The notes beneath the pieces are model-generated. The model was not told the DNA's origin and made no database searches. It worked only from the letters and a program-made list of their open reading frames with translations. A stretch of DNA of 36,561 nucleotides from Archaeoglobus sp. JdFR-27. GTDB taxonomy: Archaea; Halobacteriota; Archaeoglobi; Archaeoglobales; Archaeoglobaceae. Numbering within the stretch: position 1 is the first letter of the stretch; each line of letters opens with the position of its first letter. The position numbers were made by a program, and so were the translations under genes. The stretch lies in the NCBI GenBank assembly GCA_002011235.1, contig MTMO01000057.1, positions 1-36,561 on the forward strand, read 5' to 3'. Below, piece by piece: positions 1 through 36,561 of the stretch.

Positions 1-1
1 A

Positions 2-101
2 TCCCGCCTCCCGGATTTGAACCGGGGACCACGCGATTACTGCTCGTCCGAGCAGTGACAAACTACAGTCGCGCGCTCTGGCCAGACTGAGCTAAGGCGG
101 G
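2..101 (-). tRNA. tRNA-Tyr (GTA), intron-containing
   Basis: On the minus strand the sequence folds as a complete tRNA. The 7-bp acceptor stem is CCCGCCT with AGGCGGG and the discriminator is A. The D stem is GCTC with GAGC, the anticodon stem is CGCGA with TCGCG, and the T arm is CCGGG around TTCAAAT. The anticodon is GTA (64-66) in the loop CTGTAG/A. The C1-G72 pair with A73 is the known identity signature of archaeal tRNA-Tyr. The anticodon loop is interrupted after position 37 by a 25-nt insert (38-62), the canonical archaeal intron site. CCA is not encoded. Confidence 0.95.
38..62 (-). other. tRNA-Tyr intron (37/38 position)
   Basis: This 25-nt insert lies between tRNA positions 37 and 38. 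It contains a perfect 7-bp stem, ACTGCTC with GAGCAGT, closed by a GGAC tetraloop. It extends the anticodon helix, as expected for a bulge-helix-bulge substrate of the archaeal tRNA splicing endonuclease. The exact cut sites are inferred from restoring a 7-nt anticodon loop. Confidence 0.85.
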
Positions 102-281
102 TTCTAAGTGCATTATAATTGGAAGGGAGAGGATATAAAAAATTTATGGGGGGATTAGTGTAGTAGTTAGTTGATTATATTTTGGATATTTCTAAGACGG
201 ACCTTATTTCTAATCCTATTCTAATGTTTTTTCCACGTTCGAATTTTCCAAAAATTCAATTAAAGGTCTAAATTTCTATGT

Positions 282-323
282 ACTCAAAACTCTCAAAACT
301 CTCAAACTTCCAAACTTCCAAAA
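282..323. repeat. short tandem repeats upstream of the HD gene
   Basis: About three imperfect copies of an ACTCTCAAA-like unit are followed by two copies of CTTCCAAA. They lie in the AT-rich spacer between the tRNA and the HD-domain gene. The rest of 102-379 shows no open frame or RNA that I can recognise. A weak TATA-like ATTAAAT near 348-355 is placed suitably for a leaderless start at 380. Confidence 0.5.
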
Positions 324-379
324 TCAGAAAACTAAGAAAAACTAAAACTATTAAATCTACCTCATAACTACCAAATTGC

Positions 380-931
380 ATGAGCCTAAAAAACGAGAAT
401 TCTAACACCTCCCACGATGTAGGCCATGTTGAAAGGGTGAAGAGGTTAGCGATATACCTAGCAAAAAAAGAAGGGGCTGATGTAGAAGTCGTAGAAAAGG
501 CTGCAGAACTTCACGACATAGCAAGAGACATGGAAAATCACTCCATTGAGGGGGCAAAAATCGCAAGGGAGATTTTGAAATCTAATAAATACGACGATAA
601 CTTCATTGAAAGAGTAACACACTGCATCGAATCTCACGCTTTCTCCTCTGGAATTAAACCACAAACTCTAGAGGCAAAAATTCTCAGTGATGCCGATAAA
701 CTCGATGCGATGGGAGCTATAGGAGTTGCCAGAACTTTTCTTTATTCGAAGGAGACTGCAAGAGGCATCAAAGAGACAATTGAGCACTTCGAAGAAAAGC
801 TACTTAGATTGTATGGATTACTGCATACAGAAACAGCCAGAAAAATTGGGAAGGAAAGACATAGATTCCTGAAGGAGTTTTACGATCGGATAAAGAATGA
901 ACTCGATTTTAAGGATCTGGAGGGATCTTGA
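380..931 (+). CDS. HD-domain phosphohydrolase
   Basis: This 183-residue soluble protein belongs to the HD superfamily of metal-dependent phosphohydrolases. Metal ligands are visible in order: an early His (HDVGH, about residue 12-16), the HD doublet in AELHDIARDM (about 44-45), a middle His (ESHAF, about 87) and a late Asp in SDADKLDAMGA (about 105-109). The last motif is typical of the YedJ/MJ-type single-domain HD proteins. Substrate is unknown; nucleotides or nucleotide-like second messengers are common for the family. No Shine-Dalgarno precedes the ATG, and an AT-rich TATA-like element about 28 nt upstream fits a leaderless transcript. The gene is monocistronic and converges with the dehydrogenase downstream. 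Confidence 0.85.
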   Translation: MSLKNENSNTSHDVGHVERVKRLAIYLAKKEGADVEVVEKAAELHDIARDMENHSIEGAKIAREILKSNKYDDNFIERVTHCIESHAFSSGIKPQTLEAKILSDADKLDAMGAIGVARTFLYSKETARGIKETIEHFEEKLLRLYGLLHTETARKIGKERHRFLKEFYDRIKNELDFKDLEGS

Positions 932-1003
932 AGATTCCTTGAAGATTCTACAAGATTTTTGAGAAATTAAAGAGCTGGAGAAATGAACTAAAGTTGAAAA
1001 GAT

Positions 1004-1063
1004 AATTAAACTAGATAATTAAATTAATTAATTAAAATTAAATTAAACTAAGCTAATTAAGTT
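1004..1063. repeat. TTAA-rich simple-sequence spacer
   Basis: This is a low-complexity run built from AATTAA/TTAATT units between two convergent genes. The stretch 932-1104 has no plausible gene. Just before it, GAAGATTC is duplicated around the HD stop codon (930-948). It probably acts only as a convergent termination spacer. Confidence 0.45.
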
Positions 1064-1084
1064 GGCAAAAATAATAGGCAATAG

Positions 1085-1104
1085 TCTTTAAAAAACCTAA
1101 AAAA
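1085..1104 (-). terminator. U-tract terminator of the oxidoreductase-dehydrogenase operon
   Basis: Directly after the minus-strand stop codon the transcript reads TTTTTT AGG TTTTTT. Two U6 runs without a strong hairpin are the usual archaeal intrinsic termination signal. Confidence 0.55.
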
Positions 1105-2193
1105 TTAAAGAGAAGGTTGATAAATCCTTTTCAGATATCTTATCTTTTCGATCCTCTCCATTGCAAATGCATCGGCAGCCCTAGCGGTAGAATAATGTCT
1201 TGTAGTTTTTGCCATTTCTTCGCTCATTCTAAATATCTTCTTCAATCTTTCTCCAATCTTCTCGATTTCCTTTAGAAGTTTTTCTTTATCTGTAATTCCC
1301 TCATACTCTCTGCAAACAGCGATAAGACCTCCTGCGTTTATTATGTAGTCTGGAGCGTAGAGTATGCCCTTTCTCGCAAGGATGTCACCATGCTTATCAG
1401 ATTCAAGCTGGTTGTTAGCCCCTCCAGCAATGATCTTGCAGTTCAGCATCTTTATCGTTGCATCATTTATTACCCCTCCCAACGCGCATGGGGAGAAGAC
1501 ATCACATTTGACTGAGAAAATTTCTGAGGGTTCAACTATCTCAATCTCCCTGAATCTCTCCTTGAACTCACCTATCTTTTCCTCATCTATGTCCGTGACA
1601 ATGACTTCCGCTCCAGCTTCGAGCAACAGTCTTACCAACTCCCCTCCAACCTTGCCAAGCCCCTGAACTGCAACTCTTACACCATCTAAACTCGAATCAC
1701 CAAAAACGTGGTCAAGGCAGGCTTTGATGCCGTGAAAAACACCATAGGCGGTGAACGGAGAGGGGTCAAGCTTCACACCTGTGACGAACTTGGTTTCTTC
1801 AGCGATAATCCTTATGTCATCAAGCGTTGTACCTACATCTTCAGCCGTGATGTACCTCCCCCCAAGGGATTGGATGAATCTTCCATAGACTCTCAGCAAA
1901 GCTTCATCTTTGATCTTTGGATTTCCTATTATAACCGCCTTCCCTCCTCCCAAATTCAATCCAGCTCCAGCCGCTTTCATCGTCATTGCCTTTGCCAGTC
2001 TCATAGCATCTTTAAGAGCATCCAATTCAGTCTCGTATTCCCAAAATCTTGTACCACCGAGAGCTGGACCAAGAATAGTACTATGGATTGCCACTATCGC
2101 CTTCAGTCCGGTATTCTTATCTTGGAAGAACACTACCTCTTCAAAATCATCTTCCTGCATGAGATCAAACGTAAAACTTTGCAGTAACTGCAT
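1105..2193 (-). CDS. Leucine/valine-type amino acid dehydrogenase (Glu/Leu/Phe/Val family)
   Basis: This enzyme is predicted to catalyse NAD-dependent reversible oxidative deamination of a branched-chain amino acid to its 2-oxoacid plus ammonium. The N-terminal dimerisation/substrate domain carries GPALGGTR and the GGGK motif with the catalytic Lys (LNLGGGKAVI), then the ITAEDVGTT segment. The C-terminal Rossmann domain shows VQGLGKVGG and ends with the family motif ADYIINAGGLI. At about 362 residues it matches leucine dehydrogenases, not the roughly 420-residue glutamate dehydrogenases. Start: the ATG at 2193 has GGTGA five nt upstream, although that site lies inside the preceding gene. ATG 2160 would avoid the 29-nt overlap and is the alternative. 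It is the last gene of the 2-oxoacid:ferredoxin oxidoreductase operon, so its product would feed that enzyme. Leu versus Val preference cannot be read from sequence. Confidence 0.88.
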   Translation of the reverse strand: MQLLQSFTFDLMQEDDFEEVVFFQDKNTGLKAIVAIHSTILGPALGGTRFWEYETELDALKDAMRLAKAMTMKAAGAGLNLGGGKAVIIGNPKIKDEALLRVYGRFIQSLGGRYITAEDVGTTLDDIRIIAEETKFVTGVKLDPSPFTAYGVFHGIKACLDHVFGDSSLDGVRVAVQGLGKVGGELVRLLLEAGAEVIVTDIDEEKIGEFKERFREIEIVEPSEIFSVKCDVFSPCALGGVINDATIKMLNCKIIAGGANNQLESDKHGDILARKGILYAPDYIINAGGLIAVCREYEGITDKEKLLKEIEKIGERLKKIFRMSEEMAKTTRHYSTARAADAFAMERIEKIRYLKRIYQPSL

Positions 2194-3088
2194 CAACCTC
2201 ACCTTCCACAAGTCTTGCAAGCTTTTCCCACTTTTTGATTACATACTTCTTTATTTCAGCGATTTCTCTAGCTGTAAGATGGGAAAACCTTCCCTGAGAG
2301 AGTAAATATTCTTCAAGGTCTTTCATCTTCCTTCTTCCCTCCGCTATCGACTTGCTTACACCCGTAAATCTAAACTCTCCTTCAATAGACTCAAAAAGAA
2401 TCCACATACCAGATTCGACTGCAAGCTTACCCATCTTGATCGTTTTGTCCATCGGAAATCTCCAGCCTGGCGGACATGGAGCTAGGATCTCAATATATCT
2501 AAAACCTCTAATTTCCCTAGCCCTCTTTACTTTCTCATAGAGGTCTTTAAGGTATCCAATAGATGCTGTCGAGACATAGGGAACTCCATGGGCAAGCATA
2601 AGTTCAGAAACATCTTTTTTATGCTCCCTTTTACCTTTCCAGGTTGTAGTCGTCCATGCACCATAAGGAGTCGCTCCGCTTCTTTGAATCCCTGTGTTTG
2701 AGTATATTTCATTGTTGTAGCAGATGAAAAGTATGTCCTCCCCCCTTTCAGCAGCTCCAGATAAGGCCTGCAGACCTATGTCATAGGTTCCACCATCTCC
2801 GGCCCAGACAACAACCTCTGTATCCTTTCCTTGATGCTCAAAGGATGCTTTAATTCCCGACGCAGTTGCTGCTGCAGAAGCGAAAGCTGTGTTGAAAACA
2901 GGAACCTTGATCGCTGAATTCGGAAAAGGACCCATATACACGGATGTGCAACACGCAGGAATTACAAGTACAGCATTTCCCTCCAAAGCCTTCAATACAG
3001 TTCTCAAAGCAACCGTTGAAGGACAACCATGACAGGATGTGTTTCCTGGGAGAACATATTCCTCTCTTTCCATTTCAGAGAGTTTCAT
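2165..3088 (-). CDS. porB: 2-oxoacid:ferredoxin oxidoreductase, beta (TPP) subunit
   Basis: This thiamine-diphosphate-binding subunit is 307 residues. It has N-terminal cysteines (SCHGCP, about 18-21) and a further Cys in the ACCTSVY region, which in this family help ligate the proximal cluster. The TPP/Mg motif is AGDGGTYDIG (about 115-124) followed by NNEIYSNTGIQRSGATPYGAWTT, here cited by its key residues N-N-E and T-G-I-Q. A C-terminal LAPCPPGW motif is also diagnostic. It starts at ATG 3088 with an excellent GAGGTGAT ribosome site and overlaps the alpha-subunit stop by 4 nt, implying translational coupling. The motifs fit both pyruvate and 2-oxoisovalerate enzymes. The neighbouring leucine-type dehydrogenase makes a branched-chain substrate attractive, so the porB symbol is tentative. 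Confidence 0.9.
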   Translation of the reverse strand: MKLSEMEREEYVLPGNTSCHGCPSTVALRTVLKALEGNAVLVIPACCTSVYMGPFPNSAIKVPVFNTAFASAAATASGIKASFEHQGKDTEVVVWAGDGGTYDIGLQALSGAAERGEDILFICYNNEIYSNTGIQRSGATPYGAWTTTTWKGKREHKKDVSELMLAHGVPYVSTASIGYLKDLYEKVKRAREIRGFRYIEILAPCPPGWRFPMDKTIKMGKLAVESGMWILFESIEGEFRFTGVSKSIAEGRRKMKDLEEYLLSQGRFSHLTAREIAEIKKYVIKKWEKLARLVEGEVDAVTAKFYV

Positions 3089-4215
3089 GATATCACCTCT
3101 TTAATCCAAATCTTCCTTTCAAAGAGGGCCCTTTCAAACGTTCTTTTTGTAACATCAATTCCACCAACTCCAACGATTCTTGGAGTAATTCTTTTAACAG
3201 GGGTAAAGGCAAGAGCAGATTTGAGTTCATTGTAAAGGGGCCCTCCCGAGCCAGGACTTATGGCCCTATCAAAAACGAAGATTTTCTTATCCTCAAGCAA
3301 GTTCTTCAACTCCTTTTCCGGGAAAGGTCTGAAGGATTTCAACCTTACAAGACCAGCTTTAATCTTCTTTTCCCTCAGACTATCTACTGCAACCTTAGCT
3401 TCAGACCCAATCGCACCCATCGTAACTATTACCTTCTCAGCATCCTCAGTTTTGTATTCATCAAGAATCAAAGGTGTTCTTCTTCCATACAGCTCATAAA
3501 ACTCCTCTTCAATCTTTTTCATTAACTTAAGTGCCCTATCGTGAGATTTCTGGATACTATGTCTGAGTTCTGCAAACTCCTCCGGTGGAAGAATATTACC
3601 ATGAGTGAATGGATCTTCAGCATCAAGCTGCCATACCGGTTCATATTCTGAAAGAAAGTCATCAAACTTCGTTAATTCAACAGGCATTGAGGTGTGGGAT
3701 AGAACAAAACCATCGTAGCATACCATGGCCGGCAACAAAACCTTCCTGTCTTCAGCAAGCCTATAAGCCATTGCAATCGTATCATAGATTTCCTGGTTAC
3801 TACTACAATAGAACTGTATCCATCCGGTATCTCGCTGACTAAGAGCGTCGCCAAGGTCCGCCCATATGTTCCACCCCGGTCCTATAGCTCTATTTGCAAC
3901 GGCCATAACAATGGGGGTTCTAGCGTTCGTGGCCCAGTGAAGCATTTCATGCATATAAGCCAATCCATGACTCGAAGTCGCTGTAAAAGCTCTGGATCCC
4001 GCTGCACTGGCCCCTATGCATGCTGCCATTGCAGAGTGTTCAGATTCAACTCTAATGAACTTTGCTTGCATTTTCCCATCTTCAACTAGCCTTGACAACG
4101 TCTCAACTACTGGTGTGGCCGGAGTTATCGGATAGGCTGCGACAACTCTGACTTTTGAATTCATCGCTGCATAAGCTGCAGTCTCATTACCTGTGAGAAT
4201 TTTAACTTCATACAT
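3085..4215 (-). CDS. porA: 2-oxoacid:ferredoxin oxidoreductase, alpha subunit
   Basis: This is the alpha subunit (376 residues). It has the pyrimidine-binding TPP domain, with the family signature AYPITPATPVVE (about 28-39) and the SEHSAMAACIGASAAG segment. The C-terminal transketolase-like domain II includes VTMGAIGSEAK and FDRAISPGSGGPL. It works with beta and the fused gamma-delta chain to decarboxylate a 2-oxoacid to acyl-CoA, CO2 and reduced ferredoxin. The ATG at 4215 is preferred over the upstream TTG (4221) because GGGAGGTG lies 7 nt before it. It overlaps the gamma-delta stop by 8 nt. Pyruvate and branched-chain 2-oxoacid versions are not separable by eye. Confidence 0.9.
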   Translation of the reverse strand: MYEVKILTGNETAAYAAMNSKVRVVAAYPITPATPVVETLSRLVEDGKMQAKFIRVESEHSAMAACIGASAAGSRAFTATSSHGLAYMHEMLHWATNARTPIVMAVANRAIGPGWNIWADLGDALSQRDTGWIQFYCSSNQEIYDTIAMAYRLAEDRKVLLPAMVCYDGFVLSHTSMPVELTKFDDFLSEYEPVWQLDAEDPFTHGNILPPEEFAELRHSIQKSHDRALKLMKKIEEEFYELYGRRTPLILDEYKTEDAEKVIVTMGAIGSEAKVAVDSLREKKIKAGLVRLKSFRPFPEKELKNLLEDKKIFVFDRAISPGSGGPLYNELKSALAFTPVKRITPRIVGVGGIDVTKRTFERALFERKIWIKEVIS

Positions 4216-5068
4216 CCACAAACACCTCCCTCTCCGAGGCTATAGCCTTCTTCGGACAAACCGTGGTGCAAACCAAGCAACCCTTGCAGTAATCGTAATC
4301 TATCTCAACGTGCTCGTTCAGCCTTATCGCTGATTCTGGACAGTGAATCCAGCAGTTTAAGCAGTCGTTGCATTTCTCATAATCTATTTCAGGTCTGAAG
4401 TCTCTCCAAAGCTTAGTTTTACCCGCAACTCCTTCCGCTGGAGTCGAGATTGGAAACTCCACCTTGATTTTCTTCTTTCTCGGATAACTCCGCTTACCAG
4501 AACCATGAACGAGCTTAATCGAAGCAAGCTCGTAGGCTTCCTTTATCGCTTTGACGTTTCTCTTGCCTTCTTTACCAAATTTTTTCCTAACGATTCCTTC
4601 CAAGACCTCAATCTTCAATGGAATGTCAGCTCTCAGTAATGCTCCAAGCATCGGTGTATTTACCACAGGCAATCCAGCGACAAGTAAATCATTTTTAATA
4701 GCAACCCCTGTCGCATCCACAGATACAATGTTAAGATAGTCCTGGTCAAATACGAATTCATCCGGAGCTTTAGTTGTATTGACAACTATTGTACCACCTT
4801 CCTTTACACCTCTGAAAATGTCAACAGCCTTCAGTATGAGTGGGTCAAGAACAACAACAATATTGGGGTGGTAAACCTGACTCATTTCATAAATAGGTTC
4901 ATCTGAGATTCTAGTAAATGATACAACAGGAGCTCCTCTTCTCTCTGCGCCAAAAAAAGGCATTGACTGGCCATAATATCCTTCTAAACTTGCCGCTTCC
5001 GCTAGAAGCTTGCTAGCTGTGACTGCCCCCTGGCCACCTCTTCCGTGAAATCTGACACTTATCAACAT
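4208..5068 (-). CDS. 2-oxoacid:ferredoxin oxidoreductase, fused gamma-delta subunit
   Basis: A single 286-residue chain joins two subunits that are separate in many archaea. Residues about 1-180 are the gamma subunit, with the FHGRGGQGAVTAS motif, SFFGAERRGAP-like sequence and GLPVVNTPMLGA. After a basic linker (about 190-215, KKKIKVE) residues about 225-286 are a 2x[4Fe-4S] delta ferredoxin domain with CNDCLNCWIHCP and CKGCLVCTTVCP. It is the first gene of the operon. A TATATAA box (5094-5100) about 26 nt before ATG 5068 suggests a leaderless transcript. Fusion of gamma and delta places the electron-exit clusters at a fixed stoichiometry. The assignment to the family is secure; the substrate is open. 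Confidence 0.9.
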   Translation of the reverse strand: MLISVRFHGRGGQGAVTASKLLAEAASLEGYYGQSMPFFGAERRGAPVVSFTRISDEPIYEMSQVYHPNIVVVLDPLILKAVDIFRGVKEGGTIVVNTTKAPDEFVFDQDYLNIVSVDATGVAIKNDLLVAGLPVVNTPMLGALLRADIPLKIEVLEGIVRKKFGKEGKRNVKAIKEAYELASIKLVHGSGKRSYPRKKKIKVEFPISTPAEGVAGKTKLWRDFRPEIDYEKCNDCLNCWIHCPESAIRLNEHVEIDYDYCKGCLVCTTVCPKKAIASEREVFVDV

Positions 5069-5089
5069 ATAAATGATTATCTGTTAAAA

Positions 5090-5122
5090 TACCTATATAA
5101 CATAAGGAGCGAACATGTTAGA
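5090..5122 (-). promoter_or_regulatory. Promoter and candidate operator of the oxidoreductase operon
   Basis: On the minus strand TTATATAGG (centre about 5097) is a TATA box 26-29 nt before the gamma-delta ATG. Immediately upstream is the palindromic TAACATGTT (5112-5120), a position where an archaeal activator or repressor could act. CATGTTA-like sequences recur at the second HTH_10 cluster. Confidence 0.5.
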
Positions 5123-5170
5123 TTTTTTAAATTAATATTTCGGATCGATCTAATACATGCTCCTTCCAAA

Positions 5171-5881
5171 TCAGATATCCGATAGGTATGATTCCCTTTC
5201 CTTGATTTCCTCCACAAACCTTTTGAGAATCTTCTGTTCAGCCGTTCTGATGTGATGTAGGCATGTCGATTTAGCGATTCCAAACCTTTCTGATAGTTCG
5301 TTAAGATTCATTTTTCTCGGCCAATCAAAGTATCCACTTTTATATGCCTCGAGCAAAACCTTTTTCTGCTTGATAGAGAGGTTTGAAGATATCTCCTCTA
5401 TGAAATCTTGAGGTTTTTCATCTAGTGATTTTAGCCTCGAAACACTGAGGACTTCAAATTCTATACCTTCCATCTCACCCAATCTCTCAAATGTCTCTTT
5501 GAGCTTATCATCGTAAATCAGTAAAGTCCAGTATTCGTGTCCTTTGCTGATTATGATATTCGTGGGCATGAATTCCAAAGAAAAGACATTCTCGTAAAAC
5601 GTAGATTCCGTTGGGAACCTCCCATGGATGTAGGCTTCGAGATCGCTTTTCCCAATAACAAGAACGTCCTTTGCCAGATGCTCAAATTTTTTGATGTCAG
5701 AAATGTATTTTTTAAGGGATTTATAGTTCTCTGCCACAAGCTTAAAATTCGCCCTAATCTCTTTGCCTATCTTGAACGCCCCCTCTACCGAAAGGTAAAC
5801 CTCCGAATTTATCTTTGTGGTCTCAATTGACCAACAACCTGGATGCCAGAGTTTTAAAACGACCTTTTTCAAACCTTCCAT
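5171..5881 (-). CDS. HTH_10 (bacterio-opsin activator-like) transcriptional regulator
   Basis: This is a 236-residue regulator. The C-terminal domain (about 165-220) carries the HTH_10 signature: LSIKQKKVLLEAYKSGYFDWPR, here reduced to its key residues Q-K...AY-GY-WPR, followed by a helix-turn-helix (LNELSERFGIAKSTCLHHI) and AEQKIL. The N-terminal 150 residues form the ligand/sensor domain usual in archaeal members, opening with the conserved HPGCW motif (about residues 13-17). It is transcribed in the same direction as the adjacent oxidoreductase operon, about 100 nt upstream of it, so control of that operon is likely but inferred. A TATA box at 5903-5914 predicts a leaderless mRNA. It is clearly paralogous to the protein at 35334. 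Confidence 0.88.
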   Translation of the reverse strand: MEGLKKVVLKLWHPGCWSIETTKINSEVYLSVEGAFKIGKEIRANFKLVAENYKSLKKYISDIKKFEHLAKDVLVIGKSDLEAYIHGRFPTESTFYENVFSLEFMPTNIIISKGHEYWTLLIYDDKLKETFERLGEMEGIEFEVLSVSRLKSLDEKPQDFIEEISSNLSIKQKKVLLEAYKSGYFDWPRKMNLNELSERFGIAKSTCLHHIRTAEQKILKRFVEEIKERESYLSDI

Positions 5882-5902
5882 CTTAGAGATATTTTCGTTC
5901 TA

Positions 5903-5914
5903 ATCCAATATAAC
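5903..5914 (-). promoter_or_regulatory. TATA box of the HTH_10 regulator gene
   Basis: The minus strand reads GTTATATTGG centred about 27 nt upstream of the ATG (5881). No ribosome-binding site is visible, which is consistent with a leaderless transcript. Confidence 0.5.
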
Positions 5915-5961
5915 TTTAATTGAATTCTGCTTTTAAAAAAATTGAAGAAAAATTATTGAAA

Positions 5962-6156
5962 TTATTCCTCACAAACATCAATCGTAATTGCTCCAGTGGG
6001 ACAAACTTCAACGCATGAACAACATTCCGTACATCCATCTGGATTTACAGGATCAGACTTGCCTTCGTCATCAAATTCGTAAACATCACCGGGACAAACG
6101 GTGATGCATTCTCCACATCCATCACATTTATCCTTATCTACTACTATATACACCAT
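5962..6156 (-). CDS. 2x[4Fe-4S] ferredoxin
   Basis: This 64-residue soluble ferredoxin has two complete cluster motifs: CDGCGECITVCP (residues about 11-22) and CTECCSCVEVCP (about 42-53). The second has an extra Cys in its spacer. An acidic loop (FDDEGKSDPVNPDG) separates them. The ATG has a strong AGGTGAT site 3 nt upstream, making the start certain. It lies near the 2-oxoacid:ferredoxin oxidoreductase operon on the same strand, so it is a plausible electron acceptor for that enzyme. This is inference from position, and the regulator gene lies between them. Confidence 0.93.
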   Translation of the reverse strand: MVYIVVDKDKCDGCGECITVCPGDVYEFDDEGKSDPVNPDGCTECCSCVEVCPTGAITIDVCEE

Positions 6157-6253
6157 ATTATCACCTAATAGTATATTGGGTTAATGCTTGAAAAACCTTT
6201 CGTTTATAGCCTCTGAAATGATTTTTAATAAAAAATTTTAAATAGGGTGGGAA

Positions 6254-6553
6254 TTGAGTATAACTATGAAATGTGACCTGGGAAAGATCAAAACAGATGA
6301 AGAGGTAAAAAGTATTGAAATTAAGGTAGAGGGGCTCAACATAGACTTTCGGCTCGCAGAGAAGATCTCAAAATTAATTGCCAAAGAAAAGAATTTTGAA
6401 ATGCTTATCGCATGGTACGATCCAAAAAGAGATATTCATTACCCCAACGTGGACTGCTGTGGAGATGATGAGCCGGCATGGTATATTTACGGAAAGAGTA
6501 GGGGTGGGAAACTACTCATAGATGTTAACGACTACCTGTTTTTCTTCGTTTAA
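6254..6553 (+). CDS. Small conserved-looking protein, function unknown
   Basis: I do not assign this 99-residue protein to a named family. It is mixed-charge and soluble, with no signal peptide or membrane segment. The central part has HYPNVDCCGDDEP with a Cys-Cys pair (about residues 75-76), followed by AWYIYGKSRGGK. The composition resembles a small alpha/beta fold. The TTG at 6254 is preferred because GGGTGG lies 4 nt upstream; the ATG at 6266 is too far from that site. It is monocistronic, diverges from the ferredoxin gene and converges with rpl11. The Cys pair could bind metal or be redox active, but nothing proves this. Confidence 0.65.
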   Translation: MSITMKCDLGKIKTDEEVKSIEIKVEGLNIDFRLAEKISKLIAKEKNFEMLIAWYDPKRDIHYPNVDCCGDDEPAWYIYGKSRGGKLLIDVNDYLFFFV

Positions 6554-6592
6554 ATTTCAAAAATCCAAATGAGATCAAGAAAAGAAGAATTA

Positions 6593-7063
6593 CTATTCTT
6601 CAATCAGAATCTTGCCCTCGTCGATTTCTTTCTGGACTTCTTTCGGATTCTTGCCTTCAACCGTCACACCCATTGAAAGACAGGTACCAAGGACTTCTTT
6701 CACAGCATTTTTCAGGTCGTAACTCAGTACTTCACTGACTTTCATCTTTGCAATTGCCTTTACCTGCTCAATTGTCAGGTTTCCTACGGTTTCCGATCCG
6801 GTCTTGCTCGAACCCTTGGAGATACCCAATTCTTTTTTGATCAAAGCTGTTGCTGGCGGGATTCCAACTTCGATATCAAAGCTTCGATCATCATGCACAA
6901 TCAGCTTGACGGGGACAGAAAGCCCATGGAAATCCTTTGTTGCTTCGTTAATTCTATCGACGACTTCTTTAACATTCAATCCAAGAGGTCCTATTGCCGG
7001 CCCCAATGGGGGTCCCGGAGATGCCTCTCCTCCTGGTACTAAGACTTCTACAACTCTAGGCAT
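6593..7063 (-). CDS. rpl11: Ribosomal protein uL11
   Basis: This 156-residue protein has the uL11 N-terminal [19 protein letters not shown] motif and the C-terminal 23S-binding domain with [15 protein letters not shown] and [12 protein letters not shown]. It binds the GTPase-associated centre of 23S rRNA. GAGGAGGTG spans the stop codon of spt5 and lies 5 nt before the ATG, so translation is coupled. A pyrimidine-rich downstream flank with a U5 run (about 6560-6590, minus strand) may end the operon. The rpl1-rpl10-rpl12 genes that often follow it are absent here. Confidence 0.97.
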
Positions 7064-7065
7064 TG

Positions 7066-7521
7066 CTACACCTCCTCTTCCATTCTATCAATCACCCTTA
7101 CGTGATCGGCCTTAACCGTAATTGGAATTGGAACAACTGCATCTATCAGCTCAACCGTTATCTCATTCTTAGCCTCATCTACACGCTTAACAACCGCCAT
7201 CTCACCCTTAAATGGTCCTGAGACAATTTCTACTCTGTAACCTTCCTTTATCTGTTCAGCCGCCTTTCTTGGAACGAGAAAATGCTCTATCTCGTGGAAC
7301 CCTACTTCTCCTTTAACGACTCCTTTGACGTGGGGAACTCCCCTTATAGCCTTCAGGATGTCTTCCATTCCTTCCGCTTCCACAAAAACGTATCCCTTGA
7401 CCTCTTTCGGAGACATTATTGAATAGACAGAGAGCTGATACTTCTTTACAGCCATTTCCATCAGATTTGCCACAACCTTCTCTTGGTTCGCAGTCGTTTT
7501 CAACAAAAAAAATCTGCTCAT
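7066..7521 (-). CDS. spt5: Transcription elongation factor Spt5 (NusG)
   Basis: This 151-residue protein consists of an N-terminal NGN domain (about 1-85, [37 protein letters not shown]) and a C-terminal KOW domain (about 90-150, [18 protein letters not shown]). Archaeal Spt5 pairs with Spt4 and clamps RNA polymerase for processive elongation. It has GGTG 5 nt before the ATG and lies 9 nt after secE and 2 nt before rpl11, in the conserved archaeal secE-spt5-rpl11 order. Confidence 0.96.
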
Positions 7522-7530
7522 TTTTGCACC

Positions 7531-7725
7531 TTACACGAGTATTTGAATAAGAACGGTAAGCAGATAGATGAGAAAACCTATTACTCCAACAAAAAACATC
7601 ACAGCAATGGATACCTTTGTTGTAGTGAAGAATTCCTCTCTATCCGGTTTCCTCGTCATCTTGAGCACGTTATAGTACTCCTGAAGCTTTTTCTGAATAC
7701 CACTATTACCAACCATCCAGTCCAT
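7531..7725 (-). CDS. secE: Protein translocase SEC61 gamma subunit (SecE)
   Basis: This 64-residue protein has an amphipathic N-terminal helix (IQKKLQEYYNVLKMTRKPDREEF) given here by key residues LQEYYNVLKMTRKP, followed by one C-terminal membrane helix (about 41-64). That is the minimal SecE/Sec61-gamma topology. It clamps the SecY channel. Its position just before spt5 and rpl11 confirms the identity. The ATG at 7725 has AAGGGAT upstream; Met4 is an alternative start. Confidence 0.93.
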   Translation of the reverse strand: MDWMVGNSGIQKKLQEYYNVLKMTRKPDREEFFTTTKVSIAVMFFVGVIGFLIYLLTVLIQILV

Positions 7726-7875
7726 TTAAATCCCTTGGGTATTTGAAATTTTTTGTGTGAAAGGCATGATTTTCGAAAGAGTATTTTGGTTTCTTGAGAA
7801 TTATAAGATTATAAGATCCCGAAGATGATTTTAATTAAAAGTTGAAGTGCATGAAGTAGAGGTTACACAAGATAG

Positions 7876-7898
7876 AAAAAGTTAATTCAATAAAAAAT
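7876..7898 (-). terminator. Candidate U-tract terminator after ftsZ
   Basis: The minus strand downstream of ftsZ contains T6 and T5 runs (7892-7897 and 7876-7880). The 220-nt spacer between ftsZ and secE holds no gene. A tandem AAAGTGAAAT repeat lies at the ftsZ stop (about 7925-7950). Confidence 0.35.
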
Positions 7899-7946
7899 GT
7901 TATGGCTTTTCTCGGATCATTTTATTTTAATTATTTCACTTTAATT

Positions 7947-9047
7947 TCACTTTACTATATCTATTCCGAATCTCTTTGTAACCGGCAAACCTTTTCTTCC
8001 CAAAATCTGAGGAGATTTAACACCAGTTACTATCACCAGAGTTTGCATCGTATTCTCTAAAGTTGGATCGATCATTGCACCCCAGATTATTCTTGCATCA
8101 GGATCTACCTTACTATAGATTTCCTCCACAACACTCTCTGCTTCCTCTATCGTCATGTCAGGACCTCCTGTAACATTTACCAAGGCTGCCTTAGCTCCAG
8201 AAATGTCCACCTCGAGCAATGGACTCTTCAAGGCCTTTCTGACCGACTCCGCAGCTTTATCCTCTCCACTCGCCTCTCCAAGACCTATCATCGCAACTCC
8301 ACCCTTCTCCATTACCGTTCTGACGTCTGCGAAGTCGAGGTTAACCAAAGCAGGTTTCGTAATAAGCTCAGTAATACCTTTGACGGCCCTCATCAGAACC
8401 TCATCTGCTACTTTGAAGGCAAGTTGGATCGGATAGTTTGGAACGACTTCAAGCAATCGATCATTCGGAATAACAATAACCGTGTCTGTGACTTCCCTCA
8501 GTCTTTCAAGACCCGCCTCAGCATTCTGTCTCCTTATAGCTCCTTCAGCCGAGAACGGGAAGGTTACAACCGCTATGGTTAAAGCCCCCGCCTCTTGAGA
8601 AGCTTCAGCAATAATAGGGGATGCTCCAGTTCCTGTACCGCCTCCAAGGCCACAGGTTATGAAAACAAGATCTGCACCATCAACAATCTGTTTAATTTCA
8701 TCCTCATTCTCTCTAGCTGCCTCCTCACCGATCTGAGGCAAGCTTCCCGCTCCAAGACCCCTTGTCCTTTTCTTTCCTATAAGAACCCTTCTGTGAGCTT
8801 TTGTATAGTAAAGATGCTGCACATCTGTGTTGACAGCATAAAGGTCAGCTCCTACTATACCTGCTTCATACATTCTCGTAATTGTATTACATCCACTTCC
8901 ACCAACACCAATCACTTTGATAACAGTCTTCAATTCATGGAGAAGCTGAATTATTTCATCTTCAACTCCCTCAACAGGTTCACTTTCAATCTTAGCTCTC
9001 TTCTCCCGTTCAGCCCTTTGAAGAGCTTCTTCCACGATAGATTTCAT
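7947..9047 (-). CDS. ftsZ: Cell division protein FtsZ
   Basis: This is a tubulin-like GTPase that forms the division ring, 366 residues. It has [11 protein letters not shown] (nucleotide binding), AVNTDVQHL and the tubulin signature [12 protein letters not shown]. The T7 loop region contains [10 protein letters not shown], and IIWGAMIDP and GVKSPQ lie further on. The N-terminal about 40 residues are an archaeal acidic/basic extension. GGGGAG lies 6 nt before ATG 9047 and abuts ATG 9053, so 9047 is the better start. The gene is divergent from pyrC and shares a promoter region with it. It lies upstream of secE-spt5-rpl11 as in related archaea. Confidence 0.97.
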
Positions 9048-9082
9048 ATTCATCTCCCCTTGGTTAATTTATTCTTTACGAA

Positions 9083-9093
9083 TAGTATATAAA
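9083..9093. promoter_or_regulatory. Symmetrical TATA box between ftsZ and pyrC
   Basis: AGTATATAAAT reads as a TATA box on both strands. It is centred about 25 nt before the pyrC ATG (9113), predicting a leaderless pyrC mRNA. On the other strand it predicts an ftsZ start site near 9062, leaving a short leader that carries the GGGGAG site. Confidence 0.55.
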
Positions 9094-9112
9094 TCTTTGT
9101 TCTTAATTTTAA

Positions 9113-10381
9113 ATGATGGTAGCCATCTATGGTAAGTTTCTGTACAGAGGAGAGATTATCGAAGCTGGAATTGAAATTGAGAATGGAGTTATAAAAGATA
9201 TCAAAAAGACCATTGAAACTGAAAAAGTTGAGAAAATTGATGGCTTGATTTTACCTACCTCGATTGACGTCCATGTGCATTTCAGAGATTTTGAAGAGAG
9301 TGATAAGGAAACAATCGAGTCTGGCTCATTATCTGCCCTTTATGGTGGGAACTGCTTAGTAGTCGATCAACCTAACACAAATCCCTTCGTCGACAATTTC
9401 GATGAGTACGAAAAAAGAATGGAGATAGCTGAGAAGAAGTCATATATAGATTATACCCTTAACCTTGGTCTGACGTTAAAAAACTCTGAAAGAATTCACG
9501 AAATAATCAAAAAAATTGAAGAAAAATATAGAATTCCTGCTGTTGGTGAAGTGTTTCTTCAACACAATAACCCAGAATTCCAGATCCCATATGATGTGCT
9601 CGAAGAAACAAGAAAGAAGATTTCTAAGCTCATAACTGTCCATGCAGAAGATCCTTCCCTGATCCAGGATACAAGACCTCCAGAAGCGGAAATTGAAGCT
9701 GTAAAAAGATGCTTAGAATTTGGTGATTTTCATTTCTGCCATGTCTCAACCTACGATTCAGCTGTCCTCATCTCTGACACGAATTCAACATTTGAGGTGA
9801 CACCCCACCATATATTACTGAATTCGGAAGATCTCAAGAGATTTGGAGAATTCTCAAGGGTAAATCCCCCCTTGAGGGATAAAGTTGAGGCTGAGATGCT
9901 ATTTAACGTTCTCCAGCTTGCTGACATACTCGCTTCAGACCACGCCCCTCACACATTGGAAGATAAGAAAAATGGAACCCCAGGGTTTCCGGGAGTAGAG
10001 ACGACTTATCCTTTGATGGTAAATTTGATGAGAAGGGGCCTCATTGGAATAAGAACTCTCACGAACCTGATGGCGATAAACCCAGCAAAAATATTCGGCT
10101 TTGAGAAGTATGGTGGCATTGAAATTGGAAATTATGCGAATTTCGCAGTTTTCAATCTGAAGGGGGTTTCAAAGATAAAAATAGAAAGATTGCACACAAA
10201 AGCTGAGTGGACCCCATTCGAGAATTTTGAGGCCGTATTTCCAGAAAGAGTCTACCTAAAGGGAGAACTTGCGTTATTAAATGGAGACGTGTTAATTGAA
10301 CCCGGAATTCGTAAAAAAGAAGAGACTGATCCAGGAGAAGTTGAAGAAAGTGAAAAGAACACTGGCTCTAGTGAGAATTGA
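9113..10381 (+). CDS. pyrC: Dihydroorotase
   Basis: This enzyme of pyrimidine synthesis cyclises carbamoyl-aspartate to dihydroorotate. It is 422 residues of the amidohydrolase superfamily. Metal ligands are seen in DVHVHFRDF (about 54-62) and later histidines in TVHAEDP and FCHVST. The catalytic Asp region is ASDHAPHT (about 276-283), followed by GFPGVETTYPLM. The C-terminal 20 residues (EETDPGEVEESEKN) are an acidic tail beyond the conserved domain, which may come from the rearrangement that left a gene remnant immediately behind it. No ribosome site is seen; ATG 9113 or 9116 would be leaderless from the TATA at 9083. Confidence 0.94.
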   Translation: MMVAIYGKFLYRGEIIEAGIEIENGVIKDIKKTIETEKVEKIDGLILPTSIDVHVHFRDFEESDKETIESGSLSALYGGNCLVVDQPNTNPFVDNFDEYEKRMEIAEKKSYIDYTLNLGLTLKNSERIHEIIKKIEEKYRIPAVGEVFLQHNNPEFQIPYDVLEETRKKISKLITVHAEDPSLIQDTRPPEAEIEAVKRCLEFGDFHFCHVSTYDSAVLISDTNSTFEVTPHHILLNSEDLKRFGEFSRVNPPLRDKVEAEMLFNVLQLADILASDHAPHTLEDKKNGTPGFPGVETTYPLMVNLMRRGLIGIRTLTNLMAINPAKIFGFEKYGGIEIGNYANFAVFNLKGVSKIKIERLHTKAEWTPFENFEAVFPERVYLKGELALLNGDVLIEPGIRKKEETDPGEVEESEKNTGSSEN

Positions 10382-10638
10382 GCGAGAGGTTTTTAGATTC
10401 TCCTTTATACTCATTCGCTAATTCAATTGATCCGAAGGGAATTGGTGCTCTTGGTGGAGGACAGCAGCCCTCTCAGCCATCAGAAACTCCAGCAACACAG
10501 CACTCAGACCCCACAACCTATACCTACTGCCACTCTAAACCCACAAAAACATCTGAAGAGAAGAAATCGCCAGGATTTGAACTGATCGCTGCTATATTAG
10601 GAATATCGATGGCATTTGTTCTTAGAAAAAGGAAGTAG
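10378..10638 (+). pseudogene. Remnant of a PGF-CTERM surface protein (C-terminus)
   Basis: This 86-codon frame ends in a textbook PGF-CTERM archaeosortase signal: SPGFELIAAILGISMAFVLRKRK, with P-G-F, then a hydrophobic helix and a basic tail. It is preceded by a Ser/Thr/Pro/Gln linker. It has no signal peptide, opens only with a TTG overlapping the pyrC stop, and an in-frame stop lies just before it. A sorting signal without export makes no sense. The linker also reads TPQPIPTATLNP in another frame, suggesting compensating frameshifts. It is best seen as the broken 3' end of a secreted S-layer-type protein. A genuine small gene is the less likely alternative. Confidence 0.6.
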
Positions 10639-10663
10639 GATGTTAACAAAAATCCCTTCTAAC

Positions 10664-10680
10664 AATTTTTTAATTTTTTA
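10664..10680 (+). terminator. T-tract terminator after the PGF-CTERM remnant
   Basis: Two T6 runs separated by AA lie between the convergent pyrC-side transcript and argS. They are typical archaeal termination sequence. Confidence 0.45.
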
Positions 10681-10697
10681 TAAATTACAAAACCAAT

Positions 10698-12377
10698 TTA
10701 CATTTTCTCCAGTGGCTTGATTCCGAGTACCTCAAGTCCGTTTCTCAAAACAATTCTTGTGGCATCGACTATAGCAAGTCTGTGCATTCTCAACTCCTTT
10801 TCCTCTTTCAGCACGGGATGGAGTCTGTAAAAATCGTTAAATTTCATAGCGATGTCGAAGATGTAATCAGCGAATACATTCGGTCTGAGTTCTTTAAGAA
10901 CCCTTTCAATAACATGGGTAAATTTTGAAAGTAATACAATGAGCTCTCTTTCAGCAGGAGTACAAAGTTCCCCCACGATTTCAATATCTGGCATCCCGTT
11001 TTCCACCGCTTTCCTGAGAATGCTACACGCCCTTGCATGGGAATACTGGATATAGCTTGCCGTTTGCCGCTCAAAATCCAAAGCCTTCTTCCAGTCAAAA
11101 GTCATCGGTTTTTCGGGAGCGAGCTTAACGAAGTCGAACCTGAGAGCTCCGATTGCAACGCTTTCAGCTATCTCCTTTTTTTCCTCATCAGACATCTCTC
11201 TATCCTTTATTATGACATAAGCCTCATCGTAAACCCTTTCGATGAGCTCATCTGCGGAGATGAACTTGCCCTTCCTAGTGCTCATCGAACCCTCAGGAAG
11301 AGAAACAAATTCGAAAAAGACTATCTCTGGTGGCTTTAGACCTAGAATTTCAAGTATATCGCTCAGCTGCTTACCAAAAAACTTGTGATCAGAGCCGAGA
11401 ATATTTATGAATCTCTCAAAATTCTCATTTTTCCAGACATGGTATGCAAGATCTCTTGTTATGTAAAGGCTCGTTCCATTCTCTCTTCTCACCACAACAT
11501 CCTTCTCAAAACCCTTTGATTTAAGATCAACATACCATGCCCCATCCTTCTTAAGCAATCCCAGCTCCTCGATCTTTTTCAGCACTCTATCAACGTAACC
11601 ATTCCTTATGAATTCCGATTCCCATACAACTTCATCATGGTGAATGTTAAGCCTCTTGAGTGTCTGTTTTATCCCCTCATAGGCCTTCTCAACCACTTCT
11701 CTGAATTCTTTAGAAACTTCTTCGTTTCCAAGTTCATATTCAAGCATTATCTCTTCAACTTCCCTTTCAATTTTCTCCTTCTCATTTTCGTCTTCTTCCA
11801 TGATTTTGTTTATCGCGATGTAAGCGTCAGCGACTGCATGATCAGGTTTTTTATCGTTTAAACCGAATCTTCTTACACCTAAAATGGCTAAAGCTACTTG
11901 CCTGCCCATATCGTTCATATAATAGTGTGTATTCACATCCAAGCCAGCTTTTCTTAAAATCCTTGCCAGGGTGTCCCCTATTACTGAATTTCTAATATGC
12001 CCTATATGTAACGGTCCATCCGGATTTGCAGAGGTATGCTCAATTAAAACATCTCCCTGTTCCGTCATGCTTCCATAATCCTCATCTTCATCCAGAATCG
12101 TATTAACGACATCCTCCAAAAACTCATAACTCACGTTAAAGTTGATATAGCCATTTACGATTTCAATGCTTCCAACGTAGTCAGAAAGATTAGCAGCAAT
12201 TGCATTCGTGATCTCCGTTGCGATCTCATCTGGATTTCTCTTCTGCTCTTTCGCAAGTTTGAAAGCTATCGTGCATGAGAGGTCAGCATGCTCACTCTCC
12301 CTAAGAAACCTGCTTACATCCATATCTAAAAATTTGGATAGTTCCGTTTCAATCTCTTTCTTAAAAACCCTGAACAT
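10698..12377 (-). CDS. argS: Arginyl-tRNA synthetase
   Basis: This is a class I aminoacyl-tRNA synthetase of 559 residues. It has an N-terminal Add1 domain (1-90) and SANPDGPLHIGHIRN with the HIGH motif at about residues 124-127. The catalytic domain continues with LYITRDLAYH and GSDHKFF. The KMSKS equivalent is MSTRKGKF, and the C-terminal anticodon-binding DALR domain begins near YIQYSHARACSIL. GGTGATGAA lies 4 nt before the ATG. The gene starts 4 nt after the aRF1 stop, giving a termination/charging pair in one transcript. Confidence 0.97.
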   Translation of the reverse strand: MFRVFKKEIETELSKFLDMDVSRFLRESEHADLSCTIAFKLAKEQKRNPDEIATEITNAIAANLSDYVGSIEIVNGYINFNVSYEFLEDVVNTILDEDEDYGSMTEQGDVLIEHTSANPDGPLHIGHIRNSVIGDTLARILRKAGLDVNTHYYMNDMGRQVALAILGVRRFGLNDKKPDHAVADAYIAINKIMEEDENEKEKIEREVEEIMLEYELGNEEVSKEFREVVEKAYEGIKQTLKRLNIHHDEVVWESEFIRNGYVDRVLKKIEELGLLKKDGAWYVDLKSKGFEKDVVVRRENGTSLYITRDLAYHVWKNENFERFINILGSDHKFFGKQLSDILEILGLKPPEIVFFEFVSLPEGSMSTRKGKFISADELIERVYDEAYVIIKDREMSDEEKKEIAESVAIGALRFDFVKLAPEKPMTFDWKKALDFERQTASYIQYSHARACSILRKAVENGMPDIEIVGELCTPAERELIVLLSKFTHVIERVLKELRPNVFADYIFDIAMKFNDFYRLHPVLKEEKELRMHRLAIVDATRIVLRNGLEVLGIKPLEKM

Positions 12378-12381
12378 TTCA

Positions 12382-13605
12382 TCACCGGTTATTTGGTTTG
12401 AAGCGGAGGATTGCTGCTATACCACCAAAGGCGTTCATTAGCATCGCACCCTCCTCCGAGTCAGTGGAGATAAACTCAACCTTCGTGCCCATCGATTCGG
12501 CCATCTCGCTTAACTCGAGAACGACATCGGTTCGCTCGACTTCCTCCATCTCTATGCCATCCTTCTCGCATTTAGGCGGATTTTCGGTTCCTTCCTTAAC
12601 CGTTACAATCTTCTCCTGCCCACAAACAGGGCATCGATATTTAACCCTCTCATACCTCAAATCTTCGCTGAGCAAGAGTGTTTCAACAGCTCCAAGCTCA
12701 AGGCTTTGTCTGACTTCTTCCTCCCCATAGGCTGCAAGTCCATCCTTCGCAACCTCCTGCAAGAATCTGCTAATAAGCCTTTTCTCCCTGATCAAATCCA
12801 ATTCTTGCAACGCATCCTGAGCTTTTTCTACAAGCTCGAAAAGCCCACTTTCGTCTGTATAGCTTACATCGAAAAGCCCTATTACCCTTCGCTGGAGTTC
12901 GTGATGCAGATATTCTCCGCTATAGAACTCCTCCTTGGTTGGACTTGGTCCCCCAATAAGTACACCCACCAAATCTTTCAGATGTGGTAGCAGTGCTTCG
13001 CCTGCTTTGTCAGCAACCTTCTTGTAGAATTCGTGGATTGCGATCTCTCTCAGCCTCTCGAATCTCACACTGCTCTGACCACCCTGCCTGTGCTTACCCG
13101 GAACCATTGATGAGGTGTAGCTCAAAACCTCGATTCTCTTGCCCCTTAAAATTCCAACCGTAGCTTCTCTTCTGTCGATGACTATCAAACCGTAGATCTT
13201 CTTCTCTTTTAGCATCTCCTTCAAAGGCTCCAGATAGAAACTAGAATCGCAGTGATACTTGTATAGCGGAACTGGCTCTGGTGGTTCTATGATCTCAGTG
13301 ACCTGCTTCTGTCTACCCCCTCCAAGATCGATGTTTCCACTCAATATAACCATCCCATGCTCTGGAGGTTTTTTGTAGTACTTTAATCGCTGGAGAATCG
13401 CTTCCAAACCAGTAATAACACTTGTTCTGGTTTGTTTTGACTTTATGTTCGAAGCCTGGCTTAGCTCACTTCTCAGCTGATTTGTAACGTCTGCTATATT
13501 TTTATCTGGTGGTATGTAGAGGGTTATAAGTTCCGTCCCCCGTCCTTTCATCTTTTCGAGGTCCTCAAGTTTTCTTTTAAACTCGTACGTCAGTTTTGTG
13601 CTCAT
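12382..13605 (-). CDS. prf1: Peptide chain release factor aRF1
   Basis: This release factor, homologous to eukaryotic eRF1, reads all three stop codons. It is 408 residues. The N domain carries SNIKSKQT with the NIKS stop-decoding loop (about 51-58). The middle domain carries KHRQGGQS with the catalytic GGQ (about 178-184). The C domain holds a mini-domain with CPVCG and a later Cys (PPKCEKDG). ATG 13605 is favoured because GTGAT lies 4 nt upstream; the GTG at 13614 and the ATG at 13611 overlap that site. It is followed closely by argS, and cis-prenyltransferase and DUF2551 genes lie upstream on the same strand. Confidence 0.96.
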   Translation of the reverse strand: MSTKLTYEFKRKLEDLEKMKGRGTELITLYIPPDKNIADVTNQLRSELSQASNIKSKQTRTSVITGLEAILQRLKYYKKPPEHGMVILSGNIDLGGGRQKQVTEIIEPPEPVPLYKYHCDSSFYLEPLKEMLKEKKIYGLIVIDRREATVGILRGKRIEVLSYTSSMVPGKHRQGGQSSVRFERLREIAIHEFYKKVADKAGEALLPHLKDLVGVLIGGPSPTKEEFYSGEYLHHELQRRVIGLFDVSYTDESGLFELVEKAQDALQELDLIREKRLISRFLQEVAKDGLAAYGEEEVRQSLELGAVETLLLSEDLRYERVKYRCPVCGQEKIVTVKEGTENPPKCEKDGIEMEEVERTDVVLELSEMAESMGTKVEFISTDSEEGAMLMNAFGGIAAILRFKPNNR

Positions 13606-13657
13606 AGACATCACTTTTCCTGTTTCATCATTTTATCTCCCTATACTTCACTTTATT

Positions 13658-14410
13658 TCAATTCCTTTTCATGTTCTGCCAAGATCTGATAGCCCTAAGA
13701 AGATCTATCTTTCGAAATTCGGGCCAGTAAACATCACAGAAATAAGCCGCTCCCCTTGCTGACTGCCAGGGAAGAAAATTCGATAACCTTTGCTCACCAC
13801 CAGTTCTTATAACAAGATCAACAGACGCTTTTCCATCTGTATAGAGATATTTCCCAACGAGATCTGGAGAAATCTCTTCTAAATCTACCTTTCCATCCTT
13901 GACAAGCTTTAAAATCTTTCTGACAGCATCAACAATTTCCTGCCTCCCACCATAAGCGATTGCGATGTTCAGGAAAAATTTATTGTACTGAGACGTTCTT
14001 TCCTCCACTCTTTCAGCCGCCTCAAGAACATAATCTGGGAGATATTCTTTTTTACCTATGACCCTAACTCTAACTTCACTATCATGGATTCTTTTATCCT
14101 CTGCAAGTCTGTAAAGCTCTTTTCTAATTAGCTCAAAAATGTTCCGTTTCTCCTCTTCATCCCTCTTGAAGTTTTCTGTTGAGAAAGCATAAACTGTTAC
14201 ATTCTTTATTTTAAGATCCCAACACCAGTTTAATACCTCTTCAGCCTTTTTTGATCCAAAATAATGGCCAAGCTTTGTAGGCAAGCCTCTGCTTCTGGCA
14301 TATCTTCTGTTTCCATCCATTATTATGGCTATGTGATTGGGCATCTTTTTCTTTAAAACCTCAGAAGCCAATTTTTTCTCATAGATACTGTAAATTAAAC
14401 CGAGTCTCAT
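13658..14410 (-). CDS. uppS: Cis-prenyltransferase (polyprenyl diphosphate synthase)
   Basis: This enzyme elongates allylic diphosphates with isopentenyl diphosphate in cis to make the long polyprenyl (dolichyl-type) carrier lipid used for glycosylation. It is 250 residues. It shows HIAIIMDGNRRYA (catalytic Asp about residue 33), LGHYFGSKKAEEVLNWC, TVYAFSTENFKR and the late VDLVIRTGGEQRLSNFLPWQ region, here noted by its RTGGEQRLS motif, ending in EFRKIDL. An about 20-residue N-terminal extension precedes the conserved core. It lies 13 nt after the DUF2551 gene, probably in one operon. Confidence 0.94.
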   Translation of the reverse strand: MRLGLIYSIYEKKLASEVLKKKMPNHIAIIMDGNRRYARSRGLPTKLGHYFGSKKAEEVLNWCWDLKIKNVTVYAFSTENFKRDEEEKRNIFELIRKELYRLAEDKRIHDSEVRVRVIGKKEYLPDYVLEAAERVEERTSQYNKFFLNIAIAYGGRQEIVDAVRKILKLVKDGKVDLEEISPDLVGKYLYTDGKASVDLVIRTGGEQRLSNFLPWQSARGAAYFCDVYWPEFRKIDLLRAIRSWQNMKRN

Positions 14411-14423
14411 CTTATCCCTACTC

Positions 14424-14750
14424 TTAACCTGAGCGTTTTAGGTACTCATTCAAGATCTTAACAACCAATTCTGAATATTCTGGTTTTAAGAAATATCTAT
14501 TTTTGTTACCAAGCTCCATCTTTATTATCCCCAGTCTTGCGCTCATAAGGCCGATCATGGCTGAAACTCCTCTGGTTTTTATTTCAACCCCTCTTGACTG
14601 GAGTTCTTTATATATCTCTTCAGTTGTATACTTCTCTCCGCTAAGCATGAGTTTGAGCATTTCAACTCTCACACCCTTCTTATCCCTATCCAAATACTTT
14701 CTTAGTCTCGTTTCTATCTCCTTTTCCTTTCCGATTATTTTCTCCTCCAT
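14424..14750 (-). CDS. DUF2551-type small winged-helix protein
   Basis: This 108-residue protein has a charged N-terminal helix (EKEIETRLRKYLDR) followed by a winged-helix fold. Its recognition segment is likely EEIYKELQSRGVEIKTRGVSAMIG, here marked by the KTRGVSAMIG part. The wing is KMELGNKNRYFLKPEY. This matches the archaeal DUF2551 family as I recall it. The function is unknown; DNA binding is plausible from the fold. A TTTATAAAG box lies about 16 nt before the ATG (14764-14756), a little close for a leaderless start. It is upstream of the cis-prenyltransferase gene in the same direction. Confidence 0.75.
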   Translation of the reverse strand: MEEKIIGKEKEIETRLRKYLDRDKKGVRVEMLKLMLSGEKYTTEEIYKELQSRGVEIKTRGVSAMIGLMSARLGIIKMELGNKNRYFLKPEYSELVVKILNEYLKRSG

Positions 14751-14781
14751 ATTATCTTACTTTATAAAGCTAAATTTTGGC

Positions 14782-15837
14782 TTAAAGGGGTTCCACCTCA
14801 ACGATTATTCTTTTGTAGGTTGGATATCTCTCTATTATACTCACGTTCAAAGACTCCCTCTTAAATTTGTCTCTCCACTTTTTTACTGCCTCAACACTCG
14901 TCTCAATCGCTGAAGTTTCTGCATTCTCAATCAGGCGATAATCTTCACCTACCATAATCAGAAACTCAATCGCTTTTTGAATTTTTTCTCTCCCGCCCTC
15001 TATGAGGCCACACATTATCGTTCCATCTTCAGTGATTATGTAAAAATCAGGATGATTGTAAGCCATTCTCAGCAACCTATTTCTAAGCTGAACCGAATCC
15101 TTGAATCTTGCGGTGCAGTAATGGAACTTTTCTACCACTGATGCATACTTTTCGGCAATCTCCTTGCTTCCTATGGCTCCATAAAAGTCATCAACCTCAT
15201 AACCCCTTTCGACAAGATTTTCATAGTTCGTTTGAGAGAATTCCAGTTCGTTGAGATTAAGAAAGCAATCCAGGCTATTTGAAAGTTCTGCGATATCCGA
15301 TCGGAAATATAGAGCAGGAATTTCAAAGCCAGCATCCATACCCAGTTCTTTGGAATACCTTATCGAGTCGGCAAATCTTTCAGGATTTTCAAGTCCTATT
15401 GGATGGAACCTGATTTCATCCACATATGGTGAGAGTTTGTCGATCGTTTTCCATGAAGCAGGAATGCTTGTATAAAGGTGGATGTGAAGGTCAAAATCTT
15501 TGAGGAGTTTTAAGTATTCGAGCAATCGTGCTGGTTTTGTAAGAGGTTCCCCTCCCGTTATGCTTGCTCCTTCTGCATCCATGAGCTCGATTTCCTTGAT
15601 TATGTCCTCTTCAGACTTAACCGGCCTCTCATTTACAAAGATGAGGTCTCTATCTTTTCTTTCTTCAGATATCGGGCAGTAATAACAGGAGTGCACACAC
15701 TCTCCGGTAAGAAAGATAACAAGCTTTCCTCCTCCCCCACATATCCTGCAACCTTCCGAGAGGTATGTATAGAAGCTTCCCGCCTCTCTATCTATCCTTT
15801 CTCCTTTCTCCATCTCTATTCTGAGTATCTCGAGCAT
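14782..15837 (-). CDS. Radical SAM protein related to pyruvate formate-lyase activase (COG2108-like)
   Basis: This is a 351-residue radical SAM enzyme. The SAM-cluster motif is CVHSCYYC (CX3CX2C, about residues 52-59), preceded by a Cys pair in SEGCRICGGGGK (about 30-41). GGEPL in ITGGEPLTKPARLL is the SAM-binding motif after beta-2. The C-terminal about 130 residues include YCTARFKDSVQLRNRL and CGLIEGG, with further cysteines. The substrate is unknown in this family. It is alone between the NTase/cutA pair and DUF2551. No ribosome-binding site is visible, so the start rests on the first in-frame ATG. Confidence 0.82.
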   Translation of the reverse strand: MLEILRIEMEKGERIDREAGSFYTYLSEGCRICGGGGKLVIFLTGECVHSCYYCPISEERKDRDLIFVNERPVKSEEDIIKEIELMDAEGASITGGEPLTKPARLLEYLKLLKDFDLHIHLYTSIPASWKTIDKLSPYVDEIRFHPIGLENPERFADSIRYSKELGMDAGFEIPALYFRSDIAELSNSLDCFLNLNELEFSQTNYENLVERGYEVDDFYGAIGSKEIAEKYASVVEKFHYCTARFKDSVQLRNRLLRMAYNHPDFYIITEDGTIMCGLIEGGREKIQKAIEFLIMVGEDYRLIENAETSAIETSVEAVKKWRDKFKRESLNVSIIERYPTYKRIIVEVEPL

Positions 15838-15911
15838 TCTATTAAAAATTAACCAATCTTCTCATAATAAATTCACAAATCCAAAAGTTTAAGTTGTAAA
15901 GTTATAAGTAC

Positions 15912-16613
15912 CTATTCTGTTAGCCTCCTTCTCAAAGCGGGGTTCCTCTTGGCCATTCGCTCAAGATAGGATTCAAAGCTCTCATCATCTGGTACACTTA
16001 CATTTAAGAAAACTCCAGTTCTACCCGTTTCTCTCCTTTTTTCAAGTACGCGTTTCCTTTCCTCGATTATTTCGATCCCCGTGTTCAGGATCTTCGAGAG
16101 TACCAGATCATCTAAATCTAAAATTGGAACCTCTTCATGTCCCTCATCAAAAGGAAGAATGAGCATGAGCCTTTTATCCACACCAGGTGTTCTTTTTTCT
16201 TCAAGAAGACTTTTGAGGTCTAAAGCTCCTCCAAAGTTATAAAATTCAATTTCTCTACTTTTAAGATCCACGAGGGGAAAGCTGACGGTTGTGTTATCCT
16301 CCAGAACGATTTCTCCTTTTATGGCATAATTTGGAGTTGCCTGGACAATCTTCCTGTGAATGAAGCTTAATCCATCTAATGCCACCTCTATGAGATAAGA
16401 AGGTGTCTTTCTTGGTATGAAGATGTCGACATCGCTTTGTAGGGTTGCATCCCCTCTGGCGACACTTCCATAAACTATTGAAGGAATGGAGTGGCTTTCG
16501 AGTCTTCCCATTATTTCGATTGCCCTTTTCCTTTTTTTCCTGAGAATCTCCCACCTTTCCGGTGAGTAAAACACTTTCCTTCTTTCCCCAAACGTGGCAG
16601 TTTTTCTTCGCAT
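15912..16613 (-). CDS. Nucleotidyltransferase-domain protein (archaeal COG2413-like)
   Basis: This 233-residue protein carries a pol-beta-type nucleotidyltransferase core. The motif is VYGSVARGDATLQSDVDIFI (about residues 46-65), with the G-S and DVD metal-binding residues, preceded by a basic N-terminus. The C-terminal half (LDLDDLVLSK, EERKRVLEKRRETGRTG) is helical and positively charged, suggesting nucleic-acid binding. The protein or RNA target is unknown. Its ATG follows the cutA stop by 1 nt, so the two are co-translated. No antitoxin partner is adjacent; cutA does not fit a HEPN/MNT pair. Confidence 0.8.
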   Translation of the reverse strand: MRRKTATFGERRKVFYSPERWEILRKKRKRAIEIMGRLESHSIPSIVYGSVARGDATLQSDVDIFIPRKTPSYLIEVALDGLSFIHRKIVQATPNYAIKGEIVLEDNTTVSFPLVDLKSREIEFYNFGGALDLKSLLEEKRTPGVDKRLMLILPFDEGHEEVPILDLDDLVLSKILNTGIEIIEERKRVLEKRRETGRTGVFLNVSVPDDESFESYLERMAKRNPALRRRLTE

Positions 16614-16614
16614 G

Positions 16615-16926
16615 TTAATCAGTTAAACTCAAATCGATCCAATCAAAGTACTCCTTCAATCCATCATCAACGCCAAAGGCGCATATGCATGGGACGTTAT
16701 AGCTATGTAATTCCCTCACTTTCTTTCTTAGCTCCTTAAACTTCTCAGCTTTCGTTTTCAGAATCATCCCAACCTCTTCTGCCTCTTCAATTTTTCCTTC
16801 CCACCAGTACATCGATTTTATAGGGAACATGTTGATGCATGCAACAAGTTTGCTCTCAAGGAGTTCTCGAGAAAGCTTTTTTGCTTCCTCCTCATCACCT
16901 GCCGTAACGTATATGAACATGTACAT
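16615..16926 (-). CDS. cutA: CutA1 family protein
   Basis: This 103-residue protein has the complete CutA1 core: YVTAGDEEEAKKLSRELLESKLVACINM, marked here by VACINMFPI, then MYWWEGKIEEAEEVGMILKT and a C-terminal HSYNVPCICAF. The family forms very stable trimers and has been linked to divalent metal tolerance, but its true role is unsettled. GGAGGT lies 6 nt before ATG 16926, fixing the start. It is the first gene of a pair with the nucleotidyltransferase and is divergent from the site-2 protease. Confidence 0.95.
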   Translation of the reverse strand: MYMFIYVTAGDEEEAKKLSRELLESKLVACINMFPIKSMYWWEGKIEEAEEVGMILKTKAEKFKELRKKVRELHSYNVPCICAFGVDDGLKEYFDWIDLSLTD

Positions 16927-16974
16927 TCGACTACCTCCTGGAAATTTTGTAAAAAAGTCTCCGAGAGGTTAAAA

Positions 16975-18507
16975 ATGATTTCCCTAAACTGGATGATTGG
17001 AATTGGAATCTTCCTCGTTTACTGGTTAGTTGTTACCATCCTCAAATCAAAGAAAAAACTTGAAAAATACAATATAACCTCATATGGTCCTATTCTCCTT
17101 ATTAGAACTGAAAAAGGACTTAATTTGTTAGAAAGGATTGCAAAAAACAAATCTTTCTGGAGGAGATTAGCTGACTCAGGAGTTCCGGCCGTTTTTGCAG
17201 GAATGACCTTCATGTTCATCTTAATCATAATAACAGACTTCGTACTGTTTACAAACCCTCCTCCTCCTTCAGAACTTACAAATCCGAAAAATGTGCTCCT
17301 GATTCCAGGGATTAATGACTGGATCCCTCTTGAGTGGGGAATAATAGGATTGCTCGTAACTTTAGTCGTCCACGAATTCAGCCACGGAATCCTCTGCAGG
17401 GTTGAGGGAGTTAGGGTAAAATCAATGGGGGTCATACTTGCTTTGGTACCAATAGGGGGTTTTGCAGAACCGGATGAGGGCGAACTTATGAACAAAGAAA
17501 AAACAAACAGAGTCCAAAAGATAAGAATATTCTCTGCTGGAGTTATAAGCAACTTTATTGTTGCGTTTTTTGCCTTCGCACTTTTCTTCTACTTGCTCGG
17601 TTTCCTTACTCCAACTGTAACGGTATTGGGAGTCTATCAGGATTCACCAGCCTTTGGAGTCATAGAAGAAATGTCCATTGTAAAAGAAATTAACGGTATC
17701 AAGGTTGTTTATCCAGAGGATGTCGATCGGGCAATCAAATCGGATTGGTTAAGAATAACAGTCGAAAAAGATGGAGTGGCAAAAACGGTTGAACTCCAGA
17801 ACTTTGCAGGACCCAGAATTGTTGGCCTTATAAAGGGCTATCCAGCGATGGATGCTGGATTGAAAGAGGGCATGATCATCTATTCTGTCAATGGAGTCAG
17901 AACTTACTCGATAAGCTCATTCATCAACGTTATGAAGGAAACGAGACCTGGAGACATTGTTGACGTGGTTGTGTTTTACAACGATGAATTTCAGAATTTC
18001 AAGTTGAGGCTTGATAAACATCCATCGGCAAACTCAGGTTTTATGGGTGTTTCTGTTGAAGATCAGATTTCTGGAATGCGAATAGCCTATTCCAGCTTAA
18101 TCCTTGATTGGCTGAGATCAATTCCTTCCCAACTCTCCTCCCCCCGAGGATGGTTAACGATAATTTCGATGCCTTTAAATTTCAGAGGATTTGGCGATGA
18201 AAGTTCAGCCTTTTTCACGCCAGAAGGTTTCTGGAAGGATAAAGGGGAGAGTCTTTTCTACCTACTCAATATTCTTTACTGGGTGGGGTGGATCGATTTT
18301 TACGTCGGATTGTTTAACTGCTTACCAGCGATACCCTTAGATGGCGGGAGAGTCCTCCATGAAACGTTATCCTCGATTTTGACGAGGAGATTTGGAGAAA
18401 AAGGCGAGGAGATGTCCATGGCAGCAGGGAGAGTTCTTGCCTTCATAGTCTTCTCATCCCTCCTCCTTTCAATTCTAATTCCGAATCTCCAAGGATTAGG
18501 GAGTTAA
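16975..18507 (+). CDS. Site-2 protease-type membrane metalloprotease (M50) with PDZ domain
   Basis: This is a 510-residue intramembrane zinc protease. The first helix is at about residues 3-22 and the second at about 73-92. The zinc motif VVHEFSHGI (HExxH, about 135-143) lies in a membrane segment. A further helix at about 188-210 is followed by PDZ-like extracytoplasmic repeats (about 215-345, with GLIKGYPAMDAGLKEGMIIYSVNG motifs). The third zinc ligand is in NCLPAIPLDGGRVLHE (about 455-470), and a last helix ends the protein. It probably cleaves membrane-bound regulators or signal-peptide remnants; the substrate is unknown. GAGAGGTT lies 5 nt before the ATG. Confidence 0.9.
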   Translation: MISLNWMIGIGIFLVYWLVVTILKSKKKLEKYNITSYGPILLIRTEKGLNLLERIAKNKSFWRRLADSGVPAVFAGMTFMFILIIITDFVLFTNPPPPSELTNPKNVLLIPGINDWIPLEWGIIGLLVTLVVHEFSHGILCRVEGVRVKSMGVILALVPIGGFAEPDEGELMNKEKTNRVQKIRIFSAGVISNFIVAFFAFALFFYLLGFLTPTVTVLGVYQDSPAFGVIEEMSIVKEINGIKVVYPEDVDRAIKSDWLRITVEKDGVAKTVELQNFAGPRIVGLIKGYPAMDAGLKEGMIIYSVNGVRTYSISSFINVMKETRPGDIVDVVVFYNDEFQNFKLRLDKHPSANSGFMGVSVEDQISGMRIAYSSLILDWLRSIPSQLSSPRGWLTIISMPLNFRGFGDESSAFFTPEGFWKDKGESLFYLLNILYWVGWIDFYVGLFNCLPAIPLDGGRVLHETLSSILTRRFGEKGEEMSMAAGRVLAFIVFSSLLLSILIPNLQGLGS

Positions 18508-18523
18508 AATTAGGGGGTTAAAA
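18496..18523 (+). repeat. 14-nt direct repeat spanning the site-2 protease stop codon
   Basis: TTAGGGAGTTAAAA (18496-18509) is followed immediately by TTAGGGGGTTAAAA with one mismatch, then weaker GAGTTAAA and CAGTTAAG echoes. The first copy contains the TAA stop. The rest of 18524-18636 is AT-rich spacer between convergent genes, with no frame I can support. Confidence 0.6.
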
Positions 18524-18636
18524 AGAGTTAAATAATCAGTTAAGTGATTGGGTAGAGGTTTAAAAGGTTTAAGACTTGAAAAACTAAAAATTAAATGGCT
18601 AGGGGAAAATCGAAGTAATCTATATGACTTAAGAAT

Positions 18637-19599
18637 TCACTTCCTACTCTTTGTTTCAGCCTTCGTTTCAGTCTCAGCTTTAGCCTCTTCAACTTCCTTA
18701 GTTTTCTCAGCTTCTTCAGCATTCTCCGATTCTTTAATTTCTTCAGCTGCTGTGTTTTCTACACCCTTAAATTCTTTTTCTTCGGCTTTTTCAGCAATTT
18801 CAGCCATTTCAGTCTCTTCAGCTTCAGCTCCTTCAGTCACTTTACTTTTAGTTTCCTTTGCTTCCTCAGTCTTTACAGTTTTTCCAGGCTCTTTTCTTTC
18901 CTCAATTTTTTCCTCAGGTCTTGGGTATCTCTCTACAAATTCAACCTCATTTATGTCCTTAAAATGTTTGAAGATTTCTTCCAAGGCTCTGAACTTCCCT
19001 AAAAGGAAAAACTGATCAAAACTTGCACCTCTGGGAACTTCCACTATTACCTTCCCTTCCTCAATCCTTGCATCAACTTCTTTCACGGTATGGAGAAGGA
19101 AAATAGCTTTGATTTTCTCTATTGGATCCTCTATTTTTTCTTTGATTTCGACATCAAAAATTATTTTTTTGCCTGCGTAAGGATGGTTGAAGTCAACAAC
19201 AGCTCTTCTCCCTATGACTCTCTCTACAGTGCCATATCTGTCCCCCACTTGAATTCTTTGCCCTGGAACGGGTCTTTCTTTTAATTTCGTCAGTGTGATG
19301 ATGTCTTTATTATCCGGATCGTATTTACCAAACGCCTTCTCCGGTTCAACTTCAATGGTACCTTTAAACCCGACTTCTTTACCCACCAAAGCTTCGTCAA
19401 GACCTTCGATAACGTGTCTCTCTCCAACTACAACTACTATGTCTCCGTACCTTGCTTTGTCACTAAGGCCGGCTTCCTTTGCAACTTCTTCGTCAGTTGA
19501 ATCAATAATCGTGCCATCTTCCAGTTTAGCCGTATAACTTAATTTGATGAATTCTCCCTTACCAATCTCTTTACTGGCCGCTTCACTCTCTACTACCAT
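18637..19599 (-). CDS. FKBP-type peptidyl-prolyl isomerase with long acidic tail
   Basis: This is a protein-folding prolyl isomerase and chaperone of the long archaeal (SlyD-like) type, 320 residues. The FKBP domain (about 12-95, 135-155) has KLSYTAKLEDGTIIDST, cited by its DGTIIDST motif, and VVVGERHVIEGLDEALVG, cited by VIEGLDEAL. An insert-in-flap domain and a C-terminal KVIVEVPRGASFDQF domain follow. The last about 70 residues are a Glu/Lys/Ala low-complexity tail ending KAETKSRK. Start: ATG 19599 has GGTGAT 4 nt upstream; the GTG of the longer frame lies inside that ribosome site. It is divergent from the CYTH gene. Confidence 0.93.
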   Translation of the reverse strand: MVVESEAASKEIGKGEFIKLSYTAKLEDGTIIDSTDEEVAKEAGLSDKARYGDIVVVVGERHVIEGLDEALVGKEVGFKGTIEVEPEKAFGKYDPDNKDIITLTKLKERPVPGQRIQVGDRYGTVERVIGRRAVVDFNHPYAGKKIIFDVEIKEKIEDPIEKIKAIFLLHTVKEVDARIEEGKVIVEVPRGASFDQFFLLGKFRALEEIFKHFKDINEVEFVERYPRPEEKIEERKEPGKTVKTEEAKETKSKVTEGAEAEETEMAEIAEKAEEKEFKGVENTAAEEIKESENAEEAEKTKEVEEAKAETETKAETKSRK

Positions 19600-19608
19600 G
19601 GTAATCAC

Positions 19609-19645
19609 CAGTTTTTTATACTGCCGGTGATGGGTATAAAAAGGT
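19609..19645. promoter_or_regulatory. Divergent promoter region, FKBP / CYTH genes
   Basis: Two TATA-like boxes overlap on both strands. TTTTTTATA (19611-19619, plus) sits about 35-43 nt before the CYTH ATG. CTTTTTATA (19644-19636, minus) sits about 40 nt before the FKBP ATG. Each would leave a short leader containing the GGTG-type ribosome site. Confidence 0.4.
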
Positions 19646-19653
19646 TGGTGTAC

Positions 19654-20217
19654 ATGAGAGGAGAGCTTGAAATAGAGGCAAAATTTAAGCTGGAAAGAGT
19701 TGAAGATGTGGAAAAAAAGGTAAAGAGGATTGCTGATTTTGTTATCGACAAAATTGAGGAAGATATCTATTTTAATTCCGAATTTAGAGATTTTTCAAAG
19801 TCTGACGAGGCCATCAGGTTGAGAAAAGATGTTGAAGGGGTTTCTCTCACCTATAAAGGACCAAAAATCGATAAGGATACCAAAGCTCGAGAGGAGATAA
19901 AGGTTAGAATATTTCCAGAAGACTATGAGAGAATGATCGATATACTTGAAAAAATCGGACTGAAGAAGTTTGCAAAGGTGAGAAAGAGGAGAAAAATCTA
20001 CAGGAAAGGCAATATACTAATCTGCATAGACAGCCTAGAAGGGTTGGGAGACTTCATAGAGATCGAAGTTGAAGATTTAGATCTAGAAAAGGCTAAAGCT
20101 GAGATATTTAAACTTGTAAAAATTCTAGGAATTGAGAAAGCAGAAAACATAAGAAAATCATATCTAGAGCTGCTAATCAAGTCAGGATTGTTAAATACTT
20201 CAAATGACTTCAAATAA
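19654..20217 (+). CDS. CYTH-domain protein (CyaB / thiamine triphosphatase superfamily)
   Basis: This is a 187-residue single-domain triphosphate tunnel metalloenzyme. The N-terminal ExExK signature is ELEIEAKF, followed by SDEAIRLRKD, SLTYKGPK and KVRKRRKIYRKGN. Late acidic residues are FIEIEVEDL. The alternating acidic and basic strands line the tunnel that binds triphosphate substrates; archaeal members are annotated class IV adenylate cyclase-like, but the actual substrate is unknown. ATG 19654 is preferred to the GTG/ATG at 19627/19630 because GGTTGGTG lies 3 nt upstream and the protein then begins as its relatives do. It converges with the phosphoesterase after 10 nt. Confidence 0.88.
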   Translation: MRGELEIEAKFKLERVEDVEKKVKRIADFVIDKIEEDIYFNSEFRDFSKSDEAIRLRKDVEGVSLTYKGPKIDKDTKAREEIKVRIFPEDYERMIDILEKIGLKKFAKVRKRRKIYRKGNILICIDSLEGLGDFIEIEVEDLDLEKAKAEIFKLVKILGIEKAENIRKSYLELLIKSGLLNTSNDFK

Positions 20218-20227
20218 ATCTAAAAAC

Positions 20228-20860
20228 CTAAACTCTTCCCATCTCAACTGAAAAACTATCCAAATCTAAGATTGCAAAGTATCCGCCCATTGCAGGACCT
20301 GGATTTACAACCAAAGGACTTCCCTCAACCTTTCCTCTAGCTTCATGAATGTGTCCGCAGAGAATTACATCGAAGTTATCTGAGATCTCCCTTATTGCTC
20401 TGCAACCAGCATTCACATTGCTGTAAGTTCTGTCAAGGATCCCATGAGGTGGGCAGTGGGAAACGAGAATGTTTTTAGTACTATATCGAAAATTTTTGAC
20501 AAATTCCCTTATTTCCTCCTCTGAATATTCAGAGGGTGTGAAAAAAGGTGTGAAGTTGGATCCTCCCACACCGTGGATCGTATATTCTCCTAATGAGGTG
20601 CTTTTACCATGGATCAGCTTAACTTCTACCTCTTCAAACAGCTCAAGTGTTGCAGGAGGATCACAGTTTCCATGAACTGCAATACATTCCATCCCATACT
20701 CATCCAGCAGCCTATCAAATTTGAACAAATCCAATGGCTTGAAGTGAGTGATATCTCCACATGCAAATGCTCCTTTTATTTTTTCATTGGTTGCAACTTC
20801 TAGGATTTTCGCAAGCTGTCTAAAACCGGAATGTACGTCCGAGATCACCAGAAGTCTCAT
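20228..20860 (-). CDS. YfcE/MJ0936-like metallophosphoesterase
   Basis: This is a 210-residue calcineurin-like phosphoesterase. The metal-binding blocks appear in order: LVISDVHS (D-x-H), FACGDITH (G-D-x-x-x), VHGNCDP (GNC/HD), LVSHCPPHG, and CGHIHEA (GHxH). The single-domain size and the VNPGPAMGGYFAI ending are typical of archaeal YfcE-like phosphodiesterases, which cleave model phosphodiesters in vitro. The physiological substrate is unknown. The ATG at 20860 starts directly at the conserved beta strand; the TTG 12 nt upstream adds only four residues. Confidence 0.9.
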   Translation of the reverse strand: MRLLVISDVHSGFRQLAKILEVATNEKIKGAFACGDITHFKPLDLFKFDRLLDEYGMECIAVHGNCDPPATLELFEEVEVKLIHGKSTSLGEYTIHGVGGSNFTPFFTPSEYSEEEIREFVKNFRYSTKNILVSHCPPHGILDRTYSNVNAGCRAIREISDNFDVILCGHIHEARGKVEGSPLVVNPGPAMGGYFAILDLDSFSVEMGRV

Positions 20861-20890
20861 ACAATAAATCAAATCAAATTTATAAAAAAT

Positions 20891-22117
20891 TTAATCGAGA
20901 ACAAACACATCCCCGTTGTTTGGTGCATAAGACTCTATTCCAATTTCCTCTCTAATCCAAGAGGCAAATTCCTCTGTATTCTCTCCATGGACGGTGAAAA
21001 CAATTTCTGCTCCCTTGTCGGCTGCAACTTCCACAACCCTTTTCAGCTGGGAGTCATCGGCATGGGCTGAGAAGTCGTACTGCTCAATCTCCATCCTGAG
21101 CTTCACGGTTCTGTGGCCCAGATTTATCATTCCCTTGCTAAGAGCCATCTCTCCATTCGTTCCGTCAACCTGATAGCCGGTGAGGATTATCTTCGATTTT
21201 TCGTCGTTGTAAAGCCTAGAGATATAGAATAAAGCCGGTCCTCCGTTGAGCATCCCTGCAGTCGTGACTATGGCTGCTGGCTCCTCAAGAATCTTCTCTC
21301 TTTTACCCCTTTCAACGATCTTAGCCTTTTTTACAGCTTTTCTTAGATTCTTGGCATTCTTTATATATCTGGGGTACCTCTCAAGTATCCTGCCAACTTC
21401 CTTGCCCATTCCATCAAGATACGGAGTTATGCCAAATTTGTTGAGAATCATCAGAACTTCCTGAGTCCTCCCAACGGCAAAGGCAGGAATTATTGCATGC
21501 CCACCTCTATCCAACGTTTCAATCACAGATTCCACGAATTTTTTCTCCAGTTCCTTTCTTTCCGGATGTTCAACTCCAAAATATGTGCTTTCAACGATAA
21601 GGATGTCTGTTTCTGGATAGCTCAGATCTGCTGGGCTGAGGAGTCTAGTATCTTCCAGTTTGATGTCACCAGTATACAGAATGTTGAAATTTTTAGACAG
21701 ATGAATGCTTGCACTTCCTGGGATGTGGCCGGCATTTAGGAAGACGGCCTCCCAGCCATCGACCTCGAAAGTTTCGTTGTAGGGTATCTCGATTGTATTG
21801 CTCTCAAACTGCATGAACTCCCTTTTACCGTAGGGGGGTGTTTCCATTATATTTAAGGAGTCTTTCAGCAGGATGTGGGAAAGATCCCTCGTTGGAGGAG
21901 TCATGTAAACAAATGGATCATAATACATAAGGTTCGGCGCCACTCCAACGTGATCTAAATGCCCGTGGGAGATTATTACGCATTTTGGAGAGACTCCGTT
22001 AAGTGGATACTCTGGCGGGTCTGAAGGTTTCATCCCGTAATCCAGAACGATTGAATCCACCACTACGGCTGAACGTCCTACTTCTCTGCAACCTCCAAGG
22101 AAATTTATTACTGTCAC
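20891..22117 (-). CDS. Archaeal beta-CASP metallo-beta-lactamase RNase (aCPSF2/RNase J-like)
   Basis: This 408-residue nuclease is of the metallo-beta-lactamase/beta-CASP family. The metal motif is SHGHLDHVG (about residues 50-58). Further motifs are LNAGHIPGSASIHL, YTGDIKLEDTRLL (motif 4) and the beta-CASP insert with IPAFAVGRTQEVL, VTTAGMLNGGPAL, GYQVDGTNGEMAL and FSAHADDSQL. There is no N-terminal KH domain, which excludes aCPSF1. The family cleaves or trims RNA; the choice between the aCPSF2 and aRNase J clades needs phylogeny. No clear ribosome site; the AT-rich upstream region has a TTTATATTTATT-like element on the minus strand (22136-22150) that could be a promoter. Confidence 0.9.
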   Translation of the reverse strand: MTVINFLGGCREVGRSAVVVDSIVLDYGMKPSDPPEYPLNGVSPKCVIISHGHLDHVGVAPNLMYYDPFVYMTPPTRDLSHILLKDSLNIMETPPYGKREFMQFESNTIEIPYNETFEVDGWEAVFLNAGHIPGSASIHLSKNFNILYTGDIKLEDTRLLSPADLSYPETDILIVESTYFGVEHPERKELEKKFVESVIETLDRGGHAIIPAFAVGRTQEVLMILNKFGITPYLDGMGKEVGRILERYPRYIKNAKNLRKAVKKAKIVERGKREKILEEPAAIVTTAGMLNGGPALFYISRLYNDEKSKIILTGYQVDGTNGEMALSKGMINLGHRTVKLRMEIEQYDFSAHADDSQLKRVVEVAADKGAEIVFTVHGENTEEFASWIREEIGIESYAPNNGDVFVLD

Positions 22118-22252
22118 TCCTATAAGCTCAAATTTTGCTTAATAAATATATTTCGGTGTTCTTAATTTTTATTGAAAACCTAAACCATCCCAATACTTTG
22201 CTCTACCAAATTATCGCCAACTATTTAATATCCTATGTAGGGAAAGCTGATA

Positions 22253-22786
22253 ATGGAAGTCTACGTTCTCAGACTCGGACACAGACCGGATAGGGATAAG
22301 CGAATATCAACACATGTGGCACTTACGGCAAGAGCTCTGGGTGCGAAAGGGATATACTTCAGCTGCTTTGATGTAGGGGTTTTCGATTCTGTGAGGGATG
22401 TGGTTTCAAGATGGGGTGGGGACTTTTTCATTGAAGAAGTGAACTGGAGAAAATTGCTGATGGGTTTCGATGGAATTAAAGTCCATCTGACGATGTACGG
22501 CATACCGCTGCCTGAAAAATTGGACGAGATCAAGAAGGCCGAGAAGCTTCTGGTTGTTGTTGGAGCTGAGAAGGTTCCGGCTGAGATTTACGAACTCTGC
22601 GATTACAACATCTCGATAGGAAACCAGCCCCACAGCGAGGTTGCAGCCTTGGCAATATTCCTTGACAGGATTCTAGACAAGACTTTCGACATAAAATTCG
22701 AGGATGCAAAGCTCGAGATAGTTCCCTCTGAAAGGAGGAAGGTTGTTAGGGAACTGAAGGAGGAAAAAGCATACGACGATCTTTGA
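22253..22786 (+). CDS. tRNA (cytidine(56)-2'-O)-methyltransferase aTrm56
   Basis: This SPOUT-class methyltransferase acts on C56 in the T loop of archaeal tRNAs. The 177-residue protein begins [21 protein letters not shown], cited by its [12 protein letters not shown] motif, which is diagnostic for the family. It has [11 protein letters not shown] and [14 protein letters not shown], and the knot region is [21 protein letters not shown], cited by [23 protein letters not shown] box about 24 nt before the ATG suggests a leaderless mRNA. It is followed 75 nt later by the DsrE-like gene. Confidence 0.95.
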
Positions 22787-22861
22787 TTAAAAATTTGGAT
22801 TTATTTCTGCGATCTTCAATCCTATTACAATAAAAATGTATACCTTCATTTCAAACCAAAC

Positions 22862-23194
22862 ATGGCAAAGCTTTTGGCTATAATCTCCAGCGGAAAAGAG
22901 GCAAAGGAGAGGGCTTTGGTAGGAGTTTTGTTTGCAACGAACTCGATGAAGTATAAATGGGCAGACGAGGTAGAGATAGTTTTCTTTGGCCCATCCCAAG
23001 ACTTGCTAATTGAAGATGAAAGTTTCAGAGAAACCGTTCTATCCTCCATCGGTGAGTACAAACCCCTTGTTTGCAGGTTTGTTTCAGAAATTAAGGGGCA
23101 TCCAATGGAGAAACTTGAATTTGCAAGGGTTGAATATGTGGGAAGCATCATAAACCGTCTCATTAACGATGGTTTTATTCCTCTCGTTTTCTAA
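22862..23194 (+). CDS. DsrE-family protein
   Basis: This 110-residue protein has the DsrE/F fold: an N-terminal strand and helix (LLAIISSGKEAKERALVGVLFA), cited by SSGKEAKERAL, a second strand VEIVFFGPSQDLL and a C-terminal DGFIPLVF. DsrE proteins take part in sulfur relay or, in other members, have unknown roles. Only two Cys-free segments surround the single Cys in LVCRFVSE, so a sulfur-carrier role is uncertain. An ATGTATACC box about 25 nt upstream fits a leaderless start. It precedes the exported gene set but has its own promoter. Confidence 0.75.
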   Translation: MAKLLAIISSGKEAKERALVGVLFATNSMKYKWADEVEIVFFGPSQDLLIEDESFRETVLSSIGEYKPLVCRFVSEIKGHPMEKLEFARVEYVGSIINRLINDGFIPLVF

Positions 23195-23235
23195 TTTTTT
23201 AATCAAATTTACTTTACTAAAAATCAAAAAAAGTT

Positions 23236-23265
23236 AAATTTATATAGTTGGGGCTTTTTAAAGCC
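23236..23265 (+). promoter_or_regulatory. TATA box plus perfect inverted repeat before the exported gene set
   Basis: AAATTTATAT (23236-23245) is a good TATA box about 29 nt before ATG 23270. Between it and the ATG lies a perfect inverted repeat, GGCTTT-TT-AAAGCC (23252-23265). At that position a bound protein would block transcription start, so it is a candidate operator. It could instead be a tiny 5' hairpin. Confidence 0.5.
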
Positions 23266-23269
23266 GAAC

Positions 23270-25444
23270 ATGAATGTAAAGGTTACTGTATTCCTCACGT
23301 TGTTTATACTCGCAACGGCTGTATCAGTGGTAAACTCTTCAGCCTCGATGTTTCACGTAACTAGAGACGGAAACTTCTCCGATTCCGGTCCAAAGAGCTC
23401 AGATATCTTTTTTGAAGTTGAACTGAGTGGCTTGATCGATGCATCTCCAGTAGTTGACGGAAACGCCGTTTATGTATCGAACTGGTACGGATGGGGGAGC
23501 TGGAATCCCGGATTTTACAGTATCGATGCGCTAACGGGAGAGATTATATGGATAAACAGCCAGATAAACGGTTCTTCCTCAGCAGCCATATCAGGCAATC
23601 GAATCTTCGTAGGCTCCTTAGATGGATACCTAAACTGCCTCAACACCAGCAACGGAGAGATCATATGGAGGAAAAAGATTGAGGACAATCCAGAGTGGTG
23701 GGGGGTAGCCTCTTCTCCCCTTATCTATAACTCAACTGTTTACGTTGTATCATTCTCAGATGGAACTCTCCATGCTTTCGATTTTGATGGAAATGAGAAA
23801 TGGAACTTCTCTACGGGTTCAAGTCCACATTACACCTCTCCTTCAGCCTTTGACGACAAGATATACTTCGTTGGAAAGAAAGGAGACGAAATGGCAGTTT
23901 ACTGCTTGAATGAAAGTGGAGGCGTTCTTTGGAGTACCGAAATAGGCACAACGGATAGTAGCCCAGCCATAGCTGATGGGATCGTGTTCATACCATCATC
24001 AGACAAATTGTATGCGATCAACGCCAGTAACGGAAATATAATGTGGAACTATTCAATACAAGGCAGCATGTCATCGCCCGCAATAGCTTACGGAAAGGTA
24101 TTCGTGGGGACAAGGGACGGCAAGCTCATCTGCCTAAATGAGAGCGGCAAAGAAGAGTGGGTATTCACCGCCAACGGGAAGATAGACTCATCCCCTGCCT
24201 ACGCCGACGGTGTGGTTTACTTTGCAACGAACACCAGAAACGGAACGATTTATGCTTTGAATGCGACAAACGGGGAAGTTTTATGGAAGTATGCCTTAAA
24301 TCCACCCGAAGGACTGTATTACAACGTGATGTCCTCCCCGTACATCTACGATGGACGGCTCTATATAGGAGCTGATGATGGAAAACTCAGATGCTTCGGA
24401 GAACAAATCTTGTGGGAGGATGAGGTTGACCTCTCCCCTGGAGAAAGAACGCTTGACAATGGTGTACAGATAGATAATTTCTCCGCCCTTTCAGCCCTGA
24501 TTGCAGCATCGGAGAAGGGGAACTTCAACGTGACAGTCGTAAACTCAAGCTGGGGACTATACGTTAGCAGCATAGCCGACATACAGCCGGAGAACAACCA
24601 CTATTGGCTGTACGTTGTTAACGGAGAAGCTCCAAGCATTGGTGCGGCAGACTATATCGTAGAGGAGAACGATACGGTAGAGTTCTACTTCGGTCCATGG
24701 GATGTGAGTCATGAGAAAGCAAGATACAGGATCATCATACACGTTAACCTCACGAACGTGCTCCACAAGGTGAGCGTCAGCCTTAGCCCCGGCAACGTGA
24801 CAGTTTTCAGCGGCTCCAACAGCTACTCTATAGGAAACTTCACGGCACTGGGTGCTTTAGATGGGGCAAGCAAAAAGGCCGGATTCTCGTATGCAGTCAG
24901 TGATACCTATTACGACTCCTTTGGCCTGTTCGTAACCTCGATCGCAGGAATCGAGAACCAAGGATTCTCCGGATGGATGTACCAGGTGAACGATGTAGTT
25001 CCATCTGTCGCAGCAGATAAGTACGGGGTTAAAAACGGGGATGTGGTGTGGTGGTACTACTCAACCTCGATGAACGACACACCGAAAACCGCTCCAGCGG
25101 TAATCGAGGTGGTCATCAGCGCACCGGATGTTGTAATAGATGATCTGAAGGTTACTAGTGCCCAAAGAGGCGGAAACGCCACAGCCACGATAAACATCAC
25201 TGCTGTAACTCCAGGATGGTACGTTTTGGTTGCGAGTGGAATTAATACAGCAGGAGACTACATCGCTGGAATTAGCACTGTCAGGCTTGAACAGTCAGAG
25301 AATTTAAGTGTCCCGGTAATAATTCCGATCCCAACTCAGATTTCTGAAGGGATTTACTCAATCTATGTCGGAGTTTACAGACTCTCTGGCTATCCAGACA
25401 ACCTAATCTCCTACAAAGGACCGGTCAGCTGTGAGGTGAGGTGA
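23270..25444 (+). CDS. Exported PQQ-type beta-propeller protein with two DUF4430 domains
   Basis: This is a 724-residue secreted protein. Residues about 1-26 are a signal peptide (hydrophobic TVFLTLFILATAVSVV). About eight PQQ/PQL-type blades follow (about 45-380), each of the form SSPAxxxGxVYVG...LYALNxxNGExxW. Examples are SSPAIAYGKVFVGTRDGKL and SSPAYADGVVYFATN. Two DUF4430 domains come next: about 400-485 (LSALIAASEKGNF to DTVEFYFGPW) and about 515-605 (LGALDGASKKAGF, GWMYQVND, GDVVWWYY). A final beta-sandwich (about 620-724) ends without a sorting signal. The propeller probably binds proteins or ligand rather than catalysing anything. Its stop overlaps the next ATG by 1 nt (TGATG), so the two are translated together. 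Confidence 0.85.
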   Translation: MNVKVTVFLTLFILATAVSVVNSSASMFHVTRDGNFSDSGPKSSDIFFEVELSGLIDASPVVDGNAVYVSNWYGWGSWNPGFYSIDALTGEIIWINSQINGSSSAAISGNRIFVGSLDGYLNCLNTSNGEIIWRKKIEDNPEWWGVASSPLIYNSTVYVVSFSDGTLHAFDFDGNEKWNFSTGSSPHYTSPSAFDDKIYFVGKKGDEMAVYCLNESGGVLWSTEIGTTDSSPAIADGIVFIPSSDKLYAINASNGNIMWNYSIQGSMSSPAIAYGKVFVGTRDGKLICLNESGKEEWVFTANGKIDSSPAYADGVVYFATNTRNGTIYALNATNGEVLWKYALNPPEGLYYNVMSSPYIYDGRLYIGADDGKLRCFGEQILWEDEVDLSPGERTLDNGVQIDNFSALSALIAASEKGNFNVTVVNSSWGLYVSSIADIQPENNHYWLYVVNGEAPSIGAADYIVEENDTVEFYFGPWDVSHEKARYRIIIHVNLTNVLHKVSVSLSPGNVTVFSGSNSYSIGNFTALGALDGASKKAGFSYAVSDTYYDSFGLFVTSIAGIENQGFSGWMYQVNDVVPSVAADKYGVKNGDVVWWYYSTSMNDTPKTAPAVIEVVISAPDVVIDDLKVTSAQRGGNATATINITAVTPGWYVLVASGINTAGDYIAGISTVRLEQSENLSVPVIIPIPTQISEGIYSIYVGVYRLSGYPDNLISYKGPVSCEVR

Positions 25445-27393
25445 TGGGGGTAATGGGTTCTGGGTTTGCGAGGGGTTCTTTAATATCGTTATGCCTACTC
25501 TTAACCTTATTTTTAACCCTGAACCCAACCGCAGCACTGAACCTCTCGGTCAGCCAAGTGGATGACAAACTGAAGATAACCCTTGACGAGCCAGCGTTCA
25601 TCGTTATAAGGCAGAACAATGGTGTTCCAATTTACGCCTATGGAACTGAAATCTACTACAATCCATACATCTCTGGAAATGTGATTGTAAATGCGATCAC
25701 CGAAAACGAACGCATCTCTAAGGAAATCGAGTTCAGCCAGAGTTCTACATCTTCTACATCCCAAGTATATACTCCAACGATAAACTACTGGTGGAGTGGA
25801 ATTGTAAAACTCCCCCTAGGTTTCTTCAAGAAGGAGTCGGAAGATGGAAAGGTGTACAAGATCGACTGGAGAACGGCCTTAGGGGCCTTAGACATGGCAT
25901 CCAGGAAAGGAAACTTTGATTACGTAATCAAATCCACTGAATGGGGACCATTCGTAAAATGCATAGCAGGAAAATGCGAAAAGAGCGAGGGGGCTTTCTC
26001 AGGCTGGATGTATCAGGTGAACGGAGAAACCCCCTCTGTAGGTTCCCATGAGTATCCGGTAAGAGAAGGAGACGAGGTCGTCTGGTTCTTTGTAAAAACT
26101 CCAGATGGAACACCTGGGAGCTCGTCGAGGGTTTTGAGGATATTTGTATTCTACAACAATACCGTATGGGGGAACAATGAAACCACAAACCAAACCAACC
26201 GATCCATCAATCAGTCTATCAACCAGTCTGCCAATCAAAAGGCTAACGAGTTCCCGCTCTCGATCTACGACAGCAGAATAATAAGGGCCTTAAGCTATCT
26301 AAAAAGTCTGCAGCAAGAAAACGGTGGATTTGCCAATCCTAGTGAGGAGGCTACCCTGGCAAAAACGAGCTGGGTGGTAATGACGATGGTCGCAGCCAAG
26401 CAGAATCCAAAGTGGTGGAAAAAAGACAACACATCTGCAATTGACTACATAGGGAGGGAACTCAAAAACCAGATCAAATACATGGGCACGGCCGATTATG
26501 CAAGGATGATTCTAGCTTTGTATGCTGTTGGAAAAGATCCCAGAAGCTTTGGAGGGGTTGATCTGGTTGACTTCCTGAAATCCAAGGTAAAAGATAGCGG
26601 GCAGATCGGAGACTTCACCTATACGACAATTTGGGGGCTAATGGCTCTGAAGGTTAGCGGTGAAGATGTATCAAAAACGGTCAAATGGCTTATAAATCAG
26701 CAGAACGATGATGGTGGCTTTGGTTGGGCTCCCGAGCAGCCCAGCGATTACGATGATACCGCTGCAGCTATTCAAGCCTTGGTTGCATCGAATGTAAGCT
26801 GTGATAGCGATACGATCAGAAAGGCTTTCGAATATCTGAAAACTGGCCAGAACGATGATGGTGGATTTAGATACTTCGGGAATTCCTCAAGCAACGCTGC
26901 CAGCGACTCGTGGATAATTCAGGCGATAGTTGCATGTAACGGAAACCCACTGGAGTGGGAGAAGAACAACAGGAGTGTTGTGGATCATCTGCTATCCCTT
27001 CAGCAACCAGATGGGTCCTTCAACTACACAACGTATCAGAAATCGAATCCCGGATACATGACTGCATCAGCAATAATGTCCCTTCTGGGCAAACCATTCC
27101 CAATTAAACCCACGAAATGGGAACACATAACCCTAAACGAAACTTTGAGGGAAACTAAACCCAGAGAAACTCACGAAAAAACTCCTGCAAATGTAACCAA
27201 AACAGAAAACGAGTCTGTGAAGGCTGTGAAGAAGAACAAAACCATTGAACAAGTTATACCAACCGCTAAACCTACCGCTAAACCCACAGAGGAAAAGCCT
27301 ACTCCTAAATCCCCAGAGAACAAGATACCCGGCTTTGAGATGTTAATCGGTATCTCAGCTCTTGCCGTAGCACTGTGGATGAGAAGAATATAA
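25444..27393 (+). CDS. Surface-anchored DUF4430 + alpha/alpha-toroid protein, transcobalamin-like architecture, PGF-CTERM
   Basis: This is a 649-residue exported protein. It has a signal peptide (about 8-35, SLISLCLLLTLFLTL), a beta-rich N-domain, and a DUF4430 domain at about 145-240 (LGALDMASRKGNF, GWMYQVNGETPS, GDEVVWFF). An Asn/Ser linker follows. An alpha/alpha toroid (about 275-560) has at least four prenyltransferase/squalene-cyclase-type repeats with QxxxGGF motifs (LQQENGGF, QQNDDGGFGW, GQNDDGGFRY, LQQPDGSFNY). After a Thr/Lys/Pro linker comes a PGF-CTERM anchor (IPGFEMLIGISALAVALWMRRI, P-G-F plus helix plus basic end). The toroid plus DUF4430 pairing is the fold set of intrinsic factor/transcobalamin, though in reverse order. 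No terpene-cyclase acid motif is evident. GGTGAGGTG precedes ATG 25444; the next gene is BtuF-like. Confidence 0.85.
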   Translation: MGVMGSGFARGSLISLCLLLTLFLTLNPTAALNLSVSQVDDKLKITLDEPAFIVIRQNNGVPIYAYGTEIYYNPYISGNVIVNAITENERISKEIEFSQSSTSSTSQVYTPTINYWWSGIVKLPLGFFKKESEDGKVYKIDWRTALGALDMASRKGNFDYVIKSTEWGPFVKCIAGKCEKSEGAFSGWMYQVNGETPSVGSHEYPVREGDEVVWFFVKTPDGTPGSSSRVLRIFVFYNNTVWGNNETTNQTNRSINQSINQSANQKANEFPLSIYDSRIIRALSYLKSLQQENGGFANPSEEATLAKTSWVVMTMVAAKQNPKWWKKDNTSAIDYIGRELKNQIKYMGTADYARMILALYAVGKDPRSFGGVDLVDFLKSKVKDSGQIGDFTYTTIWGLMALKVSGEDVSKTVKWLINQQNDDGGFGWAPEQPSDYDDTAAAIQALVASNVSCDSDTIRKAFEYLKTGQNDDGGFRYFGNSSSNAASDSWIIQAIVACNGNPLEWEKNNRSVVDHLLSLQQPDGSFNYTTYQKSNPGYMTASAIMSLLGKPFPIKPTKWEHITLNETLRETKPRETHEKTPANVTKTENESVKAVKKNKTIEQVIPTAKPTAKPTEEKPTPKSPENKIPGFEMLIGISALAVALWMRRI

Positions 27394-27416
27394 AGCAGGA
27401 AGAATCAATACGAAAT

Positions 27417-28421
27417 ATGAGACTAAAAATGAGATCAAAATTCCTCATTTTTCTTCTAATTTTTTCCGTAATTTTGGTTGGATGCTCAAAGAACGCAGTA
27501 AACAACCAGAGCCCGAAGGCAACACCAACAATCTTAGGGGATGGATCGAGTAGCACACACAACGCACACAACGCACACAACACATCACACAACACCTCGT
27601 ATCCCATAACGGTTGTGGACGATTTCGGGTTCAGGGTTACGATAGATAGAAAACCCGAGCGTATAGTTTCCCTCTCCCCAAGTAACACAGAAAATCTCTT
27701 CGCCCTCAGCTTAAGAGATGAAATCGTTGGCGTTACAGATTATTGTAACTTTCCACCCGAAGCTCTGAACAAGACGAAAATTGGGGGCTTTACAACGATC
27801 AACATAGAGAAGATACTTCAGCTCAACCCAGACCTAGTCGTTGCTTCATATGGTAACGGTCAGCAGAACGTTGAAACTATGAAGAATCTGGGATTGAAGG
27901 TTATTGCATTCAATCCAAAATCGATAAAGGATATCGAAAGGAATATTCTGCTTCTGGGAAAGATAACTGGAAAGGAGAGAGAAGCCATGGAAATTGTAGA
28001 ATTTATGGAAAAAAAGGTTAATGAGAGCAGAAACGATTTTAAGATAAAACCAAGGGTCATGCACATCCTATGGCATGATCCGATCTGGGTGAGTGGATCT
28101 AACACCTTCATCGATGAGATAATTAAGATTGCCGGGGGAGAAAACGTCTTCTCAGATCTTGATGGATGGAAAATAGTCAGCAAAGAGGACATAATCAGCA
28201 GAAACCCCGATGTGATTCTCATCAGTTCGGGCTCCGGAATGGGTGGAAAAGGAGAGAACTACATCTACGAATGGGTCGTAAGGGAGCTTGATATAGATGC
28301 TGTTAAGAAGGGGCACGTCTATGTGATAGATGCAGACATCATTTCGCGACCTTCTTATAGAATCGTTTTCGCACTGGATAATGTCTCCACAATTCTGAGA
28401 GATGTTGCAGCTTCAAGATAA
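27417..28421 (+). CDS. BtuF-like ABC substrate-binding lipoprotein
   Basis: This is a periplasmic-binding-type receptor of the helical-backbone (cobalamin/iron-siderophore) class, 334 residues. Residues about 5-22 form a lipoprotein signal ending VILVGCSKN, with the lipobox Cys. A linker with four AHN/SHN-type His-Asn repeats follows (about 43-58). The binding domain starts TVVDDFGFRVTI and RIVSLSPSNTENLFAL, continues with VGVTDYCNFPPEA, NPDLVVASYG, KIAGGENVFSD and RNPDVILIS. This matches BtuF/FecB-like proteins for cobalamin, haem or siderophores. No permease or ATPase gene is present in the window. ATG 27417 is chosen because the GTG at 27375 lies within the preceding gene and would add 14 charged residues before the signal peptide. 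Confidence 0.85.
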   Translation: MRLKMRSKFLIFLLIFSVILVGCSKNAVNNQSPKATPTILGDGSSSTHNAHNAHNTSHNTSYPITVVDDFGFRVTIDRKPERIVSLSPSNTENLFALSLRDEIVGVTDYCNFPPEALNKTKIGGFTTINIEKILQLNPDLVVASYGNGQQNVETMKNLGLKVIAFNPKSIKDIERNILLLGKITGKEREAMEIVEFMEKKVNESRNDFKIKPRVMHILWHDPIWVSGSNTFIDEIIKIAGGENVFSDLDGWKIVSKEDIISRNPDVILISSGSGMGGKGENYIYEWVVRELDIDAVKKGHVYVIDADIISRPSYRIVFALDNVSTILRDVAASR

Positions 28422-28447
28422 AGAAAGAGACGAAACGGAATCACAAA

Positions 28448-28471
28448 ATTAATAATTTAAAGATCGATCTT
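28448..28471 (+). promoter_or_regulatory. Promoter and 12-bp palindrome before the thioesterase gene
   Basis: TTAATAATTTAA (28448-28459) is a TATA-like element about 24 nt before the ATG (28477). Between them is the perfect palindrome AAGATCGATCTT (28460-28471), a candidate operator. A related GGATCGATCT lies at 5142-5151 in another intergenic region. Confidence 0.35.
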
Positions 28472-28476
28472 CATCT

Positions 28477-28905
28477 ATGGATGAAGAGGTTAAAGGTGAG
28501 GGAATTAAAAAAATTATGCTTAGTGATTCTTTTCGAAAATACCTGGGAGCTGAGGTTGAGGAATTCAGACCAGGTTATGCCAGGGTGAGGGCGGTTGTAA
28601 AAAAGGAGTTCCTCAACTTTCATGGAGTGGCACATGGAGGTTTCGTTATAAGTATTGCTGACTTCGCCTTCGCCATAGCTGGAAATGCTGACAATATCAA
28701 AAGAATGGCTCTGAATATAAACATAAACTTCTACTCTTCTGCAAAGGAGGGAGACGTGTTGATTGGAGAAGCTGAGAGAATCACAGGAGGTAAAAGGGTT
28801 GGATTCTATGAGCTCAGAGTAAGCAAGGATGACAGTAAGGAAATCATTGCAAAAGGGACAGCAATCGTTTATGGAAAGGGAGATAAGTTCATTAAAGATC
28901 ATTAA
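28477..28905 (+). CDS. PaaI-type hotdog acyl-CoA thioesterase
   Basis: This 142-residue single hotdog domain hydrolyses acyl- or aryl-CoA esters in family members. The signature is NFHGVAHGGFVISIADFAFAIAGN (about 46-69), with the H-G-V-x-H-G-G and the catalytic Asp in ADFAF. It is followed by LNININ and YSSAKEGDVLIGEAE, cited by AKEGDVL. It precedes the thiolase gene by 77 nt on the same strand with its own promoter, so it may act on CoA thioesters of that cluster. A leaderless start is likely from the upstream TATA-like box. Confidence 0.9.
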   Translation: MDEEVKGEGIKKIMLSDSFRKYLGAEVEEFRPGYARVRAVVKKEFLNFHGVAHGGFVISIADFAFAIAGNADNIKRMALNININFYSSAKEGDVLIGEAERITGGKRVGFYELRVSKDDSKEIIAKGTAIVYGKGDKFIKDH

Positions 28906-28953
28906 AGATATTTTGAGCGGATAAAAGTTAAATCGCTTAAAAAAACCGAATGA

Positions 28954-28963
28954 TTTATATTTT
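28954..28963 (+). promoter_or_regulatory. TATA box of the thiolase-DUF35 operon
   Basis: TTTATATTTT centred about 25 nt upstream of ATG 28983, with no Shine-Dalgarno between them, indicates a leaderless transcript. It also rules out the upstream ATG at 28950, which would precede the start site. Confidence 0.6.
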
Positions 28964-28982
28964 AAAAACTCGGCATAGCTTC

Positions 28983-30140
28983 ATGCGAGTAGGTGTTATC
29001 GGAGTTGGTTGCACGAAATTTGGAGTCCTTGAGAGGACGATTCAAGAACTTGCTTTTGAGGCGGTCAAAGAAGCGGTTGAGGATGCGGGAGTGAGCCGTG
29101 AGGATATCGACATAAGTGTGGTCGGCACCTCAAATACGAGGGGCTACGAACTTATGCCGGCCGTGCCGATAAACGAATACTGCGGTTTTGCTGGAAAGGG
29201 GCCAATAAGAGTTGAGGCCGCATGCGCAACCGGGAGTGCAGCATTATACACTGCTTACTCCAGCATAGTCTCAGGAATGGCCGATATTGCCATAGCAATC
29301 GGTGTAGAGAAGATGACTGAAGTGACCACGCCAACCTCCCTTGCGGTTGGAGGTAGATCAGGTAGCTACCTGTGGGAATTCCATCAGTATGGTACTACCT
29401 TCCCTGGATACTATGCCATGCATGCCTCTGCCCATATGGCAAAATATGGCACATCCCCTGAACAGTTGGCGATGGTGGCGGTTAAAAACCACAAAAACGC
29501 TGCTAAAAATCCTAAAGCTCATTTCCCCAAAGAAATTACCCTAGAAAAAGCTGTTGCATCACGATACGTCGCATACCCCCTCAAACTCTTTGATTGCTGC
29601 CCAATAAGTGATGGGGCCAGTGCTGTGGTTCTTGCATCAGAAAACAAGATCAAGGAGCTCGGAAAAGAGGCGGTGTGGATTGAGGGTATAGGGTTCTCAT
29701 CTGACACGGCAAATGTTGCGAAGAGGGGTGACTACTCGGGATTGAAGGCAACTGTTGAAGCATCAAAGATGGCTTACAAAATGGCTGGAATTGAAGATCC
29801 GCTGAAAAGTCTCGATGTCGCTTGTCTGCACGACTGCTTTACAATAGCAGAGATAATGGCTTACGAAGATCTGGGCTTCTGCAAAAAGGGTGAGGGTGGA
29901 AAGTTCGTTGAAGAAGGAAGAAGTGACTTCGGAGGAGATATACCTGTAAACACCTTTGGTGGACTCAAAGCAAAGGGCCATCCACTGGGAGCTACCGGAC
30001 TCGCCATGATTTATGAAGCTGTCAAGCAGCTTCGCGAAGAGGCCGGTGAGCTGCAGGTTGATTTGAAGAATTACAAGGCTTTAACCCATAATATAGGTGG
30101 AACAGGTCATTTCGGCTGGGTTTTCATTCTGGGGGTGTGA
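28983..30140 (+). CDS. Thiolase-like acyltransferase (archaeal acetyl-CoA acetyltransferase / SCP2-thiolase type)
   Basis: This 385-residue thiolase-fold enzyme makes or breaks a C-C bond next to a CoA thioester. The nucleophilic Cys is in VEAACATGSAAL (about residue 81). The second catalytic block is HDCFTIAE, and the last is GGLKAKGHPLGATG with the catalytic His, ending in HNIGGTGHFGW. It lacks the C-terminal CxG cysteine of classical thiolases, as in the archaeal and SCP2 groups. A DUF35 partner gene follows with 2-nt spacing. In archaea such pairs usually supply acetoacetyl-CoA to HMG-CoA synthase, but no synthase is adjacent. In actinobacteria related pairs act as retro-aldolases. The substrate is therefore open. 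Confidence 0.9.
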   Translation: MRVGVIGVGCTKFGVLERTIQELAFEAVKEAVEDAGVSREDIDISVVGTSNTRGYELMPAVPINEYCGFAGKGPIRVEAACATGSAALYTAYSSIVSGMADIAIAIGVEKMTEVTTPTSLAVGGRSGSYLWEFHQYGTTFPGYYAMHASAHMAKYGTSPEQLAMVAVKNHKNAAKNPKAHFPKEITLEKAVASRYVAYPLKLFDCCPISDGASAVVLASENKIKELGKEAVWIEGIGFSSDTANVAKRGDYSGLKATVEASKMAYKMAGIEDPLKSLDVACLHDCFTIAEIMAYEDLGFCKKGEGGKFVEEGRSDFGGDIPVNTFGGLKAKGHPLGATGLAMIYEAVKQLREEAGELQVDLKNYKALTHNIGGTGHFGWVFILGV

Positions 30141-30142
30141 AG

Positions 30143-30547
30143 ATGTTTATCGAAGGTAGAGAACTCACATATAAACATAACATACCCGTTACCAAGGTTG
30201 AGAAGTACTGGAAGGGGCTTGAAGAGGGAAAGATCTATGGAACCGAATGTAAGAATTGTGGGGCGAAGTATTCCCCACCACAAGCGGATTGTAGCGTTTG
30301 CTATTCGAGCGACATGGAATGGATAGAGATAAGTGGAGAGGGAGAAGTCGTGTGCATGACCGAACAGTATTCCTTCCCGGCCGGCTTTGAATTCTTGAAT
30401 GAGCCATACGTAATTGCGGTCGCAAAATTTGGGGATTTCAAGGTTATTGGATGGACCAAAGAAAAGGTTTTCGTTGGAGACAAGGTTGTGGCTGAAACGG
30501 AGAAGGATGAAACGGGTGTGTGGAAAGTCTACTTTAAGAAGGTATAA
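30143..30547 (+). CDS. DUF35 OB-fold / zinc-ribbon acyl-CoA-binding partner of the thiolase
   Basis: This 134-residue protein has a helical start (KVEKYWKGLEEGKIYG) and a rubredoxin-like zinc ribbon CKNCGAKYSPPQADCSVC (about residues 35-52, two CxxC pairs). An OB-fold domain follows (GEGEVVCMTEQYSFPAGF, KVIGWTKEKVFVGDKVVAE, cited by VIGWTKEKVFVGD). DUF35 proteins bridge thiolase to its partner enzyme or channel the CoA pantetheine arm. ATG 30143 is preferred over GTG 30137 because GGGGGTG lies 5 nt before it. It immediately follows the thiolase stop. Confidence 0.92.
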   Translation: MFIEGRELTYKHNIPVTKVEKYWKGLEEGKIYGTECKNCGAKYSPPQADCSVCYSSDMEWIEISGEGEVVCMTEQYSFPAGFEFLNEPYVIAVAKFGDFKVIGWTKEKVFVGDKVVAETEKDETGVWKVYFKKV

Positions 30548-30581
30548 AATGGATAAGATCAAAGGCTAAAGAGGTGTTTTT

Positions 30582-31640
30582 ATGGATCCGACAAATGTTA
30601 AGTTCGGGATAGAGGGGCCGAATTCCCCCTGGAATGCGATTTTAGATATCGCAGTCTATTGTGATGAGGTTGGGCTCGATTCATACTGGATGCCCGACCA
30701 CCTAGTTGCTACTGGAGTAAAGAGATGGGACGCCATAGAGGCATGGGTCGCTTTAGGGGCTTTGGCCGTTAAAACGGAGAAGATCATGCTTACAACTGGA
30801 GTTAGCGACACGTACAGATATCATCCAGCCGTTATCGTTCAGAAGGCCAATAGCCTTGATGTGATTACCAATGGAAGAGCCATGCTTGGGTTAGGGATTG
30901 GCGAGGCGATGAACCTCGTGCCATTTGGAATCGACTACGACAAGCCAGTGGGAAGGACGATCGAAGCTGTTAAGATCATCAAGATGCTCCTCGAACAGGA
31001 CTTCGTTGACTTCGAAGGAAAGTATTACAAGCTCAACAAAGCTTTCGTCCATCCAAAGCCGGTTCAACAACCCCATTATCCGATATATATAGCAGGAAGC
31101 TCACCGAGAACCATGAGGATGGTTGGGAGATATGCTGATGGTTGGCTGCCGGCCAACCTCTCCGTTGAGAAGTACGCTGAAGGAAAAGAGACTGTCATGA
31201 ACGCTGCAAAGGAGGCTGGAAGAGATCCAGAAAAGCTGGACATGGCTCATTTTATGTATGGAGTTATAGCCAAGGACAAAGACGAGGCGAGAGAAAAAGC
31301 GATGCTCCCGGCAAAGCTGCTTTTGCTTACAAGACCAAGAATAATCGAGGCAATGGGATTCGAGCCACCAACCTATGACTTCGAGATGACGTTCAAGCTT
31401 GTCTTCCCCAGGGATGCCAAGGCATGGTTCGAGGCTGCGAAGCAAGTCCCGGATGAGGTCGTGGAAGCATCGCCGATAGTTTACGGAACCGCTGATGATT
31501 ACATTGAGAGATTCGAGCAGTACTACAAAGTCGGCTGCCGACATTTCGTCATGAACTTCCAGGTCAGCTTCAAAGCTTTGAAGGAGTGCGTGGATTTGTA
31601 TATGGATGTTGTGAAGTACTTCAGAGAGAACTACGAGTAA
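30582..31640 (+). CDS. Luciferase-like (LLM) F420-dependent oxidoreductase
   Basis: This 352-residue TIM-barrel oxidoreductase is of the bacterial luciferase-like family. In archaea this family uses coenzyme F420 (for example methylene-tetrahydromethanopterin reductase). The family blocks are DEVGLDSYWMPDHL (about 28-41), LGALAVKTEKIMLTTGV, ANSLDVITNGRAMLGLGIGE, cited by NGRAMLGLGIGE, and YIAGSSPRTMRMVGRYADGWLP, cited by AGSSPRTMRMVGRYADGW. The 30-nt gap to the DUF35 gene and a GAGGTG site 5 nt before the ATG support co-transcription. The substrate is unknown; oxidation or reduction of an intermediate of the thiolase pathway is an inference. Confidence 0.88.
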   Translation: MDPTNVKFGIEGPNSPWNAILDIAVYCDEVGLDSYWMPDHLVATGVKRWDAIEAWVALGALAVKTEKIMLTTGVSDTYRYHPAVIVQKANSLDVITNGRAMLGLGIGEAMNLVPFGIDYDKPVGRTIEAVKIIKMLLEQDFVDFEGKYYKLNKAFVHPKPVQQPHYPIYIAGSSPRTMRMVGRYADGWLPANLSVEKYAEGKETVMNAAKEAGRDPEKLDMAHFMYGVIAKDKDEAREKAMLPAKLLLLTRPRIIEAMGFEPPTYDFEMTFKLVFPRDAKAWFEAAKQVPDEVVEASPIVYGTADDYIERFEQYYKVGCRHFVMNFQVSFKALKECVDLYMDVVKYFRENYE

Positions 31641-31660
31641 AATAACGAATAAATAAAAGA

Positions 31661-32770
31661 TTATCCATTTTTTAGACAATACAACAGATCTTCTCTTCTA
31701 ACTCCCTCCAGTCCGAGTTTCTCCAGAGTTCTACCCTCCTTCAGAAAATCTATCCTGCAAACCAGAGAGCCAAGCCTTATAACCGACTCGATTATTGGAG
31801 TACTGATTCCAAAAAGCTTCCCGAATTCGTAAACCGGTACGAGGCCGAAGGGGATGTCTTCGACGAAGTACCTGTCGTCCAATCCTCTGGGTCCGACAAC
31901 CTGGGCTATTATCGCATCGGTGTTAAAGGGAGCTGCAAACTCTTCGCCCATGATGGAAGAGGTTTTCATGAAGGCTCTTTCGTCGTATTCCACGAGTCTA
32001 ATTCCAATAGCACTTGCAACCCTCGAATACTCATCGTAAACAGCTTTGATGGCCCTCGCAACCGCAAAGGAGATGCCGTCTTTGTATAGATAGTACTCAG
32101 GAGCAGAATACTCGATAGCCCCGGTGTTCAGGAGGGATGCGATAGGATGGACTATCGGATTCGGATTGTTAAAAGCTGCTGAAAGCACTGTGTCTGCTTT
32201 TTCAAGCTCGCAGGGAGCTAGAGGTGGAAAGTCCTTGAGTTTTGAAATGATTTCATTTGTACCTCTGTCGGGCATTCCAGCAATCATGATCCTCCTCGTT
32301 CTCAGGAAAAGACTCACCAACCCCGGCTTCACGAGTCTCGTTCCGTAAGGCAGGGTGTTCGTTTCCCCAACCAAAGCCTTGATTCCCTTCTCCCTTAGCT
32401 TTCTGTAAAGAATCAACGAGCCGAAGTTGCCCGGCCAGAGGATCACAATCTTGCCATCCTCCAAGCTTTTTACGAGCAGATCGAAGAATCTTTCCTGTCC
32501 GATCGCCGGGACAACTATGTTTATCAGATCCGCGTCCATCACTTCCTCGATGTTCGTTGTGATGAGGTCTATTTCAGCAGTACCGCCTCGATAAAATTCC
32601 TTTAGATTATACTGGGGGCCGACGATATCTATTCTTCCCGTTTCCAACAAACTTTCTATATTTTTTGCAAATTCAGGCAGTTCGAACAGGTAAACCTTTT
32701 TCCCGGCAAGCTTGATGTCAGCAGCCATCGTCTGGGCTCCAGCTCCACCTCCAAGTACAGCTATGGCCAT
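31661..32770 (-). CDS. Opine (octopine/nopaline) dehydrogenase family protein, copy 1
   Basis: This is a 369-residue NAD(P)-dependent oxidoreductase. The Rossmann motif is VLGGGAGAQTMAAD (about residues 4-17), followed by the acidic YLFELPEF at the end of beta-2. The C-terminal octopine-dehydrogenase domain has NNPNPIVHPIASLLNTGAIEY, cited by NPIVHP (conserved His), and YDERAFMKTSS. Characterised members reduce the imine formed between an amino acid and a 2-oxoacid, but many archaeal members are uncharacterised. AGGTGAG lies 4 nt before the ATG. It lies 29 nt after the YkvI-type transporter gene, in one operon, and is a strong paralog of the protein at 34068 along its full length. Confidence 0.85.
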   Translation of the reverse strand: MAIAVLGGGAGAQTMAADIKLAGKKVYLFELPEFAKNIESLLETGRIDIVGPQYNLKEFYRGGTAEIDLITTNIEEVMDADLINIVVPAIGQERFFDLLVKSLEDGKIVILWPGNFGSLILYRKLREKGIKALVGETNTLPYGTRLVKPGLVSLFLRTRRIMIAGMPDRGTNEIISKLKDFPPLAPCELEKADTVLSAAFNNPNPIVHPIASLLNTGAIEYSAPEYYLYKDGISFAVARAIKAVYDEYSRVASAIGIRLVEYDERAFMKTSSIMGEEFAAPFNTDAIIAQVVGPRGLDDRYFVEDIPFGLVPVYEFGKLFGISTPIIESVIRLGSLVCRIDFLKEGRTLEKLGLEGVRREDLLYCLKNG

Positions 32771-32799
32771 TTTCTCACCTTACCATCTAAACCCTCTAC

Positions 32800-33948
32800 T
32801 TAAGCCCTCTCCCAGAAACTTCTTGCCCAACCAGGTTTCAGAATCCTTAATATCCCGATAGTGAAGAGCGGAATTACATGCAGGGCGAAGAATCCCCATG
32901 ACATCGTTCCGTATCCCTGTGCGATCAGCGGAATAAGCCCGAAGGTTGAGAAGGAGAGTCCTATGATCAGAACTACAACTGCCATCGCAGCCCTCATCGC
33001 CGGACTAATTTCTGAGCCTTTTCTGTCCAAGAGATACGAATTTATTCTCTCGTTGATCGCATGGATCATTCCCGTGCCTGTTTCGATCAGCGTTCCAAAG
33101 AGAACGAGCATCCAGGCGCCTAGGAGAAATGTTATGCCGAGAACGCCCAATGCATACTGCGCCGGAACTTCAGCAGGAAGCACATCTGGATACAGGCCTG
33201 ATACAACGAGGTAGAAAAGGAAGCCGGGCACGATGCCAATTATTGCTGCAAGAATGCCCGATGCTATCGCCTGCCTCCTCGTTTCGATGTAGTTTATAGC
33301 GAAGAGAACGGCCGGAATGACACCGAGGTTGTAGAGCGCATACTTGAAACTGTTCAAAGCCCAGATCGGCTCTACTTTGCCACTTGCAATGTTAGCGGAG
33401 ATGGCTCCACCAAGCTTGCTGAAGCCGACGATGAAGAAGACTATGTAAACGAAGTACAGAACGAAAGACCACCACGAAAGGAAGGTTGCGATCACCTTGC
33501 TTCCGTAGTAGGCTAGCAATCCAACAGCGATGAGCATCACCACAACTCCCAGCATGTAAGGAATTCCGAAGGTGTCTCTGAGCACGGCTCCAGCAGCAGA
33601 GCCTATGACTGCAAGCACAAGAAGCAAAAGCAGAATATAAAGGATTTCGTAAGCCGGCCAGAACTTCCATAGCAGATTTTTGAAGAACCTTCGATAGTCG
33701 TAGGCCTTGAAAACTCTTGCAAACTCGAAGGATAAAGCGAATATCGCCGCCCACATCGGGACTGTTATCAAAAACATCCCGTAAAGCCCTCCCGTCGGCC
33801 CGCTTTTCAGGAAGAACTCTACAAGCTCTCTCCCCGTTCCGTATCCGCCCGCTATAACCACTGACTGGAAAACAACTCCCGGCAGGATGTAAACTCTGAA
33901 AAATTTCGACTCGGTTATCCATTCATAGAGGTATCTCTTAACCGACAT
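32800..33948 (-). CDS. YkvI-type multi-spanning membrane protein (putative APC-superfamily transporter)
   Basis: This 382-residue hydrophobic protein has about ten membrane helices. The first helix region is YILPGVVFQSVVIAGGYGTGRELVEFF, with the unwound G-G-Y-G-T-G-R-E motif (about 35-42) that resembles the substrate site of LeuT-fold transporters. Later helices include GVIPAVLFAINYIETRR and GTLIETGTGMIHAINERI, cited by its E-T-G-T-G-M motif. I recognise the YkvI family; substrates are not established. Position between two opine-dehydrogenase-like genes suggests uptake or export of an amino acid or imino acid. A TATATAA box about 25 nt upstream predicts a leaderless mRNA starting the transporter-dehydrogenase operon. 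Confidence 0.8.
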   Translation of the reverse strand: MSVKRYLYEWITESKFFRVYILPGVVFQSVVIAGGYGTGRELVEFFLKSGPTGGLYGMFLITVPMWAAIFALSFEFARVFKAYDYRRFFKNLLWKFWPAYEILYILLLLLVLAVIGSAAGAVLRDTFGIPYMLGVVVMLIAVGLLAYYGSKVIATFLSWWSFVLYFVYIVFFIVGFSKLGGAISANIASGKVEPIWALNSFKYALYNLGVIPAVLFAINYIETRRQAIASGILAAIIGIVPGFLFYLVVSGLYPDVLPAEVPAQYALGVLGITFLLGAWMLVLFGTLIETGTGMIHAINERINSYLLDRKGSEISPAMRAAMAVVVLIIGLSFSTFGLIPLIAQGYGTMSWGFFALHVIPLFTIGILRILKPGWARSFWERA

Positions 33949-33969
33949 GCAAATTGCTCAGAAGGAAAC

Positions 33970-34028
33970 TATATAAGGAGGATTTATAACATGGTCAAAA
34001 AATTTTATAACTTAGTATGCTAACATGT
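33970..34028 (-). promoter_or_regulatory. Promoter and candidate operators of the YkvI-dehydrogenase operon
   Basis: TTATATA (33970-33976, minus strand) is centred about 25 nt before ATG 33948. A second TTATAAAT lies at 33982-33989. Two ACATG-containing sites, ATAACATGGT (33986-33995) and GCTAACATGT (34019-34028), lie upstream. They resemble the site at the oxidoreductase operon (5112-5122) and 35271-35280. Confidence 0.4.
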
Positions 34029-34054
34029 AAAAAATTGATAAGTTTTATCAATTT
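34029..34054 (-). terminator. Hairpin plus U-tract terminator after opine dehydrogenase copy 2
   Basis: Read on the minus strand, AAATTGATAA-AAC-TTATCAATTT forms a 10-bp perfect stem with a 3-nt loop. It is followed by a run of T ending at 34029, 14 nt after the stop codon. It looks like a bacterial-style intrinsic terminator and would separate this gene from the transporter operon. Confidence 0.6.
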
Positions 34055-34067
34055 ATGAAATAATAAT

Positions 34068-35207
34068 CTAGCCCCTCAAAAACCTCAGTAACCCATCCCT
34101 GCCCAATCCCTCTATTCCGTAGTCTTCCAAACTTCTCCCTTCCTTGAAGAAATCCCTCTGGCAGATTATCGAGCCGAGGGTTATCAAAGATTCTATAACG
34201 GGAACAGAAACACCAAACTTCTTCGCAAGTCTCCAAGCAGTGACGCAGCCGATTGGGATGTCTTCGGTGAAGTAGCGATCCTCAACGCTCAGCGGGCCCT
34301 TTATTCCCATGATCGAGGAGACTTCGTAGAAAGGAGCGATGAAAGCTTCGCGCATGATCGTGTGCTTGTGATAGAACTGCTCCTTCCGGAAACGGATGAT
34401 TTCAATGCCAATTGCCTCAGCTATTCTTAAAATTTCTTCATAGTAAGCCTCTATAACCCTCACGATCGCCGGACTCATTCCATGCCTGTAGAGGGACCAC
34501 TCTCCCTTCCCAACTCCAAGAACACCTTCCCTCTGCGAGACCTCCATTGCTCCAACATTCAGAATCGAGCCTGGAACGTGAACTATCGGATTTGCATTTT
34601 CCAAGCCGATAGCCATAACAGTATCCGCCTTTTCAAGCTTTGCAGTAAAAAAGAAGGGCAAGTCCTTTTGCTCCTTCAAAAACTCATTCCAGTCTTTTGA
34701 TGGCAAAGCATCTCCTCTGAATCTGTAGGCTCTTATCATGCAGTCGATTTTTCCCGGCTCGATCATTCTCGTGCCATAAGGGGCGGAGATCCATCCGCCT
34801 ACGATTACCTTCAATTCATCTCCAATCATCTTTCTGAACATCAGAGAGCCATAGTTGTCAGGAAAAAGGCTGATGATCATTCCGTCTTCCAAATGCGGAA
34901 TCATCTTCTCGAAAAAAGCCTTGTGGCCGCTTGCAGGAATGGGGAGCAAAATAAGCTCGACTCCATCCAAAGCTTCTCCCATGTCAGTTGTAACCACATC
35001 TATTTCCGCAACCCCTTCGTTTCTGAACCACTTGAAGTTTATCTGCTCTCCTTCCAGCTCTATTTTTCTCGTTTCAAGCACCTCACCCAAACTTTTTTTC
35101 GCAAATTCCGGTAGCTCGTAAAGTCTAACTTTATAACCCTTCAAAGTAAGGTCTGCCGCCATCGTCTGGCCGACATTTCCTGCTCCCAGAACAGCAATGG
35201 GTTTCAT
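34068..35207 (-). CDS. Opine (octopine/nopaline) dehydrogenase family protein, copy 2
   Basis: This is a 379-residue paralog of the protein at 31661, with the same order of motifs. The Rossmann motif is VLGAGNVGQTMAAD followed by LYELPEF. GNANPIVHVPGSILNVGAMEV-like sequence (ENANPIVHV) carries the conserved His, then APFYEVSSIMGIKGP and CxxDFFKEGRSLE-like ends that match copy 1. A 10-residue insert (REGVLGVGKG, about 230) is absent from copy 1. The start at ATG 35207 aligns with copy 1 and is about 26 nt downstream of ATTTAAAT; the ATG at 35225 would fall before that start site. It is divergent from the second HTH_10 regulator, its likely controller. Confidence 0.85.
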   Translation of the reverse strand: MKPIAVLGAGNVGQTMAADLTLKGYKVRLYELPEFAKKSLGEVLETRKIELEGEQINFKWFRNEGVAEIDVVTTDMGEALDGVELILLPIPASGHKAFFEKMIPHLEDGMIISLFPDNYGSLMFRKMIGDELKVIVGGWISAPYGTRMIEPGKIDCMIRAYRFRGDALPSKDWNEFLKEQKDLPFFFTAKLEKADTVMAIGLENANPIVHVPGSILNVGAMEVSQREGVLGVGKGEWSLYRHGMSPAIVRVIEAYYEEILRIAEAIGIEIIRFRKEQFYHKHTIMREAFIAPFYEVSSIMGIKGPLSVEDRYFTEDIPIGCVTAWRLAKKFGVSVPVIESLITLGSIICQRDFFKEGRSLEDYGIEGLGRDGLLRFLRG

Positions 35208-35230
35208 GAGGTAGATAGGAGCCATCTGGT

Positions 35231-35245
35231 ATTTAAATGTATAAG
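35231..35245 (-). promoter_or_regulatory. TATA region of opine dehydrogenase copy 2
   Basis: On the minus strand CTTATACATTTAAAT lies 24-38 nt before ATG 35207. Either TTATACA or TTTAAAT could serve as the TATA box. No ribosome-binding site is visible. Confidence 0.45.
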
Positions 35246-35270
35246 CTTCCTAAATCTATTTCCAACTTGA

Positions 35271-35280
35271 TCATGTTAGA
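35271..35280. promoter_or_regulatory. CATGTTAG candidate operator between divergent promoters
   Basis: TCATGTTAGA lies midway between the TATA boxes of opine dehydrogenase copy 2 and the HTH_10 gene. It shares the core CATGTTAG with 5114-5121 and, inverted, with 34019-34026. Confidence 0.3.
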
Positions 35281-35302
35281 GCGGATTAAAAGCGAAGGAA
35301 AG

Positions 35303-35312
35303 AAATTTATAA
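35303..35312 (+). promoter_or_regulatory. TATA box of the second HTH_10 regulator
   Basis: AAATTTATAA is centred about 26 nt before the GTG at 35334, predicting a leaderless transcript that begins on the GTG. Confidence 0.55.
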
Positions 35313-35333
35313 CAACAATTTACAAGGTTAATT

Positions 35334-36062
35334 GTGCTAAAAAAGATTGAGGTTAAGGTCACCCACCCCAACTGTTGGGCAACCCCCCTAACAAAGAAGT
35401 ATCCCGGCTTATGGCTTGAGAGCGCTGGCGGATATAAATTTGGGGATGTTATATGGATCAATTTTGCGGTAAGAGTCAGGAACCACGATGTTTTAAAAAA
35501 ATTCATCCATAATCTAAAATATGAATTTAAAAAGCCCGAAATCCTCGACTTCGATCTGGTTTACACACAGAAAAACTGCCTCAACATGTTCACGATGGTG
35601 GAGGCAAGTTCATCTTTCTACGAAATCGTTCTGAAAAACGAGGTTGTACCGATTGAAGCGAAGATCATAAATGGAGAGGAGTACTGGATTCTTTTCACCC
35701 AAAAGGATCGCCTTTCAAGGGTACTTCAAAAAATCTCCGATAAATCTCTGAAGATCGATGACTATAAATTTGAGATCGAGAGCATAACAAATCTCACATC
35801 TTTCAAAAGCAATATGCTAAGCAGAATTTTTGAGGAGGTGATCAACGAATTAACCCTGAGGCAGAAGGAGATTCTGATAAAGGCTTACCGAGATGGATAC
35901 TACCGGTGGCCAAGGGGCAAAACGATTAAGGAGATTGCAGAGGATTTGGATTTGTCGAAGGTGACGTGCCTTCACCATCTGAGGAATGCCGAAATCAAAA
36001 TTCTTGAAGCTTTCATCAAGGAAATGATAGAGAAGGAGAGGTTTTTAAATAACTTGAACTAG
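35334..36062 (+). CDS. HTH_10 (bacterio-opsin activator-like) transcriptional regulator, second copy
   Basis: This 242-residue regulator has the same layout as the protein at 5171. The N-terminal sensor domain (about 1-165) starts with THPNCW (HPxCW motif, about residues 10-15). The C-terminal HTH_10 domain (about 175-235) shows LTLRQKEILIKAYRDGYYRWPR, cited by RQKEILIKAY and GYYRWPR, then IKEIAEDLDLSKVTCLHHLRNAE, cited by SKVTCLHHLRNAE, and a final KIL. GTG 35334 is chosen from the TATA position and because the paralog starts at the same point. It is divergent from opine dehydrogenase copy 2 and probably controls the local cluster. Its stop codon overlaps that of the threonine synthase remnant (CTAG). 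Confidence 0.88.
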   Translation: MLKKIEVKVTHPNCWATPLTKKYPGLWLESAGGYKFGDVIWINFAVRVRNHDVLKKFIHNLKYEFKKPEILDFDLVYTQKNCLNMFTMVEASSSFYEIVLKNEVVPIEAKIINGEEYWILFTQKDRLSRVLQKISDKSLKIDDYKFEIESITNLTSFKSNMLSRIFEEVINELTLRQKEILIKAYRDGYYRWPRGKTIKEIAEDLDLSKVTCLHHLRNAEIKILEAFIKEMIEKERFLNNLN

Positions 36063-36464
36063 AAAATCTTCTGTATCTTGTCAACAGTCTTGATTCCCGT
36101 TCCTGTTAGTGGAATCAGCGAATTCTTAGCCTTAACCTTTTTAAACCCAGCATAGCCTGCTGCTGATGTGGGCTCAACCAAGAGCCCCATTCGATAAAGT
36201 TCCTTCATCGCAGAAACAAATTTCATCATTATCTACAACCAAAACATCGCCATTGCTATTTTCGATGACCACGACTTGTTCAATTCTTGGTGGATTGACT
36301 ATCCTTAAGCCATCAGCAAATTCTTCTTCCCTCGTTCTGCATTCGACAACCTCTGTATTGCAAGCTCTCATTAACGCTCTTTTTCCTATGGGTGCATCGA
36401 ATGGAACGTATATCCTTGCCTTAAGATTTGCGGCCGAAGCATAAGCTGAGTAAGCCAATCCCAA
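36059..36464 (-). pseudogene. thrC: Threonine synthase remnant (frameshifted, internally deleted)
   Basis: The minus strand holds three pieces of a threonine synthase. A middle piece (about 36460-36325) reads [22 protein letters not shown]. It jumps directly, with well over 100 residues missing, to FADGLRIVNPPRIE and ESNGDVLVVDNDEI-like sequence (about 36320-36219). A frameshift near 36219-36232 then leads to the true C-terminus, FVSAMKELYRMGLLVEPTSA and LIPLTGTGIKTVDKIQKIF, here quoted in part. The PLP-lysine region is absent, so it cannot be active. Its upstream end is joined to a piece of another gene. Confidence 0.85.
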
Positions 36465-36561
36465 GCTCTTCTTCAGCCACTTTCATTGTAACTGGCAAAG
36501 TTCCGCTGCTGCTCCTCGTGACAAAGGCTGTAAGCATCGCCTCCTTCGCTCCGTTCAGGAA
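36457..36561 (-). pseudogene. Sodium/glutamate-aspartate symporter (DAACS) fragment, broken by fusion
   Basis: From the window edge the minus strand reads [36 protein letters not shown], of which [15 protein letters not shown] is the HP1 hairpin signature of GltPh-type Na+/aspartate symporters (the serine-rich motif). Homology stops at about 36457, just where threonine synthase sequence begins in another frame. HP2 and the last helix are missing. The gene's 5' part lies outside the window. It could still be transcribed but not make a working transporter. Confidence 0.8.

Follow-up and report, generated by a model that had tools for sequence, protein, structure and literature searches.

In the window, the whole 36,561-nucleotide stretch of Archaeoglobus sp. 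JdFR-27 DNA that was analysed, three neighbouring genes lie on the forward strand at 23270-25444, 25444-27393 and 27417-28421. The initial annotation had treated these three consecutive reading frames as one module, and we found the same gene order, propeller-toroid-BtuF, in about 25 archaeal genomes, mainly of Archaeoglobaceae. A probable promoter was read from the sequence at 23239-23265 (forward strand), consisting of a TATA-like element TTTATATA (23239-23246), 24-31 bases upstream of the gene 1 ATG, followed by a palindrome GGCTTTTTAAAGCC (23252-23265). Neither of the two closest relatives has this palindrome at the corresponding place, and its role as an operator is therefore unsupported. 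A post-hoc motif, TTGATTT-AAATCAA, was rejected as a shared operator, with just 6 of the 38 promoters reaching p<=0.05. An Rfam search of the window revealed no cobalamin riboswitch, and the sole Rfam RNA was one tRNA.

Gene 1 (23270-25444) encodes a protein of 724 amino acids, and Pfam, AlphaFold and Foldseek analyses described it as a secreted PQQ/BamB-like propeller (PF13360, E=2e-44) that also has a signal peptide, a pair of DUF4430 (SLBB) domains and, at its C terminus, a conserved beta-domain. The DUF4430 domains (PF14478; 101 bits, cut-off 23.8) are located at 24491-24691 (52.3 bits; motif SWGLYVSSI) and 24845-25063 (63.8 bits; motif FGLFVTSI), both on the forward strand. The AlphaFold model had a pLDDT of 90, and Foldseek matched it to Cake8 and BamB with TM-scores of 0.92 and 0.82 on the target; the best matches of the propeller were BamB and designed PQQ propellers, and BtuG was not among the matches listed. 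These results agree with the earlier description of an exported propeller carrying two DUF4430 domains. The accompanying proposal that the propeller merely scaffolds was not established, as gene 1 has DUF4430 domains of its own.

Gene 2 (25444-27393, forward strand) encodes a surface protein of 650 amino acids, and its ATG shares one base with the stop codon of gene 1 in the previously noted TGATG junction (TGA 25442-25444, ATG 25444); its residue numbers are counted from GTG 25441. The protein consists of a signal peptide, an N-terminal beta-sandwich (residues ~30-100), a DUF4430 domain, a flexible linker, an alpha/alpha toroid, a Thr/Pro stalk and a PGF-CTERM-like anchor. Both the DUF4430 domain and the toroid, as first proposed, were matched in Pfam, and the DUF4430 domain precedes the toroid, which confirms that the domain order is reversed relative to animals. 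The proposed anchor is a putative one: the C-terminal element (27322-27390, forward strand) scored 14.8 bits with PF18204, below the cut-off of 18.8, whereas its G631-F632 motif is invariant in 16 relatives and the Thr/Pro stalk is present.

The DUF4430 domain of gene 2 (25879-26091, forward strand; 48.8 and 52.4 bits in two scans, cut-off 23.8) is a candidate transcobalamin-type corrinoid binder and resembles the B12 carriers of human saliva and blood. In a single-sequence PDB search, this domain alone retrieved human haptocorrin (4kki, E=7.7e-5) and nothing else below E 0.05, indicating that the likeness to animal B12 carriers suggested earlier is not due to chance. Alignment to haptocorrin identified the hairpin WGPFVKCIAGKC (25942-25977, forward strand; residues 168-179), in which Trp168 lines up with Trp359 of haptocorrin, Phe171 with Tyr362, and Cys174 and Cys179 with a Cys pair of that protein. 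It has been reported that Trp359 and Tyr362 of haptocorrin stabilise base-less corrinoids (PMC4350170). These two positions are occupied by Trp/Tyr and Phe/Tyr, respectively, in every toroid-protein SLBB domain that aligns there. In the gene 2 model, strands 161-166 and 169-175 follow helix 146-157 and form the beta-hairpin insert of the DUF4430 clade, the element whose hydrophobic residue contacts the base on the lower face of the ligand in this clade. The hallmarks of the transcobalamin-like SLBB clade were thus all found, namely DUF4430 over cut-off (three domains, 52-64 bits), the hairpin, the export signal and the toroid fusion.

The toroid (residues 268-560; 26242-27120, forward strand) matched PF00432/SQHop (54.6 bits for PF00432), is highly conserved, and was modelled with pLDDT >90 in most blocks. 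Its invariant DYDDT motif (residues 436-440; 26746-26760, forward strand) aligns, through D436-x-D438-D439, with the DxDD catalytic motif that class II terpene cyclases carry. The cyclases aligned were SHC and the drimenyl diphosphate synthase SsDMS, and the match extends to Asp303, a position that has been mutated in SsDMS. By sequence and by fold, the closest solved relatives of the toroid are class II terpene cyclases, with squalene-hopene cyclases as the best, and transcobalamin was absent among the 50 listed PDB profile matches and the top 50 fold matches. In the predicted structure, the DUF4430 domain and toroid were undocked (pTM 0.53), and a shared cleft was not established. This model is ligand-free, and transcobalamin likewise closes only with its ligand (PMC11107200).

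Gene 3 (27417-28421, forward strand) probably starts at ATG 27417 and not at GTG 27375, which opens the reading frame. The predicted protein matched PF01497 (Peripla_BP_2) at 126 bits and has the lipobox LVGC, whose Cys (codon 27483-27485) is invariant in 15 relatives, in keeping with the proposed BtuF/FecB-class lipoprotein. Its PDB matches were headed by the iron-binding chain 4m7o, followed by BtuF chains (E=2e-28 to 3e-25), and its score of 124.6 bits is below the NCBIfam BtuF cut-off of 234.

We then assessed the gene context of the trio in relatives. Propeller, toroid and BtuF genes were located directly downstream of btuC-btuD-cbiZ in nine loci and were followed by btuC in six others, and the trio also adjoins cbiB in some relatives; the co-occurrence with btuCD for which the initial annotation had proposed a survey was thereby observed. 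At four loci, in Methanoculleus and Methanocalculus (Methanomicrobiales), the toroid and a BtuF-class domain are encoded in a single open reading frame. The best NCBIfam matches of the transporter genes tested were the vitamin B12 permease BtuC and the corrinoid ABC ATPase. FecCD genes were found within 10 kb in 11 of 18 DUF4430 relatives compared with ~0.7 expected (~15-fold), and CbiZ in 6 of 18 compared with ~0.2 expected; these counts ignore shared ancestry, and correspond to 9 of 12 genera for FecCD and 5 of 12 for CbiZ. The btuC linkage spans several arrangements and different orders, Archaeoglobales, Methanosarcinales and Methanomicrobiales. These findings point to corrinoids as the likely ligand class.

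The JdFR-27 genome, which is 99.7% complete, was searched with family profiles. The JdFR-27 trio itself is not beside btuCD or cbiZ; contig 28 carries a BtuC-clade btuCD pair apart from it, consistent with the earlier suggestion that the importer is coded elsewhere. The permease tree placed the contig-28 permease in one group with every archaeal permease linked to the trio, and a split with 0.999 support separates this group from the other FecCD proteins. This type of btuCD pair has no adjacent binding protein in JdFR-27 and two other genomes, whereas nearly all permeases of the other clade carry a binding protein of their own. A FecCD system on contig 15 was ruled out as the importer by its own ferrichrome-like binding protein and the other clade of its permease. 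JdFR-27 also has CbiZ (cobinamide amidohydrolase) with CobY-like and CobD-like genes around it, a salvage cluster cobY-cobS-cbiB-cobT in which CobS, CbiB and CobT exceeded their NCBIfam cut-offs, and corrinoid enzymes, including CODH/ACS corrinoid subunits and three B12-binding domains. None of CbiC, CbiD and CbiG was detected by the family searches in this genome. JdFR-27 thus appears to lack the ability to make the B12 ring itself, and for this reason B12 capture by the trio would matter. Across 40 genomes, loss of corrin synthesis showed no general fit with the trio; many relatives keep both, so this loss does not track it.

Based on the gene context in relatives, the gene set of JdFR-27 and the haptocorrin-aligned hairpin residues, we conclude with considerable confidence that the trio provides the extracellular components of a system that scavenges corrinoids (the B12 family) and feeds BtuCD, its products very probably being cell-surface catchers of B12-type cofactors that hand their ligand to a B12 importer. 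Corrinoids would be caught on the cell surface by the DUF4430/SLBB domains that the propeller protein and the anchored toroid protein both carry. If transcobalamin is a guide, the hairpin of the SLBB domain would take the lower face first and the toroid would then close over the upper face. The gene 3 product, a lipid-anchored protein of the BtuF class, would receive the corrinoid next and deliver it to BtuCD, the importer whose genes are on another contig. Inside the cell, CbiZ would trim imported corrinoids, and the cobY-cobS-cbiB-cobT cluster would rebuild the organism's own cobamide. Specificity may be broad and include base-less cobinamide. A bolder extension, which we hold only tentatively, is that the SLBB-toroid protein of archaea corresponds to haptocorrin in prokaryotes, sandwiching any corrinoid, base-less cobinamide included, keeping a pair of aromatic residues in the matching hairpin positions and passing its ligand straight to BtuF, and that the acid of DxDDT contacts or chemically prepares the corrinoid (e.g. 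its axial ligand) instead of cyclising terpenes.

Other ligands were also considered. The trio could capture another metal-tetrapyrrole or an iron-siderophore (haem, an F430-like compound or a siderophore), with the FecCD/BtuF homology reflecting the iron-uptake branch: haem and siderophore binders are also among the matches of gene 3, the FecCD/BtuF families span many ligands, and Burroughs et al. (PMC1796856) proposed a distinct metabolite for archaea. However, the trio-linked permeases form their own clade, CbiZ and CbiB, neither with a known role in iron uptake, occur in the operons, and JdFR-27 lacks ring synthesis. We rejected this explanation, which seems improbable, because of the CbiZ/CbiB linkage and the permease tree; the btuC-btuD-cbiZ operons, the toroid-BtuF fusions and the absent corrin-ring genes support the corrinoid reading originally preferred over haem or siderophore. 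Binding of wall or S-layer polysaccharide, with the proteins only tethering or organising the surface and the B12-gene linkage incidental, would suit propeller and beta-sandwich domains, which are frequent in adhesion, and tethering roles for partner domains were proposed by Burroughs et al. (PMC1796856). The enriched btuC linkage in varied arrangements and the toroid-BtuF fusion, hard to explain on such grounds, make this extremely unlikely.

Two further alternatives concern function. The toroid might act outside the cell as an enzyme resembling class II terpene cyclases, with DUF4430 recruiting it to the surface, as the invariant DxDDT and the closest solved relatives would suggest; but the toroid protein is exported and anchored, in methanogens it forms one polypeptide with a binding protein of the B12 type, its operon partners are btuCD and cbiZ and not isoprenoid genes, and its DUF4430 partner resembles haptocorrin, so that we consider an enzyme of this kind very unlikely. 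The proteins might instead bind corrinoids as a surface store or to exclude harmful analogues, as suggested for haptocorrin. The haptocorrin-like residues and the many trio carriers that make corrinoids themselves would fit such a role, yet the BtuF-class gene in the trio, the BtuF fusion in methanogens, the BtuCD linkage and the lack of ring synthesis in JdFR-27 argue for import, leaving storage or exclusion with a very low probability.

Burroughs et al. (2007; PMC1796856) had described transcobalamin-like SLBB (DUF4430) proteins in which the domain stands either before or after a toroid, as well as fusions to propellers and operons with two such proteins; they named euryarchaeal members, including Archaeoglobus and Methanosarcina, noted export and proposed B12 scavenging. 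They reported partner importers of the CbiO/CbiQ type and, since many archaea make B12, supposed that the archaeal members bind another metabolite. The statement in the initial annotation that no archaeal system of this form had been described was therefore overstated. Our literature searches, mostly outside subscription journals, gave only this 2007 paper on such a system and found no experimental test of the predicted protein design. On the archaeal ligand, the present evidence favours corrinoids. If this is correct, that question is answered, the surface part with which archaea catch B12-type cofactors is of the kind that animals use, one capture module is paired with BtuFCD in archaea and with an ECF-type importer in bacteria, DUF4430 gains a function testable with soluble domains, and some Archaeoglobus-like organisms may rely on others for corrinoids.

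Compared with known systems, the trio shares with the SLBB proteins of Burroughs et al. the domain family, toroid and propeller fusions, paired SLBB operons, export and proposed scavenging; it differs in having BtuFCD and CbiZ as the archaeal partner, a toroid-BtuF fusion in methanogens and a host without corrin-ring synthesis. Like animal haptocorrin, intrinsic factor and transcobalamin, gene 2 combines an SLBB beta-domain, with a corrinoid-contacting hairpin (Trp359/Tyr362 equivalents), and an alpha/alpha toroid. The animal carriers are soluble, have an N-terminal toroid and C-terminal SLBB domain and depend on endocytosis, whereas gene 2 is reversed, anchored and presumably served by an ABC importer, and its toroid is nearer class II cyclases than the animal alpha-domain. 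BtuG of Bacteroides, a seven-bladed propeller surface lipoprotein binding cobalamin and cobinamide (PMC6143338), similarly captures corrinoids at the surface ahead of a dedicated importer; it partners the Gram-negative outer-membrane protein BtuB and binds through the propeller itself, whereas gene 1 has a BamB-like propeller with DUF4430 domains. In bacterial SLBB-toroid loci of Syntrophomonas and Clostridiales, toroid and SLBB proteins also adjoin, but the importer beside them is ECF-type and not BtuCDF: it comprises a double ABC ATPase and a membrane protein that, judged by eye, is CbiQ-like. With archaeal BtuCD-BtuF and CbiZ salvage the trio shares the transporter family and the salvage enzyme in the operon, to which it adds two transcobalamin-type surface proteins; in JdFR-27, btuF is separate from btuCD.

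The three ORFs proposed in the initial annotation were found on the forward strand, and the TGATG coupling claimed for the first two was borne out. The exported product of gene 1 (23270-25444) combines a PQQ/BamB-type propeller, two DUF4430 (SLBB) domains and a conserved C-terminal beta-domain. Gene 2 (25444-27393) also encodes an exported protein, in which a DUF4430 domain is followed by an alpha/alpha toroid and finally by a PGF-CTERM-like tail. Gene 3 (27417-28421) encodes a BtuF-class lipoprotein whose lipobox Cys was invariant among the relatives compared; ATG 27417 is its most likely start. Gene 3 begins 23 bases past the gene 2 stop. A TATA-like element stands 24-31 bases 5' of gene 1, so the trio looks like a single transcript. 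Upstream of gene 1, a 110-residue ORF (22862-23194) without a Pfam match was conserved in a neighbouring species (L041) and appeared DsrE-like by eye only.

DUF4430 was detected in 19 of 40 genomes in a set around and including the window's own. In neighbourhoods of up to 20 kb, propeller, toroid and BtuF genes occurred in this order in 14 Archaeoglobaceae genomes including the window's; in one of these an additional gene interrupts the series. The toroid and BtuF genes of one Archaeoglobaceae operon (L050/L121) are separated by a gene of the histone-deacetylase family that runs on the other strand. GTDB genomes scanned with a toroid-protein alignment yielded further loci in Archaeoglobus, Geoglobus, Methanosarcinales, Methanoculleus, Methanocalculus and a few bacteria. 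The propeller proteins carried zero to four detected SLBB domains, depending on the genome.

At six loci (L040, L044, L046, L049, L051 and L052), a FecCD permease, an ABC ATPase and a protein of ~200 residues were encoded directly upstream of the trio. In tested examples the first two best matched the vitamin B12 permease BtuC and a corrinoid ABC ATPase, and the third was CbiZ, adenosylcobinamide amidohydrolase. Other genomes had btuC after the trio or cbiB before it. The initial annotation had proposed a survey of co-occurrence with btuCD. Of 18 relatives, 11 had FecCD no more than 10 kb from the trio (~0.7 expected) and 6 had CbiZ at such a distance (~0.2 expected); because the genomes are related to one another, the binomial values cannot be read as probabilities. 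This linkage was seen in 9 of 12 genera for FecCD and 5 of 12 for CbiZ, in differing gene orders. Toroid and BtuF-class domain formed one polypeptide in Methanoculleus and Methanocalculus (L115, L117, L118, L119), ending in a PGF-type anchor in L119. In genome G005 (L137, L043), btuC-btuD-cbiZ lay ~10 kb from the trio on the same strand, with ABC-type genes among the intervening ones. In Syntrophomonas and Clostridiales (L125, L127), the neighbours of the toroid/SLBB module were of ECF type in place of BtuCDF, namely a double ABC ATPase together with a membrane protein judged CbiQ-like by eye, so that two classes of importer seem to share a single kind of capture module.

In the window's own genome the trio stands alone. 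Of its two strong FecCD permeases, that on contig 15 has a ferrichrome-like binding protein alongside, and that on contig 28 has an ATPase matching corrinoid ATPases and no adjoining binding protein. The contig-28 permease clustered with all archaeal trio-linked permeases in a phylogeny of 45 distinct sequences, where a support of 0.999 split this group from the rest. Two relatives (G003, G004) likewise had a detached trio and btuCD without an adjoining binding protein. CbiD, CbiC and CbiG were not found in this genome (99.7% complete), and only three TP-methylase genes were found. CbiZ was clustered with CobS, CbiB and CobT, all three above NCBIfam cut-offs, and with CobY-like and CobD-like genes, forming a salvage cluster cobY-cobS / cbiB-cobD / cbiZ-cobT (contig 29, L155:5274-10323). 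Corrinoid users comprised CODH/ACS subunits and three B12-binding domains. Taken together, this draft genome points to an organism that probably requires corrinoids, is unable to make their ring and is able to restore their lower part. The palindrome TTGATTT-AAATCAA was perfect upstream of cobT and of the L054 propeller gene and had one mismatch upstream of the L113 propeller gene; it is a possible operator of corrinoid genes. Its excess was weak (p<=0.05 in 6 of 38 promoters), and it had been selected post hoc.

A single-sequence search with the gene 2 DUF4430 domain gave one significant PDB match, human haptocorrin (transcobalamin-1, 4kki; E=7.7e-5), aligned over most of the domain. The aligned hairpin reads STEWGPFVKCIAGKC in gene 2 and ERSWGPYITCIQGLC in haptocorrin, where the Arg-x-Trp-x-x-Tyr spacing identifies Arg357, Trp359 and Tyr362. 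According to PMC4350170, which cites the structures, the corrinoid complex gains stability from these bulky residues, and they compensate for the nucleotide absent from cobinamide. Gene 2 retains the Trp and has an aromatic residue at 362; the Arg is not conserved. Across those SLBBs of toroid proteins that were aligned, the first position was Trp in 22 and Tyr in 6, and the second Phe in 25 and Tyr in 5.

In the predicted structure of gene 2, each domain had high confidence (SLBB and toroid mostly >90). Linker 241-265 was disordered and pTM was 0.53, so the two halves are unplaced. In transcobalamin the beta-domain takes the ligand first and the alpha-domain closes afterwards (PMC11107200), and the undocked model is therefore compatible with either the presence or the absence of a shared cleft. 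Fold searches matched gene 1 to BamB-like propellers and the toroid to terpene cyclases, prenyltransferases and thioester domains. Residues 436-440 of the toroid (26746-26760) form a DxDDT motif as in class II terpene cyclases; its D438-D439-T440 is invariant, and squalene-hopene cyclase and drimenyl diphosphate synthase have their catalytic motif at the aligned position. Bacterial members of these predicted corrinoid-capture toroid proteins also retain DxDDT. The animal toroid was absent among the 50 profile-search matches listed. It is in this cyclase-like toroid, without a profile match to its animal counterpart, that the parallel with transcobalamin is weakest, and the toroid is also the most curious feature.

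The most economical reading of these sequences is that the trio would be a surface capture module serving a BtuFCD corrinoid importer. In it, corrinoids would be trapped mainly by the SLBB-toroid protein, with the propeller protein as an accessory trap or spacer and BtuF as the acceptor. A possible tolerance of varied or incomplete corrinoids is suggested both by the presence of CbiZ in the operon and by the haptocorrin-type hairpin.

The initial annotation knew of no described archaeal system of this form; however, Burroughs et al. 2007 (PMC1796856), who defined the SLBB superfamily, had already noted euryarchaeal members, SLBB domains fused to propellers or, in either order, to toroids, and operons encoding two SLBB proteins. 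They proposed B12 scavenging for bacteria, with CbiO/CbiQ as partners, and suggested another metabolite for archaea, since many make B12. BtuCD, CbiZ, the fusion to BtuF and the loss of ring synthesis in the window's own genome support corrinoids as the ligand of the archaeal SLBB-toroid proteins as well. The trio is interesting and testable, but it has precedent; among bacterial proteins, BtuG of Bacteroides is the nearest analogue in function.
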